Assembly (NCBI RefSeq): GCF_001428805.1
Contig: NZ_LMIS01000001.1
Span: forward strand, 2,096,976 to 2,160,975
Direction of reading: 5' to 3'
DNA: 64,000 nucleotides
Origin: Aeromicrobium sp. Root236
GTDB taxonomy: Bacteria; Actinomycetota; Actinomycetes; Propionibacteriales; Nocardioidaceae
Part shown: in pieces, positions 1-64,000 of the stretch
How positions within the stretch are numbered: the first letter of the stretch is position 1
Layout: every line of letters starts with the position of its first letter
Program-made: the position numbers and the translations under genes
The notes under the pieces: generated by a model
What the model saw: the letters and a program-made list of their open reading frames with translations, nothing else
Databases searched by the model: none
What the model was told of the DNA's origin: nothing

Positions 1-596
1 ACCCCGAACATACGGCCGAGGGACGGGGATCCCTGCTGGACGTCGATGACGACCGTGTGGTCCTCGCGCATCGCCATGAACGTCGTGCCGACGCCGACGG
101 CGATCGTCGTGCACCCGACGCCGCCCTTGCCCGCGACGAACGCCACGATCCGGCGGTCGGTCTGCCGTTGGCGCGTGGCGTCGACGGCCTCACGCTCGCT
201 CTGGACCGTCACGGCGGCGTCAGGGGTGACGAGTCCGCGGGCGACGGTGCGCAGCATGCGTCCGGTCTGGCGGGGCGCCGGCTGGGGGCTGCTGGCCCGC
301 GACAGGATCTGCTCGGCGGGCGAAGGAGGCCGCTCTGCATCGGGCTCCTCGACCGCGGGAGCCGGCTCGGGTGCGGGGCGGTTGAACTCGGGCCGGATCG
401 GGACCACGCGCCCGCCCGGCTCGTCGACCTCGTCGCGCTCGGCCGGACGCACGGGGGCCGGAGCCTCCGGTTCGCCGAGCCCGAGACTTCTCGGGTCGAT
501 GCCCATCCTGCTCAGGTCGCTGGCAGCCGACTGCGCCTGCCGGCGATCGCGGAGTGACTGATCGGGCTGATCCTGGTCGTCGGTGTCGTCAACCAT
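1..596 (-). CDS. ParA/MinD-like ATPase of the type VII secretion locus (partial, C-terminus outside window)
   Basis: The visible 198 residues comprise a ~145-residue Pro/Glu/Arg-rich, probably disordered N-terminal region followed by a deviant Walker A motif GKGGVGCTT (about residues 156-164) and a VVIDVQ strand. This is the fold start of MinD/ParA/SRP-like ATPases, which in ESX loci accompany secretion genes (EspI-type proteins); that role is inferred. The ATG (596-594) overlaps the eccD stop as TGATG and has GGGAGGA about 8 bases upstream, so it is translationally coupled to eccD. The gene runs off the left edge, so the catalytic Asp and C-terminal motifs cannot be checked. Confidence 0.8.
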   Translation of the reverse strand, partial: MVDDTDDQDQPDQSLRDRRQAQSAASDLSRMGIDPRSLGLGEPEAPAPVRPAERDEVDEPGGRVVPIRPEFNRPAPEPAPAVEEPDAERPPSPAEQILSRASSPQPAPRQTGRMLRTVARGLVTPDAAVTVQSEREAVDATRQRQTDRRIVAFVAGKGGVGCTTIAVGVGTTFMAMREDHTVVIDVQQGSPSLGRMFG

Positions 597-1951
597 CAGA
601 AGAGTCCTCCCATCTTGTCGTACACCCCGACTGCCCCGACGAGCACGACGAGCAGGTCGACGACCACGAGGAACTCGACGACGTTGAGCCAGCGCTTGAC
701 GCGGGCCCGGGTGATGTCGGACATCTGCAGCGACGACAGGGCGATGGCGGCGACGAGAATGGCCGCGACGACGATCGCGAGCCAGGGTGCCGCCCACTCC
801 TCCTCGACCGCGAACCGCGCCATCGCGAACGCCATCACCACGACGCCGGCCGTGCGCAGCGGCAACATGTGGGGCGTACGGGAGAACAGCCGCGATCTCA
901 GGATCGCCGCCGCAGCGAGGCTCAGGGCGAGGGTGCGGTCCCACGAGCTCCCAGCGAGGTCGAGCGTGACGCCTCCCCACACGATCACGAGCGCGATGCC
1001 GACCAGCGAGCCGATCAGGACCGCGTTGCTCGCCTGGTAGCGCGCGCGAAGGGCGGCCAGCTCGAGGCGCCCGACGTGCCGGACGCGGTAGTCGGCACTC
1101 GCGAGGCCTCCGACCGAGAGCGAGACCAACGGAAGCGACCCGACCAGGAGCAGCACGAGGACCGGGACGACACGAGGGACCTGTGCCATCGGCAGGTCGG
1201 TCCAACCCGCTGCTGCCTGCAGGATCCCCGCCACCAGCAGCACGACGGAGGTCGCGAGATGCCCCGTGGCGAGCGTCGTGAGCGCGCGAGCGGCACCCGC
1301 AGCGATCGCCACGGCCGCTGCGGCCACCACCAGGGTCTCCCAGCGCTGGAGGTCGGCCGAGTCGCCGACCGCCGAGCCGAGAAGCGCCGCCCAGAGCATC
1401 GCCGCAACTGCCGCCAGCTGGGCATCCAGCGGCCGGGCCCACCGAGACGCCCACCAGGTCGCGAACAGCAACACCGCTGTGCAGAACGCCGCCGGACCGG
1501 CCGACGTGAAGTCCTCGAGGCGGTTGCCTTCGTCGATCCGCGCGGCAAGCCACGAGACCAGGCCCGTCACCGCGAGCGCGACCGCACCGACGACGACGGT
1601 GTAGGACCTCGTGGTCACGGTGGACCAGACACCACCTGCAGCATCGACACTGTCCTCGACCGTGTCACGGACGTCCTCCACCGCAGCGGGCCGTACGTCG
1701 TCGGACTGGCCGCGGAGCTCGAGGACGTCCCCGTCGAGCACGCCGGCATCGCCCAAGGTCTGGGACAGCGACAGTGGACTGCCGCCCAGCCGGGCCAGGG
1801 TCCAGCTCGTCGGTGAACCGTCGAGGGCAGCGGGCGCCGCGTAGCGCATCACCTGTGGCAGCACGTCGGCCAGAGGGAGCGAGCTCGGAAGGGCGAGGTC
1901 GATCGTGCGCTCCGCCGTGACGACGGTGACCCGACTGTAAGCAGTCAGCAA
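596..1951 (-). CDS. eccD: EccD-like type VII secretion membrane channel component
   Basis: This 451-residue protein has an N-terminal ubiquitin-like (YukD-type) domain of about 80 residues and then about eleven hydrophobic segments to the C-terminus. That is the architecture of EccD, the channel-forming subunit of the ESX inner-membrane complex. I chose the TTG start at 1951 because GAGGGGGAA lies about 7 bases upstream and the ubiquitin-like fold begins at once; an upstream in-frame extension would run into the divergent eccC promoter region. It is divergent from eccC (117-base gap) and overlaps the downstream ParA-like gene by one base. EccB and EccE are not in the window. Confidence 0.87.
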   Translation of the reverse strand: MLTAYSRVTVVTAERTIDLALPSSLPLADVLPQVMRYAAPAALDGSPTSWTLARLGGSPLSLSQTLGDAGVLDGDVLELRGQSDDVRPAAVEDVRDTVEDSVDAAGGVWSTVTTRSYTVVVGAVALAVTGLVSWLAARIDEGNRLEDFTSAGPAAFCTAVLLFATWWASRWARPLDAQLAAVAAMLWAALLGSAVGDSADLQRWETLVVAAAAVAIAAGAARALTTLATGHLATSVVLLVAGILQAAAGWTDLPMAQVPRVVPVLVLLLVGSLPLVSLSVGGLASADYRVRHVGRLELAALRARYQASNAVLIGSLVGIALVIVWGGVTLDLAGSSWDRTLALSLAAAAILRSRLFSRTPHMLPLRTAGVVVMAFAMARFAVEEEWAAPWLAIVVAAILVAAIALSSLQMSDITRARVKRWLNVVEFLVVVDLLVVLVGAVGVYDKMGGLF

Positions 1952-2067
1952 CGCGCGTTCCCCCTCGTGCTCGCATGTGCCGGATGCCTTGCGGGCCCCC
2001 GGTGGCGCTTGTGAGCATATCGTTGACCCAGCACCCTCACACCACACGACGGACATTCGGGGACCTC

Positions 2068-5000
2068 ATGACCACCACGTTGGTGAAGCGACCGGCACGT
2101 ATCGCGCCGCCGAGCACTGAGGGTTCCGCCCTCGCGATCGAGGCGCCACCCATGCGCGGACAGGCTGCTCCGGCGATGGCCGGCGCCAGCATGATGATGA
2201 TGCCGATCATGAGCGGCACGGGCTCCCTGACGGTCGCCATCACGCAGCAGGGCCGGCCGATCGTGGCGGTCGCCGCCCTGCTCGCGCTCGTCGGCTCGAT
2301 CGCGATCGGCGCCATGATGATGATCAGCCAGCGCAGCGGCTCCAAGCGGCAGGTACGCGAGGGCCGTGAACGCTACCTCGACTACGTCGAAGCGCTGCGC
2401 CACACGGTGCGCGACCAGATCGCCGGCCAGCGGGCCGAGCAGGCGTGGCGCTACCCGCGGACCGACGAGCTGCTCGACATCTGCCGCGACGACACCCGTC
2501 GGTGGGAGCGACGACCCTCGCACCTCGACTTCCTCTCGGTGCGTGTCGGCACCGGCGACGTTCCGCTCTCCACGGGCCTCAGCCTCGACGCCGACACCGG
2601 GCCGCTCAACGACTTCGACCCCGTGTGCCTGCAGGCGGCGCAGGAGCTGATCGAGCGCTACGCGATCCTGCGCGAGCAGCCCATCACCCTCAGCCTCACC
2701 GGGATCGGCCAGACCAGCGTCATCGGTCACGCCCCTCACCGCCGTGCCATCGCGACCAACATGGCGCTCCAGCTGGCGAGCCTGCACAGCCCCAACGACG
2801 TCGAGATCGCTCTCGTACGCTCTGACGCTGCCGCGGCGGCGTGGGACTGGCTCAAGTGGCTCCCCCACGCCCAGTCCGTCCACGTCCTCGACGGTGACCT
2901 GTCGGCACGTCGCGTGGAGGCCAGCGTCCCGGCGATGGCCGAGTTCCTCGCCCCTGAGCTCGAGGCACGCCTCGACCGCCTCCAGCGGTCCCGCGGCAGC
3001 GCCACGACCCCCACCTCGCACCTGGTCGTCATCGTCGACGGCGACGGACTGCAGCCGGGACACCACCTGGTCTCTCCCGACCCCCAGGTCTCGCTCGCGG
3101 CGCTGGGCGTCCACGTCATCTCGTTGCTCGACTCCGCACGCCAGGAGCCCGAGATCGTCGAGGAGCGCATCGAGATCGCCGATGACGGGTCCGCCGTCAT
3201 GACGTCCCGCCCCGCGCCGTTCCGGATCGACATCGCCCCGGACGGCGTCACGTCGGCCATCTCGCGGGTCCTCTCGTCGCTGCGGCTGACCGTCGAGGAC
3301 GTGGGCGATGACGGGCTCTCCGACACCGTCGGCCTGCCGGACATCCTGGGCGTCAAGGACCCGGCACACCTCGATCTCGAACGTTCCTGGCGCCCGCGTG
3401 CGCTGCGCGAGCTGCTGCGGGTGCCGATCGGCGTCGGCGCCACCGGCAAGACCGTGATGCTCGACCTCAAGGAGTCGGCACACGGGGGCATGGGCCCACA
3501 CGGACTCGTCGTCGGCGCCACCGGCTCCGGCAAGTCGGAGATGCTGCGTACGCTCGTCAGCTCGCTGGTCATCGGGCACGGGCCCGATCGGCTCGCCCTC
3601 ATGCTGGTCGACTTCAAGGGTGGTGCGACGTTCGCCGCCATGGAGGACATCCCGCACATCGCCGGCATGATCACCAACCTCCAGGACGACCTGACGCTGG
3701 TCGACCGCATGCGCGACGCCCTCTACGGCGAGATGCAGCGCCGCCAGGAGATCCTCAAGGACGCCGGCAACCTGCCCAACGTGACGGTCTACCAGGACCG
3801 GATCGACGCCGGCGAGCCGCTCGAACCGCTGCCGCACCTCCTCGTGATCGTCGACGAGTTCTCCGAGCTCCTGACCGCCAAGCCCGACTTCGCCGAGCTG
3901 TTCGTCGCGATCGGCCGCATCGGACGATCGATCGGCGTCCACCTGCTGCTGGCGACCCAGAAGCTGGAGATGGGCAAGATCCGCGGCCTGGAGTCGCACC
4001 TGTCCTACCGGATCGGCCTGCGTACGTTCTCCGAGGGCGAGAGCCGGGACGCGATCGGCGTGCCCGACGCCTATCACCTCCCACCGGAGCCGGGTTCGGG
4101 CTATCTCAAGGTCGACACCACGGTCTTCGACCGGTTCAAGGCGGCGCTCGTCTCGTCGCCCTACACCCCTCCGAGCGAAGGCCCCAAGACCACGGTGCCC
4201 GTCGTGCCGTACGTCGCGGTCAACGGGCTGGGCGCCTGGCTGGCGCAGCAGGTCGCCGCAGCAGACGGCGCCGACGACGCCTCAGAGCAGTCGGCGAGCG
4301 GGACGACGGTGCTCGACGTGCTGTGCCGTCAGATGGCGTCATCCGGCTACGCCCAGGTGCGTCCGGTCTGGCTCGACCCGCTGCCGGAGCGGCTTCCCCT
4401 CGGCAACCTCCTGGCGGACCGCAAGCCTGAGACGGGCACCCTCGACGCCGTGCTCGGGCTCGTGGACGACCCGACCCACCAGGCACAGTTCCCGCTGGTG
4501 TGGGACTTCACCGGCGCCCGCGCCAACATGCTGGTGATCGGCTCACCGGCCTCGGGCAAGAGTGTCCTCCTGGCGTCGATGATCACCTCCCTGTCGTGGT
4601 CGTACGCGCCCGGCGAGGTCGTCTTCTACTGCATCGACTACGGCGGAGGCGTGCTGCGCGGGCTCGAGGGTCTCGCACACGTCGCCTCGGTCGCCGGCCG
4701 CCTCGACGCCGAGCTGCGGTCACGCACCGTCAACGACGTACGTTCGCTGATCGACGAGCGCGAGCAGATGTTCCGGCTGCACGACATCGACTCGATGAGC
4801 GGCTGGCGGCGGGCTCGCGCCGAGGGCCGCCTGCCCGAGGACGTGCCGGGCGACGTGTTCCTGGTGATCGACGGCTGGGGCATCATCCGCGACGAGGACG
4901 ACGCGATGGACTGGGCCGTGGCCGACATCGCCGCGCGCGGCCCGGCATACGGCGTCCACGTCGTGCTGACCGCGACCCAGTCGATGCAGGTACGCATCCG

Positions 5001-6015
5001 CATGCAGCCGGCATTCGGCGGCCGCATCGAGATGCGGCTCGGTGACGTGTTCGACAGCGAGTTCGGCCGTGACCTGATGAAGCAGATCCCGGCCGACAGC
5101 CCCGGCCGCGGGCTGTCGGACATCGGTGGCGCCCACCACTTCCAGACCGCGCTGCCCACGGCGGACCCCGAGGCCGACCCGACCGACCTGCAGACCATGC
5201 TCGGAGCCTGGGTCACCCGGCTCAACGAGCGCTGGCCCGACCGCCAGGTCTCGCGCGTCCAGACGCTGCCCGAGACGGTGTGGCTCGACGAGCTCGACCG
5301 CAGTGACCTCAACCGCTGGGAGGTCCCGGTCGGGTTCTCCGAGCTCAATCTGGGCACCGCGACTGTCGACTTCAGCGACACCGCGCCGCACCTGCTGGTC
5401 TACGGCGACAATCAGACCGGCAAGAGCACCCTGCTCCGCACCCTGGTGCAGGGCCTCGTCGCCGGGAAGTCGACCGACGAGGTCGGCATCGTGTTCATCG
5501 ACCACCGCCGCTCGCTCATGGGCTGCATCCCGGACGACTACCAGGTCGCCTATGGCATGTCCGCGGACCAGAGCGCGTCGATCGCCGCGACGATCGCCCA
5601 GTCCCTCCGCGAGCGGATGCCCGGGCCCGACGTGACGGCGCAGCAACTGCGCGACCGCAGCTGGTGGACGGGCCTGGAGCTGTTCGTCGTGGTCGACGAC
5701 TACGACCTCGTGTCGACGACGAGCGGCAATCCGCTGCAACCGTTCGTGGACCTCGTCGCACAGGCGTCCGATCTCGGCTTCCACCTGATCATCAGCCGGC
5801 GCGTCGGAGGCCTCGCCAGGGCCATGCACGAGCCCTTGCTGCAGCGGCTCGCGGACATCTCCACGCCGGGCCTCATGTTCGCCGGCGATCCCATGGAGGG
5901 GCGACTCGTCAACGGAGTGGCCGCCCGGCGCCTTCCCGAGGGTCGCGCGCTGTTCGTCAGCCGCGACGGACGATCGTCGCAGATCCAGGTGGGTCGACCC
6001 CGCGAGGACGCCTGA
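2068..6015 (+). CDS. eccC: EccC-type FtsK/SpoIIIE ATPase, motor of type VII secretion
   Basis: The product has 1315 residues, the length of a fused EccCa-EccCb. Two transmembrane segments lie near residues 45-95, followed by the stalk domain and three FtsK/SpoIIIE ATPase modules with Walker A motifs GATGSGKS (from ~483), GSPASGKS (~825) and GDNQTGKS (~1113). Walker B-like strands LLVIVDE and ELFVVVDD are visible. In the ESX family this ATPase recognises substrates and powers export through the EccBCDE membrane complex. I prefer ATG 2068, preceded by GGGGAC, to an upstream in-frame ATG at 1975 because only then does the protein begin close to the membrane anchor. It is divergent from eccD and ends at a bidirectional terminator. 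Confidence 0.93.
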   Translation: MTTTLVKRPARIAPPSTEGSALAIEAPPMRGQAAPAMAGASMMMMPIMSGTGSLTVAITQQGRPIVAVAALLALVGSIAIGAMMMISQRSGSKRQVREGRERYLDYVEALRHTVRDQIAGQRAEQAWRYPRTDELLDICRDDTRRWERRPSHLDFLSVRVGTGDVPLSTGLSLDADTGPLNDFDPVCLQAAQELIERYAILREQPITLSLTGIGQTSVIGHAPHRRAIATNMALQLASLHSPNDVEIALVRSDAAAAAWDWLKWLPHAQSVHVLDGDLSARRVEASVPAMAEFLAPELEARLDRLQRSRGSATTPTSHLVVIVDGDGLQPGHHLVSPDPQVSLAALGVHVISLLDSARQEPEIVEERIEIADDGSAVMTSRPAPFRIDIAPDGVTSAISRVLSSLRLTVEDVGDDGLSDTVGLPDILGVKDPAHLDLERSWRPRALRELLRVPIGVGATGKTVMLDLKESAHGGMGPHGLVVGATGSGKSEMLRTLVSSLVIGHGPDRLALMLVDFKGGATFAAMEDIPHIAGMITNLQDDLTLVDRMRDALYGEMQRRQEILKDAGNLPNVTVYQDRIDAGEPLEPLPHLLVIVDEFSELLTAKPDFAELFVAIGRIGRSIGVHLLLATQKLEMGKIRGLESHLSYRIGLRTFSEGESRDAIGVPDAYHLPPEPGSGYLKVDTTVFDRFKAALVSSPYTPPSEGPKTTVPVVPYVAVNGLGAWLAQQVAAADGADDASEQSASGTTVLDVLCRQMASSGYAQVRPVWLDPLPERLPLGNLLADRKPETGTLDAVLGLVDDPTHQAQFPLVWDFTGARANMLVIGSPASGKSVLLASMITSLSWSYAPGEVVFYCIDYGGGVLRGLEGLAHVASVAGRLDAELRSRTVNDVRSLIDEREQMFRLHDIDSMSGWRRARAEGRLPEDVPGDVFLVIDGWGIIRDEDDAMDWAVADIAARGPAYGVHVVLTATQSMQVRIRMQPAFGGRIEMRLGDVFDSEFGRDLMKQIPADSPGRGLSDIGGAHHFQTALPTADPEADPTDLQTMLGAWVTRLNERWPDRQVSRVQTLPETVWLDELDRSDLNRWEVPVGFSELNLGTATVDFSDTAPHLLVYGDNQTGKSTLLRTLVQGLVAGKSTDEVGIVFIDHRRSLMGCIPDDYQVAYGMSADQSASIAATIAQSLRERMPGPDVTAQQLRDRSWWTGLELFVVVDDYDLVSTTSGNPLQPFVDLVAQASDLGFHLIISRRVGGLARAMHEPLLQRLADISTPGLMFAGDPMEGRLVNGVAARRLPEGRALFVSRDGRSSQIQVGRPREDA

Positions 6016-6032
6016 CACCGTCGCACACAACG

Positions 6033-6069
6033 CAGAAGCGCCACGACCCGATGGGTCGTGGCGCTTCTG
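6033..6069. terminator. bidirectional intrinsic terminator between eccC and the small ESX gene pair
   Basis: A perfect 17-base inverted repeat (arms 6033-6049 and 6053-6069, beginning CAGAAGCGCC) with a three-base GAT loop lies between the convergent eccC and esx-like genes, 18 bases past the eccC stop. The AAC/GTT flanks are only weakly T-rich, as is usual in high-GC actinobacteria. Confidence 0.85.
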
Positions 6070-6081
6070 TCGGTGCTGGGC

Positions 6082-6387
6082 TCAGGAAGGAGCGAGACCG
6101 CGGCGAACCGTGTTCATGGTCGCCTGCGTGTCACCGCTGACGTTCTGCAGGCTCGTGCCGTGCGTCTTGAGGTCCTCGATGTGCTGGTCGATGAGCTCGT
6201 TGGCCTTGGCCTTGACGGCCGAGACCTCGTCGGCACCGACGCCGCCGTCGAAGTTGGAGATGGCCTGGTCGATGTGGCTGGCCAGCTCCGCACGGTAGGA
6301 GTCGACGTTGCCGCCGTGGCTCTTGAGTGCTCCAGCGCCCTCTTCGAGGACGCCCAGGTCGAATGTCGTACGCGATCCGTCAGCCAT
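6082..6387 (-). CDS. ESAT-6/WXG100-like small secreted protein, FxG variant (B partner)
   Basis: About 101 residues, no signal peptide, almost entirely predicted helix-turn-helix, lying beside eccC and downstream of a similar gene: the size and setting of WXG100 proteins, the dimeric substrates of type VII secretion. In the central turn where WxG is expected there is Phe-Asp-Gly (NFDGGVG). ATG 6387 is chosen because the GGGGG ribosome-binding stretch is about 9-10 bases away; a GTG at 6393 that overlaps the upstream stop as GTGA is an alternative. No clear C-terminal YxxxD/E export signal is visible, so secretion is inferred from context. Confidence 0.7.
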   Translation of the reverse strand: MADGSRTTFDLGVLEEGAGALKSHGGNVDSYRAELASHIDQAISNFDGGVGADEVSAVKAKANELIDQHIEDLKTHGTSLQNVSGDTQATMNTVRRGLAPS

Positions 6388-6389
6388 GC

Positions 6390-6746
6390 TCACGCACCCC
6401 CGCCGAAGTTGATGGAACGGACGGCCGAGCCGGTGGACTCAGCCGAGCCGAAGGACGCCTGCTGCGTGTTGGAGCTGGTCTCGTCGTGGTCGAGGACCTG
6501 CTTGTTGGCGCGTACGGACGACACCGCGTGCTCGACGATGCGCTTGGCGATCTCGCCGTGGTTGACGGCGTGCTGCCCGGAGACGGCTTGGTGCTTGTTG
6601 CCGGCCCGGCCCGCGAAGCCGCGCGTCATGCCTTCCATCTGCGATGCGTGGGACTTGGCGCCGGCCATCTGCTCCTCGGCGTTGCCCTCGTACTTGCCGC
6701 CGGCCCTGGCCAGCGCTCCGCTGTCGTTGAGATTAAGCTTGCCCAT
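6390..6746 (-). CDS. ESAT-6/WXG100-like small protein, FxG variant (A partner)
   Basis: A 118-residue helical protein starting MGKLNLND, with GGAGGAAC about 9 bases before the ATG. It is immediately upstream of the other small ESX-like gene (2-5 bases between them), the arrangement of esxB/esxA-type pairs that form heterodimers. The central turn reads RGFAGRAG, again with Phe in place of the Trp of WxG. The C-terminal ~30 residues are Ser/Gly-rich and probably disordered. It may fold with the 6082-6387 product into a four-helix bundle exported by EccC; that is inference. Confidence 0.68.
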   Translation of the reverse strand: MGKLNLNDSGALARAGGKYEGNAEEQMAGAKSHASQMEGMTRGFAGRAGNKHQAVSGQHAVNHGEIAKRIVEHAVSSVRANKQVLDHDETSSNTQQASFGSAESTGSAVRSINFGGGA

Positions 6747-6872
6747 TGGAGTTGTTCCTCCCCCGATATGTGTCACGTCTGTGGTCCTACCGTAATTGGT
6801 TTCAGTCGCACTGTCACTCCCAGGGCGTTCCGATGTCCTGAGCGCGCGCGGCGCGTGTGTCAGGATGTTGGC

Positions 6873-7523
6873 ATGAGCATCCATCGGGGGATGGCCGTGG
6901 CCGCCGCACTGACTCTGACCCTCATTACGACGTCGTGCACCAGCGACGACAAGCCGGACCCGAAGCCGCCGACCGGTTCGCCGACCAGTGCGTCGCCGAC
7001 GCCGGCCCAGGCCTCGGAGGACCCGGGCGTCCAGGCGGTTCCCCTCGCCGGCGACAAGCACCTCAAGATCCAGTGGAGTCTCGACAAGGGCGTCAACGGG
7101 AGCGACCCTGTCGTCGACGTCGGCCGCCGCACGCTCGCCGCGGTCTACCTCGCGACGTTCTCACCGGAGTGGCGCAGCGACGCCGCGATCGGCAAGGTCA
7201 GCGCGTCGCTCACGACCGGCGACGACGTGCTGCTGGAGCCCACCCGCTCAGCGCGGAGCGGCAAGCAGCCGGTGGCCAACGACCCACTCGTCATCACGGT
7301 CCAGCCACCTCAGGTCGACGGCGACACGGCCGTGTTCTGGGCATGCGTCGACGCGCGCGGGGCCTTCGACCACACACCGACGCGCAGGAACAACATCGGT
7401 ATCCTGGCGAGCGTCTCAGTCACGGCGAAAGACGGCGTCTGGAAGGCGACCCGCTACGACCTCGACCCGCAGGACCCCACGAGCGACGACCGCTACTACC
7501 AGCGGTGCCAGCAGGACAAGTAG
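6873..7523 (+). CDS. putative lipoprotein inside the type VII locus
   Basis: 216 residues. An N-terminal signal peptide (Arg5, hydrophobic residues 7-18) ends in TTSC with Cys22 as the likely lipidation site; Thr at the -3 position is not the classic Leu, so lipidation is probable rather than certain. A Pro/Thr/Ser-rich linker (residues ~23-50) leads to a compact ~165-residue domain with two Cys (near residues 158 and 213) that I do not recognise. AGGA lies 8 bases before the ATG. It is divergent from the small esx pair and convergent with the EspC-like gene, whose stop is 3 bases away. An extracytoplasmic accessory role in secretion is a guess from position. Confidence 0.72.
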   Translation: MSIHRGMAVAAALTLTLITTSCTSDDKPDPKPPTGSPTSASPTPAQASEDPGVQAVPLAGDKHLKIQWSLDKGVNGSDPVVDVGRRTLAAVYLATFSPEWRSDAAIGKVSASLTTGDDVLLEPTRSARSGKQPVANDPLVITVQPPQVDGDTAVFWACVDARGAFDHTPTRRNNIGILASVSVTAKDGVWKATRYDLDPQDPTSDDRYYQRCQQDK

Positions 7524-7526
7524 GAC

Positions 7527-7871
7527 TCAGACCGGGACGCGGCCGTTGATCGGTCGCACCACGGCAGGCGGGGTCTGGGTGTTGGCGCCCTCTGCGTCGT
7601 TGCGGTCCAGGTGGTTCGCCGAGCTCACGGCGTTGGCGCCGAGGTTGTCGACGTCAGTGCCCATCTGCGTGAACTTCGGGACCCACGTCGAGGCGAACGT
7701 CTCGATGGCGGAGCCCAGCCCTGAGGGATCGTCCTTGATGGCCGACTTGGCGCCCTCGAGCGCCGACTTGGACTCGCTGCCGATCGTCGTCCACCCGTCG
7801 GCGGTGCCAGCCGTCTTGGTGCCGGCGTCGCGAACGGCGCTGGTGTCGGCTGAAACGCGTGTGTCACCCAT
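7527..7871 (-). CDS. EspC/WXG100-like small type VII-associated protein
   Basis: 114 residues, mostly helical, with a tryptophan-bearing turn (ADGWTTIG, near residue 27) and a C-terminal helix pattern FxxxMGTDVDNLGANAV that resembles EspC-type (ESX-associated) proteins. The last ~20 residues are Pro-rich. The start has GGAGG 6 bases upstream. It is 12 bases downstream of the 814-residue protein gene and on the same strand, so the two probably form one operon and the small protein may be the chaperone or co-substrate of the large one. There is no enzymatic motif. Confidence 0.65.
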   Translation of the reverse strand: MGDTRVSADTSAVRDAGTKTAGTADGWTTIGSESKSALEGAKSAIKDDPSGLGSAIETFASTWVPKFTQMGTDVDNLGANAVSSANHLDRNDAEGANTQTPPAVVRPINGRVPV

Positions 7872-7883
7872 GAGGTGCCTCCA

Positions 7884-10328
7884 TCAGTGGGACTTCAGAT
7901 CGGTCTTGGTGCCGTCGAAGGCTTGAGAATACGCGTCACGGGCGTCCTGCCCGAACTGCGTGAAGTACTTCGCCATCGCAGGGTCGCGGACGCCCTGGTT
8001 GAAGATGGCCTGGTCCTGCGCCGTCCAGTCACCGAGCGGCTTGGGACTGCCGTCGGACGACCGCGGGATCTTGTCGCCGAACTGGGCCAGGTCCTGGTCG
8101 CTGAGCGAGGCGTAGAGCGTCATCTCGGCGGTCGTCTGGATGTGATTCTCCGACCCGGAGTGCAGGCTGCCGATGAGCTGGTTGGCCACGGCGGTCGTGT
8201 CGATGTGCTCGGACTCCTTGAGTGCATCGAGGTAGGCGCCCACACCCTCCTTGACGAGGTCACCACCGACCGGGATCTTGTCGAACGGGAGCTTGTCGGT
8301 GAAGAAGCCGATGATCTTGTACTTGTCGTCGACCCCGTCGTTGTGCTCCTTGTCCGACTCCTGGTGATCGTCGAACGTCTGCTCGCTCGAGCCGTAGTCG
8401 AGTGCGCCGAGCACGTGGCCGAGGGGCGTGTTGACGTTGGCGTCGATCGCGGCGATCCGGTCCTCGATCGAGCCATCGAGACCGGCGTAGTGGTGATAAC
8501 CGGCCTGCATGTAGAGACCTTCGGCGGCCGTGAGGTGGGTCGCAGCGTCGTGGTCCTTGCCGATCTCGGCCAGGAACTTCTCGAGGTCGAGGTCGTCCAT
8601 CGCACTGAAGCCCGGGTCGTACTGGACGCCCTTGGTGATCGGATCGATGTCGCCATCTGGACCGGCACCGCCGTCACCGATGAACGCCGAGTTGATGCCA
8701 CCCAGGTGCTGGGTCGCCATGTTGGAGAAGTCGTCACGCAGGTCGCCGAACTTGTCGGAGTCGCCGTGGGAGACCTCGTAGACGACATCGCCGAACAGCG
8801 TCGCGGAGTCGCGGTCGCCGAGACCTGTCGCCGCCGTGAGCGCCTTGCCCAGCGGGTCCATCGCGTGGGTGTTGTTCTGCTCCTCCCAGAGCTTCTTGTC
8901 GTAGTAGCCGTCCTTGTCGGTCCCATCCCCCATGTAGGGCTGGTCGTTGGGCAGGCCCCAGTGGCGCTCGTTGAGGAGGTAGCGCAGCTTCTCGTTGTAG
9001 CCGACGTCCTGGTCGTGGCCTTCCTTGCCGTCGATCATGTAGCTGCGCGAGTCGGTGAAGAAGTCGTGCGACGCCTGCGGGTTGTTGCCCAGGGCCGTCA
9101 TCAGGCCGTTCATGGGATCGAAGCCCGCCGCATGGGTCGACCCGGTGCCCTCGGTCCAGTCCAGGCGGATGCCGTGGTCGCTGCGCAGGTTGGCAACGGT
9201 GTCCATCCAGGGACCACCGCCGTGCTCGCCGTCGCCCTTGTCGAAGTAGTACATGCCGTTGCCGACATCAGTCAGGAAGTCGCTGCTGAACTCACCGTTC
9301 TTGAGCAGCGGCGCCAAGACCTGGTAGCCGTAGAGCTCGGTGCCGTACTCGAGGTCGTCGTCGCCCGGCCACTTGATGGTTGACTTCTCACGACCGAGCT
9401 CGTTGAGCCGCTCGGTGAAGTCGCCGTCGAGGCGGTAGTCGTCGCGCGTGCCGGGCTCGTAGCCGTCCTGGCCTCCCGTCGCCGTTCCCAGCGTGATGCC
9501 AAGGCTCTTCTGGAACTGCCCGATGAGGTCGCCCAGGGCGTTGTCGCGCGGGCCGCCGTCCTTGTTGCCGTAGTCGTCCGGCTTGGTGTCGCTCTCGGAC
9601 TGGGCGACGATCTGGTTGAGCCGCAGCATCCCGTCCGGGCCGATCTTGTTCAGCAGCATCGCCGCGAACATCTGGTCGGTGCCGTACTTCTTGAGCAGGT
9701 CGACAAGCGGTCCCAACGGGGTCTTCATGTCGGTGTACTTGCCGTCGCTGATCTGCTGGATCAGCTTGTCGGCCTCGGTGACCGCCTTCTTGACGTTGTC
9801 CTCGTGCCACAGCTGCCCGAAGACCGTGAAGACCGGTGCGTTGGGGATCGCGCCGGCAGCCTTGGCGAGGGCGATGTTCTCGTCGGTCGGACCGTCCTTG
9901 AACATCCCTGCGGCTTCGCTGAAGCCGTCGACGATGTCGGTCTCGTAGGCCTCGCGGTAGGCCGCCATCGCGATCGACTTGTTGGTCTGCGTCGGGTGCC
10001 CGCCCTCGGGCTCAGGCTTCTCGGAGTCGGCCTCGAACCCGCCGATCTTGGCGTTGAACGCCTTGACCTTGCCGACGGCGTAGTTGATCGGCACGGCCGA
10101 CCACGCGAGCTGCTTGTTGGCCGTCGCCGCCGAGTCGCGGATGGGCTTGGGCGCGGCGCGAAGCTCCGGGGCGCAGATCCCCTCCCAGGAGTCGACGGCC
10201 GGGTTGTAGGCCTTGTCGGTGATTTCCTTCTGGTCGAGGCACTTGGCAGCCTTCTGCTCCAGCGTCGACGCGGACGCCGTCATCGTGCCGGTGTCTGCAG
10301 GATGCTTCTCGAACGGCATCAACGCCAT
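7884..10328 (-). CDS. large (814-residue) type VII-associated protein with N-terminal WxG module
   Basis: There is no signal peptide or transmembrane segment. The first ~140 residues are helical and contain SWEG (Trp48-Glu49-Gly50), a WxG motif between two predicted helices, so an ESX-type targeting module is likely. The remaining ~670 residues are acidic, rich in Asp/Gly/Lys, and show no recognisable catalytic motif; the overall look is like the long WXG-linked proteins of unknown function (DUF6571 type) found beside ESX loci of Streptomyces and relatives, an uncertain assignment. GGGGGAGC precedes the ATG. It heads a two-gene operon with the EspC-like gene. It could be a secreted effector or a surface structural protein. 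Confidence 0.65.
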   Translation of the reverse strand: MALMPFEKHPADTGTMTASASTLEQKAAKCLDQKEITDKAYNPAVDSWEGICAPELRAAPKPIRDSAATANKQLAWSAVPINYAVGKVKAFNAKIGGFEADSEKPEPEGGHPTQTNKSIAMAAYREAYETDIVDGFSEAAGMFKDGPTDENIALAKAAGAIPNAPVFTVFGQLWHEDNVKKAVTEADKLIQQISDGKYTDMKTPLGPLVDLLKKYGTDQMFAAMLLNKIGPDGMLRLNQIVAQSESDTKPDDYGNKDGGPRDNALGDLIGQFQKSLGITLGTATGGQDGYEPGTRDDYRLDGDFTERLNELGREKSTIKWPGDDDLEYGTELYGYQVLAPLLKNGEFSSDFLTDVGNGMYYFDKGDGEHGGGPWMDTVANLRSDHGIRLDWTEGTGSTHAAGFDPMNGLMTALGNNPQASHDFFTDSRSYMIDGKEGHDQDVGYNEKLRYLLNERHWGLPNDQPYMGDGTDKDGYYDKKLWEEQNNTHAMDPLGKALTAATGLGDRDSATLFGDVVYEVSHGDSDKFGDLRDDFSNMATQHLGGINSAFIGDGGAGPDGDIDPITKGVQYDPGFSAMDDLDLEKFLAEIGKDHDAATHLTAAEGLYMQAGYHHYAGLDGSIEDRIAAIDANVNTPLGHVLGALDYGSSEQTFDDHQESDKEHNDGVDDKYKIIGFFTDKLPFDKIPVGGDLVKEGVGAYLDALKESEHIDTTAVANQLIGSLHSGSENHIQTTAEMTLYASLSDQDLAQFGDKIPRSSDGSPKPLGDWTAQDQAIFNQGVRDPAMAKYFTQFGQDARDAYSQAFDGTKTDLKSH

Positions 10329-10494
10329 GTGGCTCCCCCAAGCTCAGTCATCGAGACAACCTGAAATCGGCGGCTGTCAGCCTGTCGAGGATAACCAGAA
10401 CACCGGCCTTCATGCCACCTCTGGGTCGATCCTTCAGACACCTTGGCGCAAACGCCCACGCTGCCCGTGATCCGCCGCGGATAGGCTCGGCGGT

Positions 10495-11085
10495 GTGATC
10501 ACCGGCTTCGACCTCGACATGACGCTCATCGACTCACGACCGGGGATCAAGGCGGTGTACGACCAGCTCGCCGTCGAGACCGGCGCCCGCATCGACACCG
10601 ACCTCGTCGTGTCGCGGCTCGGCCCGCCGGTCGAGTGGGAGCTCGAGCACTGGCTGCCCGAGCCCGAGGTCAAGCACTGGGCGGACCGCTATCGCGAGCT
10701 CTACCCGTTGATCGCCCTCGACCTGGTCACTGCGATGCCCGGTGCGTACGAAGCGGTCGAGGCCGCAAACAAGGTGGGCCGCACGATCCTGCTGACGGCC
10801 AAGCACGCACCCAATGCCCAGCTGCACGTCGACCGTCTGGGGTTGCCCGTCGGTGAGGTCTTCGGCGGCGCCTGGCGCGAGGCCAAGGGCGTCGTGCTGC
10901 GCGAGCAGGGCGCCACGACGTACGTCGGCGACCACGTGCACGACATGGACGCTGCACGCCTCGCGGGCGTCGTCGGCGTCGCGGTCGCGACCGGGCCGAG
11001 CACGGCCGACGACCTGCGGGACGCCGGCGCCGACACCGTGCTGACGACGCTCGAGGACTTCCCGGACTGGCTCGACCGCCGCTGA
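10495..11085 (+). CDS. HAD-superfamily phosphatase
   Basis: 196 residues starting at a GTG. It shows the HAD motif I DLDMT (Asp6 nucleophile, Asp8 acid/base), a Lys-bearing motif near residue 101 (TAKHAP), and motif IV YVGDHVHDMDAA with the Mg-binding aspartates. The helical cap between residues ~15 and 85 matches phosphoglycolate phosphatase-like (subclass I) enzymes that hydrolyse small phosphorylated metabolites. The substrate cannot be read from sequence. It is divergent from the large type VII gene and independent of the downstream fadE5, which has its own promoter. Confidence 0.85.
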   Translation: MITGFDLDMTLIDSRPGIKAVYDQLAVETGARIDTDLVVSRLGPPVEWELEHWLPEPEVKHWADRYRELYPLIALDLVTAMPGAYEAVEAANKVGRTILLTAKHAPNAQLHVDRLGLPVGEVFGGAWREAKGVVLREQGATTYVGDHVHDMDAARLAGVVGVAVATGPSTADDLRDAGADTVLTTLEDFPDWLDRR

Positions 11086-11134
11086 CCTGCGGCAACGTGT
11101 GACAGGTCAGACAGCCCCGCATCCGGCATTTGAC

Positions 11135-11182
11135 TTGTTTTAACCCGCTTGCGGACGGATACTTAAGTTACTACCCAGTAGC
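11135..11182 (+). promoter_or_regulatory. fadE5 promoter region with an inverted-repeat operator
   Basis: A plausible sigma-70-type promoter reads TTGTTT (11135-11140), 17 bases, GATACT (11158-11163). Overlapping the expected start site is an imperfect inverted repeat GTTACT-N4-AGTAGC (11167-11182, one mismatch), the size of a TetR-family half-site pair. Lipid genes in actinobacteria are commonly under TetR repressors; the regulator is not in this window. Confidence 0.45.
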
Positions 11183-11224
11183 AAGCCGCTGCCGTGCAGC
11201 GCGTACCCCCAAAGGATTGCTGGC

Positions 11225-13087
11225 ATGAGCCACTACAAGAGCAACCTCCGTGACGTCGAGTTCAACATGTTCGAGCTCTTCAACCGGCAGGACGTCCTCG
11301 GCACCGGACCCTTCGAAGAGGTCGACGCCGACACCGCGAAGAGCATCCTGACCGAGATCGACCGCATCGCGCGCGAGGACCTCGCCGCATCGTTCGAGGA
11401 CGCCGATCGCAACCCGCCGGTCTACGACCCGGCCGCCAAGACCGTGACGATGAACCCGGCCTTCGCCAAGTCCTACAAGGCCTGGATGGACGCCGAGTGG
11501 TGGCGCCTCCAGATCCCCGAGGAGCTCGGCGGACAGGTCGCGCCGGCCTCCCTGATCTGGGGCAGCGCCGAGTTCGTGCTGGGCGCCAACCCGGCGATCT
11601 GGATGTACGCCTGCGGTCCCGCGTTCGCGCGCATCGTGTTCGAGAACGGCATCGAGCGGGACAAGAAGATCGCCCAGCACATGGTCGACCGCAGCTGGGG
11701 CGCCACGATGGTGCTGACCGAGCCCGACGCGGGCTCCGACGTCGGCGCCGGCCGCACCAAGGCGTTCGCCAACGAGGACGGCTCGTGGAACATCGAGGGC
11801 GTCAAGCGCTTCATCACCTCGGGTGAGCACGACATGGCCGAGAACATCATGCACCTGGTCCTCGCCCGCCCCGTCGGCATCGAGGGCGTCGGTGGCCCCG
11901 GCACCAAGGGCCTCAGCCTGTTCCTCGTGCCGAAGTTCCACTTCGACCACGAGACCGGTGAGCTCACCGGCGAGCGCAACGGCGCCTACGTCACCAACGT
12001 CGAGAAGAAGATGGGCCTCAAGGTCTCCACGACGTGCGAGGTGACGTTCGGCGACGGCGCACCGGCGCAGGGCTGGCTGCTCGGCGAGGTGCACGACGGC
12101 ATCAACCAGATGTTCCGCGTGATCGAGAACGCCCGCATGTTCGTCGGGCTCAAGGCCGCCTCGACGCTGTCGAGCGGCTACCTCAACGCGCTCGAGTACG
12201 CCAAGGAGCGCATCCAGGGCGCCGACCTGACGCAGGCGTCGGACAAGACCGCGCCCCGCGTCACGATCACGCACCACCCCGACGTCCGCCGCTCGCTGAT
12301 GACCCAGAAGGCGTACGCCGAGGGACTCCGCTCGCTCGCGATGTACACCTCGACGTGGCAGGACGACGTCATCATCAAGAAGGCCGCCGGCGAGGACGCC
12401 GCGCTGTCGGAGTCGATCAATGACCTGCTGCTGCCGCTCGTCAAGGGCTACGGCTCGGAGCGCTCCTGGGTGCTGCTCGGCACCGAGTCGCTGCAGACGT
12501 TCGGTGGATCGGGCTTCCTCCAGGACTACCCGATCGAGCAGTACGTCCGCGACGCCAAGATCGACACCCTCTACGAGGGCACGACGGCGATCCAGGGCCA
12601 GGACCTGTTCTTCCGCAAGATCGTCAAGGACAAGGGCGTCGCGCTCGGCTACCTGTCCGAGCAGGTCAAGGCGTTCGCGGAGAGCGACGCCGGCAACGGC
12701 CGCCTCAAGGAGGAGCGCGAGCTCCTCAAGCAGGGCCTCGACGACGCCACCGCGATCATCGGTGCGGTCTTCACCGACCTCATGTCGTCGAACCCCGCGG
12801 ACGAGAAGGGCGACCTCAAGAACATTTACAAGGTCGGCCTCAACACGACCCGCCTCGTGTACGTCCTCGGCGACCTGACCGTCGCGTGGCTGCTGCTCCG
12901 CGGCGCCGAGGTGGCGCTCGAGAAGCTGGGCGGCGAGGTCTCCGCCTCGGACAAGAGCTTCTACGAGGGCAAGGTCGCCGCTGCGCAGTTCTTCGCGCGC
13001 AACGTGCTCCCGCAGCTCGCCGGCGAACGGGCGATCGCCGAGAACGTCGACGGTTCGCTCATGGAGCTCGACGAATCCTCGTTCTGA
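11225..13087 (+). CDS. fadE5: acyl-CoA dehydrogenase, FadE5 type
   Basis: 620 residues, close to the ~610 of mycobacterial FadE5, and recognisable end to end: it opens [10 protein letters not shown] and contains [12 protein letters not shown] (FAD/substrate region), the long stretch [19 protein letters not shown], and [15 protein letters not shown] with Glu451 in the catalytic-base position. The extra C-terminal domain (residues ~470-620) is characteristic of this large ACAD class. It catalyses alpha,beta-dehydrogenation of acyl-CoA in beta-oxidation, with broad chain-length use in mycobacterial homologues. It is monocistronic, with its own promoter/operator upstream and a terminator after the stop. 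Confidence 0.93.
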
Positions 13088-13103
13088 GCTGCTGAGCCCC
13101 GAC

Positions 13104-13137
13104 CGAAGGCCCTCATCGTTCGCGGTGAGGGCCTTCG
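13104..13137 (+). terminator. intrinsic terminator after fadE5
   Basis: A 12-base perfect inverted repeat (CGAAGGCCCTCA at 13104-13115, complement at 13126-13137) with a 10-base loop, followed by TCTCACCATTT. It lies 16 bases beyond the fadE5 stop. Confidence 0.85.
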
Positions 13138-13146
13138 TCTCACCAT

Positions 13147-13175
13147 TTGATTAGTGCACTAATCATTCGTACACT
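13147..13175 (+). promoter_or_regulatory. leaderless promoter of the OhrR-like gene with an overlapping 18-base operator
   Basis: TTGATT (13147-13152), a 17-base spacer, and TACACT (13170-13175) place the start of transcription about 7 bases on, exactly at the ATG (13182), and no Shine-Dalgarno is present, so the mRNA should be leaderless. A perfect 18-base palindrome, TGATTAGTG and its complement (13148-13165), covers the -35 box and most of the spacer. This is the geometry of an autorepressing MarR/OhrR-family operator. Confidence 0.8.
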
Positions 13176-13181
13176 TGCGAC

Positions 13182-13625
13182 ATGGACGACACCAATCCCC
13201 TCGCGCTCGAGGAGCAGGTCTGCTTCGCGCTGGCGGTCGCATCACGCAGCGTCATCGCGAGCTACCGCACGGTGCTGGAGCCCCTCGGTCTCACGCACCC
13301 GCAGTACCTCACGATGCTGGCCCTGTGGGAGCACGGGACACTCAGCGTCAAGGCACTCGGCGAGCTGCTGCACCTCGAGCCCGCGACGGTCTCGCCGCTG
13401 GTCAAGCGGCTCGAGCAGTCGGGGCTGGTGACGCGGACGCGGTCGAGCACCGACGAGCGGCTGATCGAGATCGCGCTCACCGCCGACGGCCGTGCCCTGC
13501 GTCGCAAGGCCCTGAAGGTGCCGGCGACCATGCTCGCCCGCTTCGGCATGAGCGTCGACGACCTGCGCGCCACCAACGCCGTGCTGCACCGCATCATCGA
13601 CGCAGCCGAGGCGGTGCCCGCATGA
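13182..13625 (+). CDS. ohrR: OhrR-like MarR-family redox regulator
   Basis: 147 residues with a winged helix: THPQYLTMLALWE, then the recognition-helix region LHLEPATVSPLVKRLEQSGLVTR and the wing RSSTDERLIEIALT. Near the N-terminus LEEQVCFAL carries Cys14 at the place of the peroxidatic Cys of OhrR (usual motif QLCFAL), so a thiol-based organic-peroxide sensor is likely; no second C-terminal Cys is present, as in the one-Cys class. It should repress its own leaderless promoter through the palindrome at 13148-13165. The classic partner ohr is absent here; instead it overlaps a small membrane protein by 4 bases (ATGA). Confidence 0.8.
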   Translation: MDDTNPLALEEQVCFALAVASRSVIASYRTVLEPLGLTHPQYLTMLALWEHGTLSVKALGELLHLEPATVSPLVKRLEQSGLVTRTRSSTDERLIEIALTADGRALRRKALKVPATMLARFGMSVDDLRATNAVLHRIIDAAEAVPA

Positions 13626-13915
13626 CCGGCCGCACGACTGAGGCGGTCGCCCTCGACCGCGTACGTCGTCGGGTCGCGGCGATCGGCTTCCTGGCCGTCA
13701 CGATCCACGGCGTCCTCGGACTGATCGGCGTCTCGTACGTGCTGCTGGACGAGGGCCGCCGCTCCGATGCGGGTCTGCTGACCTTCATGTCCGGCGTCGT
13801 CGCCCTGGTCGTCTGCGCCGCGACCCGTGCGATCCTCGGCGTGCGACCGTTCTCGGCCGGGTGGTCGGCGGTCGCGCTGGTGCCGACCGTCGCCGCGTTC
13901 GTCCTGCTGTTCTGA
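13622..13915 (+). CDS. small membrane protein co-transcribed with the OhrR-like regulator
   Basis: 97 residues with about three hydrophobic segments (residues ~20-40, 50-70 and 78-97) and a basic N-terminus. I do not recognise a family. The ATG overlaps the regulator's stop codon as ATGA, so it is translationally coupled and should be induced whenever the regulator is derepressed. A role in membrane oxidative-stress response is a context guess only. Confidence 0.65.
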   Translation: MTGRTTEAVALDRVRRRVAAIGFLAVTIHGVLGLIGVSYVLLDEGRRSDAGLLTFMSGVVALVVCAATRAILGVRPFSAGWSAVALVPTVAAFVLLF

Positions 13916-13923
13916 GTCACCCC

Positions 13924-13937
13924 GGGACCTTCGACCC
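13924..13937 (+). promoter_or_regulatory. candidate DevR box before the CoA-transferase gene (weak)
   Basis: GGGACCTTCGACCC matches 11 of 14 positions of the local consensus GGGACCWAGGTCCC and is centred 45 bases before the ATG at 13976. It is the weakest member of the series and may be chance. Confidence 0.35.
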
Positions 13938-13975
13938 TGTGTCTTGCGAACCCCGGCGCGTACGGTCGGGTGCCC

Positions 13976-15478
13976 ATGACCCGCGTGAGCTGTCCGACCC
14001 TTCGCAGCCTGATCACGACCGCAGACGAAGCCGCACTCCTCATCCATCCGGGCGACAACGTGGGCTTCAGCGGATTCACCGGTGCCGGTTGCCCGAAGGC
14101 CATCCCGACGGCACTGGCCGCCCGCATGACCGAGGCACACGACCGAGGTGACGCTTTCCAGATCGGGCTCTGGACCGGCGCGTCGACGGGGCCGGGGGCG
14201 GACGGTGTCCTCGCGGAGACGCACGGCATCTCGACCCGGCTGCCGTACAGCAGCGATCCGACGCTCCGTGCCCTGATCAACTCCGGTGAGGTCGACTACG
14301 TCGACGAGCACCTCAGTCATTCGGCCCAGCACATGTGGTTCGGGTTCTACGGTCACCTCGACCTCGCTGTCGTCGAGGTGACAGCGATCCTCCCCGACGG
14401 CCGCCTCGTCCCGAGCAGCTCGGTCGGCAACAACAAGACCTGGCTCGACCAGGCCGACCGGGTGATCCTCGAGGTCAACCACTGGCAGCCGCGAGAGCTC
14501 GAGGGCTTCCACGACGTCTACTACGGAACCGCCCTGCCGCCCGCGAGGCAGCCCATCCAGCTGACCGAGGCGATGCAACGCATCGGCGAGCCGTACCTCC
14601 GGGTCGACCCGGCCAAGGTCGTGGCTGTCGTCGAGACCGACCACCCGGACCGCAACGCGCCGTTCAGCGCGCCGGACGACACCTCTGCGTCCATCGCCGA
14701 CCACGTCCTGGACTTCCTGCGGCACGAGGTCTCAGCGGGACGCATGCCACCCGGCCTGCTGCCACTGCAGTCCGGGGTCGGGAACGTGGCGAACGCCGTC
14801 CTCGCCGGGCTGGGCGAGAGCGAGTTCTCCGGCCTGGTCGCGTTCACGGAGGTGATCCAGGACGGAATGCTCGACCTGCTCGACGACGGGACGCTGCGCG
14901 CTGCTTCGGCGACCTCGTTCGGGTTGTCGGATCGTGGTGTGAAGCGCTTCATGTCCGACATCGACAGCTACCGAGGCCGGATCCTGCTGCGGAGCGAGGA
15001 GATCTCGAACCATCCGGAGCTGATCCGCCGGCTCGGGGTGATCTCGATGAACGGGATGCTCGAGGCGGACATCTACGGAAACGTGAACTCGACCCATGTC
15101 ATGGGCAGCGCGATCATGAACGGCATCGGCGGGAGCGGAGACTTCGCGCGCAATGCCTTCCTCAACTTCTTCCTCAGCCGGTCGACGGCGAAGGGCGGAG
15201 CGATCTCCGCGATCGTCCCGATGGTCAGCCACGTCGACCACACCGAGCACGACGTGAACGTGATCGTGACCGAGCACGGCCTCGCGGACCTGCGCGGACT
15301 CTCGCCTCGCGCCCGCTGCCAGCGGATCATCCGGTGCGCGGACCCACGGTTCCGCGACGAGCTCACGGACTACACCGAACGCGCGTGGGCCGCCCATCCG
15401 TACGCCCGGCACACCCCTCACCTGCTGGCGGAAGCGCTGAGCTGGCACGAGCGATACCTCGACACGGGCCACATGTGA
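13976..15478 (+). CDS. acetyl-CoA hydrolase/transferase family protein (carboxylate-CoA transferase)
   Basis: 500 residues across the whole Cat1/AarC family. It shows the glycine-rich GFSGFTGAG region near residue 37 and FTEVIQDG with Glu292, aligning with the glutamate that forms the glutamyl-CoA intermediate in class I transferases such as succinyl-CoA:acetate CoA-transferase. The exact acyl donor and acceptor are unknown. ATG 13976 is used; a GTG two codons earlier is an alternative. There is no clear ribosome-binding site, and TACGGT lies about 9 bases before the ATG, so a very short or absent leader is possible. A weak DevR box lies upstream. It converges with the DoxX gene. Confidence 0.85.
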   Translation: MTRVSCPTLRSLITTADEAALLIHPGDNVGFSGFTGAGCPKAIPTALAARMTEAHDRGDAFQIGLWTGASTGPGADGVLAETHGISTRLPYSSDPTLRALINSGEVDYVDEHLSHSAQHMWFGFYGHLDLAVVEVTAILPDGRLVPSSSVGNNKTWLDQADRVILEVNHWQPRELEGFHDVYYGTALPPARQPIQLTEAMQRIGEPYLRVDPAKVVAVVETDHPDRNAPFSAPDDTSASIADHVLDFLRHEVSAGRMPPGLLPLQSGVGNVANAVLAGLGESEFSGLVAFTEVIQDGMLDLLDDGTLRAASATSFGLSDRGVKRFMSDIDSYRGRILLRSEEISNHPELIRRLGVISMNGMLEADIYGNVNSTHVMGSAIMNGIGGSGDFARNAFLNFFLSRSTAKGGAISAIVPMVSHVDHTEHDVNVIVTEHGLADLRGLSPRARCQRIIRCADPRFRDELTDYTERAWAAHPYARHTPHLLAEALSWHERYLDTGHM

Positions 15479-15521
15479 CGCAGCGATGGCCCGGCGTCCC
15501 GAGGGCCGCCGGACCATGCAA

Positions 15522-15545
15522 CCGCTGAGCTCCCTCTCTCAGCGG
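15522..15545. terminator. small hairpin between the CoA-transferase and DoxX genes
   Basis: CCGCTGAG and its complement CTCAGCGG (15522-15529 and 15538-15545) flank an 8-base pyrimidine loop; the right arm overlaps the stop codon of the convergent DoxX gene. It could end transcription from the left. Confidence 0.5.
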
Positions 15546-16081
15546 AGGACCGCGTTGTCCTTGACGACCGGAAGCTTCTCCCAGATCTTGCCGAGCCCCA
15601 GGGTGCGGCCCGCGCTCGCCATCGCCAGCACGGCAAGGACCATGGCGTAGATCAGGTGGTCATCGAGAAAGAGGTTGTTCTCCGGGGGCAGGACCGCGGT
15701 CCACATCAGCACCAGGAGCAGTGCACCGGCCGCGGCGGCGATGCGGACCGCAACACCGAGGATCAGCGCCGTGCCGATGCCGAGCAGGCCGAGCATGAAG
15801 AGCCAGTCGGCCCACGCATGTCCGGCGAAGCTCTGGTAGGTGTCGGAGAACGGACCCTTGGTGGCGTGGCCGAGGAAGCCGGCTGTGGGACTGCCGCCGT
15901 TGACCCACGCGTCGGCGGAAGCCGTCTCGTGACCCAGGCCGAAGGTCTTGTCCAGGAAGGGCCACAGGAACGTCCAGCCCATCGCGAGTCGGATCACGCC
16001 GAGGACCAGCGACATCGGCGCCGTCCGCTCCGCAGTGACAGGGATGGCCTTGGCGTGATGGGCGGCAAATGTGGCGGTCAT
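15539..16081 (-). CDS. DoxX-family membrane protein
   Basis: 180 residues with four hydrophobic helices. The first carries the DoxX-type RLAMGWTFLWPFLDKTFGLG pattern and there is an insert of about 35 residues before helix 2. Members of this family are linked to respiratory redox reactions (DoxD/DoxX with thiosulfate:quinone oxidoreductase, MtDoxX with superoxide dismutase), but no activity can be assigned here. GAGGAG lies 8 bases before the ATG; an upstream open extension is rejected because it would read through the regulatory region. DevR-like boxes at 16166 and 16202 lie in the shared promoter region with the divergent split-barrel gene. Confidence 0.8.
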   Translation of the reverse strand: MTATFAAHHAKAIPVTAERTAPMSLVLGVIRLAMGWTFLWPFLDKTFGLGHETASADAWVNGGSPTAGFLGHATKGPFSDTYQSFAGHAWADWLFMLGLLGIGTALILGVAVRIAAAAGALLLVLMWTAVLPPENNLFLDDHLIYAMVLAVLAMASAGRTLGLGKIWEKLPVVKDNAVLR

Positions 16082-16165
16082 GCTGACTCCTCGGTTGGGT
16101 GATGCGTTGCCTTCAGCATTCCCGGCGGACGCGCCGCAGGTCAGGGCCCTGCGTCCGCAATGGGC

Positions 16166-16179
16166 GGGCCCTAGGTCCG
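16166..16179. promoter_or_regulatory. DevR box 1 in the doxX / split-barrel divergent promoter
   Basis: GGGCCCTAGGTCCG matches 12 of 14 positions of GGGACCWAGGTCCC, with the central TAGG intact. It is centred 91 bases before the DoxX start; a poorer copy (10 of 14) lies at 16144-16157. Confidence 0.6.
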
Positions 16180-16201
16180 CAACGACCCACCGGGCCACGA
16201 C

Positions 16202-16215
16202 GGGACCAAGGTCCC
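16202..16215. promoter_or_regulatory. DevR box 2 in the doxX / split-barrel divergent promoter
   Basis: GGGACCAAGGTCCC fits the local consensus fully and extends by one symmetric base on each side (16201-16216). It sits midway between the divergent starts (112 bases to 16321, 127 to 16081). A related GGGCACCTTGCCC follows at 16224-16236. Confidence 0.75.
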
Positions 16216-16320
16216 GGGTTGCCGGGCACCTTGCCCGTGGCCGGACGCGGCACCGGGTGGCAGCGTCGACACCGGAGACAACCGAGCTCCGAAGCATCCG
16301 GCAAGGCGAAGGGACCTCCC

Positions 16321-16752
16321 ATGACGACGCTGAGATCCGACAGCTCGCGATCGCTGGTGAGCCTCACGGGCCAGGAGTGCCTCGAGCTCCTCGGCACCAC
16401 GACAGTGGGGCACCTCGCGTTCGTCGATCACGAGGGGCAACAGCTGATCCCGGCGAACTACGCCGTGCTCGACGGTGCGATCTACCTCCGTACTGCACCT
16501 GGAGGGATCCTCGCGCAGCTCATGCACGGGCACCCGGACGTGGCCTTTGGCATTGAGCACCAGGACGAGTTCCGCCGCGGCTGGAACGTCACGGCGCGCG
16601 GCCCGGCCGCCGGCGTGGAGGATAGGGCCACCATCAACCGCGTCCTGGGGCACAGGCGGCTCCGGCCGTGGGCCGGCGGCGTGCGTCCCCTCGTCATCAG
16701 GGTGACCCCGTTGTCCCTGGCAGGTCGCCGCGTCAGCGGCAACACCAACTGA
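16321..16752 (+). CDS. pyridoxamine 5'-phosphate oxidase-like flavin split-barrel protein
   Basis: 143 residues matching the short one-domain PPOX family: CLELLGTTTVGHLAFVDHEG at the start, a beta-barrel core with PANYAVLDGAIYLRT, and FGIEHQDEFRRGWNVTARG with the conserved GW-V-G pattern. Such proteins bind FMN, F420 or heme degradation intermediates and are frequent members of the mycobacterial DosR regulon; the cofactor here is unknown. AAGGGA lies about 7 bases before the ATG. It is divergent from DoxX with DevR-like boxes between. Confidence 0.85.
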   Translation: MTTLRSDSSRSLVSLTGQECLELLGTTTVGHLAFVDHEGQQLIPANYAVLDGAIYLRTAPGGILAQLMHGHPDVAFGIEHQDEFRRGWNVTARGPAAGVEDRATINRVLGHRRLRPWAGGVRPLVIRVTPLSLAGRRVSGNTN

Positions 16753-16793
16753 GCGACGGTCACCCGCCTGTCAGATGCTCGCCACCGCCGCAG

Positions 16794-17321
16794 CTATCCG
16801 GCCGCACGGTCCGGGACGACCATGAGCTGGTCGGCGATGTGCCGCGCCCATGCGTCGACCTGGTCCCAGTCGCGGTGATCGCCGGGAAGGGCATGCACAG
16901 CCTTGATGGCCGTCCGCTCGACCCAGCTGAGGTGCGTGGTGTCGAGGCGGCCTCCGAAGATCTTGTGCTCGACTGCCTGTCCGGATGTGACCATCGCATC
17001 CGCAGAGATGATCTGGGCGTTCTCACTCTCGACGTCGGATATCGGACCGGTGCTGAAGAGCCAGAGGTCGAACAGCGCGGCATCCTTCACGTACGTGAGG
17101 GCGCGCGCCGCGGAGTGCATCCAGTGGCTGAAGTAGATCGCGCTGCCGAGCACGACCGCATCGGCGTCGTCGAAGGCGCGAAGATCGCTCAGGTCCGACC
17201 GCACGACGTCCCACCCATCAGGGAGGGCTTCGGCCAGGGTCACGGCGAGGCGATCAGCGATCTCGCAGGTGCCGCCGTGCCGGCTGGCTGCGGCGACGAC
17301 CAACGAGCGGCAGGCTCGCAC
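16794..17321 (-). CDS. flavodoxin-domain protein (HemG/protoporphyrinogen oxidase-like)
   Basis: 175 residues. An N-terminal LVVAAASRHGGTCEIADRLA strand-loop-helix replaces the usual T-x-[ST]-x-x-G-x-T phosphate loop of flavodoxins, followed by AVVLGSAIYFSHWM, the second FMN loop with aromatic residues, and LWLFSTGPI. This fits the menaquinone-dependent protoporphyrinogen oxidase/flavodoxin family found in dormancy regulons. The GTG start (17321) is one base past the Usp stop, so it is the second gene of a Usp-flavodoxin operon driven from the DevR box at 18247. It converges with the split-barrel gene. Confidence 0.78.
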   Translation of the reverse strand: MRACRSLVVAAASRHGGTCEIADRLAVTLAEALPDGWDVVRSDLSDLRAFDDADAVVLGSAIYFSHWMHSAARALTYVKDAALFDLWLFSTGPISDVESENAQIISADAMVTSGQAVEHKIFGGRLDTTHLSWVERTAIKAVHALPGDHRDWDQVDAWARHIADQLMVVPDRAAG

Positions 17322-17322
17322 G

Positions 17323-18168
17323 TCAGGCTCCCCGGTAGTCGGACGGGACGATCGCGACCGGGCAACCGGCTCGCCGCAGCACCTGCATCGCGAGCGGCCG
17401 CGTCAGGGCGAACGAGAGGGTCCGGGAGTGCGGGCGACCCACGACCACGAGCTCGGCGTGTGCGCTGGCGGCGACGATGGCCTGCTCAGCACCGTCGACG
17501 ATGAAGGCGCGAATCACCCGGACGTCGGGGTACATCTCGCCCCAGCCGGCGAGCACCTCCGCGATGTTGGCGCGGATCGCCTCGGCGTCTGCTGCCAGCG
17601 TCGCCGGCGGGGTCGCGTGGAGCACGTGCAGCTCGTGCCCCCGCACCAGGGCCTGCTCGAAGGCGTACGTCAAGGGCCCGGTCGCGGACGTGTCGCCATC
17701 CAGCGTGACCACCACGCCACCTCGCGGCGGCGCCGGATAGGCGATCTCCGGGACCACGACGACGGGGCACGGCGCGTGCCGCGCCATGTGGCGGGCCACC
17801 CCGCCACCGAGCATCCGGTCGTACCACGGGATGTCGTCGGCTCCGATGACCAGCAGGTGTGCGTCGACGGTCGCGGCCTCGAGCGCCTCTACGACGGTGG
17901 AGGTTGACAGCTCGTACGCGATCGAGGGGACCGCGACCTCCTGGTCGAGGAGCTCCCGCGCGTCGTCGAGGACCTTCTGCCCTGCAGCGTGGAGGGCGTC
18001 GAGGTCGGCAGGGCTGAGGTAGGCGTTCACGCCCTGGAGCGGCACGCCAGCCGCGTGCACGACCAGCATCTCGACGTCGCTGCGTAGTGCCTCACGCAGC
18101 GCGAACCGGAGTGCCGTGGGCTGCTTGTCGGCGATGCCGATGACGACGGGCCTTCTCGGACTGTTCAT
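17323..18168 (-). CDS. tandem universal stress protein
   Basis: 281 residues with two Usp domains (about 8-140 and 150-280). The first ends with LVIGADD...LGGGVARHMARHAPCPVVVVP, and the second with VVGRPHS...CPVAIVP, the positions of the ATP-binding G-x2-G-x9-G loop; the second copy has lost most of its glycines, so at most one domain may bind ATP. AGGAGGAGAC sits directly before ATG 18168. It leads the operon with the flavodoxin gene and shares the 18169-18312 promoter region with divergent devS. Tandem Usp proteins are hallmark members of DosR regulons. Confidence 0.88.
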   Translation of the reverse strand: MNSPRRPVVIGIADKQPTALRFALREALRSDVEMLVVHAAGVPLQGVNAYLSPADLDALHAAGQKVLDDARELLDQEVAVPSIAYELSTSTVVEALEAATVDAHLLVIGADDIPWYDRMLGGGVARHMARHAPCPVVVVPEIAYPAPPRGGVVVTLDGDTSATGPLTYAFEQALVRGHELHVLHATPPATLAADAEAIRANIAEVLAGWGEMYPDVRVIRAFIVDGAEQAIVAASAHAELVVVGRPHSRTLSFALTRPLAMQVLRRAGCPVAIVPSDYRGA

Positions 18169-18246
18169 GTCTCCTCCTGGGCGGCTGGTCCTTCCACGAT
18201 CGCCGCAGAGGCCTCCCGACGGCATGGGCCACCGTCCACGGTCTGC

Positions 18247-18260
18247 AGGACCTAGGTCCC
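18247..18260. promoter_or_regulatory. DevR box between usp and devS
   Basis: AGGACCTAGGTCCC matches 13 of 14 positions of the local consensus. It is centred 85 bases before usp and 60 before devS, so it can serve both divergent promoters. Confidence 0.72.
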
Positions 18261-18312
18261 CGGCCCATACGCGCGTAGTGTGACGAGACACCCAGGTGCG
18301 ACCAGGAGTCTC

Positions 18313-19995
18313 ATGACCGACGAGCGCGCGACCGGCCCCACCCTCGACTTCGAGGCGGTGCTCGCCCAGTTCGTCGAGCGCGCGCAGCAGCTGATCGCCT
18401 CCCAGTCACGCCTGCGGGACCTGATCCGGGTCAACAACGACCTGACCAGCAAGCTCGACCTGCCGACCGTCCTCCACCGCATCGTCGAGATCGGCATGGA
18501 GCTCCTGAACGCCCGCTACGCCGCCATGGGTGTCATCGGTGACGAACGGCGCCTCGAGCAGTTCATCCACATCGGGATGGACCCGGACGTGATCGCGCAG
18601 ATCGACCACCTTCCCGAGGGCAAGGGCCTGCTGGGAGCCCTGATCGACGATCCGCACCCCGTGCGGTTGCGGAAGATCGCGGACGACGGTCGATCGAGTG
18701 GCTTCCCGGATCACCATCCACCCATGGAGAACTTCCTGGGGGTGCCGATCCGCGTACGAGACGAGGTCTACGGCAACCTCTACCTGACCGACAGCCTGAA
18801 CGGCGCGTTCTCGGCCGAGGACGAAGAGCTGGCGCAGGCGCTCGCGGCCACCGCGGGCATCGCCATCGAGAACGCGCGCCTGTTCGACGACTCGGCCTAC
18901 CGCGAACGCTGGTCGTCCGCTCTGGCGGACACCGCCCGTCGGCTCATGCGTGACGAGGAGGAGGAGGAACACCTCGGCGTCATAGTCGAGCAGGTCCAGA
19001 AGCTCGCCGAGGCCGACCTGGTCAGCATCGGCCGGATCACCCTGTCGGGCGACGAGATCTATGTCGATCGCGCGTCCGGGACCGGCGCGGACGACCTCAT
19101 GACGATGTCGTTCCCTCTTGAGGGCACGTTCGCCGGCGACGCCATCGCGTCGGGCGAGCCGATCCTGGTCAGCGAGTCGAGCGAGTTCCAGGCCCATGGC
19201 TTCGCGCAGCACGCCCTGCTGGGCAACTCGGTCGTCATCCCGTTCACCCACGGAGACGTTCCAGCAGGCGTGCTCACGCTCTCGCGTGCGGTCGGGCGAC
19301 CTCCGTTCAGCGTTCGCGACCTGGACATGGGCGCCTCGTTCGCGAGCCACATCAGCGTCGCGATCGACCGGGCCGAGTCACGGCGAGGGCGCCGCCGGGT
19401 GGCCCTGCTCGAGGACCGCAGCCGCATCGCGCGCGACCTCCACGACCACGTGATCCAGCGGCTGTTCGGGACCGGGCTCAGCCTGCAGGCCGCCGCTGCC
19501 GGCGCCGACCCCGAGACCGCCGGACGCATCACGGCGCAGATCACCGAGATCGACAGCGCCATCGCCCAGATCCGGCAGAGCATCTTCGCGATGCAACGAG
19601 ACCCCGAGACGACCACGGTGAGCCTTCGCGCCCGCATCCTCGAGATCATCGACCGGGTGTCCGACCAGCTCACGACCCGGCCGCGCGTGACGTTCCTGGG
19701 ACCCGTGGACCTGATGGTCTCCGGGGACCTCACCGATGACGTGGCGGCCGTCGTCACGGAGTCGCTCGCCAACGCCGTACGCCATGCCGGTCCCGCCCAG
19801 GTCTCGGTCACGATCGCCGCGGTGTCGGGCGAGATCAGCATCGAGGTCGTGGACGACGGCGTGGGACCGGGGTCATCGCCTCGGCTCAGCGGGCTGTCCA
19901 ACCTGCGCCAGCGGGCCGAGGCGCGCGGAGGTGAGTTCGAGATCCGCGCTGCCCCCGGAGGAGGTACGCGCGTCTCCTGGATCGTGCCGACCTGA
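18313..19995 (+). CDS. devS: DevS/DosS-type GAF sensor histidine kinase
   Basis: 560 residues: GAF-A (~55-195), GAF-B (~215-355), HisKA_3 dimerisation domain with RIARDLHDHVIQRLF (phospho-acceptor His377) and HATPase_c (~465-560, VVDDGVG and GLSNLRQRA). GAF-A keeps FPDHHPPM and GNLYLT: His135 and Tyr157 align, with the same spacing of 22, to heme ligand His149 and distal Tyr171 of Mycobacterium tuberculosis DosS, so a heme-based oxygen/NO/CO or redox sensor is likely. AGGAG 5 bases upstream fixes ATG 18313. It is convergent with devR (3 bases between stops) rather than in an operon with it. Confidence 0.9.
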   Translation: MTDERATGPTLDFEAVLAQFVERAQQLIASQSRLRDLIRVNNDLTSKLDLPTVLHRIVEIGMELLNARYAAMGVIGDERRLEQFIHIGMDPDVIAQIDHLPEGKGLLGALIDDPHPVRLRKIADDGRSSGFPDHHPPMENFLGVPIRVRDEVYGNLYLTDSLNGAFSAEDEELAQALAATAGIAIENARLFDDSAYRERWSSALADTARRLMRDEEEEEHLGVIVEQVQKLAEADLVSIGRITLSGDEIYVDRASGTGADDLMTMSFPLEGTFAGDAIASGEPILVSESSEFQAHGFAQHALLGNSVVIPFTHGDVPAGVLTLSRAVGRPPFSVRDLDMGASFASHISVAIDRAESRRGRRRVALLEDRSRIARDLHDHVIQRLFGTGLSLQAAAAGADPETAGRITAQITEIDSAIAQIRQSIFAMQRDPETTTVSLRARILEIIDRVSDQLTTRPRVTFLGPVDLMVSGDLTDDVAAVVTESLANAVRHAGPAQVSVTIAAVSGEISIEVVDDGVGPGSSPRLSGLSNLRQRAEARGGEFEIRAAPGGGTRVSWIVPT

Positions 19996-19998
19996 GGG

Positions 19999-20640
19999 TC
20001 AGCGGTCGTCGAGCAGCCTGCTGGCGAAGACCGCCGCCTGGGTCCGCCGCTCCAACCCGAGCTTCGACAGCACGTTGGACATGTAGTTCTTGATCGTCTT
20101 CTCGGCGAGGAACAGCCGCTCGCCGATCTGCCGGTTGGTCAGCCCTTCGGCGACGAGCTCGAGGATGCGTCGCTCCTGCGCCGTCAGGCTCTTGAGCTCG
20201 TCGGGTTCCTCCGGCGCGCCTTCTCGAAGACGTTCCATGACCTTCGCCGTCACGCTCGGGTCGAGGAGCGAGCCGCCGGTTGCGACATGACGAACCGCGG
20301 CGATCAGGTCCTGGCCGGTGACCTGCTTGAGGACGTATCCCGCGGCGCCGGCCATGATCGCGGCGAAGAGTGCCTCGTCGTCGTCGAACGACGTGAGGAT
20401 GATGGCCCTGGTCTCCGGATGCGCCGAGCGGATCTGGCGACAGACCTCGATGCCGCTGCCGTCCGGCAACCGCGCATCGAGCACGGCGACGTCAGGGGTG
20501 AGTGCCGGGATCCTGGCCAACGCGGCGCTGGCCGTCCCGGCCTCGCCGACCACCTCGATGTCGCCGCCGCTCTCGAGCAGCTGGCGGAGTCCCGTCCGGA
20601 CGACCTCGTGGTCATCCAGCAGGAAGACGCGGATCGTCAT
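19999..20640 (-). CDS. devR: DevR/DosR-type NarL/FixJ response regulator
   Basis: 213 residues. The receiver domain has acidic residues Asp9/Asp10, phospho-acceptor Asp55 (VAVLDARLPDG), and Lys105 in GYVLKQ. The LuxR-type helix-turn-helix reads LTAQERRILELVAEGLTNRQIGE and the recognition helix AEKTIKNYMS carries Lys181, Lys184 and Asn185, the residues that in DosR contact the GGGACT half-site. The protein aligns with M. tuberculosis DosR along its length, with FLAEKT and LERRTQAAVFA. It presumably binds the GGGACC/GGTCCC boxes around it. A box 62 bases before its own ATG suggests autoregulation. Confidence 0.92.
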   Translation of the reverse strand: MTIRVFLLDDHEVVRTGLRQLLESGGDIEVVGEAGTASAALARIPALTPDVAVLDARLPDGSGIEVCRQIRSAHPETRAIILTSFDDDEALFAAIMAGAAGYVLKQVTGQDLIAAVRHVATGGSLLDPSVTAKVMERLREGAPEEPDELKSLTAQERRILELVAEGLTNRQIGERLFLAEKTIKNYMSNVLSKLGLERRTQAAVFASRLLDDR

Positions 20641-20695
20641 CGATTCTCCTCGAGTGGCTGACCCTCAGTATTCGCCGGCTCCGGTGGAGTGTCGA

Positions 20696-20709
20696 GGGTC
20701 CAAGGTCCC
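20696..20709. promoter_or_regulatory. DevR box in the devR promoter
   Basis: GGGTCCAAGGTCCC differs from the consensus at one position and is centred 62 bases before the devR ATG, between devR and the end of adhP. Positive autoregulation is the expected reading. Confidence 0.68.
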
Positions 20710-20728
20710 GCGACCCCCCGTGGCCCGC

Positions 20729-21739
20729 TCAGAGCTCGAACACCAGGCGAGCCGCGATGCCGCCGGTCAGCAGCTCCGCGATCGCCTCGTTGACCTGGTC
20801 GAGCTTGCGGCCCTCGGCGATGACCCGTGTACGCCCACGCGCGTGCAGCGCGAAGACCTCGGTCAGGTCCTGGCGCGTGCCGACGATCGAGCCGATGATC
20901 TCGATGCCCTTGAGCACGGTGTCGAAGATCGGGATGCTCATGGTGCCGTCCGCCGGGAGCGCGACGCACACGAGTCGGCCACCCCGGCTCAACGACGCGA
21001 AGGCCTGCTCGAACGCCGACGGCGAGACCGCGTACGCCAGTGCGACATCTGCGCCGCCGAGTGCGGCGATCGCCGCGACGGGGTCCTCGGTCGCCGCGTT
21101 GACGACGTGGTCGGCCCCGAGTGCGGTGGCCAGCTCGAGCTTCTCGTCGTCGATGTCGACCGCGATCACGACGGCACCCACCAGGCGGGCGTACTGGACG
21201 GCCAGGTGGCCGAGGCCACCGATGCCGAAGACCGCGACGGTCTCGCCGGGCTGCACGTGCGCGACCTTGATCGACTTGTACGCCGTGAGGCCCGCGCAGC
21301 TGAGCGGGGCGGCGTCGAACGGCTCGACGCCCTCCGGCACGCGTACGGCGAAGTCGGCGTCGACGAGGGCGTACTCGGCGAACGCGCCGTCGATCGAGTA
21401 ACCACTGTTGAGCTGGCTCTCGCACAGCGTCTCGCGACCGTCGATGCAGTAGCGGCAGTGCCCACAGGCGTGGCCGAGCCAGGCGATCGAGACCCGGTCG
21501 CCGACCACGTGGGCGGTGACCTGTGCGCCGAGCTTCTCGACGATGCCGACGCCTTCGTGTCCGGGGACGAACGGCGGAATCGGCTTGACCGGCCAGTCAC
21601 CTTGGGCGGCATGGATGTCGGTGTGGCACAGGCCGCAGGCCTCGATGCGTACGAGGACCTCACCGATCCCTGGCTGTGGGACCGGACGTTCCTGGATCTC
21701 GAGGGGCTGGCCCAGGGCGGTGACAACGGCGGCTCTCAT
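20729..21739 (-). CDS. adhP: zinc-dependent alcohol dehydrogenase, AdhP type
   Basis: 336 residues, the exact length of Escherichia coli AdhP, with CGLCHTDIHAAQGDW and GHEGVG (catalytic zinc ligands), CGHCRYCIDGRETLC (the four structural-zinc cysteines) and the Rossmann motif GIGGLG, followed by IAVDIDD for NAD preference. It interconverts primary alcohols and aldehydes. GAGGAGTC precedes the ATG. A fully symmetric DevR box lies 94 bases upstream, so it is probably induced by low oxygen, when it could dispose of reducing equivalents. Confidence 0.92.
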   Translation of the reverse strand: MRAAVVTALGQPLEIQERPVPQPGIGEVLVRIEACGLCHTDIHAAQGDWPVKPIPPFVPGHEGVGIVEKLGAQVTAHVVGDRVSIAWLGHACGHCRYCIDGRETLCESQLNSGYSIDGAFAEYALVDADFAVRVPEGVEPFDAAPLSCAGLTAYKSIKVAHVQPGETVAVFGIGGLGHLAVQYARLVGAVVIAVDIDDEKLELATALGADHVVNAATEDPVAAIAALGGADVALAYAVSPSAFEQAFASLSRGGRLVCVALPADGTMSIPIFDTVLKGIEIIGSIVGTRQDLTEVFALHARGRTRVIAEGRKLDQVNEAIAELLTGGIAARLVFEL

Positions 21740-21821
21740 GACGACTCCTCGTGAGGTGGAAAGGGGGTTGCTCCCACCTCAGTCGGTGTCGTGGATCCGG
21801 CGTAGGGCACGTGCGCCCGGA

Positions 21822-21845
21822 TGTCAGGGACCTAGGTCCCTGACA
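21822..21845. promoter_or_regulatory. DevR box before adhP, a 24-base perfect palindrome
   Basis: The 14-base core GGGACCTAGGTCCC (21827-21840) is extended by five more symmetric bases on each side (TGTCA and its complement). The TAG stop codon of the upstream GNAT gene (21834-21832 on the minus strand) is the centre of the palindrome. A related near-palindrome GGGCACGTGCGCCC lies at 21805-21818. Confidence 0.82.
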
Positions 21846-22431
21846 CATCCATCAGGGCACGCGCATGCGCTGCGCAGCGGTGGCGGACGGACGAGGCCTC
21901 GACCACGGCAGGTGACGAGGCGGTGCTCATCCGGACCGACACCTCACCGTGGCTGGTGTGCAGGTCGATCGCGAATCCCGCGTCCGTGAAGACCGCCATC
22001 ATCGGATGGTTGATCGCCAGGACGTCGGCGACGAGCCACTGCACGCCGGCGGCTCGGGCCTCGTCCGCGATCCGTTCGAGGAGCAGCGTCGCGACGCCGA
22101 GGCCGTGTGCGTCGTCGGCCACGAGGAACGCGACCTCCGAGGTGATCTCGTCGCACGGCTCCACGTCGGCGACTCCGATCAACCGATCATCGACCTCGAC
22201 CAGGAACACCGCCGGCGCATCGAGCGGAGCGAAGAGATGGTCGAGGTGACTCGTCACGGCACCCCTTCCGCTCGTGAAGAAGCGGGTGTAGAGATTCGCC
22301 GCGCTCGTGCACGCGTACATGGCGGTGACGGCGGCCCGGTCCGCACGCGTCATGGGGCGGACGCAGGCCGCACGGCCGTCCGTGAGCAGCTCGAATCTCA
22401 GGGCGTCTCGATCGGGAGCGGTGGTCGGCAT
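21832..22431 (-). CDS. GNAT N-acetyltransferase (protein-acetyltransferase-like)
   Basis: 199 residues. Residues ~22-165 form a GNAT domain: RPMTRADRAAVTAMYACTS with LYTRFF at the start, as in the GNAT part of Pat-type protein acetyltransferases, and the acetyl-CoA loop DAHGLGVATLLLERI. A ~35-residue C-terminal tail rich in Ala/Arg is extra. The substrate is unknown, but cAMP- and stress-linked Pat enzymes acetylate acyl-CoA synthetases. A partial DevR box lies 42 bases upstream and its own stop codon sits inside the adhP operator, tying it to the regulon. Confidence 0.8.
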   Translation of the reverse strand: MPTTAPDRDALRFELLTDGRAACVRPMTRADRAAVTAMYACTSAANLYTRFFTSGRGAVTSHLDHLFAPLDAPAVFLVEVDDRLIGVADVEPCDEITSEVAFLVADDAHGLGVATLLLERIADEARAAGVQWLVADVLAINHPMMAVFTDAGFAIDLHTSHGEVSVRMSTASSPAVVEASSVRHRCAAHARALMDVSGT

Positions 22432-22466
22432 GACCCGAGTGTCCGGCCGAGCTCGTCGTGACGGCA

Positions 22467-22480
22467 GGGTCCAAGTGCCC
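22467..22480. promoter_or_regulatory. partial DevR box before the GNAT gene
   Basis: GGGTCCAAGTGCCC keeps the left half-site and centre, while the right half is GTGCCC instead of GGTCCC (10 of 14). It is centred 42 bases before the GNAT ATG. Confidence 0.5.
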
Positions 22481-22485
22481 GACGA

Positions 22486-22504
22486 CGCGGGATGTTCTCC
22501 CGCG
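22486..22504 (-). terminator. hairpin after the second DoxX gene
   Basis: CGCGGGA and TCCCGCG (22486-22492 and 22498-22504) flank a 5-base loop 23 bases past the stop of the leftward DoxX gene. It separates that gene from the GNAT promoter. Confidence 0.6.
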
Positions 22505-22526
22505 CGCCGGGCGTCACGCGTACGGG

Positions 22527-22940
22527 CTAGTACCAGCTGATCAGCGGGTTGGTGATCGTGTAGGGCGCGAAGTCGCTGCCCAGGATGTAGAAGATGGCGA
22601 GCGCACCACCGGCGAGGGCGACGTCCTTGTTGAACTGGACCATCTCCATCATCTTGTTGGTCGCGTCGGTCTCCTTCCAGAACGCGTGCATCATGACGGC
22701 CGTGATGACCAGCAGGATCGCGATACCGAGAGCGCCGATGTCACCCCAGATGCCGAAGACGATCGACACGGCGCCGAGGATCATGGCCACGCCGCTGATC
22801 TGGACCATGAGCTTCGCGTTGGACAGCCCGCGCGACTCCGCGTAGCCGGTCATCGCCGCGGTCTGGGTCAGGTGGCCGATGCCCGATCCGACAAGCAGGT
22901 AGGCGAACAAGATGCGTCCGATGAGGAAGATTTCGTCCAT
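22527..22940 (-). CDS. DoxX-like membrane protein (second copy)
   Basis: 137 residues with four hydrophobic helices: RILFAYLLVGSGIGHLTQ, then MVQISGVAMILGAVSIVFG, IAILLVITAVMMHAFW and a last segment near residues 110-130. The helix-1 SGxGHL and the HAFW motif are typical of short DoxX proteins. Function unknown; possibly quinone- or redox-linked. GAGAGG precedes the ATG. It lacks an obvious DevR box upstream, so I place it outside the regulon despite its position. It is divergent from the next gene. Confidence 0.78.
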   Translation of the reverse strand: MDEIFLIGRILFAYLLVGSGIGHLTQTAAMTGYAESRGLSNAKLMVQISGVAMILGAVSIVFGIWGDIGALGIAILLVITAVMMHAFWKETDATNKMMEMVQFNKDVALAGGALAIFYILGSDFAPYTITNPLISWY

Positions 22941-23043
22941 GAGGTGCCTCTCAGATGGTTGAGCCGTCAATCGGGCAGTCTGGCCCTCCCTGCACGACGC
23001 GTCAAGGACCGGCTGACGCAGTGCGGTGTGGGAGGGTGGCTGC

Positions 23044-23568
23044 GTGAAACCGGTCAGCCCGCTCTGGTACTTGACGGCCTTCCTCTTCGCACTCGGCAGC
23101 GTCGTGCTCGCCACGGTCGTCGCCGCCGGCGCGTGGGACCCGGTGCGCGAGGTCACCGTGACGCCGACGACTGTTCGCGCTGACGCCCAGGGCAAGACCC
23201 TCGTCGTGTTCACCGACATCCTCCAGCCGGACCGCGACGTGACCTGCCGGGCCACCGGACGCGACAAGAAGCCGGTCGACATCCCGGCCGCGGCGCTCGA
23301 CATCCAGGTCGACAACGAGGGCAACCAGTGGCACCTGATCGGGCTCCTCGGCGCGGGCAGGACCGGCATGCGGGTGCACTGCACCCCGCGCGACAGGCGC
23401 GTGGACAACGCGTCGTACGGCTGGGCCACGGTGACCGGTTTCGAGTCCCGCGCCAACGACGCCAAGGGCATCGGCATCCTGGGCGTCACGGTGGCCGCGG
23501 CGTTTGCGGGGTACGTGTTCTGGTGTCGTCGCCAACAGCGTCAGGAGACCGTCCGTGAATCTGCTTGA
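23044..23568 (+). CDS. membrane-anchored protein of unknown function
   Basis: 174 residues with a transmembrane segment at ~8-30 and another at ~145-165; the ~110 residues between, probably extracytoplasmic, contain two Cys (CRATGRDKK and VHCTPRD) that could form a disulfide. GTG 23044 is preferred to an upstream ATG because GGGAGG lies about 8 bases before it. It overlaps the next gene by 14 bases, so the two are coupled. I do not recognise the family. Confidence 0.68.
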   Translation: MKPVSPLWYLTAFLFALGSVVLATVVAAGAWDPVREVTVTPTTVRADAQGKTLVVFTDILQPDRDVTCRATGRDKKPVDIPAAALDIQVDNEGNQWHLIGLLGAGRTGMRVHCTPRDRRVDNASYGWATVTGFESRANDAKGIGILGVTVAAAFAGYVFWCRRQQRQETVRESA

Positions 23569-24352
23569 GACCTACGTGCGCGGATGGCACGAAGCCGCTG
23601 AGGCGATCATCGCCCTCGCTGCCGAGCTCGACGACGCCGACTGGGCGCGCCAGACCGACTGCACGGAGTGGACCGTCAAGGACGTCGTGGCTCACGTCGC
23701 CCATCTCGAGACCGAGCTGTGCCACTCCGCGCAGAACACGTACGACAGCGCCGCAGGTACGGACGTCACCTCGTCCTACACCGCGACCGGTGTCGCCGCC
23801 CGCCGCGACCGCACGCCGGCCGAGCTCGTCGCGGAGCTCGCCTCGGCCGTCGAGCTGCGAGCGAGCCGGCTGGCCGACCTGCCCGACGATCCATCGGCCC
23901 TGGCACCGGTCACCCCGGGCGGCGTCGCGTGGAGCTGGGACACGCTGCTGCGCAACCGCTCGGTCGACGTGTGGGTGCACGAGCAGGACATCCGGCGGGC
24001 CACCGGGCGACCCGGCGGCCTCGACAGCACCGGTGCGCACGTCGCCGTGATGACGTTCTCGTTCGCGATGCCGTACGTCCTGGGCAAGAAGGTCAAGCCG
24101 CCGGCGCTGTCGACCGTGCGGTGGAACGTGACCGGCGAGACGCCGCTCGAGCTCGTCGTGCGGGTCGGCGAGGACGGCCGGGCGAGCGCGATCGAGACCC
24201 TCGACGAACCGTCCGCCACGCTGACGATGTCGACCGAGGCGTTCACGGTGCTGACGGCCGGGCGTCGCACGCCCGACCAGCTGGACATCACGATCGAGGG
24301 CGACGAGGAGCTCGCGCGGGCGACCCTCGACGCCATGCCGATCATGTCCTGA
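23555..24352 (+). CDS. maleylpyruvate isomerase family mycothiol-dependent enzyme
   Basis: 265 residues. The N-terminal DinB-like four-helix fold has WARQTDCTEWTVKDVVAHVAHLE, with the metal-binding His pattern (V-x-H-V-x-H), and WVHEQDIRRATG supplies the third His. The C-terminal ~100 residues form the small alpha/beta domain of the mycothiol-dependent maleylpyruvate isomerase family. Members use or bind mycothiol, the actinobacterial thiol; the substrate here is unknown. GTG 23555 with AGGAG 8 bases upstream is used, giving a 14-base overlap with the membrane protein gene. Confidence 0.82.
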   Translation: MNLLETYVRGWHEAAEAIIALAAELDDADWARQTDCTEWTVKDVVAHVAHLETELCHSAQNTYDSAAGTDVTSSYTATGVAARRDRTPAELVAELASAVELRASRLADLPDDPSALAPVTPGGVAWSWDTLLRNRSVDVWVHEQDIRRATGRPGGLDSTGAHVAVMTFSFAMPYVLGKKVKPPALSTVRWNVTGETPLELVVRVGEDGRASAIETLDEPSATLTMSTEAFTVLTAGRRTPDQLDITIEGDEELARATLDAMPIMS

Positions 24353-24380
24353 CCGGCGGATCTTCCTCTACGCTGGCGCG

Positions 24381-25316
24381 ATGACCTGGAGCACCCGCGA
24401 CATCCCCGACCTCACCGGCAAGCGTGCCGTCATCACGGGCGTCACCGGGGGCCTGGGCCTGCACACCGCGATCGGGCTCGGCCGGGCCGGCGCCGACCTC
24501 GTCGTGACGGCCCGCGACGAGCGCAAGGCCGAGATCGCCCTCGCCCGCATCGCCGACAAGGCGCCGGGCGCGCTAGCCGAGGTCGTCTCGCTCGACCTCG
24601 CCGACCTCGCCGACGTGCGACGGGCGGCGGCCGAGGTCACCAAGACGTACGAGCGCGTCGACATCCTCGTCAACAACGCCGGCATCATGGTGCCCCCGCG
24701 CTACTCGACGACCGCCGACGGGTTCGAGCTCCAGATCGGCACCAACCACCTCGGCCACTTCGCGTGGACCGCGGCCCTGTGGCCGGTCCTGCGCGACAGC
24801 GCCGCCCGCATCGTCTCCGTCGCCTCGCTGGCGCACACGACGGTCGGCAGCGTCGACCTCACCACGCTGGCCCCCGGCGGCACACCCCAGCGCTACCGCC
24901 GCTGGCAGTCGTACGGCCAGTCCAAGCTGGCCAACCTGCTGTTCGCCCTCGAGCTCGACCGCCGGGCCAAGGCCGCCGGGCTGGACGTCGTGAGCGTCGG
25001 CGCCCACCCGGGCTACGCCGCCACGAACATCACGAAGACCGGACCCACCAGCAGCGGGCTCTCACTGCCGGGAATGGGCATGCACCAGGTCAGCCGGATC
25101 ATCGCGCAACCCGCCGCGCTCGGTGCGATGCCGCTGCTGATGGCGGCGACCGATCCGGCCCTCACCGGTGGCGAGTACGTCGGGCCGTCGGGCTTCCGCG
25201 GGCTCCGCGGCAAGCCCAGGATCGTGACGCCGAGCCGGGCCGCGCGGGACGAGGAGCTCGCGCGGGACCTGTGGTCGGCGTCCGAGACGGCGGTCGGCGC
25301 GACGTTCGAGGTCTGA
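24381..25316 (+). CDS. short-chain dehydrogenase/reductase
   Basis: 311 residues with a Rossmann core: TGVTGGLG for cofactor binding, where Val and Gly stand in the usual TGxxxGIG, an Arg after the second strand (TARDE) that suggests NADP, NNAG, Ser in SVASL and the catalytic YGQSK. The extended C-terminus with SRAARDEE matches the oxidoreductase class of SDRs related to retinol/protochlorophyllide reductases. The substrate is unknown. It starts 28 bases after the mycothiol-type enzyme, probably in the same transcription unit. Confidence 0.88.
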   Translation: MTWSTRDIPDLTGKRAVITGVTGGLGLHTAIGLGRAGADLVVTARDERKAEIALARIADKAPGALAEVVSLDLADLADVRRAAAEVTKTYERVDILVNNAGIMVPPRYSTTADGFELQIGTNHLGHFAWTAALWPVLRDSAARIVSVASLAHTTVGSVDLTTLAPGGTPQRYRRWQSYGQSKLANLLFALELDRRAKAAGLDVVSVGAHPGYAATNITKTGPTSSGLSLPGMGMHQVSRIIAQPAALGAMPLLMAATDPALTGGEYVGPSGFRGLRGKPRIVTPSRAARDEELARDLWSASETAVGATFEV

Positions 25317-25374
25317 CCCGCGAACCGCTCTGCGATGCCCGAGAGAATCGCGGATCACGCGCCGATTCGCCTCA

Positions 25375-25390
25375 TGTGGGATCGCCCACA
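25375..25390. other. small hairpin after the SDR gene
   Basis: TGTGGG and CCCACA around ATCG, 59 bases past the SDR stop, could be a weak terminator. The 129-base gap otherwise holds only the promoter region of the next GNAT gene; GACGTAACGTC at 25425-25435 is a short palindrome close to that start. Confidence 0.35.
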
Positions 25391-25445
25391 CGCACCCTGT
25401 CCTCGCGTGCCTTCCGCGCCAGGTTGACGTAACGTCGAAGACCTG

Positions 25446-25910
25446 ATGATTCGAGACATGACGCACAGCGACTTCGACACCATCGTCCACCTCAACCAGA
25501 ACGCCCTCGAGGGCGTCGGACCCCTCGACAACGAGAGCCTCTCGCTCCTCGTCAAGATGTCCGACCAGGCGCTCGTCGCCGAGGACTCCGGCGACATCGC
25601 CGGCTTCGTCATCACCCTGCCCCCAGGTGCCGAGTACGACTCGAGCCGCTACCGGTGGTTCGAGGACAAGCTCGTCGACGACTACGTCTACCTGGACCGC
25701 ATCGTCGTGTCCGGTGACCACCGCCGCAAGGGGGTGGCCTCCAAGCTCTACGAGGAGATCGAGGGCGACACTCCCGTCGCGCTCGAGGTCTACGAGACCA
25801 ACGACGTCTCCCTCGCGTTCCACGAGAGCCGCGGCTTCGAGGAAGTCGGCGCGCTGACGCACGACGGCAAGACCAACCTCATGCTGGTCCGCGAGCCCGA
25901 CGAGGCCTGA
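25446..25910 (+). CDS. GNAT N-acetyltransferase
   Basis: 154 residues. The acetyl-CoA-binding motif A reads YLDRIVVSGDHRRKGVASKLYEEI and motif B EVYETNDVSLAFHESRGFEEVG, both standard GNAT elements. The substrate cannot be inferred. The gene stands alone, with a strong terminator after it. Confidence 0.85.
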   Translation: MIRDMTHSDFDTIVHLNQNALEGVGPLDNESLSLLVKMSDQALVAEDSGDIAGFVITLPPGAEYDSSRYRWFEDKLVDDYVYLDRIVVSGDHRRKGVASKLYEEIEGDTPVALEVYETNDVSLAFHESRGFEEVGALTHDGKTNLMLVREPDEA

Positions 25911-25930
25911 GCCTCCGACCCCACCTCGTG

Positions 25931-25965
25931 GCGGGCCATCGACCGTACGACGGTCGGTGGCCCGC
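25931..25965 (+). terminator. intrinsic terminator after the GNAT gene
   Basis: A 16-base stem (GCGGGCCATCGACCGT paired with 25950-25965, one G-T pair) and a three-base loop, followed by TCCTCGTTGATCTT, 20 bases past the stop. Confidence 0.88.
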
Positions 25966-26027
25966 TCCTCGTTGATCTTCCGCCAATTCCCGGCGACGCG
26001 CGGCACCCGAGCCCTACTGTGATCGGC

Positions 26028-26381
26028 ATGTCCATCAACGAGCCTCCCCCGCCGCAGCGCGGGCTCACCGGCGCGGAGCGCGGTCCCGCCCTCACCGACC
26101 TCGAGCACGAGGTCGCCGACGCCCGGTCCATGCCGCAGAAGCTGCTCGCGGCCGCCAGCCCGAAGCTCTACTTCGGGATGGTCAAGGAGTATCCGGCCGG
26201 CATCAAGCAGTTCCTCTGGTTGTGCCTCGGCATCCTCTACCCGTTCTGGCTGATCGCCGTGGTCATCGCCTGGCCGGTCATGATGATCCTGAAGCTCCTC
26301 GGCAAGATCCTGTTCGCCGTCTGGTGGTTCTGCACCGGTTGGTTCTGGAAGCGGCTCGGCGGCGAGAAACCGAGCGCCTGA
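26028..26381 (+). CDS. small membrane protein of unknown function
   Basis: 117 residues: a Pro-rich start, an amphipathic helix around residues 25-50, then hydrophobic segments at ~62-85 and ~85-105 (LWLCLGILYPFWLIAVVIAWPVMMI) and an aromatic-rich tail WWFCTGWFWKRL. ATG 26028 is chosen; an in-frame GTG three codons earlier is possible. The stop is directly adjacent to the next GTG, so the two genes form one unit. No family recognised. Confidence 0.62.
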   Translation: MSINEPPPPQRGLTGAERGPALTDLEHEVADARSMPQKLLAAASPKLYFGMVKEYPAGIKQFLWLCLGILYPFWLIAVVIAWPVMMILKLLGKILFAVWWFCTGWFWKRLGGEKPSA

Positions 26382-27259
26382 GTGAGGCTCCTGCCGCGGC
26401 GACGTTCCGGCGTCACGGTGTCGGTCGCTCCTGACCGCCCCCTCCTGCCGACGGAGTCGCTCACCGCGACCGTCACGCTCGACGAGCCTCTGGACGACGT
26501 CATCGACGCCCGGATCGAGATCGGGTACGTCAACACCTACACGTACGAGTGGGCGCGCAACACCACCACCGACCTGATCGGCCCGACGAGTGCCGGCGGC
26601 CGCAGCGACGCCAAGGACTGGGTCGCGGCCGGCCATGCCCCGATCACGTTCGCCGGCGGCACGCTGGCAGCGGGGACGCACACCGCGACCGTACGACTGC
26701 CGTCGTGGTCCCCCGGTACGTCCGACCCTGCCGTGGCGTGGCAGGCCCGGCTCGCGGTCCAGCGCAGGGGCAGGTCGCCCGAGGCCGAGGCCTCGTTCAC
26801 GGTCGTCGTGCCTGCGCCCGATCCAGTCCCGACCGAGACGCGGCTCGTCCAGGGCGAGAGTGCGATCGCCAACAGCATCCGCTTCGACATCGTCCCGGAC
26901 GCGGTGGCCTACCGCGCCGGCGACGTGGTCCGCGGCACGATCTCGGTGACGCCGACCGAGCCGGTCACCAGGAGTGCCACCGCCGACGTGCGGTTCTACC
27001 GGACCCAGGTCTCGCATCCGCTCGAGAAGCCGCCGTCGCCCGACATCGAGTGGTTCAGCCGCCCCCACGTGACGGTGGCCAAGGACCTCGCACTGGTGCA
27101 GGGCGTCACGACCGAGGTCCCGTTCGAGCTGACCCTGCCCGCCGACGCCTCGCCGAGCGTCGAGGCGGTGCACAACTCGATCGAGTGGTGGGTGCTCGCG
27201 ACGATCACGTTCTCGGGCATGACCGGCGCGATCGAGCGTGCTCGGCGCGAGCTCGTGGT

Positions 27260-27272
<13 letters not shown>
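26382..27272 (+). CDS. beta-sandwich protein of unknown function (possibly arrestin/Spo0M-like)
   Basis: 296 residues without signal peptide. Two all-beta halves are apparent, residues ~8-150 and ~160-296, each beginning with a VxxxPD...LxAxVTL strand pattern (LLPTESLTATVTLDEP and YRAGDVVRGTISVTP). Two such halves recall arrestin-fold or Spo0M-like cytoplasmic proteins, but this is a structural impression. It starts at a GTG right after the stop of the small membrane protein, and its 3' end overlaps the convergent GNAT by 13 bases. Confidence 0.6.
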
Positions 27273-27829
<557 letters not shown>

Positions 27830-27844
27830 GCCTCATGATCTCAA

Positions 27845-29140
27845 CTAGCCGCGCGTGCGGCCGTAGGCCTCGGGCTCCTCGGCCATGACCTTGGCTCGCG
27901 ACTTGACCCGGTAGCGCCAGATCTGGGCCAGGCCGAGGAACCACAGGACGTACTGGAACGACATCGCCCACCTGAAGGCCGACGGTGTGTAGGCGGTCGA
28001 GGAGCCCGGGGTGCGCCAGTCGAGGATCACGCCGATCGCGACGACGAGCACGAGGCTCGCGACGAACCCGGCCTGGTTGACGATCGCCGTGGCGCTGCCG
28101 AGCCGATCGGCCGGGTTGGACGTACGCGCGAGGTCGAAGCCGATCATCGACGCCGGACCGCCGACGCCCATCACGATGACGAGCACCACCAGCAGCCCCA
28201 GCGGGGCGGGTCCGTGCCAGGCCAGCACGACGGTCCAGACCGCGACGATCGTGGCGAGGATGCCGAGCACGATCGTCGAGCGCTGCCACGGATGACGCGT
28301 GATCGCCCACCCCAGGACGGGCCCGGCGCTCATCACCGCCACGACCATCAGCGTCAGCAGCAACCCGGCGACGTGGTCGGACCGACCCTCCCCGCGTACG
28401 AAGAACGGGTAGCCCCACAGCAGGCCGAACGTCGTCGCGCTGAACTGGGTCGTGAAGTGCATCCAGAAGCCCAGCCGCGTGCCCGGTTGCGCCCACGAGG
28501 CGCTGAGACTGTGCCGGATGCCGCTCAGCGACAGGGCCGCGCCGCTGACGGAGCGGGCAGCCGGCGCGTCACGGACGACGGCCAGCAAGGCGAGCGTCAG
28601 GACCACCCCCAGCGACGCCGCGATGAGGTAGGACTTCGTCCAGCCCAGCTCGCGCAGCGCCACCGTCATCGGCACGGCCGCGATGATCGCACCGAGTTGG
28701 CCCGTGACGCCGGTCAGCTGTGTGATGAGGGGTACGCGGCGCGGCGCGAACCAGGTGTTGACCAGCCGCAGCACACAGATGAACGTCATGGCGTCGCCGA
28801 CCCCGACGAAGACCCGCGCGACGAGCGCCCAGGCGTACGTGTCGGCGAACGCGAAGCCGGCCTGGGCCAGAGTCAAGGTGATGGCGCCCGTCAGCAGCAC
28901 CCGCCGCGGGCCGAACCGGTCGACCAGCAGCCCGACGGGGATCTGCATGCCGGCGTAGACCAGCAGCTGCAGCATCGTGAACGTCGCCAGCTGGGCGGCC
29001 GAGATGTCGAACCGCTCCGTCGCGGCAAGACCGGCGACGGCGAGGGACGAGCGGTGGAACACCGCGAGGAGATAGACCAGGAGGGCGACGACCCAGACCG
29101 CGTATGCGCCGGGATGGCGGCTCTCGGCAGGGTGGCTCAC
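27845..29140 (-). CDS. MFS transporter
   Basis: 431 residues with about twelve transmembrane helices and the MFS signature GLLVDRFGPRRVLLTG between helices 2 and 3; the second half begins near residue 215. Helix 1 has AVFHRSSLAVAGL, as in the nitrate/sugar-phosphate-like subfamily, but the substrate is unknown. It is the first gene of a probable operon with the RimJ-type GNAT and is divergent from the NIPSNAP gene. Confidence 0.88.
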   Translation of the reverse strand: MSHPAESRHPGAYAVWVVALLVYLLAVFHRSSLAVAGLAATERFDISAAQLATFTMLQLLVYAGMQIPVGLLVDRFGPRRVLLTGAITLTLAQAGFAFADTYAWALVARVFVGVGDAMTFICVLRLVNTWFAPRRVPLITQLTGVTGQLGAIIAAVPMTVALRELGWTKSYLIAASLGVVLTLALLAVVRDAPAARSVSGAALSLSGIRHSLSASWAQPGTRLGFWMHFTTQFSATTFGLLWGYPFFVRGEGRSDHVAGLLLTLMVVAVMSAGPVLGWAITRHPWQRSTIVLGILATIVAVWTVVLAWHGPAPLGLLVVLVIVMGVGGPASMIGFDLARTSNPADRLGSATAIVNQAGFVASLVLVVAIGVILDWRTPGSSTAYTPSAFRWAMSFQYVLWFLGLAQIWRYRVKSRAKVMAEEPEAYGRTRG

Positions 29141-29198
29141 CGATCCAGTTTAGGGCGCTCGACGTGCCGTCCCGACCGCGGTGGGAGACGGTGGACGC

Positions 29199-29504
29199 AT
29201 GATCACCTGCGTTGTCGACTACGTCATCGACCCCGACAAGATCGCCGATTTCGAGGAGTTCGGCCGGCGCTGGATGCAGCTCGTCAACCAGCACGGCGGC
29301 ACCCACCACGGCTACTTCCTGCCCGCCGAGGGAGCGAGCGACCGGGCGCTCGCGTTGTTCAGCTTCCCGAGCCTCGCGGCGTACGAGGACTACCGCTCGC
29401 TGTTCGGCCAGGACCCGGACTTCGTCGAGGCCGACCGGATCCGCGACGAGAGCGGCTGCGTGCTGCGGTACGACCGCACGTTCATGCGGCCCCTGATGCC
29501 GTGA
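29199..29504 (+). CDS. NIPSNAP-family protein
   Basis: 101 residues with the ferredoxin-like dimeric alpha/beta-barrel pattern of NIPSNAP domains: TCVVDYVIDPDKIADFEEFGRRWM, HHGYFLPAEGASDRALALFSFPSLAAYEDYR and the C-terminal RTFMRPL. GGGAGA lies about 9 bases before the ATG. Biochemical function is unknown for the family. The DUF1684 gene follows 25 bases downstream. Confidence 0.83.
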   Translation: MITCVVDYVIDPDKIADFEEFGRRWMQLVNQHGGTHHGYFLPAEGASDRALALFSFPSLAAYEDYRSLFGQDPDFVEADRIRDESGCVLRYDRTFMRPLMP

Positions 29505-29529
29505 CCGCCCGTGTGCCACGGTGGGGTGC

Positions 29530-30132
29530 ATGGCTGACTCCCTGACCCTCGTCGACTGGCGCCGCCGCGTCAACGAGCTCTACGCCGACGTGCGCGCCGA
29601 GCCCGACCACGCAGCCGGACATGCGCGATGGCGCGCGGCCCGCGACGAGCTCTTCCGCACGCATCCGCAGACCCCGTTGCTCGAGGACGACCCGTTGCGC
29701 GAGACCGGACTGCCCTACTGGCCGTACGACCCCGAGCTGCGATTCGACGTGCCGTTGCTGGCGATGGATGAGACGGAGCCGCGGCTCGTCGACGCGGGCG
29801 GCGACGGCACGATCACCATGCGGCTCGTCGGACGGGTCGAGCTCCCCGACGTCGTCGGTGGCAGCCTGGACGTGTGGTGGCTGCACCAGTACGGCGGCGG
29901 GATCTTCGTGCCGCTGCGCGACGGCACGGCCGGTGACGGCAGCTACGGGGGCGGTCGCTACCTGCTCGACACCGCCAAGGGGTCGTGGCTCGGAGGCGAC
30001 GCCGAGTCACTGACGCTCGACCTCAACTACGCGTACCACCCGTCGTGCCGCTACAACCCGCGATGGCAGTGCCCTCTGGCCCCGCCCGGCAACACGATCA
30101 CGACCCGGGTCGAGGCGGGCGAACGGCTCTGA
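29530..30132 (+). CDS. DUF1684 protein
   Basis: 200 residues. The family is clear from the C-terminal block AYHPSCRYNPRWQCPLAPPGN (conserved Pro-Ser-Cys and CPLAPPxN) and the N-terminal WRRRVNELYADVR. The function is unknown; DUF1684 proteins are soluble, alpha/beta, and occur across actinobacteria and Bacteroidetes. It is likely co-transcribed with the NIPSNAP gene and ends at a bidirectional terminator. Confidence 0.85.
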   Translation: MADSLTLVDWRRRVNELYADVRAEPDHAAGHARWRAARDELFRTHPQTPLLEDDPLRETGLPYWPYDPELRFDVPLLAMDETEPRLVDAGGDGTITMRLVGRVELPDVVGGSLDVWWLHQYGGGIFVPLRDGTAGDGSYGGGRYLLDTAKGSWLGGDAESLTLDLNYAYHPSCRYNPRWQCPLAPPGNTITTRVEAGERL

Positions 30133-30164
30133 GGTGCGGACCGTGTCGAGGGTCTCCATGAAGA

Positions 30165-30201
30165 ACCGGGTGCCGGACCCTGAGCTGGTCCGGCACCCGG
30201 T
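30165..30201. terminator. bidirectional terminator between DUF1684 and hsp20
   Basis: A perfect 15-base inverted repeat (ACCGGGTGCCGGACC at 30165-30179, complement at 30187-30201) with a 7-base loop, in the 78-base convergent gap. Confidence 0.87.
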
Positions 30202-30210
30202 CTCGATGCG

Positions 30211-30630
30211 TCAGGCGGAGATCGACGTCTGCTCGGTCGCTCCGCCGAGGATGTCGATCTTGCGCGGCCTGGCGCGCTCGCTCACCGGGATCACGACGCT
30301 GAGGACACCGTTGTCGTAGTGCGCCGAGATCCCGTCGGTGTCGATGCCGTCGCCCAGGCTGAACTGACGGACGTAGCTGCCGTACGGACGCTCCTTGGCC
30401 AGCCACTTGGCGCCCTCGTGCGACGCCGGTGTGCGTTCGGCCCTGATGGTCAGCACGTGTCCGTCGAGATCGACGTCGACCGATCCGGGGTCGATGCCCG
30501 GGAGATCGGCGGCCAGGACGTAGCGGTCACCTTCGCGGAACAGGTCGACCGGCATGAGCCGGGTCCGCGACGTGAGCTGAGTGGTCAGGCGATCGAATTC
30601 GCTGAAAGGGTCAAAAGACATGTTCATCAT
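30211..30630 (-). CDS. hsp20: Hsp20/alpha-crystallin small heat-shock protein
   Basis: 139 residues: a short N-terminal arm, then the alpha-crystallin domain from MPVDLFREGDRYVLAADLPGI to ISAHYDNGVLSVVIPVSE, which includes the conserved GVL motif, and a C-terminal PRKIDI tail of the I-x-I type. It holds unfolding proteins for refolding. AAAGGAGA lies about 9 bases before the first of three closely spaced ATGs. Upstream is a HAIR element for HspR, so heat induction by derepression is expected; HspR itself and dnaK are not in this window. Confidence 0.93.
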   Translation of the reverse strand: MMNMSFDPFSEFDRLTTQLTSRTRLMPVDLFREGDRYVLAADLPGIDPGSVDVDLDGHVLTIRAERTPASHEGAKWLAKERPYGSYVRQFSLGDGIDTDGISAHYDNGVLSVVIPVSERARPRKIDILGGATEQTSISA

Positions 30631-30650
30631 CTGAAGATCTCCTTTCGAAA

Positions 30651-30671
30651 CTTGAGTCCATCGGACTCAAC
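30651..30671. promoter_or_regulatory. HAIR element (HspR operator) before hsp20
   Basis: CTTGAGT-N7-ACTCAAC matches the known HspR-associated inverted repeat CTTGAGT-N7-ACTCAAG at 13 of 14 positions; the inner bases extend the symmetry to TTGAGTCC/GGACTCAA. It lies between the predicted -10 region and the ribosome-binding site of hsp20. Confidence 0.85.
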
Positions 30672-30672
30672 T

Positions 30673-30687
30673 CTTACGAGACGTAAG
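30673..30687. promoter_or_regulatory. second inverted repeat in the hsp20 promoter
   Basis: CTTACG-AGA-CGTAAG is a perfect 6-base inverted repeat starting one base beyond the HAIR element. It overlaps a possible promoter (minus strand TTGTTG, 17 bases, TAAGAG) and may bind a second regulator. Confidence 0.5.
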
Positions 30688-30767
30688 TTAGAACAACAAC
30701 CGGCCTCGTTCAAGTCCCGAATCCCTGAGAAAAATCTGAAAAATCTGTTGCGGTTGCAGCCGATTCG

Positions 30768-32108
30768 TCAGAACGTCAGGGCCAGTGCGGGGTCGCGGAG
30801 GATCGCGGCGACATCGGCGAGGAACCGCGAGCCCTGCTCACCGTCGACGACCCGGTGGTCGAAGCTCAGCGCGAGGGTCGTGACCCAGCGAGCCACGATC
30901 TCGTCGTCGTCGCCGACCCACGGCCGCTTGTTGATCGCGCCGACCGCCAGGATCCCGGACTCGCCGGGATTGAGGATCGGCGTGCCGGCGTCGATGCCGA
31001 ACACCCCGATGTTGGTGATCGTGAACGACCCGCCACTCATCTGGGCCGGCTGCGTCTTGCCGTCGCGCGCCGTCGCGATGAGCTCGGCGAACGCCTGCGC
31101 GAGCTCGGGCATCGTCTTGGAGTCGGCGCCGACGATGTTGGGCACGACGAGCCCCCGGGGCGTCGCCGCGGCGATGCCGAGGTTGACCGATCCCTTGAGC
31201 ACGATCTCCTGCGCTGCGTCGTCCCACGAGGCGTTGAGCTCCGGCGTGCGACGCATCGCGAGGCACACCGCCCGCGCGACGATCAGCAGCGGCGAGACGC
31301 GTACGCCGGCGAACCGCTCGTCGGTCTTGAGCTGGGCGACGAGCTCCATCGTCCTGGAGACGTCGACCGTCACCCACTCGGTGACGTGCGGAGCGGTGAA
31401 CGCCGACGACACCATCGCCTCGGCGGTCATCTTGCGGACGCCCTTGATCGGGATGCGCTGGTCCTCGAGCGAGGTGGAGGTGGACGGTTTCGTGTCGACA
31501 GGCTCAACGACCGGCTGGGCGCGCAGGCCGGCGAACGCCTCGACGTCGGCGCGCGTGATGATGTCGCCCTGCGCCGGCACGGAGTCGAGGTCGATGCCGA
31601 GGTCCTTGGCGAGCTTGCGGACCGGGGGCTTGGCGAGTGCCCGGATCGAGCGCTGGGGCACCTTCTCGGTGTCGACCGACGCGACGGCACCCTTGCGGGC
31701 GCGGCGCTTGGTCGACGTGGCCCGCGGGCCGTAGCCCACGAGGACCGACTGGCGCTCCTCCTTGGCCTTGATCGCCGGAGTCGCCACGGGCTCGGGCACC
31801 AGGTCACCCGCAGCGGCGAACTCACCGGCCGTCATCGCGTCGGGCAGCTGGGGCCCGTCGGTCGCCGGCTCGTCGGCGGAGGTGATGCGGATGATCGGGG
31901 TGCCGACGTCGACGGTCTGGCCCTCGTCGACGAGCAACGCCTCGACAGTGCCCTCGTAGGGGCTCGGCAGCTCGACGATCGACTTGGCGGTCTCGATGTC
32001 GACGATGATGTCGTTGACCTTGATCTGGTCGCCGACGGAGACCTTCCACGTCACGATCTCGGCCTCGGTCAGGCCCTCGCCCACGTCGGGCAGCTTGAAC
32101 TCACTCAT
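30768..32108 (-). CDS. bkdC: branched-chain 2-oxoacid dehydrogenase E2 (dihydrolipoamide acyltransferase)
   Basis: 446 residues. The lipoyl domain (~1-80) has VDIETAKSIVELPSPYEG with Lys42 as lipoylation site; a Pro/Ala/charged linker follows; a peripheral subunit-binding domain has KPPVRKLAKDLGIDL; the acyltransferase core (~215-446) ends with SFDHRVVDGEQGSRFL, carrying the catalytic His-Asp. It transfers branched acyl groups from E1 to CoA. ATG 32108 with AGGAGT is used rather than a TTG one codon earlier. The linker contains VVEPVDT encoded by a short repeat-like DNA element. It is third in bkdA-bkdB-bkdC; no E3 gene follows. Confidence 0.92.
   Translation of the reverse strand: MSEFKLPDVGEGLTEAEIVTWKVSVGDQIKVNDIIVDIETAKSIVELPSPYEGTVEALLVDEGQTVDVGTPIIRITSADEPATDGPQLPDAMTAGEFAAAGDLVPEPVATPAIKAKEERQSVLVGYGPRATSTKRRARKGAVASVDTEKVPQRSIRALAKPPVRKLAKDLGIDLDSVPAQGDIITRADVEAFAGLRAQPVVEPVDTKPSTSTSLEDQRIPIKGVRKMTAEAMVSSAFTAPHVTEWVTVDVSRTMELVAQLKTDERFAGVRVSPLLIVARAVCLAMRRTPELNASWDDAAQEIVLKGSVNLGIAAATPRGLVVPNIVGADSKTMPELAQAFAELIATARDGKTQPAQMSGGSFTITNIGVFGIDAGTPILNPGESGILAVGAINKRPWVGDDDEIVARWVTTLALSFDHRVVDGEQGSRFLADVAAILRDPALALTF
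31486..31514. repeat. repeat-like insertion in the bkdC linker (VVEPVDT coding)
   Basis: On the plus strand the segment reads GGTTTCGTGTCGACAGGC followed by TCAACGACCGG. It resembles a short dispersed sequence (GTTTCGACAGGCTCAACCAC type) that I recall as frequent in Nocardioidaceae and Microbacteriaceae genomes, and here encodes VVEPVDTKP within the flexible E2 linker. Only one copy is visible in this window, so the assignment rests on memory. Confidence 0.4.
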
Positions 32109-32117
32109 CAACGACTC

Positions 32118-33095
32118 CTAGTACGCCAGCGAACGGTCGACCGCGTCGAGCACGCGGTCGAGGCCGGGCAGGAACTCTTCCTCGACGCGGCTCGGCGGGT
32201 AGGGCAGGTCATAGCCCGTGACCCGGATGACCGGCGCCTCGAGGGAGTAGAAGCACGACTCGGTGATGCGCGACGAGATCTCGGCGCCGAGACCCAGGGT
32301 CTGCGACGCCTCGTGCACGACGATCGCCCGGCCCGTGCGGCGTACGGACTCGAAGACCGGCGCCAGGTCGAGCGGCGACAGCGTCCGGAGGTCGATGACC
32401 TCCAGGCTCATGCTCTCCTCGGCCGCGGCCTCGGCGGCCTCCAGGCATGTCTTGACCATCGGCCCGTACGCGATGAGGGTCGCGTCGGTGCCGTCGCGAA
32501 CGATCTTGGAGGCGTGCAGCGGGAGCGGCTCGGACTCGGTGTCGACCTCGCCCTGGTCCCAGTAGCGCCGCTTGGGCTCCATGAACACGATCGGGTCGTC
32601 GCTCGCGATCGCCTGCTGGATCATCCAGAACGCGTCGTTGGCGTTCGAGCACGACACGACCTTGAGGCCCGCGGTCAGCGCGAACTGCGCCTCGGGGCTC
32701 TCGGAGTGGTGCTCGACCGCGCCGATGCCGCCGCCGAACGGGATGCGGATGACGATCGGCATCTTGACCCGGCCCTGGCTGCGGAAGTGCAGCTTGGCGA
32801 CCTGGCTGACGATCTGGTCGTAGGCCGGGTAGACGAAGCCGTCGAACTGGATCTCGAGGACCGGGCGGTAGCCCCGGAACGCGAGGCCGACCGCGGTGCC
32901 GACGATGCCGCTCTCGGCGAGGGGAGCGTCGATGACGCGGCTCTCGCCGAAGTCCTTCTGCAGGCCGTCGGTGATGCGGAAGACGCCGCCGAGCTTGCCG
33001 ACGTCCTCACCCATGATCAGGACCTTGTCGTCGGCCTCCATCGCGGCCCGCAGGCCGGCGTTGAGGCCCTTGCCGAGCGGCATCTTCGTGCTCAT
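32118..33095 (-). CDS. bkdB: branched-chain 2-oxoacid dehydrogenase E1 beta subunit
   Basis: 325 residues, transketolase-like pyrimidine-binding and C-terminal domains. GEDVGKLGGVFRITDGLQKDFG (Glu that activates thiamine diphosphate), the FGGGIGAVEHHSESPEA potassium/phosphorylation-loop region and TLSPLDLAPVFESVRRTGRAIVVHEA are diagnostic of E1 beta. With BkdA it forms the heterotetramer that decarboxylates 2-oxo acids from Leu, Ile and Val, feeding branched-chain fatty acid priming. It overlaps bkdA by 4 bases (ATGA) and precedes bkdC. Confidence 0.94.
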   Translation of the reverse strand: MSTKMPLGKGLNAGLRAAMEADDKVLIMGEDVGKLGGVFRITDGLQKDFGESRVIDAPLAESGIVGTAVGLAFRGYRPVLEIQFDGFVYPAYDQIVSQVAKLHFRSQGRVKMPIVIRIPFGGGIGAVEHHSESPEAQFALTAGLKVVSCSNANDAFWMIQQAIASDDPIVFMEPKRRYWDQGEVDTESEPLPLHASKIVRDGTDATLIAYGPMVKTCLEAAEAAAEESMSLEVIDLRTLSPLDLAPVFESVRRTGRAIVVHEASQTLGLGAEISSRITESCFYSLEAPVIRVTGYDLPYPPSRVEEEFLPGLDRVLDAVDRSLAY

Positions 33096-34234
33096 GCTTC
33101 GCTCCCCTCGGGCTCGAGACTGTCTCTGAATGCGACGTACTGGGCCTTCTGCTCCTCGAGCTCGGTCGAGCCGTCGACGTAGACGTGGTCGAAGAGCGCG
33201 GCGAGATCGGGATCGGGCAGCGACTTGCAGGTCTCGCGCAGGTGCTTGCCCAGCTCGTCGGCCTCGACGTCGAGCTCGTCGAAGAACTCCTGCGGCGTGC
33301 CCTGCGTCAGGAGGTAGCGCTTGACCCGCTCGATGGGGTCCTTGAGCTTCCACGTCTCGACCTCGGCGCTGTCGCGGTAGCGGCTCGGGTCGTCGGACGT
33401 CGTGTGCGCGCCCATGCGATAGGTGTAGGCCTCGATCAGCGTCGGGCCCTCGCCGTTGCGCGCCTTCTGCATCGCGGCCGTCGTGACGGCGTGGCACGCG
33501 AGGACGTCGTTGCCGTCGACCCGGATGCCGTCGAAACCGAAGCCGCCGGCGCGCTGCGCGATGGGGCCGCGGGTGTTGCGCTCGGTCGAGGCCGAGATGG
33601 CGTACTGGTTGTTCTGGCAGAAGAACACGACCGGCGCGTTGAAGACCGCGGCCCAGTCGAACGCCTCGTTGACGTCGCCCTGGCTGGTGGCACCGTCGCC
33701 GAAGTAGGCGATGACCGCCGCGTCGCGCTCGGGATCGTTGCGGCCGACCTCGCCGTCGAGCGTCAGCCCCATGGCGTAGCCCGTCGCGTGCAGGGTCTGC
33801 GCGCCGATGACGATGCTGTAGAGCGCGAAGCCGTGCTCGACCGGGTCCCAGCCGCCGAGCTCGACGCCGCGGAACAGGCCGAGCAGGAGCGCCGGGTCGA
33901 CGCCGCGGCACAACGCGACGCCGTGCTCGCGATAGGTCGGGAACGCGAAGTCCTGCGGGAGCAGCGCCCGTCCGGAGCCGATCTGGGCGGCCTCCTGGCC
34001 GAGGGCCGGCGCCCAGAGACCGAGCTCACCGTGACGCTGCAGCGCGTGCGCCTCGAAGTCGATGCGCCGACTCAGGACGAGATCGCGGAACAGGCCGCGG
34101 ATGGCCTCGTCGTCGCCCTCGTAGGAGTAGTCCGCGTGCGAGACGCGCTCACCCTCGGGGGTCAGGAGCTGGACCAGGGGAAAGGCTCCAGCAGGATCGT
34201 CGGCTACGTATGCGTCGGGCATGGTGGCGCTCAA
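33092..34234 (-). CDS. bkdA: branched-chain 2-oxoacid dehydrogenase E1 alpha subunit
   Basis: 380 residues with the thiamine-diphosphate motif GDGATSQGDVNEAFDWAAVFNAPVVFFCQNN, the substrate/phosphorylation loop YRMGAHTTSDDPSRYR and HGELGLWAPALGQEA at the N-terminal entry. It is the decarboxylating subunit of the BCKDH complex. A TTG start at 34234 is chosen because GAGGGAG lies 5-6 bases upstream; the in-frame ATG at 34222 would put that signal 17 bases away. It is the first gene of bkdABC; the 170 bases before it hold the promoter and no obvious Lrp/Bkd-type palindrome. Confidence 0.93.
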   Translation of the reverse strand: MSATMPDAYVADDPAGAFPLVQLLTPEGERVSHADYSYEGDDEAIRGLFRDLVLSRRIDFEAHALQRHGELGLWAPALGQEAAQIGSGRALLPQDFAFPTYREHGVALCRGVDPALLLGLFRGVELGGWDPVEHGFALYSIVIGAQTLHATGYAMGLTLDGEVGRNDPERDAAVIAYFGDGATSQGDVNEAFDWAAVFNAPVVFFCQNNQYAISASTERNTRGPIAQRAGGFGFDGIRVDGNDVLACHAVTTAAMQKARNGEGPTLIEAYTYRMGAHTTSDDPSRYRDSAEVETWKLKDPIERVKRYLLTQGTPQEFFDELDVEADELGKHLRETCKSLPDPDLAALFDHVYVDGSTELEEQKAQYVAFRDSLEPEGSEA

Positions 34235-34404
34235 TGCGACTCCCTCAATCGATCGGTTCGCGGGATTGCCGCTCCGATGTCGAAGATGCGAGACACCAGT
34301 GTCACAGGGGTGGCGGACGTTGGTGGACTCACATGGACGTGACTGGCATCACATCTGGACCCACCGTATCCCGGCAAAGACCGCCTGACAAAACAACGCT
34401 CCGA

Positions 34405-35715
34405 TCAGCTGATGGTCACGTTCGAGGTGCCCGGCACCTCGATTTTCAGACGACCTGTTGCATCCGCCGTTGCGATGACAGTGGAAGTCGCGAGATTCCG
34501 CTTGATGCGTACGCTCCTGGTCGTGCCCGGCGGGAAGAGCGGCGGCGTGACGACTGTGGCGGCATCCGCGCCGGTGAAGCTGAACCCCGCGGCGGATGCC
34601 TTGGCCAGCGTCGTCAGCCGTTCGGCCGTGATGCGGTGCACCGCGACTCCCCAGTCCCACTGCGCGTACGCCTTGGCCGTCGACGCGTACGTGATGACCG
34701 TCGGCGTCGACGGGTGGGCGAAGCGGTCCATGAGCCGCGGCAGGTACTCGCGGAGGTCCTGCGCCCAGTAGGGGAACGAGTGGGTGCCGAACACGTAGTT
34801 GTCGAGGTGGTGCGCGATGCCGGCCTGGTCGAGGTGCCGGTGGAACGCCAAGGTCGACAGGTGCGTGAGCGTCTCGATGACGTTGCCGGAGATGCTGAGT
34901 CCCGATTGCAGGGTGTCGAGCTGGCCCGGCAGGCCGGTCGCGGTCCACATCTCGACGTCCATCCCGCGCAGGTTCTCGACGAGGGTGCCGGGGTCGTGGC
35001 CCTGCCAGTGCGCCCCGTTCGTGAGCGGGTCGCCGAACATCTGGAACGGCTGCCCGCCGTTGAGCGCGACGTTGGTCCCCTCGATCACGAACGACGCTCC
35101 CGCGCGGACGACGGGGTCGCGGTAGATCTCCGGGGCGCCCGAGAACGTGGCGACCGACGTGAACAGCTCCGGATGGCGGGCGGCGGCGTGCATCGCGCCG
35201 AACCCGCCCTGCGAGAGTCCGGCGATCGCGCGGTGGTCACGGTCCGCGACCGTCCGGTAGTTCGCATCGATCCACGGGATGACCTGGTCGACCTCGAACG
35301 TCTCCCACTGCTGCCGGGCGCCTGCCGGGTTCCACCAGTCGACGAACCAGCCCCCGCCGTTGCCGTCGTAGCCGGCCTCCGGCAGCACCAGGATGACGTC
35401 GCGCCCGGCGGTCGTACGTACGGCGTCGCCGGCACCGGTCCAGTCCGAGGGGCGACCCGAGGTGCCGTGATACAGGTACAGCACCGGATAGCGCTCGGTC
35501 GATGCGTCATAGCCCTCAGGCAGCACGACGCGGATGTGCACGGGTTGCTGCAAGGCGTCGGTCGACACGGTCGTCTCGACGATTCGGTCGCCGGGGTGCG
35601 TCGTGTCGACGACGGTCAGTCCGTGGCCGCTGACGGGCGCCGGCTCGGCCGAGGCACTGCCCGCCGGCGCGACCAGCGCGATGGACACCAGGGCAACGAC
35701 GAGCAGACGGCGCAT
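34405..35715 (-). CDS. secreted alpha/beta-hydrolase esterase (antigen 85/esterase D-like)
   Basis: 436 residues. A signal peptide (MRRLLVVALV..., likely cleaved after ASA23) is followed by an alpha/beta-hydrolase domain with LYHGTSGRP, GLSQGGFGAMHAA with nucleophile Ser168, and HSFPYWAQDL, the likely catalytic His. This matches the putative esterase family that includes mycolyltransferases and siderophore esterases. The C-terminal ~110 residues (~330-436) are a separate beta-rich domain ending KIEVPGTSNVTIS, possibly wall-binding. The substrate is unknown. It stands alone. Confidence 0.83.
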   Translation of the reverse strand: MRRLLVVALVSIALVAPAGSASAEPAPVSGHGLTVVDTTHPGDRIVETTVSTDALQQPVHIRVVLPEGYDASTERYPVLYLYHGTSGRPSDWTGAGDAVRTTAGRDVILVLPEAGYDGNGGGWFVDWWNPAGARQQWETFEVDQVIPWIDANYRTVADRDHRAIAGLSQGGFGAMHAAARHPELFTSVATFSGAPEIYRDPVVRAGASFVIEGTNVALNGGQPFQMFGDPLTNGAHWQGHDPGTLVENLRGMDVEMWTATGLPGQLDTLQSGLSISGNVIETLTHLSTLAFHRHLDQAGIAHHLDNYVFGTHSFPYWAQDLREYLPRLMDRFAHPSTPTVITYASTAKAYAQWDWGVAVHRITAERLTTLAKASAAGFSFTGADAATVVTPPLFPPGTTRSVRIKRNLATSTVIATADATGRLKIEVPGTSNVTIS

Positions 35716-35733
35716 GGACCGACGGTAGCGCTA

Positions 35734-35749
35734 GTTCGTACGTTCGTAC
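35734..35749. repeat. tandem 8-base repeat between the esterase and SMP-30 genes
   Basis: GTTCGTAC occurs twice head to tail, 18 bases upstream of the esterase start and 106 bases upstream of the SMP-30 start. The unit also contains the palindrome CGTACG at the junction, so it may be an operator for either divergent gene. Confidence 0.45.
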
Positions 35750-35854
35750 AGGTTTATGCGCCCGACGGGCAACATGTCGATCCAGCCCGTTGCCGTTCGT
35801 GTAGAGGACAGGACGCGGGCACCGGGCCGGCGCGGCGGGAAGGTGGGGATCGAG

Positions 35855-36697
35855 ATGGCGGAGCTTCGGGCGTTGCTGACGGGTCGCGGACTCGTGGAGT
35901 CACCGCGTTGGCACGACGGTCGGTTGTACGTGTCCGACTGGTCGAGCGGCGAGGTCGTCAGCGTGGACCTGACGGGCCGCAGCGAGGTGTTCGCGCGCGT
36001 CGACTCACTGCCACTCTGCACCAGCTGGCACCCGGACGGCCGGCTGCTGATCGTCTCGTCGCGAGACGGAGCGTTGCTGCGCCGCGAGGCGGACGGGACC
36101 CTGTCGACGTACGCCGACCTGGGCCGGCCGGGCTGGAACGACATCGTGGTGGACGGTCGCGGCAACGCGTACGTCAACGGCGCGGGCTTCGACCCGATGA
36201 CAGGCCAGACGTTCGGGACCGGGTCCGTCCACCTCGTCGAGGCAGACGGCTCCGTGCGACAGGTGGCGGACGACATCGCGTTCCCCAACGGGATGGCGGT
36301 GACGGCCGACAACGCGACCCTGGTCGTCGCGGACTCGTACCGGCACGAGCTGGTGGCCTTCACGATCGGCGACGACGGCGGCTTGTCCGACCGTCGGGTG
36401 TGGGCCGACCTGGTCGACGGCACCCCGGACGGGATCTGCGTCGATGCAGAGGGCGCTGCGTGGTACGCCGACGTCCCGGCCCAGAGATGCGTCCGCGTCG
36501 CCGAGGGCGGCAGCGTCCTCCAGGTCGTCGAGCTGGACCGTGGCGGGTTCGCGTGCGTGTTGGGCGGCCTCGACGGCCGGACGCTGTTCATCGCCGCGGC
36601 CCGGTGGCGGGGCATGACCCAGGTGCCGCCGGTCGCACCGGGCAGCGGTCAGCTGCTCGCGATCGAGGTGGACGTACCCGGAGCCGGCTGGCCCTGA
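35855..36697 (+). CDS. SMP-30/gluconolactonase family protein
   Basis: 280 residues forming a predicted six-bladed propeller. Metal-ligand positions are recognisable: Glu in LVESPRWHDGRLYVSDW, Asn in GWNDIVVDGRGNAYVN, Asn in IAFPNGMAVTAD, and Asp in VVADSYRHEL. Homologues hydrolyse sugar lactones or related esters with a divalent metal. ATG 35855 is chosen because it starts just before the first blade and follows GGGGAT; a GTG four codons earlier is also possible. It converges with the aminotransferase gene (7 bases apart). Confidence 0.87.
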   Translation: MAELRALLTGRGLVESPRWHDGRLYVSDWSSGEVVSVDLTGRSEVFARVDSLPLCTSWHPDGRLLIVSSRDGALLRREADGTLSTYADLGRPGWNDIVVDGRGNAYVNGAGFDPMTGQTFGTGSVHLVEADGSVRQVADDIAFPNGMAVTADNATLVVADSYRHELVAFTIGDDGGLSDRRVWADLVDGTPDGICVDAEGAAWYADVPAQRCVRVAEGGSVLQVVELDRGGFACVLGGLDGRTLFIAAARWRGMTQVPPVAPGSGQLLAIEVDVPGAGWP

Positions 36698-36704
36698 GCC
36701 GGGC

Positions 36705-37766
36705 TCACGCGTGCTCCTTGCGCCAGGCCGCGGCCCGGTCGAGGAAGATCGCGTTGACCGCGGAGCTGCCGACGCTGACGCGTACGCCGTCGCCGGCGAA
36801 CGGCCGCACGGAGACCGGGTCGCACCACGCGGCGAAGTCCATCGCGTCGTCACCGAGTGGCAGCCACACGAAGTTGGCCTGGGTGTCGGGCAGCTCCCAC
36901 CCCCGGTCGCGCAGCGCTGCGACCATCGCGTCGCGCTCCTGCACGATCGCCTCGACGCGCTCGGCGAGCTCGGCCTCCGCGTCGAGCGACGCCACGGCGG
37001 CGGCCTGCGAGAGGTCGGTGATCGCGAACGGCGGCGTGGCCTTGCGGATCGCCTCGGCGACCTGCGGCCTGGCGATCGCGTAGCCGACCCGGAGACCCGC
37101 CAGCCCGTACGCCTTGGAGAACGTGCGAAGCACGACGACGTTGTCGTGGGCGGCCAGCGCGGCCAAGCCGTCGGCAGCGTCGGCGTCGCGGACGAACTCG
37201 ACGTACGCCTCGTCGACCACCACGAGCACGCGCTCCGGAACGGCGGCGAGGAAGCGGTCGAGCTCCGCGGCCCCGACGACCGGACCGGTGGGGTTGTTGG
37301 GGGTGCAGACGAGCACGACGCGGGTGCGGTCCGTGACGGCGGCCGCCATGGCCTCGAGGTCGTGCGTCGCATCCGCCCGAAGGGGCACGCGGACGGTCGT
37401 CGCGCCGGTGAGGTCGGCGGCGATCGGATAGGCCTCGAACGACCGCCAGGCGTAAATGACTTCGTCGCCGGCCTCGAGGTGCGCGTTGAGCAGGGCATAG
37501 AGGACGGCGACCGACCCGGTGCTCGCGGCGAAATGGTCCGGCGAGAGACCGAACTTCGCCGAGAGCGCGTCGTACAGCGCGGTCGTGCCGGCATCGGGAT
37601 AGCGGTTGATCCGGCCGAGCTCGACCGCTGCGCGCTCCATGACGCCGGGCAGCGGGTCGTACGGGTTCTCGTTGCTCGACAGCTTGTGGTCCTCGCTGGC
37701 GGCGGCCTTGCCCGGCCGGTAGACCGGGATGTCGTCCAGCGCGCTGCGGGCCTTTGGCGTCGTCAT
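36705..37766 (-). CDS. histidinol-phosphate/aromatic aminotransferase (HisC/Pat-like)
   Basis: 353 residues of fold-type I aminotransferase. LSSNENPYDPLP, YPDAGTTALYDALS, CTPNNPTGP, VVDEAYVEF and TFSKAYGLAGLRVGYA, with the PLP Lys218, are all typical. The combination matches the actinobacterial Pat (aromatic 2-oxoacid aminotransferase, Rv3772 type) and HisC2, which cannot be told apart by eye. There is no his operon around it, which favours Pat. A TetR-like palindrome lies 18 bases upstream. Confidence 0.85.
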   Translation of the reverse strand: MTTPKARSALDDIPVYRPGKAAASEDHKLSSNENPYDPLPGVMERAAVELGRINRYPDAGTTALYDALSAKFGLSPDHFAASTGSVAVLYALLNAHLEAGDEVIYAWRSFEAYPIAADLTGATTVRVPLRADATHDLEAMAAAVTDRTRVVLVCTPNNPTGPVVGAAELDRFLAAVPERVLVVVDEAYVEFVRDADAADGLAALAAHDNVVVLRTFSKAYGLAGLRVGYAIARPQVAEAIRKATPPFAITDLSQAAAVASLDAEAELAERVEAIVQERDAMVAALRDRGWELPDTQANFVWLPLGDDAMDFAAWCDPVSVRPFAGDGVRVSVGSSAVNAIFLDRAAAWRKEHA

Positions 37767-37783
37767 GCCCTTGAGCGTAATAC

Positions 37784-37799
37784 CTGACCGTTCGGTCAG
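37784..37799. promoter_or_regulatory. TetR-type palindromic operator before the aminotransferase gene
   Basis: CTGACCG-TT-CGGTCAG is a perfect 7-base inverted repeat 18 bases before the aminotransferase ATG; its right arm includes the stop codon of the LLM gene. ACCGTTCGGT cores are typical TetR-family operators. No TetR gene is in the neighbourhood. Confidence 0.6.
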
Positions 37800-38773
37800 C
37801 CGAGCTGCTCCCGGAGCGCCGGCAGGAGGTCCGAGCGGGCCGCGTCGAGGAACGTCCGCTGCTGGTCGCCGCCGATCTGCACCAGTGCGACGTCGGTGAA
37901 ACCGGCGTCGACGAACGGCTTCACCGCCTTGACGATCGCGCCGACGTCGTCACCGCACGGGATCTGCTCGGCGACGTCCTCAGGGCGTACGAACTGGGAG
38001 GCCGCGGCAAAGGCCGACGGCCCGGGCAGCTCGGCGTTGACCTTCCAGCCGCCGGCGAACCAGCGGAACTGCTCGTGCGCCCGGGTCCGCGCAGCGTCGG
38101 CGTCGCTGTCCCAGCTGATCGGCAGCTGGCCGACCTTGCGCGCCGGCGAGCTGGCCCGCGTCTTCGCGTCGAACGCTGGACCCAGCTCGGGGTCGGGCTC
38201 GACCGCGATCATGACGTCGGCCCGTGGCGCGCCGACCTCGATCGACTGGTCGCCGCTGACCGCGACGCCGATTGGCACGCGCGACTCGGGCAGGTCCCAC
38301 AGCTTCGCCGAGTCGACCCGGTAGTGCTCGCCCACGTGGTTGACGTAGCCGCCGTCGAACAACGCGTTGATGACGTCGAGGGCCTCGGTGAAGCGCTCGT
38401 GCCGCACGTTGGCCGGTGGCCAGCCGGCGCCGACGACATGCTCGTTGAGGTTCTCGCCCGCGCCGAGACCCAGCGTGAAACGGCCGTCGCTGAGCAGGCC
38501 GACCGTCGCGGCCTGCTGCGCGATGACCGCAGGGTGGTAGCGGGCGATGGGACACGTCACGTACGTCATGAGCTCGAGCGACTCGGTGGCCTGCGCCACG
38601 GCGCCGAGCGTGGGCCAGGCGTTGGGGCTGTGACCCTGCTCGTCGAGCCAGGGATTGAAGTGGTCGCTCATCACGGCAAGCTCTAAGCCCACGTCCTCGG
38701 CGGCGACGGCATCGCGTACGAGCGAGCGGGGGTCGGACTGTTCGCACATCAAGGTGTAGCCGAATCTGGTCAT
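37796..38773 (-). CDS. F420-dependent LLM-class oxidoreductase (FGD-like)
   Basis: 325 residues of luciferase-like TIM barrel: GYTLMCEQSDPRSLVRDAVAAEDVGLELAVMSDHFNPW, then ARYHPAVIAQQAATVGLLSDGRFTLGLGAGENLNEHVVG, the signature of the F420-dependent glucose-6-phosphate dehydrogenase-like subfamily (TIGR03557 type). It probably transfers hydride to or from F420; the substrate is unknown. The lone gene is divergent from EamA. Confidence 0.87.
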   Translation of the reverse strand: MTRFGYTLMCEQSDPRSLVRDAVAAEDVGLELAVMSDHFNPWLDEQGHSPNAWPTLGAVAQATESLELMTYVTCPIARYHPAVIAQQAATVGLLSDGRFTLGLGAGENLNEHVVGAGWPPANVRHERFTEALDVINALFDGGYVNHVGEHYRVDSAKLWDLPESRVPIGVAVSGDQSIEVGAPRADVMIAVEPDPELGPAFDAKTRASSPARKVGQLPISWDSDADAARTRAHEQFRWFAGGWKVNAELPGPSAFAAASQFVRPEDVAEQIPCGDDVGAIVKAVKPFVDAGFTDVALVQIGGDQQRTFLDAARSDLLPALREQLG

Positions 38774-38823
38774 GCGGGTCCCGTACCCAGCGCCCGGGAG
38801 TGAACACGTCCGACGCCGCTGAC

Positions 38824-39774
38824 ATGATCGAGCGTGTGACCACCCGCAACGCCCGACTCGGCTACGTCCTGGTCATCACCGCCGCCGTGCTGTTCGGCAT
38901 CAACGGCGGCCTGTCGCGGGTGGCGATGGGTTCCGGGCTCAGCCCCGAGTCGTTCACGACCGTTCGCGTCACCGGAGCGACGCTGGTGTTCATCGCGTAC
39001 GCCGCGTGCTTCCGCCGGTCCGCGCTGCGCCGGCCCAAGGGCACCGCGATGCTGCTGGTGATCGCGCTCGGCCTCGTCGGCGTCGCAGCGCTCCAGCTGA
39101 CCTACAACGTCGCGATCGACCGGCTGCCCCTCGGCATCGCGCTGCTGATCGAGTACCTCGCACCGGTGCTCGTCGTGCTCTGGGTGCGGTTCGTACGCAA
39201 GGAGCCGGTGCGCGGCCGGATGTGGCTCGCGGTCGGCCTCGCCGTCGTCGGCCTCGCGATCGTCAGCCGGGTGTGGAACGGCCTGACGTTCGACGGGCTC
39301 GGCGTGGTCATGGCGCTGCTCGCGGCGGTCAGCTTCGCCACCTACTTCCTGCTCGGCGAGCACAACGTCGGGCTCGACGACCCGCTGCGCGTCATCCTGT
39401 GGGCCTTCGTCGTGGCGACCGTCGTGATGAACCTGGTCGAGCCGCTGTGGAACATGCCGGAGCTGGAGGGATCCACCTCGATGCTGGGCCGGCTCGACGG
39501 CCACTCCGCCAACCCGTGGCTCGTCATCGCGGTCATCGTCGTGCTGGGCACCGTCGTCCCGTTCTTCCTCGAGATGCTCGCCCTGCGCCACCTCCCGGCG
39601 ACGATCGTCACGGTGATCGCCATGCTCGAGCCGGTGCTCGCCAACGTCCTCGGCTGGGCGTGGTTCCGCGAGTCGCTGACGCCGGTCCAGGCCCTCGGCG
39701 CGGTCGCGGTGCTCGCGGGCATCGTCCTGGCGCAGACCTCGCGAAGGGTGGAAACGGTCCTCCCGCAGCCGTAG
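38824..39774 (+). CDS. EamA-family (DMT) transporter 1
   Basis: 316 residues with ten predicted transmembrane helices in two EamA repeats (about 15-140 and 155-295). NGGLSRVAMGSGLSPESFTTVR and the second-half PATIVTVIAMLEPVLANVLGWAWFRESLTPVQALGAVAVLAGI are characteristic. It probably exports amino acids or other metabolites; this is a family inference. The start is uncertain: GTG 38800, ATG 38824 and GTG 38836 are in frame with no good ribosome-binding site. Confidence 0.85.
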   Translation: MIERVTTRNARLGYVLVITAAVLFGINGGLSRVAMGSGLSPESFTTVRVTGATLVFIAYAACFRRSALRRPKGTAMLLVIALGLVGVAALQLTYNVAIDRLPLGIALLIEYLAPVLVVLWVRFVRKEPVRGRMWLAVGLAVVGLAIVSRVWNGLTFDGLGVVMALLAAVSFATYFLLGEHNVGLDDPLRVILWAFVVATVVMNLVEPLWNMPELEGSTSMLGRLDGHSANPWLVIAVIVVLGTVVPFFLEMLALRHLPATIVTVIAMLEPVLANVLGWAWFRESLTPVQALGAVAVLAGIVLAQTSRRVETVLPQP

Positions 39775-39802
39775 GGTGTAGCCACTCGCGGGACGGTGAC
39801 GA

Positions 39803-39821
39803 CCTGTCCGTCCGGGACAGG
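39803..39821 (+). terminator. small hairpin between EamA and the ABC exporter operon
   Basis: CCTGTCC and GGACAGG (39803-39809, 39815-39821) with a 5-base loop, 28 bases past the EamA stop and 12 bases before the permease GTG. It may end EamA transcripts or affect permease translation. Confidence 0.45.
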
Positions 39822-39832
39822 GGGACTGCACG

Positions 39833-42739
39833 GTGCGACCTGGAGGTCTGGCGTACGCCCGCGCACGGGCGCAACCGGGTCTCCTCCTCGCCCTCGCCGG
39901 CATCGTCGCCGCGGCCACATTCTCGATCATCGGCCTCGACGCGCTGCATCGTACGGCCGACCGCGACGCCGAGGAGGACGCGCTGCGGGCGGGACCGGCC
40001 ACCTCGGCGGCCCTGCGGCTCGAGGTGTCGGCGGACCGCGCAGCCGACCTCGGCCGACTGCTGACCTCCACCCGGTTCGAGATCGTCCGGAGCGCGTCCA
40101 CCGAGGGGTTCCAGGCCCGCCATGACGGCTCGGCGGTGACGGTCACCGCCCGGGCAGACAACGGACTGCGTGGCCGCTCGACCCTGGTCGACGGCAGCTG
40201 GCCGACGGCCGCCTCCGGTGCGGAGATCCACGCCGCCCTCCAGGACCGCGCCGCGGCGGCACTCGGTGTCCGCGTCGGCGACCGGCTCCGCGCCGGGATC
40301 GGCGACGGACGGGTCGTGATCGTCGTCGACGGGACGTGGCGACCCAAGGATCCGGGCGCCGCTGCGTGGTTCGGTGACCCGGCCGCGGCGTCCGGTCGCG
40401 GACCGGACGGCGCAGGGCCCCTCGTCGTCTCGCGACGCGATCTCGGCCGCCTGCCCGCCCTGGCGACCGAGTCGTACGTGCTGACGCCTCGCACCGCCGG
40501 CGACGTGTCGCAGACCCGGCAGGAGCTTCGCGACCTGGTCAGCTCCGTCGACGACAGCGACGTGTCCGCGACCGTGACGGGCGGCCTCCCCCAACGCCTC
40601 GCGGACCTCGAGGCCACCCAGGCGGCGGCCGACGGCCTGCTCGCGGTCGCCTATGCGCTGCTCGCCGTGGCCGCCCTCGTGGCGTGCCGACAGGTCGTGG
40701 CTCTCCTGATAGAGGCACGACGCACCGAGACGGGCCTGCTGCGGTCGCGCGGCGGCAGCATGCCCGCCTTGGTGGGCGCCGCGGCAGCCGAGTCGGCCGT
40801 CGCCGCGGTGACCGGTGCGGCGATCGGGGCCGGCGGCGCCGTCGCGGTGTTCACGAGCCTCGACCGCGCCCCTGGCACGAGCCGCGCCGTGCTCGTCGCG
40901 GTGGCCTGCTTGGTCGTCACTGTCGTGCTCACTGCGGTCGCGACCACGTCCTCGGTCCGGCAGTCGGGGCAGCGCGAGGGGTCGCGGGACCAGCCGGGCG
41001 CCCGCCGAGCCCTCCTGATCCTGGTGCTGGCCGCCGCGGCACTCTCCGTCGGCCAGTTCATCTCGTACGGCGGCCCGCTCAGCGTCGACGCGGGCGGCGC
41101 CACCAACGTCGACCCGATCACGTCGCTCGCGCCGGCGGCGGCCCTGGCCACCGCCACGCTGCTCGGCATGGCGGCCGTGCGTCCGGTCCTCCAACGAATC
41201 GAGCGCCGGGCCGCAGCGCGTACGGGCATCAGCCCGGCGCTCCCCGCGCGCCAGCTCGCCCGACGCCTCTCGACGTTCGGGGTCACGATCGCGCTGACGT
41301 CGCTGGCACTCGGGTTCGCGATCCTGGTCGCGACGCTCGACGGCACCCAGACGTCGCTCGACGCCACGTCGGCCCGCGTGCGCAGCGGCGCCGACATGCG
41401 ACTCGACCTCACGGTCGTCCCGGCGGCCGACGTCGGCGTCGAGGCGTCGACGGCTCCGCTCGTGCGGCTCGGCGACGGGGCGGCCGTCGTCGTCGCCGTG
41501 CCGGGACGGGTCGACCAGGACCAGGACGAGGTGTCGTTCCTCGCAGCCGGCCCCACGATCACGAGGGTCGCGCACGGACCACGGGTCGGCGACGACACCG
41601 CCCGCGTCGTCTCTGCGCTGGACGCCGGACGCCGCGGGGTGCCGATCAAGCCCGGCACGACCGACGTCACGATCACGGTGACCGGTGCCCCGATCACGGG
41701 CGACGTGAAGACCACGGCCTGGCTCGTCGACGGCGCGGGACAGCTCGCCGTACGCCCGATCGGACGGATCACCGGTCCCGGGCCGGACCCCGTCCACCGT
41801 TCCGTCACGGTCCCCGACGGGGACTGGCGGCTCCTGGCTGTCCACGCCGACGCGACCGGCGTCGACGGGGATGCCACGATCAGCGTCCGCGGGCTTCCCG
41901 GGGCGGCGCGCCACGACATCGAGCTCGTCAACGACAAGAGCAGCGGCAGCAAGGTCGTCGGCGGCCGGCCCAAACGGCTGCCGGTCGTCATCACGTCGGA
42001 GACCGCCGAGCTGCTGCAGGCCGGGCGAGGCGACACGTTCGACCTGCTGCTGCCCGACTCAGGCTTCAAGGGCGTCGCCAAGGTCGCGGCCGTCGTCGAC
42101 ACGATCCCCGGAGTGACCGCGGCACGCGGCATCGCCGCCGACCTGCCGACCCTCGTGTCGTACGCCCTCGGCGCCGGTGCCGCCGTCCCGGCGCCCGACT
42201 CGGTGTGGATCACCACCGCGCATCCCGATCGCGTGGCCCGCGCCGCCACCGCGACCAGCGTCGTACCCGCGGCCGCGACGCGGGGGACGCCGGCCGCCGG
42301 CGCCCGTCTCGTCTCGGCCGCGCTCGACACCTGGTGGTGGGCGGCCGGCTCGGTGGTGGTCTTCGCGGCGCTCGCCACCGCGGCCATGACGACGAGCCTC
42401 GGCCGCAGGCGCCGCGACGAGCTGCGGGTGCTCCGCGCCCTCGGCGTCACCCCGCAGGGCCAGGGTCGCATCCGGACGGCGGAGCTCGCCGGCGCCGTCG
42501 CCACCGCCGGGGTCGTCGGCCTGCTGGCCGGCGCGGTCGCGGTCCTCCTGACGGTCGCCGATCTCGCCCGCAGCGCCACCCCGGACCGCGCCTCTTCGGT
42601 CGACCCGGCACTCTCGCTCGCGCTGCCGGGCCTCGCGGCACTCGTGGCCGCCCTCGCCGCGGCCGTGGCCGCCGTCGCCGCACGTCAGGCACGGCGCATC
42701 CGCCACGACGCGGCGCACACCGGACGGGAGGGCGCATGA
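39833..42739 (+). CDS. FtsX/MacB-type ABC permease 1
   Basis: 968 residues. One N-terminal helix (~18-35) anchors a large extracytoplasmic region; a membrane cluster lies at ~275-360 and ~390-465; a second soluble region follows; the last three or four helices (~835-960) form the FtsX domain with RRRRDELRVLRALGVTPQGQGRIR, the coupling helix that touches the ATPase. Ala/Val/Arg composition is extreme, as in its neighbours. It is the first gene of a four-gene exporter operon and overlaps the next permease by 4 bases. The substrate (lipid, peptide or lipoprotein) is unknown. Confidence 0.85.
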   Translation: MRPGGLAYARARAQPGLLLALAGIVAAATFSIIGLDALHRTADRDAEEDALRAGPATSAALRLEVSADRAADLGRLLTSTRFEIVRSASTEGFQARHDGSAVTVTARADNGLRGRSTLVDGSWPTAASGAEIHAALQDRAAAALGVRVGDRLRAGIGDGRVVIVVDGTWRPKDPGAAAWFGDPAAASGRGPDGAGPLVVSRRDLGRLPALATESYVLTPRTAGDVSQTRQELRDLVSSVDDSDVSATVTGGLPQRLADLEATQAAADGLLAVAYALLAVAALVACRQVVALLIEARRTETGLLRSRGGSMPALVGAAAAESAVAAVTGAAIGAGGAVAVFTSLDRAPGTSRAVLVAVACLVVTVVLTAVATTSSVRQSGQREGSRDQPGARRALLILVLAAAALSVGQFISYGGPLSVDAGGATNVDPITSLAPAAALATATLLGMAAVRPVLQRIERRAAARTGISPALPARQLARRLSTFGVTIALTSLALGFAILVATLDGTQTSLDATSARVRSGADMRLDLTVVPAADVGVEASTAPLVRLGDGAAVVVAVPGRVDQDQDEVSFLAAGPTITRVAHGPRVGDDTARVVSALDAGRRGVPIKPGTTDVTITVTGAPITGDVKTTAWLVDGAGQLAVRPIGRITGPGPDPVHRSVTVPDGDWRLLAVHADATGVDGDATISVRGLPGAARHDIELVNDKSSGSKVVGGRPKRLPVVITSETAELLQAGRGDTFDLLLPDSGFKGVAKVAAVVDTIPGVTAARGIAADLPTLVSYALGAGAAVPAPDSVWITTAHPDRVARAATATSVVPAAATRGTPAAGARLVSAALDTWWWAAGSVVVFAALATAAMTTSLGRRRRDELRVLRALGVTPQGQGRIRTAELAGAVATAGVVGLLAGAVAVLLTVADLARSATPDRASSVDPALSLALPGLAALVAALAAAVAAVAARQARRIRHDAAHTGREGA

Positions 42740-45465
42740 CGACCCTTCGCCTGTTCCGTACCCACCTCGCGCACCACGCGCGGGCCCTCTCGGTCCTCGC
42801 CACGATCGTCCTGGTGATGTCGACGCTCACCGCGTTGATGCCGCGGGCGACCAACCACCTGCTGACGGACGCCCTGCGACACCAGGTCGACGGCCTGGCC
42901 GTCGTCCAGCGGGACCTGTCCGCGAAGGAGCAGGGCACCCCGTCGCCGACCGCCGCCGACGACCCGGCCGGCAACGACCTCCCAAGCGCGTCGGACCCGG
43001 TCTGGGGCGGGCTCGACGACACGATGCGCGAGATCCGCTCCAAGATGCCACCGCTCATGAGGTCCACGTTCGGACCCGGGCGGTTCGCCATGACCTTGCC
43101 GACCGCGCCGGCATCGCCCGTCGACCCGGCCGTACGCACCAAGGCCAACACGGTGCTCAGCATCGGCTTCGACCCCTATCTCGCCGACGACGTCCGGATC
43201 ACCAAGGGTCACGCGCCCGCGGAGGTCACCGCGGACCAGCCCGCTGCGGGCCATCCGGTCGACGTCGTGCTGTCCGAGGCCGCAGCTGCGGCGATGCACT
43301 GGCCGGTCGGCCAGGTGCGGGTGAGCCGGGGCAGCGGTGCACCGCCGATCGACATCAGGCTCTCGGGCACGTACGCACCCAAGGACCGCACCGATGCCAT
43401 CTGGGCGCAGGTCTCCGGCACCTTGGTCCCCTCCGTCGTCGAGCCCGATGGCGGCAAGCCCATCGTGACGGCCGTCGGCTGGGCCGAACCCGGCTCGCTG
43501 CCCGAGCTCGTCTCGCTGAGCTCCAACGCCGTCCTGAGCGCGTGGTTCCCGCTCGACTCCTCCGCCCTGACGGCAGGCAACGCGCAGGCGTACGCGCTCC
43601 AGGTTCGTGAGTTCATCCGGCAGGCCTACCTGCTGCCCGGGGACGGCTACCTCGACGACGCCGAGGGCGAGCCGACGATCGTGGGCGCCACCGAGCTGGC
43701 CTTCAACTCCGACGTCCCCAGCGCGATCGACGAGGCCGACGCCGCCGACACGTCCGCCCTCGCGATGATCGCCCTGTTCGCATCCGGGCCGCTGGGCGTC
43801 GCCGCCGTCGTGCTGACACTGGCCGCCGGGCTCGTCCTGCGGCAGCAGCGCCGGCCCCTGGCTCTCATCGCGGCTCGTGGCATGTCGGCCACACAGCTGC
43901 GGGCACTGGTCGGCGTCGAGGGTCTCGTGTCAGGCGTGCCTGCGGCCGTCGTCGGCGCAGTCGTCGGCGCGGTGATCCTCCCGCATGACGGCAGCGCCGC
44001 CGCATGCTGGTGGCCCGCCCTCGTCGGGGTGGCACCCGCACTCCTGATGGCAGGCAGCTCGCCCGTCTCCGCCCGGTCCGAACGCGCGGACCTGTCGTCA
44101 GGCGGTGCCGGCTCACAGCAGTGGATCCTCGACGTGTTGGTCCTCCTCGGCGCCGCGGCCGCGATCGTCGCGCTGCGCCAGCGGGGCCTGGCCACCCCTG
44201 ACGGCGGCGTCGACCCGTTGCTCGCCGCCGCGCCCCTGCTGCTCAGCCTCGCGGCCTGCCTCCTCGTCATGCGGGCCTACCCCTGGGTGCTCAACCGCGT
44301 CCTGGCCCGCGCCGCGCGATGGCGGGGACCGACGGCACTGATCGGCACGGCCCGTGCCCTGCGCGACCCGGCCGCCGGGCTCGCCGCCGCCCTCGCCCTG
44401 GTCACCAGCGTCGGCATCGCGGTGTTCTCCGCCGTCTCCACAACGACGTTGCAGCACGGCCTCGAGGACGCCTCCAAGACTGCCGTCGGCGGCGACGTGG
44501 TCGTGCGCGGCCAACCGCTCAACCCCCGGATCCAGGCGACGCTGGCCGAACGTGCGGACGTACGCGCGGTGGCCGGGATCACCGAGCAACCCGGCGTGCC
44601 GTTGTTCGCCGACGACAAACCGGTCTTCTCGCGCGTGCTGTTCGTCGACGTCGCCGCGCTGCGCAAGGTCCAGAAGCACGTGCCGGGCCGCCTCGAGCTG
44701 CCGCCCTCGCTCGAACGAACCACGGGCGACCGCGCCTCGGTCCTGGTCTCCCAGGGCTTCAACAAGGCCCGGTCGAAGCTGAGGGTCGGCGACACCCAGG
44801 TCGATGTGGTGGGCACATCACCCGTGCCGTCGCCGCTCAGCACGTTGTCGACCTGGGTCCTCATGGATCGCTCGGTGGCCGAGCACTTCGGCCTCGACCC
44901 CGGCCCGCCGACCAGGCTCTTGGTCAGCACGACCGGTTCGGCCGCAGCGGTACGCGACGCGGTCCGCGCGCTCCCGGGTGACGCCGAGGCCGAGACGCCG
45001 GCCGACGTCGCCAACCGGATCGAGTACTCGCCGCTGGTGCCGGGCGTACGCCACGCCGCACAGATCGCCCTCGCCGCGCTGCTCATCATGTGCCTGGCGG
45101 TCATCGCACTGACCCTCGTACGCGGTGAGGCCAGCCGGTCGCGGCAGACCGCGCTGCTCGACGCGATGGGCGAGCCCCGGCGGCGCTCGCGTTGGCTCGT
45201 CGCCTGGGAGGTCGGGCCGCTCGCGCTCCTCGCAGTCACCTCCGGCGTGCTGTTCGGACTGCTGCTCCCCAAGGTCGTACTCGGCGCCATCGACCTGCGG
45301 GCGTTCACGACCGCCACCGTGCAGCCGACGATCCACATCGACCCGGTGGCGACACTCCTGATCGCGGCCGGCGTGCTCGCTGCCGTCGCGGTCGGCACGT
45401 TCCTGGCCGCCACGGCCACCCGACGGCAGGAGCTGTCCAGGCTCCTGCGGATGACGGAGGATTGA
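42736..45465 (+). CDS. FtsX/MacB-type ABC permease 2
   Basis: 909 residues. The N-terminal helix (~18-38) is followed by an extracytoplasmic domain (~40-350), a central membrane cluster (~355-570) and C-terminal FtsX helices (~770-900) with TALLDAMGEPRRRSRWLVAWEVGPLALL. The ATG overlaps the stop of permease 1 (ATGA) and has GGGAGG 4 bases upstream, so the two permeases are made together and probably form a heterodimer. It is clearly a different protein from permease 1 though of the same plan. Confidence 0.85.
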   Translation: MTTLRLFRTHLAHHARALSVLATIVLVMSTLTALMPRATNHLLTDALRHQVDGLAVVQRDLSAKEQGTPSPTAADDPAGNDLPSASDPVWGGLDDTMREIRSKMPPLMRSTFGPGRFAMTLPTAPASPVDPAVRTKANTVLSIGFDPYLADDVRITKGHAPAEVTADQPAAGHPVDVVLSEAAAAAMHWPVGQVRVSRGSGAPPIDIRLSGTYAPKDRTDAIWAQVSGTLVPSVVEPDGGKPIVTAVGWAEPGSLPELVSLSSNAVLSAWFPLDSSALTAGNAQAYALQVREFIRQAYLLPGDGYLDDAEGEPTIVGATELAFNSDVPSAIDEADAADTSALAMIALFASGPLGVAAVVLTLAAGLVLRQQRRPLALIAARGMSATQLRALVGVEGLVSGVPAAVVGAVVGAVILPHDGSAAACWWPALVGVAPALLMAGSSPVSARSERADLSSGGAGSQQWILDVLVLLGAAAAIVALRQRGLATPDGGVDPLLAAAPLLLSLAACLLVMRAYPWVLNRVLARAARWRGPTALIGTARALRDPAAGLAAALALVTSVGIAVFSAVSTTTLQHGLEDASKTAVGGDVVVRGQPLNPRIQATLAERADVRAVAGITEQPGVPLFADDKPVFSRVLFVDVAALRKVQKHVPGRLELPPSLERTTGDRASVLVSQGFNKARSKLRVGDTQVDVVGTSPVPSPLSTLSTWVLMDRSVAEHFGLDPGPPTRLLVSTTGSAAAVRDAVRALPGDAEAETPADVANRIEYSPLVPGVRHAAQIALAALLIMCLAVIALTLVRGEASRSRQTALLDAMGEPRRRSRWLVAWEVGPLALLAVTSGVLFGLLLPKVVLGAIDLRAFTTATVQPTIHIDPVATLLIAAGVLAAVAVGTFLAATATRRQELSRLLRMTED

Positions 45466-45469
45466 CGAG

Positions 45470-46375
45470 ATGACACTCACCGAGACCGCAGCCGACATCA
45501 GGTGCAACGACCTGGTGCGCATCTTCACGGCCGTCGGCGTCGAGGTGCAGGCCCTCCAGGGCCTCAACCTCACCGTCGAGGCCGGCTCGATGGTCGCCCT
45601 CGTCGGCGCCTCCGGCTCCGGCAAGTCGACGCTGCTGACGATCCTCTCGGGTCTCGACACCCCGACCGCCGGGCTGGCGCACGTCGCGGGCCACGACCTG
45701 CTGACGATGGACCGCCAGGAACGCATCGAGTTCCGCCGACGCAGCGTCGGGTTCGTCTGGCAGCAGACCGCCCGCAACCTGCTCCCCTACCTGACGGCGG
45801 TCGACAACGTCGAGCTGGCGATGACGATCGGCCGCAGCCACCCCCGCCGCGATCGACCGCGACGGGCGCTCGAGCTGCTCGACCTGTTGGGCGTCGCCGA
45901 CGTCGCGCACCAGCTCCCCGCCGAGCTCTCGGGCGGCCAGCAGCAACGCGTCGCGATCGCCGTCGCGATCGCCAACTCGCCGCGGGTCCTCCTCGCCGAC
46001 GAACCGACGGGCGAGCTCGACGACGCCGCGAGCGCGGACGTGCTCGAGGCGATGCAACGCGTCAACAGCGAGCACCGGACGACGGTCCTCATCGTGACGC
46101 ACGACGCCACCGTGTCGAGCCACGTGCAACGCACGGTCCAGATCCGTGACGGCCGCACGGCGACCGAGACCCTCCGGCGTACGCGGGTCGACCAGCACGG
46201 CCAGGAGCACAGCATCGCCGAGGAGTTCGCGGTGCTCGACCGGGTCGGCCGGCTGCAGCTGCCCGACGACTTCACCTCGCGGCTCAACATGCGCGACCGC
46301 GTACGCCTCGCCCTCGAGACCGACCACGTCGGCGTGTGGCCCGACGCGCGGCACGACGACGAGGAGTCCTCATGA
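45470..46375 (+). CDS. ABC transporter ATPase 1 (MacB/LolD-like)
   Basis: 301 residues: Walker A GASGSGKST, Q-loop FVWQQTARNLLPYL, signature LSGGQQQRVAIAVAIA, Walker B VLLADEPTGELD and the switch His in VTHD. About 70 extra residues after the NBD (~230-301) are not typical of the MacB/LolD family and may contact the permeases. It starts 4 bases after the permease 2 stop. Confidence 0.9.
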   Translation: MTLTETAADIRCNDLVRIFTAVGVEVQALQGLNLTVEAGSMVALVGASGSGKSTLLTILSGLDTPTAGLAHVAGHDLLTMDRQERIEFRRRSVGFVWQQTARNLLPYLTAVDNVELAMTIGRSHPRRDRPRRALELLDLLGVADVAHQLPAELSGGQQQRVAIAVAIANSPRVLLADEPTGELDDAASADVLEAMQRVNSEHRTTVLIVTHDATVSSHVQRTVQIRDGRTATETLRRTRVDQHGQEHSIAEEFAVLDRVGRLQLPDDFTSRLNMRDRVRLALETDHVGVWPDARHDDEESS

Positions 46376-46451
46376 GCGGGCGGAGCGAGCGAAACGACAG
46401 GCACGTCATGCCGCTGCCTGCCTATCGTGGGCTTTTCAGGGAGGCTGCGGC

Positions 46452-47132
46452 ATGACCCCCGTGCTGCAGGCCGACGGACTGACCCGCAGGTTCAGCACGC
46501 CCGCGGGTGACGTGACCGCGTGCGAGGACATCTCGCTGCAGCTCGAGCCCGGCAGGCTGCTGGTCGTACGCGGGCCGTCCGGCTCCGGCAAGACGACACT
46601 GCTCAACCTGCTCGGCGCGCTGGACCGGCCGACCTCGGGCTCCGTCAGCATCGACGGGCACGACCTCGGCTCGCTCGACGAGGACGATCTCGCCGGGCTC
46701 CGGCAACGCTCGATCGGCTTCGTGTTCCAGTCGTTCGGCCTGCTCCCCGTGCTCACGGCGGCCGAGAACGTCGAGGTGCCCTTGCGCATCCACCGGATGG
46801 CGCCGGCAGAGCGGGACGCCAGGGTCCTGGAGCTGCTGGACATGGTCGGGCTGGCCCAGCACGGCGCGCAACGGCCCGACGAGCTGTCGGGCGGTCAGCA
46901 ACAGCGCGTCGGCATCGCACGGGCGCTGGCCGTCACCCCGCAGGTCCTGCTGGCGGACGAGCCGACGGGGCAGCTCGACAGCCGCACGGCCGGCGGTGTC
47001 ATGGACCTGATCGTCGGCCTGGTGCACCAGTCGGGCGTCGCCGCTGTCGTCGCGACCCACGACCCGCTCCTCGTCGAGCGCGCGGACGCCGTGCTCACGC
47101 TGCACGACGGACGCGTCGTCGAGAGCTCCTGA
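46452..47132 (+). CDS. ABC transporter ATPase 2 (MacB/LolD-like)
   Basis: 226 residues, the standard length: Walker A GPSGSGKTT, Q-loop FVFQSFGLLPVL, signature LSGGQQQRVGIARALA, Walker B VLLADEPTGQLD and switch His in ATHDP. GGGAGG precedes the ATG by 7 bases. A 76-base gap separates it from ATPase 1; nothing is seen in the gap beyond GC-rich sequence and this ribosome-binding site. The operon therefore offers an ATPase for each of the two permeases. Confidence 0.9.
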   Translation: MTPVLQADGLTRRFSTPAGDVTACEDISLQLEPGRLLVVRGPSGSGKTTLLNLLGALDRPTSGSVSIDGHDLGSLDEDDLAGLRQRSIGFVFQSFGLLPVLTAAENVEVPLRIHRMAPAERDARVLELLDMVGLAQHGAQRPDELSGGQQQRVGIARALAVTPQVLLADEPTGQLDSRTAGGVMDLIVGLVHQSGVAAVVATHDPLLVERADAVLTLHDGRVVESS

Positions 47133-47155
47133 GGGCAACAGTGCAACAATCGGGC

Positions 47156-47557
47156 ATGCCCAGATTTGTCACTGCTTGGATCCTCAGCGGCCTGGCCCTC
47201 GCGGCAGCCGCAGGCCTGCTCGGCGACCACATGAACATCGGCGTCGCGGGCGACTCGACCGGCGAGCGCGTCGTGGCGATCGCCCTCGTGGCCCTGGTCT
47301 TCACGGCGATCAACGCGTTCGTGGCACCGGTCATCAAGACGCTGTCGCTGCCGTTCATCATCGTCACGCTGGGCTTCGCGCTGCTCGTCATCAACGCGCT
47401 GCTACTCCTGCTGACCGAGTGGGTCACCGACAAGTTCGGCGTCGAGTTCCACGTCGACGGCTTCTGGTGGGCGGTGCTCGGGTCGATCGTCATCTCGATC
47501 GTCAACGCGGTGCTCGGCGGCTTCACCAACAAGAACCACACCGGCACCGCCCGGTGA
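47156..47557 (+). CDS. holin-like membrane protein (Phage_holin_4_2 / PF04020 type)
   Basis: 133 residues with four transmembrane helices: an N-terminal pair, TAINAFVAPVIKTLSLPFIIVTLGFALLVINALLLLL, typical of this family, and a last helix with SIVNAVLGGF. Despite the name, such proteins are ordinary chromosomal membrane proteins of unknown role. It overlaps the phosphatase gene by 4 bases (GTGA), so the two are coupled. Confidence 0.83.
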   Translation: MPRFVTAWILSGLALAAAAGLLGDHMNIGVAGDSTGERVVAIALVALVFTAINAFVAPVIKTLSLPFIIVTLGFALLVINALLLLLTEWVTDKFGVEFHVDGFWWAVLGSIVISIVNAVLGGFTNKNHTGTAR

Positions 47558-48042
47558 CCTACCGCGTCGCCCTGGTCTGCCTCGGCAACATCTGCCGCTC
47601 GCCGATGGCGCACGTCGTCCTCGAACGGCGGCTGGCTGAGGCAGGACTCGACGACCGCGTCGAGGTCGCCTCGTCGGGCACGGGCGACTGGCACGTCGGG
47701 CACCCGATGGATCCGCGGGCAGCGGCCACGCTCGCGGCAGCCGGCTACGACCCGACGAGGCACCGCGCCCGTACGTTCTCGCCCGACTGGTACGCCGAGA
47801 ACGACCTGCTCCTCACGATGGACGCGAGCAACTACGCCGACGTCGTCGACCACGCGCCGACCGTCGGACAGGTCGACCAGGTCCGTATGTTCCGCGAGTT
47901 CGACCCCGACGCGTCGGAGGACGACCTCGACGTGCCGGACCCCTACTACGGCGGCGACGACGGATTCGCCGACGTGCTCGCGATGATCGAGCGTACGACC
48001 GACGAGCTCGTCGCGCGCCTGCCTGACCTGATGGACCGCTGA
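47554..48042 (+). CDS. low-molecular-weight protein tyrosine phosphatase
   Basis: 162 residues with the active-site loop VCLGNICRS (Cys9 nucleophile, Arg15), SSGTGDWHVGHPMDPRA and the general acid Asp in DVPDPYYGGDDGF. It dephosphorylates protein tyrosines, as PtpA does in M. tuberculosis. The start is a GTG overlapping the stop of the holin-like gene. Confidence 0.92.
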   Translation: MTYRVALVCLGNICRSPMAHVVLERRLAEAGLDDRVEVASSGTGDWHVGHPMDPRAAATLAAAGYDPTRHRARTFSPDWYAENDLLLTMDASNYADVVDHAPTVGQVDQVRMFREFDPDASEDDLDVPDPYYGGDDGFADVLAMIERTTDELVARLPDLMDR

Positions 48043-48075
48043 ACGTACGGTCCTCCACGGGGTAACGTCGTCGTC

Positions 48076-48942
48076 ATGGCACGCATGGCAGGAACCGCCG
48101 CCCGGGCGGAGGCACTCCTCGGCCTCGGTGTCGTCTCCACCACCCCCGTCGCCGGCGGTGACATCTGCACGTCGACCCGGCTCCGGCTGACCGACGGCCG
48201 CGGCGCCATCATCAAGACCCGCCCACACCCACCCGAGGGGTTCTTCGAGCGCGAGGCCGAAGGGCTTCGCTGGCTCGCCGAGGCCGACGGTGCCCGCGTG
48301 CCCCACGTCCTCGCGGTCGCCGACGACTGCCTCGTCCTCGACTGGATCGAGCCCGGCAAGCCCACGACCGATGTCGCCGAGCGGTTCGGCCGCGCCCTCG
48401 CGGCGACCCACCAGGCCGGCGCCGACGCGTTCGGCGGCGACAAGGACGGGTTCGTCGGCCTCGCCCCGCTGCCCAACCGGCCGTTGCCCATCTGGCCGGA
48501 GTTCTTCGCGTCGCGACGGGTCATGCCCTACGTACGCGCGGCCGTCGACCGGCAGGCGCTGACGACCGACGAGGCCGCCACGATCGAGGCCGCGATGCGC
48601 CGCATCCACGACTTCGCCGGGCCCGACGAGCCACCGGCCCGCATCCACGGCGACCTGTGGTCGGGCAACATCGTCTGGGGCTCCGACGGCAACGTCTGGC
48701 TCATCGACCCCGCGGCTCACGGCGGCCACCGCGAGACCGACCTGGCGATGCTGGCCCTGTTCGGCATCCCGCACCTGCAGCGCGTGATCGACGCCTACGA
48801 CGAGGCGACGCCGTTGGCCGACGGCTGGCGCGATCGCGTCGGGCTGCACCAGCTGCACCCGCTGCTGGTGCACGCGACGCTGTTCGGTGGCACCTACGGC
48901 GCGCGAGCGGCGAGTGCGGCGCAGTCGCTCCTCGACTCGTAG
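48076..48942 (+). CDS. fructosamine kinase family protein
   Basis: 288 residues of protein-kinase-like fold: DGRGAIIKTRPHPPEGFFEREAEGLRWL (ATP Lys and Glu), IHGDLWSGNIVW (catalytic loop HGDLWxGN) and WLIDPAAHGGHRETDLAML (DP metal motif), ending with HATLFGGTYG. It phosphorylates ketosamines on glycated amines (deglycation). It is followed 33 bases later by mprA, which has its own regulatory repeat. Confidence 0.9.
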   Translation: MARMAGTAARAEALLGLGVVSTTPVAGGDICTSTRLRLTDGRGAIIKTRPHPPEGFFEREAEGLRWLAEADGARVPHVLAVADDCLVLDWIEPGKPTTDVAERFGRALAATHQAGADAFGGDKDGFVGLAPLPNRPLPIWPEFFASRRVMPYVRAAVDRQALTTDEAATIEAAMRRIHDFAGPDEPPARIHGDLWSGNIVWGSDGNVWLIDPAAHGGHRETDLAMLALFGIPHLQRVIDAYDEATPLADGWRDRVGLHQLHPLLVHATLFGGTYGARAASAAQSLLDS

Positions 48943-48958
48943 TTCAGCCAAGTCTCAG
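48942..48958 (+). promoter_or_regulatory. candidate MprA box before mprA
   Basis: GTTCAG-N5-TCTCAG: two hexamers in direct orientation 11 bases apart, the spacing of OmpR-family tandem sites. The first hexamer begins at the last codon of the fructosamine kinase gene. The same pattern precedes pepD. Confidence 0.55.
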
Positions 48959-48975
48959 GGATCCGAGGCACACTG

Positions 48976-49674
48976 ATGGCCATGCGCATCCTTGTCGTCG
49001 ACGATGACCGTGCTGTGCGCGACTCACTGCGACGGTCCCTCGAGTTCAACGGCTATTCGGTCGACCTCGCCTCCGACGGCGCCGAGGCGTTGGCCCGTGT
49101 CCCACAGATCAACCCCGACGCGATCATCATGGACGTCATGATGCCGCGGCTCGACGGGCTCGAGGCCACGCGCGCGCTTCGCGGGGCCGGCAACGACGTG
49201 CCGATCCTCGTCCTCACGGCGCGCGACGCCGTGTCGGACCGCGTTGACGGCCTCGACGCCGGCGCCGACGACTACCTCACCAAGCCGTTCGCCCTCGAGG
49301 AGCTCCTCGCCCGCGTACGTTCGCTGCTGCGGCGGTCCAGCCGCGCCGCGGCGGTCGAGCCCGACGAGGCGCCGTTGGTGTTCGCCGACCTGTCGCTCGA
49401 CCCGGTGACCCGCGAGGTCAAGCGTGGCGAGCGTTCGCTGTCCCTCACGCGCACCGAGTTCGCGCTCCTCGAGCTGTTCCTGCAGCGACCCAAGCGCGTG
49501 CTCGAGCGCTCGTTCATCCTCGAGGAGGTCTGGGGCTTCGACTTCCCGACGACCGCCAACTCCCTCGAGGTCTACGTCGGCTACGTCCGGCGCAAGCTCG
49601 AGGCCGAGGGCGAGGACCGGCTGCTCCACACCGTGCGGGGCGTCGGGTACGTCCTGCGCGAGACACCTCCGTGA
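48976..49674 (+). CDS. mprA: MprA-type OmpR/PhoB response regulator
   Basis: 232 residues, aligning with M. tuberculosis MprA from [26 protein letters not shown] to the end [15 protein letters not shown]. Phospho-acceptor Asp53 lies in [14 protein letters not shown], with the conserved Lys in YLTKPF. The winged helix has [12 protein letters not shown] and [14 protein letters not shown]. MprA controls envelope-stress genes, including its own operon and pepD. A second in-frame ATG two codons on is also possible. It overlaps mprB by 4 bases. Confidence 0.93.
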
Positions 49675-51068
49675 TCGACCTCCTGCACCGCTCGCTGCAG
49701 CCGTTCACCCGGCGGATGTCGCTGGCGCTGCGGGTCGCGGTGCTCACGACGATGGCCGTCGCGCTGACCCTCGGTGCGGTCAGCGCGATCGTGTTCGTCG
49801 TCGTACGCGCGGAGTTCGAGCGGTCGCTCGACGAGTCGATGCTGCGGCGCGCCCATGCGGCGGTCGACGCCGACCTGGCTGAGTTCGACGTCTTCCAGCG
49901 GATCGATCCCCGGCTGCAATCCATCGCCGACGTGCAGATCTTCGTCGTCAGCGGTGGCGAGCTGTTCTCTCCCACGGCACCCGTGAACGCGCGGACCTTG
50001 CCGTTCAAGAGCTACCACGAGGTCGACGTCTCGCTCGGCCAGGAGTCGCAGTCCATGCGAACGGTACGCGTCCAAGGCACGCCCTACCGGGTCGTCGCGG
50101 TGCAGGCGGGCGGCGGCCAGGCGCTCGTCATGGCCCAGTCCATGGAGTCGATCGACTTCGCGCTCAAGCGGCTCAAGGTCATCCTGCTGCTGTGCAGCGC
50201 CGCGGGCGTGGCGTTCGCCGGCATGGCCGGCTGGGCCGTGGCCGCCAACGGCCTGCGCCCGGTCAGACGCCTGACCGCCGCGACCGAGCGCGTCGCGCGT
50301 ACGTCCGAGCTCACCCCCATCGAGGTGACCGGCCACGACGAGCTGGCGCGGCTGACGACGTCGTTCAACGCGATGCTCCAGGCGCTCGACGCCTCGCAGA
50401 CCCGCCAGCGGCAGCTCGTCGCCGACGCCGGTCACGAGCTGCGGACGCCGTTGACGAGCCTCCGCACCAACATCGAGCTCATCGGGCAGGCCGCCGACAA
50501 CGCGGACCGTTCGCTGAGTGAGGACCAGCGCCACGAGATCATGGGCGACGTGCGGTCGCAGCTCGAGGAGCTCACGACGCTGGTCGGCGACCTCGTCGAG
50601 CTCGCCCGCGACGAGCCGATGACCCGTGACCCGGAACCTCTCGACTTCGCCGACGTCATCACTCAGGCGGTCGACCGCGTACGCCTGCGGGCCCACGACA
50701 TGACGTTCGACGTCGACCTCGAGTCGTGGATGGTGTTCGGCGAGCCGCAGCTCCTCGAGCGCGCCGTCACCAACCTGCTCGACAACGCGGCCAAGTGGAG
50801 CCCGCCGGACGGCACGGTCCACGTACGCCTGGCCGAGGGCACGTTGACCGTCGCCGACGAGGGACCGGGCATCGACCCGGCCGACCTGCCGCACATCTTC
50901 GACCGGTTCTACCGCTCGAGCGAGGCGCGTACGCTCCCCGGCTCGGGGCTCGGCCTGTCGATCGTCAAGCGGGCCGCCGAGCGTCATGGCGGGACCGTCG
51001 ACGTCGAGTCGGCCCCCGGCGGAGGCACCACGTTCACGCTCACGGTGCCCAGTTCTGACCAGCCCTGA
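49671..51068 (+). CDS. mprB: MprB-type sensor histidine kinase
   Basis: 465 residues: transmembrane helices at ~20-45 and ~168-193 bracket a ~120-residue extracytoplasmic sensor; a HAMP domain (~194-245), HisKA with [16 protein letters not shown] (His255), and HATPase_c with [15 protein letters not shown] and GSGLGLSIV follow. It starts at a GTG that overlaps the mprA stop. Mycobacterial MprB senses envelope stress through its extracytoplasmic domain, partly with DnaK. Confidence 0.93.
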
Positions 51069-51100
51069 CCTGCGGGTTTCTTCGATCGCTCACACGCCGC

Positions 51101-51117
51101 TCTTAGATCCGTCTCAG
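51101..51117 (+). promoter_or_regulatory. candidate MprA box before pepD
   Basis: TCTTAG-N5-TCTCAG, the same 11-base-period direct repeat as before mprA, ending 22 bases before the pepD ATG in the 71-base mprB-pepD gap. Confidence 0.58.
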
Positions 51118-51139
51118 CGATGCGCGAGAATCTACTTCC

Positions 51140-52699
51140 ATGACCGATACGAACGACCCGTTCGCCCAGCGCCCCTACGTTCCGCCGACGGAGCGCAGCG
51201 ACGCCGGTGAGGCAACGCCCGCTTCCCCCGAGCCCCCAACGGCCGACGCGAACCCGCCGGAGCAGACGCCGCCCGCGCCCGAGGCACCCACGGTCGAGAC
51301 CCCGGCCGCCGAGTCCGGACCCGACGCCGGCGCGGACGCCGAACCGACGATCCCGGTCGCTCCTGTGCCTCCCGCCGCGCCCGAGCCGCCCACGGTCGAG
51401 CAGCCCGCCGCCATGACGTCCGACCCGCCGGCAGCCGCTCCTGCGCCGCCCGCCGAGTCCTACACCCACCGCTACGCGGACGCTGCACCGTCGCAACCGT
51501 CACCCGAGGTGACCCAGACCGACCCGTTCCCGCCGTTCGCCGCACCCGCCGCCTTCCCGGCCGACGGCGGCGGCAACGACCAGCCGCCGGTCAAGAAGAA
51601 GCGCCGCGGTCGCACCCTGGTCGGTGCTGTGGCGCTCCTGCTGCTGGCCGGTGGCGCAGGCTTCGGAGGCGCTGCCCTGCAGGACAAGCTCTCCGACGAC
51701 GACAACGGCAGCCCCGCCGTCAGCTCGCTCGACACGGGCGACAAGGCGACCAACACCAGCGTGCCTGCCGGAGCGGTCGAGCAGGTCGCCAAGAAGGTCC
51801 TGCCCTCGGTCGTCCAGATCAACGTCAAGGGATCCGACGAGTCGGGCTCCGGCACCGGCATCATCATCAGCAGCGACGGTCAGATCCTGACCAACAACCA
51901 CGTCACGGCGGTCGCCGGCAAGGACGGCATCATCACGGTGGCGTTCAGCGACGGCTCCTACGCCAGGGCCAAGGTCGTCGGCGCCGACCCCAAGACCGAC
52001 CTGGCGGTGATCAAGGCCGACGGCAAGTCCGGACTGACCCCGGCGACTCTCGGCAGCTCCAGCAACCTCGAGGTCGGCCAGGAGGTCGTCGCGATCGGGT
52101 CGCCGTTCGGGCTGGAGAGCACCGTGACGCAGGGCATCATCTCGGCCCTCAACCGCCCGGTGACGTCCTCGGACGGCGAGAGCTCGAGCAGCTCCAACAC
52201 GTTCCCCGCGATCCAGACCGACGCAGCGATCAACCCCGGCAACTCCGGCGGCCCCCTGGTCGACATCGAGGGCAACGTCATCGGCATCAACTCGGCGATC
52301 AAGGCATCGAGCTCGGGCGAGGGCGGCTCGATCGGCCTCGGCTTCGCGATCCCGATCGACCTGGCCAAGAACGTGTCCAAGCACCTGGTCAAGGGTGAGA
52401 AGGTCGAGCACGCGCAGATCGGCGTGACCGTACGCCCGGCCGTCTCCGACGACGGCATCACCGGCACGGGCGCCGAGATCGACGACGTCACCGGCGGCGG
52501 CGCCGGTGACAAGGCGGGCCTCAAGAAGGGCGACATCATCACGGCCGTCAACGGCGACCTCGTGGCCAGCTCCGAGGCGCTCGTCGCCTCGGTCCGCGGG
52601 TTCCAGCCCGGCCAGAAGATCACGCTGACCTACACCCGCGACGGCAAGAAGAACGAGGTTGAGGTGACCCTCGGCTCCGACGGCGGCACCAGCAGCTGA
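51140..52699 (+). CDS. pepD: PepD/HtrA-type membrane serine protease
   Basis: 519 residues. A ~145-residue Pro/Ala/Glu-rich cytoplasmic region precedes KKKRRGRTLVGAVALLLLAGGAGFGGAAL, the membrane anchor (~155-180). The trypsin-like domain has the triad His254 (TNNHVTAV), Asp287 (KTDLAVIK) and Ser369 (NPGNSGGPL); a C-terminal PDZ domain (~430-515) includes AGLKKGDIITAVNGD. It degrades misfolded envelope proteins. The order mprA-mprB-pepD is as in M. tuberculosis Rv0981-Rv0983, including the separate promoter before pepD. A strong terminator follows. Confidence 0.94.
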   Translation: MTDTNDPFAQRPYVPPTERSDAGEATPASPEPPTADANPPEQTPPAPEAPTVETPAAESGPDAGADAEPTIPVAPVPPAAPEPPTVEQPAAMTSDPPAAAPAPPAESYTHRYADAAPSQPSPEVTQTDPFPPFAAPAAFPADGGGNDQPPVKKKRRGRTLVGAVALLLLAGGAGFGGAALQDKLSDDDNGSPAVSSLDTGDKATNTSVPAGAVEQVAKKVLPSVVQINVKGSDESGSGTGIIISSDGQILTNNHVTAVAGKDGIITVAFSDGSYARAKVVGADPKTDLAVIKADGKSGLTPATLGSSSNLEVGQEVVAIGSPFGLESTVTQGIISALNRPVTSSDGESSSSSNTFPAIQTDAAINPGNSGGPLVDIEGNVIGINSAIKASSSGEGGSIGLGFAIPIDLAKNVSKHLVKGEKVEHAQIGVTVRPAVSDDGITGTGAEIDDVTGGGAGDKAGLKKGDIITAVNGDLVASSEALVASVRGFQPGQKITLTYTRDGKKNEVEVTLGSDGGTSS

Positions 52700-52722
52700 T
52701 CGTTCGCCGAGCCCACGAGACC

Positions 52723-52763
52723 GGGCGCCATCCCGTAGACCACACGCGTACGGGATGGCGCCC
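52723..52763 (+). terminator. intrinsic terminator after pepD
   Basis: A perfect 15-base stem (GGGCGCCATCCCGTA at 52723-52737, complement at 52749-52763) with an 11-base loop, 24 bases past the stop and followed by ACCACTTT. Confidence 0.87.
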
Positions 52764-52841
52764 ACCACTTTCGGCCGGATCGTTCGCGAGGATGGCCGAT
52801 TTTCGCTCGTGACTGTCGGTCCCCTTCACTACCGTGGAGGA

Positions 52842-53762
52842 GTGAAGACCGACCGCGACCTGTCCCTGCCGGCGATGCTCGTCACGGTCGTCCTCTGGGC
52901 CTCGGCGTTCGTCGGCATCCGCGCCGTGGGCGACACGTTCTCGCCCGGCTCGCTGTCACTCGGCCGGCTCGTCGTCGGCGCCATCGCGCTGACCTTCTTC
53001 GCCCGGCCCCGCAGCACCGCGCTGCCGACCGGACGACCCCTGCTGCTCGTGGTGCTCTACGGCGTCGTGTGGTTCGGCGCCTACAACCTCGCACTCAACG
53101 CCGCCGAGCGTGATCTCGACGCCGGCACCACGGCGTTGATCGTCAACGTCGGCCCGATCTTCGCGGCGATCATCGCCGGGGTCCTCTACAAGGAGGGCTT
53201 CCCCAAGCCCTTGATGATCGGCATGGGCATCGCGTTCGGCGGGGTCGCCCTCATCGCCCTCAGCACCGACAGTAACTCGTCCACCGTCGACACCGCGAGC
53301 ACGACCGGTGTCGTCCTGTGCGTCGCCGCCGCCGCGTTCTACGCCTTCGGCGCGCTGGCCCAGAAGCCGGCGCTCAAGCACATGCAACCGATCATGTCGG
53401 TGTGGCTCGGCTGCCTCGTCGGCGTCGTGGTGTGCCTGCCGTTCGCACCCGCACTCGTCGACGAGCTCAGCGGTGCGTCGCTCCACGACATCCTCTGGCT
53501 CGCCTATCTCGGCGTGTTCCCCACGGCGATCGGCTTCAGCACGTGGTCCTACGCGCTCAAGCGCATCTCGACCGGCAAGGCGGCGTCGACCACCTACCTC
53601 GTCCCGGCCGTTGCGACACTGATCTCGTGGGCGATCCTCGACGAGGTCCCGGCAGCGCTCGCGTTCGTCGGCGGCGCCCTGTGCCTCATCGGTGTCGCGA
53701 TCACCCGGCTCAAGTCCACGCCCAAGGCAGCCCCGGTCGACGAGCAGGCCCCCGCCAGCTGA
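52842..53762 (+). CDS. EamA-family (DMT) transporter 2
   Basis: 306 residues, ten predicted helices in two EamA repeats (about 8-135, 150-290): LWASAFVGIRAVGDTFSPGSLSLGRL and GKAASTTYLVPAVATLISWAILDEVPAALAFVGGALCLIGV. It is probably a metabolite exporter. GTG 52842 places the first helix close to the N-terminus but has its GGAGG almost abutting; GTG 52809 is the in-frame alternative. It is not closely similar to transporter 1. Confidence 0.84.
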   Translation: MKTDRDLSLPAMLVTVVLWASAFVGIRAVGDTFSPGSLSLGRLVVGAIALTFFARPRSTALPTGRPLLLVVLYGVVWFGAYNLALNAAERDLDAGTTALIVNVGPIFAAIIAGVLYKEGFPKPLMIGMGIAFGGVALIALSTDSNSSTVDTASTTGVVLCVAAAAFYAFGALAQKPALKHMQPIMSVWLGCLVGVVVCLPFAPALVDELSGASLHDILWLAYLGVFPTAIGFSTWSYALKRISTGKAASTTYLVPAVATLISWAILDEVPAALAFVGGALCLIGVAITRLKSTPKAAPVDEQAPAS

Positions 53763-53778
53763 CCTGAAGCGCGCCGGG

Positions 53779-53827
53779 AGTGACGTTCTTGTCCCGAATC
53801 GCCGCGCACCCCGACCGGAGCGTCACT
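53779..53827. repeat. intergenic palindromic repeat, copy A
   Basis: A ~49-base imperfect palindrome with arms AGTGACG/CGTCACT, extended by weaker pairs, in the convergent gap between the EamA and nucleotidyltransferase genes. Its core GTCCCGAATCGCCG matches 13 of 14 bases of copy B at 55353-55416, at the same distance from the left arm. Confidence 0.6.
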
Positions 53828-53840
53828 GCCAGCAAGGGGA

Positions 53841-54656
53841 TCAGCTGGGGCCGTATGCGCGTACAGCCTGGCGGAAGAACTCGGTCGCACGCTCCCGACG
53901 TGCCGCAGCATCCGGCACTCGATCGCGGGGAAACAGGGTCTCCCCGAGCGCGAGAGTCTCCTCGGCATACGCCAGCAGCGGAGGTGGCGCGACACCGACG
54001 CCGATCTCACGGGTCCGCGCCTTCAGGGCGACCAGCTCCGCAACCAGATCGCGCACCTCGTCGCTCGCACCGCTCTCCAAGAGCAGCGGGGTGATCTCCA
54101 TGGGTGGCACGGCTGAGTCAGGGTGCGCCTCGAGCCGGCGGACCGTCGCCGCCGGACGGAGCACGTAGAACAGCTTCTTCAGCGGCATCTCACGGGCTTC
54201 TCCGTAGCGCTGCCACTGGCCGAGAGCGACGTGCACGTAGTGACGGCCCACCGCCGACCGGTCGGCGACGTCGTCGGCCAAGCTCAGGAGCTCACGCCGG
54301 AACGCGTCCTCGCCGGAGTACACGTACGGCGACCGCAACCACTCCACGACGACCGCATTGCCCTTGACCAGGAGCTGCAGTGCCTTGCGGAGATCCCAGC
54401 CGTTCACGTCGTAGACCTCGTCGAGCGGAGTCTCGATCACGTCGCGGCCCAGCCACGGCGAGAGGTAGGCGCTCTCGGACCTCACGTAGAGGAACCGGCA
54501 GTCGTAGTCGCTGTCCGGCGACGGGAATCCCCAAGCCCGGCTGCCGCTCTCGATCGCCCACGGGATCGTGACCTGCTCCTGGTCCGCCACCGTGCGGAGG
54601 CGCCGGTCGATCTCCGCCACGACGACGGGGTCGAACGAGTCGGGGATCGCACGCAT
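53841..54656 (-). CDS. RlaP-type predicted nucleotidyltransferase
   Basis: 271 residues. The nucleotidyltransferase motif is clear: ESGSRAWGFPSPDSDYDCRFLYVR, which is the GSxxxG...DxD strand pair, followed by DVNGWDLRKALQLLVKGNAVVVEWLRSP and a helical C-terminal half. This is the PF10127 family (RlaP/YcgL-like), predicted to act in RNA end repair or as a stand-alone nucleotidyltransferase. No RNA ligase partner is nearby. Its biochemical substrate is unknown. Confidence 0.82.
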   Translation of the reverse strand: MRAIPDSFDPVVVAEIDRRLRTVADQEQVTIPWAIESGSRAWGFPSPDSDYDCRFLYVRSESAYLSPWLGRDVIETPLDEVYDVNGWDLRKALQLLVKGNAVVVEWLRSPYVYSGEDAFRRELLSLADDVADRSAVGRHYVHVALGQWQRYGEAREMPLKKLFYVLRPAATVRRLEAHPDSAVPPMEITPLLLESGASDEVRDLVAELVALKARTREIGVGVAPPPLLAYAEETLALGETLFPRDRVPDAAARRERATEFFRQAVRAYGPS

Positions 54657-54732
54657 GGCGCCACGCTAGCGGTCGCGGGCTGCTGCCCTCTGACCCAGAC
54701 TGGAAGCATGAGGATCGGGGACGGGGGCTGAC

Positions 54733-55347
54733 ATGGGCATCCACTGGTGGGCATTCCTCGGCGTCGTGGTGCTCGCGTACGCGATTCCGGGGCCCGACTT
54801 CGCAGTGATCCTCCGCTCGGCGACGCGCGGCTGGCGAACCGGCATGGCCGCGGCGCTCGGTGCGCTCAGCGGCCTGTGCGTCCACATGCTCATCGCCGCG
54901 GTCGGGCTGTCCGTGCTGCTGGCCCGCTCGCCGGAGGCGCTGGCCACGATCCGATGGGCCGGCGCGGCGTACCTCGTGTGGCTCGGCATCGGCCTGGTCC
55001 GCGCGAGCTTCCGTGACGACGACCGTGATGAGGGCCCGCCACCGGTGTCGACTCGGCGGGCGTTCACCCAGGCGATGCTGACCAACCTGCTCAACCCCAA
55101 GGCGATCCTGTTCTTCGCGTCGGTGATCCCCCAGTTCGTCGTCGGTGGGACGTCGACGACGCTGCAGGTGCTGGCCCTCGGCACCGTCGACGTCCTGACC
55201 GGGCTGGTGTTCTACTCGTTGCTGGTGTCCGTCGCGGCGGCCCTCAGCGCGTGGTTCGCGCGGCCCAAGGTCCGGAAGCGGTGGGACAGGGCGACCGGAG
55301 GCGTGCTCGCAGGGCTCGGCGGCGCACTCGCCACCACCAAGCTCTGA
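54733..55347 (+). CDS. LysE/RhtB-family exporter
   Basis: 204 residues with six predicted helices and the family's opening AIPGPDFAVILRSATRGWRTGMAAALGALSGLCVHM, plus NLLNPKAILFFASVIPQFV in the middle. It is an amino-acid effluxer by family (threonine, homoserine, lysine or others). It is divergent from the nucleotidyltransferase gene. Confidence 0.87.
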   Translation: MGIHWWAFLGVVVLAYAIPGPDFAVILRSATRGWRTGMAAALGALSGLCVHMLIAAVGLSVLLARSPEALATIRWAGAAYLVWLGIGLVRASFRDDDRDEGPPPVSTRRAFTQAMLTNLLNPKAILFFASVIPQFVVGGTSTTLQVLALGTVDVLTGLVFYSLLVSVAAALSAWFARPKVRKRWDRATGGVLAGLGGALATTKL

Positions 55348-55352
55348 GTCCC

Positions 55353-55416
55353 CGCTGAGACTGACGTTTCGGTCGCGAATCGCCGTGGAGCCACGGCAGA
55401 AACGTCAGTCTCAGCG
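55353..55416. repeat. intergenic palindromic repeat, copy B (terminator-like)
   Basis: Perfect 18-base arms (CGCTGAGACTGACGTTTC at 55353-55370, complement at 55399-55416) around a 28-base loop that itself contains GCCGTGG/CCACGGC. It fills the convergent gap between the LysE and trpEG genes and shares the GTCGCGAATCGCCG core and flanking TGACGTT with copy A at 53779-53827. It probably also terminates both genes. Confidence 0.68.
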
Positions 55417-55422
55417 AGCAGT

Positions 55423-57288
55423 TCAGCCGATCAGGTCGGTGACGAGGTCGCGGAGGATGCCGAAGCCGTTCTGCGTGAGGATCGACTCGGCGTGGAACTG
55501 CACGCCGCGGTAGTGGGGGCCGGCGACGTGATGGATGTCGCCGCTCTCCGGATCCGTCTCCACCGTGACGCCGTCGGGCAGCCCTGAGGAGGGCACCCGC
55601 GCGACGAACGTGTTGTAGAAGCCGACCGTCTCGGGGCGACCCAGCACCTCGAGACGGCTCTGCGTCCCTTGGAAGACGATGTCCTTGAACGCGAGGTCGA
55701 GACCGATGTTGTGGCTCAGCACCTGATGACCCAGGCACACCGCGAGGAACGGTCGACGCGTCTCGAGCAGTCCCGTGACGAGGCCGTGCAGCACCGCCAT
55801 CTTGGGATCCTCGAGGTCACGCGGATCGCCGGGACCTGGGCCGACGACGACGAGGTCGTAGCCGTCGAGGTCACCCTCGGCGTAGACGTCGTGACGCACG
55901 ATGTCGGTCGTCATGCCGAGGACCCCGAACACGTGGGACAGCATGTTGACGAAGTCGTCCTCGCCGTCGACGATCACGACGCGCTTGCCGGTCAACGTCG
56001 ACACCGGGGCGGCCCCGGACTGGTCGGTGAGCCAGAACTGGCTGAGCCGCTGGTTGCGGGAGCCGAGCGCGATCAGCACCTCGTCCTCACGGGTGAACGC
56101 GTCGAAGCCCTCGACCGGCTCGGGGGCGGCATCCACGAGCCCGAACGCGCTGAGGATGCCGGACGCCTTGGCCCACGTCTCCTTGGTCTCGTACATCGCG
56201 TCGGAGTCGCGTACGAGGGTCGCGCCCGCGGTGACCTTGAGGTTGCCGTCGAGGTCGACGTCAGCGGTACGAATGAGGATCGGCGCGTCCGCGAGCGGGT
56301 TGCCGTCGTCGTCGCGGCCGATGAGCGCAGCCACGGCGGCGTAGTAGCCACGACCCTCGGGCTCGTACTTCTTGATCAGACGGCACGCGTTCTCGACGGG
56401 GCTGCCGGTGACCGTCGCGGCGAACATCGAGTCGCGCAGGACCTCGCGCACGTCACGGTTGGTGCGCCCCGCAAGGAGGTACTCGGTGTGCACGAGATGC
56501 GTCATCGGCTTGAGGTAGGGCCCGAGCACGAGTCCACCCTCGTGGCAGATGTCGCACATCATCTTGAGCTCCTCGTCGACGACCATGAAGAGCTCGTAGA
56601 TCTCCTTCTCGTCCTTGAGGAACCGCAGCAGCTCGCGCTTGCGGTCGGCGGGGGTCTCGAGCCCGCGCATGCGGAACGTGCCGCTGATGGGGTTCATCCG
56701 CACCTGGCCGTCCTCGACGCTGACGTGGCGCTCCGGGCTCGCGCCGATCAGGTAGCGGTCGCCCGTGAAGATGCAGAACGTCCAGAACGCGCCGCGCTCG
56801 CGCTCGAGCAACCGGCGGAACACGGTGAGCGCGCCGTCGTGTCCCCAGTCGGACACCTGGGCGCGGTAGTGCCGGCCGATCACGAGGTTCGCGCCCTCGC
56901 CCTGCCCGATCTCCTCGTCGATGATCGTGCGGACCATCTCGGCGTACGCGTCGTCGGTCGTCTCGAAACCGCCGCGGTCGGCGAACTCGATCGGTGCGTC
57001 CGGCAGCAGGTCCATGAGCTCGGCGATCGGCAGCTCGGCGCTGTACGCAGCCTCGATCGCGGTCAGCGGTGTGCCGTCCTGGTGCGCCTCGAAGCCGCGC
57101 TCGCGCACCTGGGCGTACGGCACGAGCACCACGTGGTTCCACGCGCGGTCGCTGCCCGGCACCAGCGGGACGTCCGCGAGCTGGTCGAGGTCGGTGCGCG
57201 GGCCGCCGACGAGCGTGACGGTGTCGGAGTCACGTACGCGGATCAGGGCGAACGCGGGCTGGGCCAGGAGGTCGTCGAGCTGGGTCAT
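55423..57288 (-). CDS. trpEG: fused anthranilate synthase TrpE-TrpG (PhzE-like sequence)
   Basis: 621 residues. The N-terminal ~430 residues are the chorismate-binding domain: NPISGTFRMRG, MVVDEELKMMCDICHEGG, GPYLKPMTHLVHTEY, TVTGSPVENACRLI and RGYYAAVAALIG. The C-terminal ~190 residues are a class I glutamine amidotransferase with VVVGPGPGDP, AVCLGHQ (nucleophile Cys) and GVQFHAES (His-Glu). The fusion and several motifs resemble PhzE, which makes 2-amino-2-deoxyisochorismate, but the tryptophan-codon leader upstream argues for anthranilate synthesis in tryptophan biosynthesis. No other phz or trp genes are in the window. Confidence 0.88.
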   Translation of the reverse strand: MTQLDDLLAQPAFALIRVRDSDTVTLVGGPRTDLDQLADVPLVPGSDRAWNHVVLVPYAQVRERGFEAHQDGTPLTAIEAAYSAELPIAELMDLLPDAPIEFADRGGFETTDDAYAEMVRTIIDEEIGQGEGANLVIGRHYRAQVSDWGHDGALTVFRRLLERERGAFWTFCIFTGDRYLIGASPERHVSVEDGQVRMNPISGTFRMRGLETPADRKRELLRFLKDEKEIYELFMVVDEELKMMCDICHEGGLVLGPYLKPMTHLVHTEYLLAGRTNRDVREVLRDSMFAATVTGSPVENACRLIKKYEPEGRGYYAAVAALIGRDDDGNPLADAPILIRTADVDLDGNLKVTAGATLVRDSDAMYETKETWAKASGILSAFGLVDAAPEPVEGFDAFTREDEVLIALGSRNQRLSQFWLTDQSGAAPVSTLTGKRVVIVDGEDDFVNMLSHVFGVLGMTTDIVRHDVYAEGDLDGYDLVVVGPGPGDPRDLEDPKMAVLHGLVTGLLETRRPFLAVCLGHQVLSHNIGLDLAFKDIVFQGTQSRLEVLGRPETVGFYNTFVARVPSSGLPDGVTVETDPESGDIHHVAGPHYRGVQFHAESILTQNGFGILRDLVTDLIG

Positions 57289-57330
57289 GAAGGTTCCTTG
57301 GAGAAGTCTCGACCGGCCGAGACAAGAAAT

Positions 57331-57360
57331 GCCCAGAGCCGGCCGTGAGGCGGTCTGGGC
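57331..57360 (-). terminator. trp attenuator terminator hairpin
   Basis: In the transcript GCCCAGACCG pairs with CGGCTCTGGGC (7 solid outer pairs plus inner pairs with a bulge), followed by AUUUCUUGU, the best U-run in the window. It lies 18 bases after the trpL stop and 43 bases before trpEG. Confidence 0.78.
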
Positions 57361-57377
57361 ACGAGTCGACAGTCCAC

Positions 57378-57416
57378 CTACAGGCGGAGCCACCAGCTGG
57401 AGGGCTGAACTGTCAT
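57378..57416 (-). CDS. trpL: trp leader peptide
   Basis: A 12-codon open frame, MTVQPSSWWLRL, with two consecutive Trp codons at positions 8-9, ends 18 bases before a terminator hairpin in front of trpEG. Ribosome stalling at the Trp codons when charged tRNA-Trp is scarce would prevent the terminator from forming. There is no Shine-Dalgarno; TAGGCT on the minus strand (57428-57423) ends 6 bases before the ATG, so the transcript probably begins at the leader's own start codon (leaderless). Confidence 0.82.
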   Translation of the reverse strand: MTVQPSSWWLRL

Positions 57417-57623
57417 GGCCCGAGCCTAGCGCAGAGTGGCGACGGGGCACCGCGCACTCGGCGATCGCCCGATCTCCGGCGGTCCGGGAGACGTCCACCC
57501 CGGAACCACGGCATCTTTGTCGCGGAAAATGGTGACACCCCGACTTCACAGGGCCATGATGTTTCCCATCCAGAAGGGGCGGAGCGCGAACGAGGTCGCA
57601 CCGCAAGAGGATGGGGGCGGCAG

Positions 57624-58757
57624 ATGACGGCAATCCTGCGAGCGGCTGCGGCATTCCTGCTGACGGCCACGGCACTGGCACTCGGTACGAGCTCGGCCAA
57701 GGCCGCGACGCCGACGTGGCTGTCGGTGGCCACGGGCGGCTACCACACGTGTGCGATCGCGACGAACCACGCGCTCTACTGCTGGGGGCAGAACGACGAC
57801 GGTGAGCTCGGCCTCGGCGACAACAAGCAACGCGAGGAGCCGACTCGCGTCGGGACGTCCACGAGCTGGGTGTCCGTGGCCGCTGGCACCTATCACACGT
57901 GCGCGCGGCACAGCAGCGGTTCGCTCTACTGCTGGGGCGACAACTACTACAGGCAGCTCGGCGTCGGCGGCTACGAGGATCGCCTGACCCCGACGAAGGT
58001 CGGCACCTCGACGAAGTGGACGAGCGTGTCCCTGGGCAGCGTCCACACATGCGCCCGGTACAGCTCGGGCACCCTCTACTGCTGGGGTGACAACTACTCC
58101 GGTCAGCTCGGCCTGGGCGACAACGACAGCAGGGACACGCCGAAGAAGGTCGGCACGTCCACCAGCTGGATCGACGTCTCGGCAGGCGGCGACCACACCT
58201 GCGCCCGTCGCGCTTCCGGATCCCTCTACTGCTGGGGAGAGAACGGCAACGGGCAGCTCGGGCTCGGTGACACCGCTCCCCGCGCCACGCCGGTCCAGGT
58301 CGGCACCTCGACCCAGTGGGTGGGCGTCAACTCCGGCGGCTACCACACCTGCGCCCGCCACAGCACCGGTTCGCTCTACTGCTGGGGAGAGAACAGCCAG
58401 GGGCAGCTGGGGCTCAATGACACCGCCGAGAGGCACAAGCCCGTCAAGGTCGGCACCTCGACCCAGTGGCGGTCCGTCGAGGGCGGCGAGTTCCACACCT
58501 GCGCCCGCCACAGCAGCGGATCGCTCTACTGCTGGGGCCAGAACGCGTACGGGCAGCTCGGTATCGGTGACGTGCTCGGTCCCTGGAAACCGGTCAAGGT
58601 CGGCAGCTCCACGAGCTGGAGCGCCGTGTCCGTCGGTGCGTACTTCACGTGTGCTCGCCACAGCAGCGGATCGTTGTACTGCTGGGGACACAACACCTAC
58701 GGACAGCTGGGCGTGGGCGACCTGGACAAGCGGGTGACCCCCACCAAGGTCGGCTGA
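57624..58757 (+). CDS. secreted seven-bladed RCC1-repeat propeller protein
   Basis: 377 residues. The signal peptide (AAAAFLLTATALALG...SAKA) is followed by seven RCC1 repeats of ~49 residues that fill the rest of the protein, so one complete propeller is expected. Each repeat has W-x-x-V-x-x-G-x-x-x-T-C-A and S-L-Y-C-W-G-x-N-x-x-G-Q-L-G; the two Cys per blade (14 in all) are in register and would form a disulfide in each blade after export. The DNA shows matching ~147-base periodicity. GGGGGCGG precedes the ATG. Ligand unknown. A hairpin ends the gene. Confidence 0.87.
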   Translation: MTAILRAAAAFLLTATALALGTSSAKAATPTWLSVATGGYHTCAIATNHALYCWGQNDDGELGLGDNKQREEPTRVGTSTSWVSVAAGTYHTCARHSSGSLYCWGDNYYRQLGVGGYEDRLTPTKVGTSTKWTSVSLGSVHTCARYSSGTLYCWGDNYSGQLGLGDNDSRDTPKKVGTSTSWIDVSAGGDHTCARRASGSLYCWGENGNGQLGLGDTAPRATPVQVGTSTQWVGVNSGGYHTCARHSTGSLYCWGENSQGQLGLNDTAERHKPVKVGTSTQWRSVEGGEFHTCARHSSGSLYCWGQNAYGQLGIGDVLGPWKPVKVGSSTSWSAVSVGAYFTCARHSSGSLYCWGHNTYGQLGVGDLDKRVTPTKVG

Positions 58758-58768
58758 CTCGACGCCAG

Positions 58769-58797
58769 GCCGGGGCCGGCGACGCGCTGGCCCCGGC
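58769..58797 (+). terminator. hairpin after the RCC1 gene
   Basis: GCCGGGGCC and GGCCCCGGC (58769-58777, 58789-58797) with an 11-base loop, 12 bases past the stop and 17 bases before the next start. Confidence 0.72.
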
Positions 58798-58814
58798 ACT
58801 GCCATGCTGACGAC

Positions 58815-60026
58815 ATGGAGATCGATGTCGACCTGATCCGGCGTGACCTGGCGCAGATCATCAACATCCCCAGCGTGGGCGGATCCGACGCGGAGGTCGC
58901 CGTCCAACGGTGGTGTGCCGCGACCCTGACGGGCCTCGGCATGGAGGTCGACCAGTGGACGATCGACCTCGATGACGTACGCAAGTCCGGGGACTATCCC
59001 GGCGAGGAGGTCGAGCGCGAGGAAGCCCTCGGCTGCGTCGGCGTCTCCGGGCCCGGCACTCCCGCGCTGATCCTCAACGGCCACGTCGACGTCGTGCCAC
59101 CCGGCGACCCGGAGACCTGGACCAACGCCGACCCGTGGCTCCTGCGGGAGGACGACGAGCAGTGGTACGGCCGGGGGGTCTGCGACATGAAGGGCGGCGT
59201 CGTCGCGATCATCGCCGCCGCACGTGCCGTCAGCGGCATTGAGCTGACCCGGCCGTTTGCGGTGCACACCGTGATCGGCGAGGAGGACGGCGGCCTCGGC
59301 ACGTACGCCACGCTGCTTCGCGGTCACGTCGGCGAGGCCTGTGTAATCGCCGAGCCGACCGACGGTCAGATCGTGTCGGCCAACGCCGGCTCGCTCACGT
59401 TCCGCATCGAGGTCGTCGGCCGGGCGACACACGGCTCCATGCGCGCGACCGGCCACAGCGCCATCACCGCGTTCGAGCGACTGCACCGCGCACTCGCCGA
59501 GCTCGAGACCGTACGCAATGCGGCTCCCCCGCACCCGTTCGGCGAGCTGCCCTGGCCGATCAGCGTCGGCATCGTGCACGCCGGCGACTGGGCCAGCACC
59601 GTCCCTGACCTGCTGGTGGCCGAAGGACGCTACGGGGTGATGCCCGGGGAGTCGTTCGCCGACGCCAAGGCCGCGTTCGAGAACGCCCTGGCGTCCGCAG
59701 CGGCCACCGACCCGTGGCTGGCCGACAACCCGCCGACGGTCACCTGGCCGGGCGGGCACTTCGCCGCCGGACGACTGCCTGACGGCGACCCGTTCGGCGA
59801 CCAGGTCATCGACGCCGTCATGGCCGCCGACGAGCCCCGGCCACGGCTCACGGGTGCGCCGTACGGCTCTGACCTCCGCCAGTACGCAGCGCTGGGGATC
59901 CCGACCGTGCAGTACGGGCCCGGCGACGTCGCCAACGCCCACGCCGTCGACGAGCGCGTCGCGATCGCCGAGGTCGTGACGTGCGCCAAGGCGTACGCCG
60001 AGCTGATCCTCGCCCGCTGCCGCTAG
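58815..60026 (+). CDS. M20-family metallopeptidase (ArgE/DapE-like)
   Basis: 403 residues. The di-zinc site is present: LNGHVDVVP (His, Asp), RGVCDMKGG (bridging Asp), GEEDGG (catalytic Glu and ligand) and AEPTDG, with a dimerisation domain (~180-290) and a final NAHAVDERV His. It resembles acetylornithine deacetylase/succinyl-diaminopimelate desuccinylase-type enzymes, but the substrate cannot be assigned. Its 3' end overlaps the convergent metallophosphoesterase gene by four bases (CTAG shared by both TAG stops). Confidence 0.88.
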   Translation: MEIDVDLIRRDLAQIINIPSVGGSDAEVAVQRWCAATLTGLGMEVDQWTIDLDDVRKSGDYPGEEVEREEALGCVGVSGPGTPALILNGHVDVVPPGDPETWTNADPWLLREDDEQWYGRGVCDMKGGVVAIIAAARAVSGIELTRPFAVHTVIGEEDGGLGTYATLLRGHVGEACVIAEPTDGQIVSANAGSLTFRIEVVGRATHGSMRATGHSAITAFERLHRALAELETVRNAAPPHPFGELPWPISVGIVHAGDWASTVPDLLVAEGRYGVMPGESFADAKAAFENALASAAATDPWLADNPPTVTWPGGHFAAGRLPDGDPFGDQVIDAVMAADEPRPRLTGAPYGSDLRQYAALGIPTVQYGPGDVANAHAVDERVAIAEVVTCAKAYAELILARCR

Positions 60027-61543
60027 CGCGGGCTCGGGGTGAGGGGCGTGTAGGGATCGACCTGGATGATGCCGCCGGGCTCGAAGCTCACCGGCTGCAG
60101 TCCCACCGGCTTGCCGTCGGCGAACGTCACGATCGTGACCTGGGCCTCGCGGCGGAGCTTGCTGCCCAGCGCGAACGCGTAGACGGCGCCGCCGGTCGAC
60201 CCGGTCGTCAACGTCGTGGTCGAACGGCCGTTGGCACCGGTGGTCGTCGTGGGCCCGACCTGTCGGTGCAGGTGGCCGGAGAGCACGAGGTCGACGCAGC
60301 CCGACGCCGCGGCCCGTGTGGCCGATGACGGCGAGTGCACCGCGATCACGCTGACGTTGCCGTCCTCGCACGCCGCCTTCTGCAGCTCGTCGTCCTGCTG
60401 GCGCAACGCGTGCGTGTTGTCGGTGGGGTTGCCGTTGTAGCCGGCGGTGAGGCCGGAGCTGCGCGGATCGTTGCTGCCGACGAAGCGGACTCCGCCGACC
60501 GTGACCGGCTTGCCGTCGAGCACCGTGAAGCCCTTGTCCTTCATCTGTTTGGGCACCGTCGGGCCGGTGTCGTGGTTGCCGGCGACCGACACGATGTCGA
60601 AGTCGCGGAACTCACGCGCCAGCGAGTTGATGCTGAACGTCTCCCAGCTCGCGCCGTTGGACGTGTCGTCGCCGAGGTCGATCAGCATGCGAGCCCTCGC
60701 CCGGTCAGCGATCGCCCGTGCGACGGGATCCATGCCGATGTTGTCGTGCCGGTCCGTCACGACGAGAGCCGTCGTCTCGCCGTCCGAGGGCGTACGCACC
60801 TGCGTCGTCGCGGCGCTGACCGCGAGCTTGCCGTAGAACGAGACCGACGTCCGGTAGGTCGCCAGGGCGCCCTCGACGATGGCCTTGCTGCCGCTGGTCG
60901 ACGCCCCCTGGGCGATCTCGACCTTGTTGAGCACGTCGTCGGAGGGCAGCTCCGGGAACACCGAGTCGATCGGCAACCACGCCTCGTCGGTCGACCGCGG
61001 ACGTTCGGGCGCGGCCACGAGCACCAGGGCGGCGATCGTGACGACCGCGACCCCCACGGCGCCCAGGACCTGACGGCGGCGCGGATGGCGCGCAGCCGCC
61101 CAGATCATCCGTCGCCGCTCGGCGCCGATGGCACGCCAGGCCAGAATCGCGATGAGCACGGCGATCAGCGCGGCGCCCACGGCCCGCATCACCGCGTCGA
61201 TCAGCATCGACGTGAGCGTCGAGCGTACGGACGCGATCTCGCCCTGCGGCTGCGAGGCGATCACGGCGTCTCGGGCGACCAGCTGGTCGAGGTCGGTGAT
61301 CTCGCTGTCACCCAGCCGTACATCGACGCCGAGTCCCAGCGGCGCCTCCGCGGGGACGCGGATCTTGGGGATCAGCGTGCCGAAGTCGATGCGGGCGTAG
61401 CCGCTGAAGGTCGGCTGCACCGTCGCGTCGTGGGCGCCGATGACGACCTCGCGCTCGCTGTGGATGAACGTCGAGTAGGCGGTCGGCAGCGCGACGCCCA
61501 CCGCGAGGAGGACGAGCAGCAGGACCTTGAGAGCCCGGTTCAT
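60023..61543 (-). CDS. membrane-anchored metallophosphoesterase
   Basis: 506 residues. An N-terminal anchor (~7-27), an extracytoplasmic stretch (~30-110), two further helices (~112-133 and ~155-178) and then a calcineurin-like phosphoesterase domain: TDRHDN, LIDLGDDTSNG, SVAGNHD, AVHSP and LSGHLHRQ. The active site therefore probably faces outside. Substrates could be nucleotides or lipid-linked phosphates. It overlaps the upstream helD gene by 4 bases (ATGA), a translationally coupled pair. Confidence 0.86.
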   Translation of the reverse strand: MNRALKVLLLVLLAVGVALPTAYSTFIHSEREVVIGAHDATVQPTFSGYARIDFGTLIPKIRVPAEAPLGLGVDVRLGDSEITDLDQLVARDAVIASQPQGEIASVRSTLTSMLIDAVMRAVGAALIAVLIAILAWRAIGAERRRMIWAAARHPRRRQVLGAVGVAVVTIAALVLVAAPERPRSTDEAWLPIDSVFPELPSDDVLNKVEIAQGASTSGSKAIVEGALATYRTSVSFYGKLAVSAATTQVRTPSDGETTALVVTDRHDNIGMDPVARAIADRARARMLIDLGDDTSNGASWETFSINSLAREFRDFDIVSVAGNHDTGPTVPKQMKDKGFTVLDGKPVTVGGVRFVGSNDPRSSGLTAGYNGNPTDNTHALRQQDDELQKAACEDGNVSVIAVHSPSSATRAAASGCVDLVLSGHLHRQVGPTTTTGANGRSTTTLTTGSTGGAVYAFALGSKLRREAQVTIVTFADGKPVGLQPVSFEPGGIIQVDPYTPLTPSPR

Positions 61544-63651
61544 CGGATCCGCGACAACCAGCCGTCTGTCGTGCCGACGGTCGTCAGGAGCTGCGTCGCA
61601 CGAGTGAGGACGACGTACAGGGTGCGCCAGCCGGCGCTCGACTCGGCCGTGATCCCGTCCGGCTCGATCACGACGACCCCGTCGAACTCGAGACCCTTGG
61701 TCGCGAGACCGTCGAGCAGCCGCAGGCGATCAGGGTGCTGCTCGAGCAGGTCGGCGAGCTGAGCGGTCAGCTCGGCCTGGCGGTCGGTCGGGGCCACGAT
61801 CGCGACCGTGCCCTCGACCCGGTCGAGGATCTCCTCGGCGCTGCGGCGCGCGGCGTCCACGAGGTCGGCAGCGCCGACTGTGAGGTGCACGGGCTGCTCG
61901 CCGGTGCGACGCACGGCGTCAGCGAGGTCGGGGTGCGGCACCGCGACGGCGGCGACCTGGGCCGCAAGGTCGTAGATCTCGGCCGAGTTGCGGTAGTTGG
62001 TCGACAGCCGGAACGCGTGCTCGGGCTTGCCCTCGAGGGCGGCCTTGCGCGCGGCCGCGGACTCCTTGGGGTGCGGCCACGACGACTGCGCCTCGTCGCC
62101 CACGATCGTCCAGCTGGCGTAGCGGCCTCGGCGGCCCAGCATGCGCCACTGCATCGGCGAGAGGTCCTGGGCCTCGTCGACGAGCACGTGGGCGAAGCCG
62201 TCGTCCTCGATGCTCTGGGTCGAGCGGAACCGGTCGTCGCGGTCCTCACGCTCGCGCCGCTCGAAGCTCATGAGCTGCTTGGGCACGTCGTCCTCGTCCC
62301 CGCCGGTCGACGGCACCTCGCCGATGACGTAGCGGAGCTCGTCGATCAGCGGGACGTCCTCGATGCTGGGCTCGCCGATCTGCCACGACGCCTTGAGCGC
62401 CGCCAGCTCCTCGGCGTCGAAGGCTCCACGAGCCAGCTCGTCGATGACGTCGGGCAGCGTGCGCCACACGTCGATCGGCTCGACAGGCGGCCACCACTCC
62501 TCGACGAAGTCGACGAAGCGGTCATCCGTCGTGACGGTCTCGACGAACTCCTCCTCACCCTTCTCGAGAGCGCGATCGCCCGCGACCTGGGCCCACAACG
62601 CGTCGACCAGGGCGGCCGGCGCCTTGAGGTAGGCCCGGTTGCGCTTGCCGCCCGACAGCAGGTTGCGCCGGATGCGCGCGAGCTGGTCGGCGTCGAGCCG
62701 CAGGACGTCGTCCTTGTAGAAGTAGCGGAACTCGGTCGGCGCTCCCGGCATCGGCGCCGCAGCGGCGCGGCTGAGGAACGCTGCCATCCGCGACGAGCCC
62801 TTGGCTGCCGCCGCGACCGGCTCGTCGTGACGCATCGCGCGCAGCCCGTCGACGACCTCACCGAGCGAGCGCAGGGTCACGCTGGTCTCGCCGAGGCTCG
62901 GGAGCACCCGCTCGATGTAGTTCATGAACACGGTCGACGGACCGACGACCAGCACGCCGCCGGACTCGAAGCGCCGGCGATCGGTGTAGAGCAGGTAGGC
63001 CGCGCGATGCAGCGCGACGACGGTCTTGCCGGTGCCCGGGCCGCCGCCGATCGTCGTGGCCCCACGACTCGGCGCGCGGATCGCCTCGTCCTGCTCCTTC
63101 TGGATCGTCGCGACGACCGAGTGCATCGAGCTGTCGCGGGCACGCGTCAGGCTGGCCAGCAAGGCGCCCTCGCCGATGACGACGAGGTCGTCGGGGGCGT
63201 TGTCGGCGTCGAGCAGGTCGTCCTCGATGCCGATGACCTTGTCGTTGGCGCAGCGGAGGACCCGTCGACGGATGACACCGGCCGGCTCCTGGGCCGTGGC
63301 CTGGTAGAAGATCGCGGCTGCCGGCGCCCGCCAGTCGATGAGCATGATCTCGCGATCGGCGTCGCGTACGCCGATGCGGCCGATGTAGCGGGAGTCGCCG
63401 TCGAGCATGTTGAGCCGGCCGAAGACCAGGCCGTCGTGGGCGGCGTTGAGCGCCGACAGCCGCAAGGACGCCTGGTAGACCATCGCGTCGCGCTCGACGA
63501 GGCCACCCTCGTTGCCGACGTGGCCGCGCGCCATGCCTTCGACGACGAGGGACTGCGCGACCTTGGCGGACGCGTCGAGTCGCTCGTAGACGGCGTCGAC
63601 GTACGCCTGCTCAGCGTCGATCTCGCGCTGTTCCGCGTTGTTCGAGCTCAC
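61540..63651 (-). CDS. helD: HelD-type UvrD-like ATPase (RNA polymerase recycling factor)
   Basis: 703 residues. A long N-terminal helical arm (~1-70) precedes a superfamily 1 helicase-like motor split by a ~250-residue insertion: Walker A GGGPGTGKTVVALHRAAYLLY, LVDEAQDLSPMQWRML (Walker B), LSTNYRNSAEI, ATKGLEFDGVVVIEPD and YVVLTRATQ. The arm plus insertion are the HelD hallmarks: HelD/HelR proteins pry open RNA polymerase, release nucleic acid and in some actinobacteria displace rifamycins. GTG 63651 is chosen because AAGGAG lies 5 bases upstream. No rifamycin-associated element is seen before it. Confidence 0.88.
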   Translation of the reverse strand: MSSNNAEQREIDAEQAYVDAVYERLDASAKVAQSLVVEGMARGHVGNEGGLVERDAMVYQASLRLSALNAAHDGLVFGRLNMLDGDSRYIGRIGVRDADREIMLIDWRAPAAAIFYQATAQEPAGVIRRRVLRCANDKVIGIEDDLLDADNAPDDLVVIGEGALLASLTRARDSSMHSVVATIQKEQDEAIRAPSRGATTIGGGPGTGKTVVALHRAAYLLYTDRRRFESGGVLVVGPSTVFMNYIERVLPSLGETSVTLRSLGEVVDGLRAMRHDEPVAAAAKGSSRMAAFLSRAAAAPMPGAPTEFRYFYKDDVLRLDADQLARIRRNLLSGGKRNRAYLKAPAALVDALWAQVAGDRALEKGEEEFVETVTTDDRFVDFVEEWWPPVEPIDVWRTLPDVIDELARGAFDAEELAALKASWQIGEPSIEDVPLIDELRYVIGEVPSTGGDEDDVPKQLMSFERREREDRDDRFRSTQSIEDDGFAHVLVDEAQDLSPMQWRMLGRRGRYASWTIVGDEAQSSWPHPKESAAARKAALEGKPEHAFRLSTNYRNSAEIYDLAAQVAAVAVPHPDLADAVRRTGEQPVHLTVGAADLVDAARRSAEEILDRVEGTVAIVAPTDRQAELTAQLADLLEQHPDRLRLLDGLATKGLEFDGVVVIEPDGITAESSAGWRTLYVVLTRATQLLTTVGTTDGWLSRIR

Positions 63652-63802
63652 CCGTCTCCTTCTGCGTCGTAGAGAACTCACAAGTCTATTCCGTACGGGA
63701 AATATTCCGCAGGCGGTTTCCGCGATGCGAGCGGTTGCCGATGTCACCGACAGGGCGTACATTCGAGGCACCCTGTCTGTTAATCAACCTGGGAGCCCCC
63801 CC

Positions 63803-64000
63803 ATGCACGTCCGTCGTCCCGTACGCGCGCTGCTCACCGCAGTGCTCCTCGCCGCCACCGTCCTGGTGGGCACCGCCGGCTCGCCCGCCGTTGCCGCAAG
63901 CACCTCGGCCGTCAAGGGCGCCGTCACGCTCGACGGCAAGGCGCTGAGCGGCGTCAAGGTCACGTTGATGTGGACGGACGACGGTGACTACTACATCCCC
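63803..64000 (+). CDS. secreted protein, partial (carboxypeptidase-regulatory/CNA-B-like fold start)
   Basis: The first 66 residues are visible. The signal peptide MHVRRPVRALLTAVLLAAT...AVAA is followed by VKGAVTLDGKALSGVKVTLMW, the G-x-V-x-x-x-G-x-x-L-x-G-V-x-V-x-L pattern of transthyretin-like carboxypeptidase-regulatory or CNA-B domains found in secreted adhesins and enzymes. GGGAG lies 8 bases before the ATG. It is divergent from helD and runs off the right edge. Confidence 0.8.
   Translation, partial: MHVRRPVRALLTAVLLAATVLVGTAGSPAVAASTSAVKGAVTLDGKALSGVKVTLMWTDDGDYYIP

Follow-up and report, generated by a model that had tools for sequence, protein, structure and literature searches.

The devS/devR locus of Aeromicrobium sp. 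Root236

Do the genes surrounding a devS/devR pair in Aeromicrobium sp. Root236 form a regulon of their own? The question is raised by a 64-kb stretch of the chromosome (positions 2,096,976 to 2,160,975 of NZ_LMIS01000001.1, hereafter the window, whose own numbering is used unless a genome position is given), in which an initial annotation had picked out seven sites resembling one 14-base palindrome and had read them as the shared box, with one copy before devR, of a DevR/DosR-type regulon. This reading was upheld by the restriction of perfect sites to this locus and by a motif search blind to the window, and we consider it very probable that the locus encodes a compact, self-activating DevS/DevR regulon of the DosT/DosR type. 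Sequence comparisons of the box, its positions, its conservation in close relatives, its link to DevS, the contact residues of DevR and the haem ligands of DevS all point in this direction.

The devR gene (19999..20640, minus strand) encodes a NarL-type response regulator of the DosR type, with a receiver domain (PF00072) and a LuxR-type HTH (PF00196), whose closest solved relative is DosR (3c3w, E-value 6.7e-72). Its D55 aligns to residue 54 of DosR, Asp54, which we take to be the phospho-acceptor. The initial annotation was right that the recognition helix keeps the Lys, Lys and Asn contacts: by alignment, K181, K184 and N185 correspond to DosR K179, K182 and N183, and the contact stretch EKTxKN was present in 33/33 DevR relatives compared. 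Lys179, Lys182 and Asn183 are the DosR contacts named in a part of PMC4082495.

The devS gene (18313..19995, plus strand) encodes a GAF-GAF-HisKA_3-HATPase sensor kinase with the architecture of DosS and DosT (a GAF-A that carries the proximal His and the distal Tyr, followed by GAF-B, HisKA_3 and HATPase). The closest relatives of its GAF-A are DosT and DevS. H135 is kept as the haem histidine and Y157 as the distal tyrosine, and the protein looks DosT-like; at DosS positions 87, 90 and 169 it has Gly, Gly and Asn, matching DosT. Among DevS proteins of the window type, the haem His was found in 23/23 and the distal Tyr in 22/23.

Palindromic boxes in the window and the genome

All seven annotated sites were found where they had been placed; being palindromes, they are given here without strand. 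Counted on the better strand, mismatches to GGGACCWAGGTCCC numbered zero at 16202 and 21827, one at 18247 and 20696, two at 13924 and 16166, and three at 22467. The perfect palindrome GGGACCTAGGTCCC (21827..21840; matrix score 23.1) lies in the adhP promoter, ~94 bp before the start codon, and GGGACCAAGGTCCC (16202..16215; 20.9) lies between doxX and the split-barrel gene, with a second, weaker box, GGGCCCTAGGTCCG (16166..16179; 12.6), 36 bp away. The remaining boxes are AGGACCTAGGTCCC (18247..18260; 19.8) in the usp/devS promoter region, GGGTCCAAGGTCCC (20696..20709; 18.8) before devR, a position suggestive of autoregulation, and GGGACCTTCGACCC (13924..13937; 17.2), at -39 before a CoA-transferase gene. 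The site at 18247 is common to the divergent usp and devS genes.

A fit or approach to one box, which had been claimed for all seven sites, was retained for 21827, 16202, 18247, 20696, 13924 and, as the partner of 16202, 16166, but not for the supposed GNAT box at 22467..22480, whose score of 10.8 (vs 17–23 for the five main sites) is at chance level; GNAT was rejected as a member. The 64-kb window held 28 matches at ≤3 mismatches on both strands vs 13.3 ± 4.35 in shuffles (maximum 27, with 0/100 shuffles giving 28), and from these shuffle counts chance alone would be expected to produce a single three-mismatch site like 22467. As to placement, 21827 adjoins the 3' end of GNAT and not its start, and is assigned to adhP.

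The initial annotation had proposed a whole-genome scan with a matrix; we made the scan with IUPAC patterns, and the resulting ranking, which covers at least 111 sites, has 21827 at the top and few strong boxes. Perfect GGGACCWWGGTCCC sites occur twice in the 3.92-Mb chromosome, both times inside the 8.6-kb cluster, which also holds two of the five one-mismatch sites; a third one-mismatch site, at 43417, is in the window but intragenic. The wider pattern GGGACSWWSGTCCC at ≤1 mismatch gave 21 genome sites, five of them in the 8.6 kb, vs 6 for a reversed control pattern. By a simple gene caller 14 of the 21 are intragenic and seven intergenic, the latter being five in the cluster, one beside a second devS and one at genome position 2033458. 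Outside the cluster, genome position 1074763 (score 16.5) is a possible further box, preceding a gene whose translation, judged by eye, resembles a repeat-rich surface protein. Candidates at 2280498, 1745802 and 1745916 were rejected as lying inside called genes, and 841408 as lying between two gene ends. No box was found at the three other places with universal stress proteins, of which two are at 634 kb and the third at 3681 kb, or at a second DoxX gene (22527-22943), where the best site scored -0.6.

Recovery of the box from relatives and its association with DevS

A de novo palindrome search of 37 promoters from other Aeromicrobium genomes, with the window left out, yielded CGGGACCTAGGTCCCG with a log-likelihood of 204.5 vs 33.7–43.2 in 12 resampled sets (the real set was run from 150 starts and the controls from 60). 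A site scoring ≥13 was present in 32/37 of the training promoters, and A at box position 4 had a frequency of 0.77 in the matrix.

Strict GGGACCWWGGTCCC sites, in genome counts tallied by hand, were found in 11/25 genus genomes with window-type DevS vs 1/24 without (Fisher p 0.0012; 10/24 vs 1/24 and p 0.0022 minus our own genome), and for GGGACSWWSGTCCC the link was weaker (18/25 vs 10/24 genomes, p 0.03). Across 22 relative loci with window-type DevS, a box of ≥14.9 preceded devS in all 12 of the closest (64–94%), and one of ≥13 did so in two of the 10 more distant (47–56%); in seven of these 10 no box was found across the whole 19 kb.

The box had been said to have "moved" to GGGACC/GGTCCC relative to the mycobacterial form, a claim that did not survive these comparisons. 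Relatives that share the helix differ in the centre of the box, which is CTAG, CTTG, CTTC, CTTT or GTTC among those whose contact residues are identical. Comparable boxes are also present in Acidimicrobiia: in two loci, with the titles Acidimicrobiaceae and Candidatus Microthrix, CGGGACCTTGGTCCCT lies ~0.9 kb from a DevR relative. Published OsdR sites, as given in part of PMC5069765, include AGGGACCTTCGGCCCC. A drift of the box driven by a changed helix was rejected because the contact residues are the same.

Genes behind the boxes

The annotated list of box-bearing members stood for usp-flavodoxin, adhP, doxX/split-barrel and devR, with moderate support for the CoA-transferase. Upstream of devS on the minus strand are a double universal stress protein gene, usp (17323..18168; PF00582, two stretches), and, downstream of usp, a flavodoxin-like gene (16794..17321; PF12724, 54.1 bits). 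A box lies at -80 to -87 in 12/12 relative loci with usp of ≥49%, these promoters being part of the training set. A proposed devR -10 element, AATACT (20667..20672, minus strand), would place the box centre near -42 of the predicted start; ATACT follows the window devR box by 23 bases and stands at 22–23 bases in 6/12 devR promoters compared. At devS, the distance of the -10-like element from the box varied among the relatives compared, and devS may not be a direct DevR target.

For adhP (20729..21739, minus strand; NCBIfam AdhP, 370.1 bits, cut-off 344), a box of ≥16 at -82 to -94 was found in 7/9 genomes with window-type DevS (own included) vs 0/3 without (p 0.06 without our own gene), the latter group being a weak control because its three boxless adhP are only 53–56% identical. 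The gene at 15539..16081 (minus strand) encodes a doxX-like membrane protein of 180 aa with orthologues at 72–89% in relatives; the name is that of the initial annotation, since neither Pfam nor NCBIfam gave a match. Its neighbour across the boxes encodes a split-barrel, pyridoxamine-phosphate-oxidase-like protein (16321..16752, plus strand; PF12900, 68.2 bits). In relatives, a double box spaced 37–39 bp was found in loci L043, L124 and L263, and a single box of ≥13 in L298, L285 and L287.

The CoA-transferase gene (13976..15478, plus strand) encodes ScpC, a succinyl-CoA:acetate CoA-transferase (NCBIfam ScpC, 710.6 bits, cut-off 500). Its promoters were outside the training set, and a box of ≥13.7 was found in 5/14 genus genomes with window-type DevS (own included) vs 0/14 without (Fisher p 0.02; 0.04 minus our own gene), the one in G013 scoring 13.7 at -38. 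No box was found in the other 9 of these 14 genomes, and the nearest relative, G010, had no CoA-transferase match. With this moderate support from promoter comparison, the CoA-transferase is probably a member.

Boxes scoring 19.5–21.8 also preceded cydA in 5/5 loci of one subgroup vs 1/25 other cydA loci (p 4e-5, the subgroup having been delimited after the scores were seen), and in three relatives (G024, G036 and G041) the box lies between doxX and a divergent cydA. The cytochrome bd gene of Root236 itself belongs to another subgroup and had no site of ≥13 in the 2 kb inspected. A low-oxygen role would fit both the haem ligands and the boxes before this one cytochrome bd subgroup.

A second DevS/DevR pair and alternative readings

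The genome encodes a second regulator, DevR2 (C1:2356415-2357029), 71% identical to DevR and with the same contact residues, and devS2 is preceded by two boxes (scores 18.7 and 15.7). From these likenesses it is possible, although we lean against it, that DevR and DevR2 serve one pooled set of boxes and that the window regulon is half of a two-input circuit. The devS2 box centres differ (GTTC and TTAA), and the haem His has been lost in 7/14 system-2 sensors compared across the genus, although our own DevS2 retains it; because half of these sensors have lost it, each system may respond to a signal of its own. Some other palindrome-reading regulator might instead read genuine boxes, with devSR a mere neighbour, given 41 genome matches to DevR at E ≤0.001 and the seven distant DevS loci that lack a box. 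We regard this as very unlikely, as strict boxes track window-type DevS, the GGGAC/GTCCC palindrome is that reported for the DosR/OsdR kind, and the DNA-contact residues are identical.

An unlikely but more substantial objection is that DevR is mainly a repressor, or that the system senses redox or NO instead of oxygen. A redox-sensing role has been argued for DosS. Against this objection, Gly87, present here as in DosT, accompanied a stable oxy complex in published mutants, although other laboratories disagree about the autooxidation of DosS (all in sections of PMC4082495), and the cytochrome bd boxes fit low oxygen. That a GC-rich palindrome clustered here by chance is hardly credible: a weak site like 22467 does not rise above chance level, but all five main sites are intergenic, and their chance clustering is refuted because the window-blind search in relatives recovers the same box.

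Comparison with known systems and proposed mechanism

The pair shares base-contact residues and GAF-A haem ligands with M. tuberculosis DosS/DosT-DosR, and its box shares the GGGAC...GTCCC palindrome with the DosR box as given in the initial annotation. As in DosR regulons, GGGAC-N4-GTCCC precedes devR and target genes, with one mismatch at the devR and usp/devS sites. Unlike in M. tuberculosis, the preferred box centre is CTAG, CTTG or CAAG, devS and devR are convergent with separate promoters, and strong boxes are few among the at least 111 sites enumerated. A universal stress protein gene, Rv3134c, also lies beside the mycobacterial pair, according to part of PMC5069765. The same source describes Streptomyces coelicolor OsdK-OsdR, a sensor and regulator of the same kind, with predicted targets that overlap ours (universal stress protein, alcohol dehydrogenase, pyridoxamine-phosphate oxidase) and some boxes with GGGACCTTCGG, as here; OsdR differs in its consensus AGGGCCGATCGGCCCT, 43 predicted sites and a link to development. 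The best Aeromicrobium box is GGGACCTAGGTCCC, not AGGGCCGATCGGCCCT.

Microlunatus belongs to the same order as Aeromicrobium. The PolS-PolR system of Microlunatus phosphovorus is termed DevS/DevR-like by its authors, and PolR is reported to bind GTTCACnnnnnGTTCaC, which we count against the regulon reading; its reported site differs in being a direct repeat of GTTCAC upstream of phosphate genes (both in part of PMC6754071).

In the self-activating DevS/DevR regulon, oxygen is most likely the signal, and DevR would most likely be phosphorylated, bind DNA and activate its targets, not repress them. In air, the GAF-A haem of DevS would carry O2 and the kinase would be quiet; as oxygen drops, the haem would release O2 and DevS would phosphorylate DevR at D55. 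Dimers of DevR~P would bind GGGAC-N4-GTCCC palindromes, best in the form GGGACCWWGGTCCC. At usp, and at devR in half the species compared, a -10-like element follows the box at a constant distance; there the box would lie near -42, partly over the -35 region, and DevR~P would activate usp-flavodoxin and devR, likewise adhP and doxX/split-barrel, and probably the CoA-transferase.

More tentatively, and with slightly less than even confidence, we suggest that the Aeromicrobium DosR circuit is no dormancy programme and instead forms a small respiration/fermentation switch, made up of cytochrome bd with DoxX, of ScpC and of AdhP and run by two DosT-like pairs with the same DNA-reading helix, and that the window species lost the bd oxidase under the box, the split-barrel gene having replaced it. 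Among the literature matches listed, none was relevant to Aeromicrobium DevR/DosR or to hypoxia and two-component systems there. Regulons of this kind are already known from mycobacteria and Streptomyces; the Aeromicrobium one is very probably a new member, and it would extend the DosR/OsdR oxygen-response system to this genus, supplying a box matrix ready for use and a brief list of targets. It would offer a non-mycobacterial relative in which DosT-type sensing can be studied along with a DosR-type regulon of very small size, and a test case of whether two DevR paralogues whose reading helix is the same share their boxes or divide them.

Promoter motif and sites in the Root236 genome

From Aeromicrobium sp. 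Root236 and the rest of the genus we collected 40 regions surrounding DevS-like genes. With the window excluded, a motif was trained on the promoters of relatives, 37 in all, belonging to orthologues of usp, devR, adhP, doxX and the split-barrel gene. A palindromic motif search of these promoters returned CGGGACCTAGGTCCCG with a log-likelihood of 204.5, versus 33.7–43.2 for twelve resampled control sets (60 starts each vs 150 for the real set). Sites of at least 13 bits were present in 32 of the 37 promoters, the misses being three split-barrel and two devR promoters; by way of background, 2.1% of 3000 random 300-base pieces of the loci scored ≥13.7. The initial annotation had placed seven sites in 8.6 kb, and the coordinates of all seven were confirmed. 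The matrix scored 23.1 for the adhP box (21827), 20.9 for doxX/split-barrel (16202), 19.8 for usp/devS (18247), 18.8 for devR (20696), 17.2 for the CoA-transferase (13924) and 10.8 for the GNAT site (22467). The second doxX-side site (16166) scored 12.6, weak when taken alone; a doxX double box with 37–39 bp spacing was present in three loci (L043, L124 and L263), with a single doxX site scoring ≥13 in three others (L298, L285 and L287), and 16166 is likely a genuine box.

The window (C1:2096976-2160975) lies within a nearly complete chromosome of 3,919,167 bases. Perfect matches to the strict box GGGACCWWGGTCCC occur in it twice, both in the 8.6-kb region, and matches with one mismatch five times, two of them there. 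The wider form GGGACSWWSGTCCC, allowing one mismatch, gave 21 genome sites versus 6 for a reversed control pattern, with five of the 21 in the 8.6 kb. By a simple codon-based gene caller 14 of the 21 fell inside genes and seven between genes, the latter comprising the five in the 8.6 kb, a site next to a second devS gene, and site 2033458. Among the at least 111 genome sites enumerated, the top four by matrix score were 21827, 16202, 18247 and 20696, followed by a site beside the second devS, 1074763 and 13924. The sixth (L195:4263, G000:C1:1074763) is a 16.5-bit intergenic box; the large gene ~130 bp further on, which resembles one for a surface protein, is a possible extra target. Two identical 16-mers, AGGGACCTTGGTCGCG, occur at 3733 (L003:1500) and 2033458 (L004:1500), the latter preceded at ~0.2 kb by a NarL-type regulator gene.

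Around the box, ATACT follows 22–23 bases downstream in six of 12 devR promoters, the window's among them, and is absent from the other six. Box-anchored alignments read by eye showed a CCgTG-like consensus at fixed distance on the usp side (13 promoters) and a GTA-containing element at variable distance on the devS side. This layout makes usp and devR appear to be directly targeted, the box lying near -42 of the inferred starts; box position is what points to adhP and doxX as candidate targets, and devS may be expressed from a promoter of its own.

Regulator, box and sensor

The initial annotation gave the mycobacterial DosR box as GGGACTWWAGTCCC, and its proposal that the box has here moved to GGGACC/GGTCCC was not upheld, since centres vary within the genus with contact residues unchanged and similar boxes occur elsewhere. 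The best solved relative of DevR is DosR (3c3w, E 6.7e-72), the recognition helix reading AEKTIKNY versus AEKTVKNY in DosR, and EKTxKN was found in all 33 DevR relatives compared. With identical contact residues, box centres in the genus included CTAG, CTTG, CTTC, CTTT and GTTC. Two loci, with the titles Acidimicrobiaceae and Candidatus Microthrix, carry CGGGACCTTGGTCCCT at a distance of ~0.9 kb from a DevR relative (55% identical, helix AEKTIKNY), and AGGGACCTTCGGCCCC is among published OsdR sites (PMC5069765). The GGGAC-N4-GTCCC box is shared, with a centre that is read loosely. For PolR, called DevR-like, the reported site is a direct repeat, which differs from the DevR boxes of the window and its relatives (PMC6754071).

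DevS, whose closest named match is that of Aeromicrobium ginsengisoli (94% identical), combines a pair of GAF domains with HisKA_3 and HATPase. In alignment with the DosT and DosS GAF-A chains, H135 and Y157 match the DosS haem ligand H149 and distal Y171. Residues at DosS positions 87, 90 and 169 (Gly, Gly, Asn) are as in DosT, and those at 89, 97 and 118 agree with neither DosT nor DosS. In one report, a stable oxy complex is tied to Gly at 87, although laboratories disagree (PMC4082495); given this and the DosT-like residues, we predict a DosT-like oxygen sensor.

A second pair, DevS2-DevR2, lies at 2354.8–2357.0 kb behind boxes GGGACGTTCGTCCC and GGGACTTAAGTCCC. DevR2 has the same contact residues as the window's DevR, and DevS2 retains the haem His. 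DevR and DevR2 may share boxes. This pair (L122:9385-12084, G000:C1:2354384-2357083), with two boxes of its own, adjoins genes reading by appearance like a peptide ABC transporter, then a glyA-like gene. Among 14 system-2 sensors (L122, L145-L156, L161), all retain the distal Tyr and seven have the haem His replaced or missing in the alignment, the variants falling among L150-L156, which suggests that the signal changed within one family of these sensors. Genome G011 has a 20.8-bit box (L300:2783) directly ahead of a devR relative (68%), at a site remote from devS in the same genome.

Distribution across the genus

Among 49 genus genomes searched, our own included, 25 had a DevS of the window's type (cut at 46% identity, set on the data); many of the other 24 carry DevS relatives of other types. 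The strict box was present in 11 of the 25 versus one of the 24 (hand count; p 0.0012), the wider pattern in 18/25 versus 10/24 (p 0.03), and a box of ≥13.7 before the CoA-transferase, which was outside the training set, in 5/14 versus 0/14 (p 0.02). The adhP orthologue was preceded by a box of ≥16 bits in 7/9 genomes with window-type DevS versus 0/3 without, those three orthologues being only 53–56% identical and four boxed promoters coming from the training set. Our own genome is counted throughout, the genomes are not independent by descent and the DevS cut was chosen with the data in view, so these p values are generous. One adhP orthologue (L234, G021:C1:2463170-2464174) is interrupted by one TGA and lacks a good upstream box; gene and box are possibly decaying together there.

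The link between box and DevS does not hold as a general rule. In 22 relative loci with window-type DevS, a box of ≥14.9 preceded devS in all 12 of the closest (DevS 64–94%), and one of ≥13 in only two of the 10 more distant (47–56%). Seven of these 10 had no box anywhere in 19 kb, and a search beside devS found no devR. These seven (L135, L138-L142, L144) are window-type sensors without a local regulon; six of them keep the haem His, the distal Tyr and, at DosS position 87, Gly, for which L139 has Val. The boxless loci slightly lowered our confidence, and we still hold it highly probable that the system belongs to the DosR/OsdR kind. DNA binding, activation and oxygen dependence we infer for DevS/DevR.

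Content of the predicted regulon

Against NCBIfam, the CoA-transferase scored above the succinyl-CoA:acetate CoA-transferase cut-off and the alcohol dehydrogenase above the AdhP one. In genome G041 a perfect box lies in the gap separating doxX from the cytochrome bd gene cydA. Comparing 30 of the 59 listed cydA places, we found boxes of 19.5–21.8 in five loci (82–100% identical to the G041 protein, a subgroup drawn after scores were seen) against one box, scoring 12.4, in the 25 others; two further cydA loci examined, in G000 and G010, were without a box. All five boxed-subgroup genomes carry window-type DevS. Over all 30 loci the split by DevS was 5/17 with versus 1/13 without (p 0.16), so the cydA box signal goes by subgroup. 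Strict boxes in relatives (L259:1500, L262:1500, L261:1500 and L257:1500) stand before glyA/mycothiol-S-transferase, sigma-factor-like, carboxypeptidase-regulatory-domain and metallophosphoesterase-like genes. The CoA-transferase, AdhP and cydA findings favour a regulon role in low-oxygen respiration together with fermentation.
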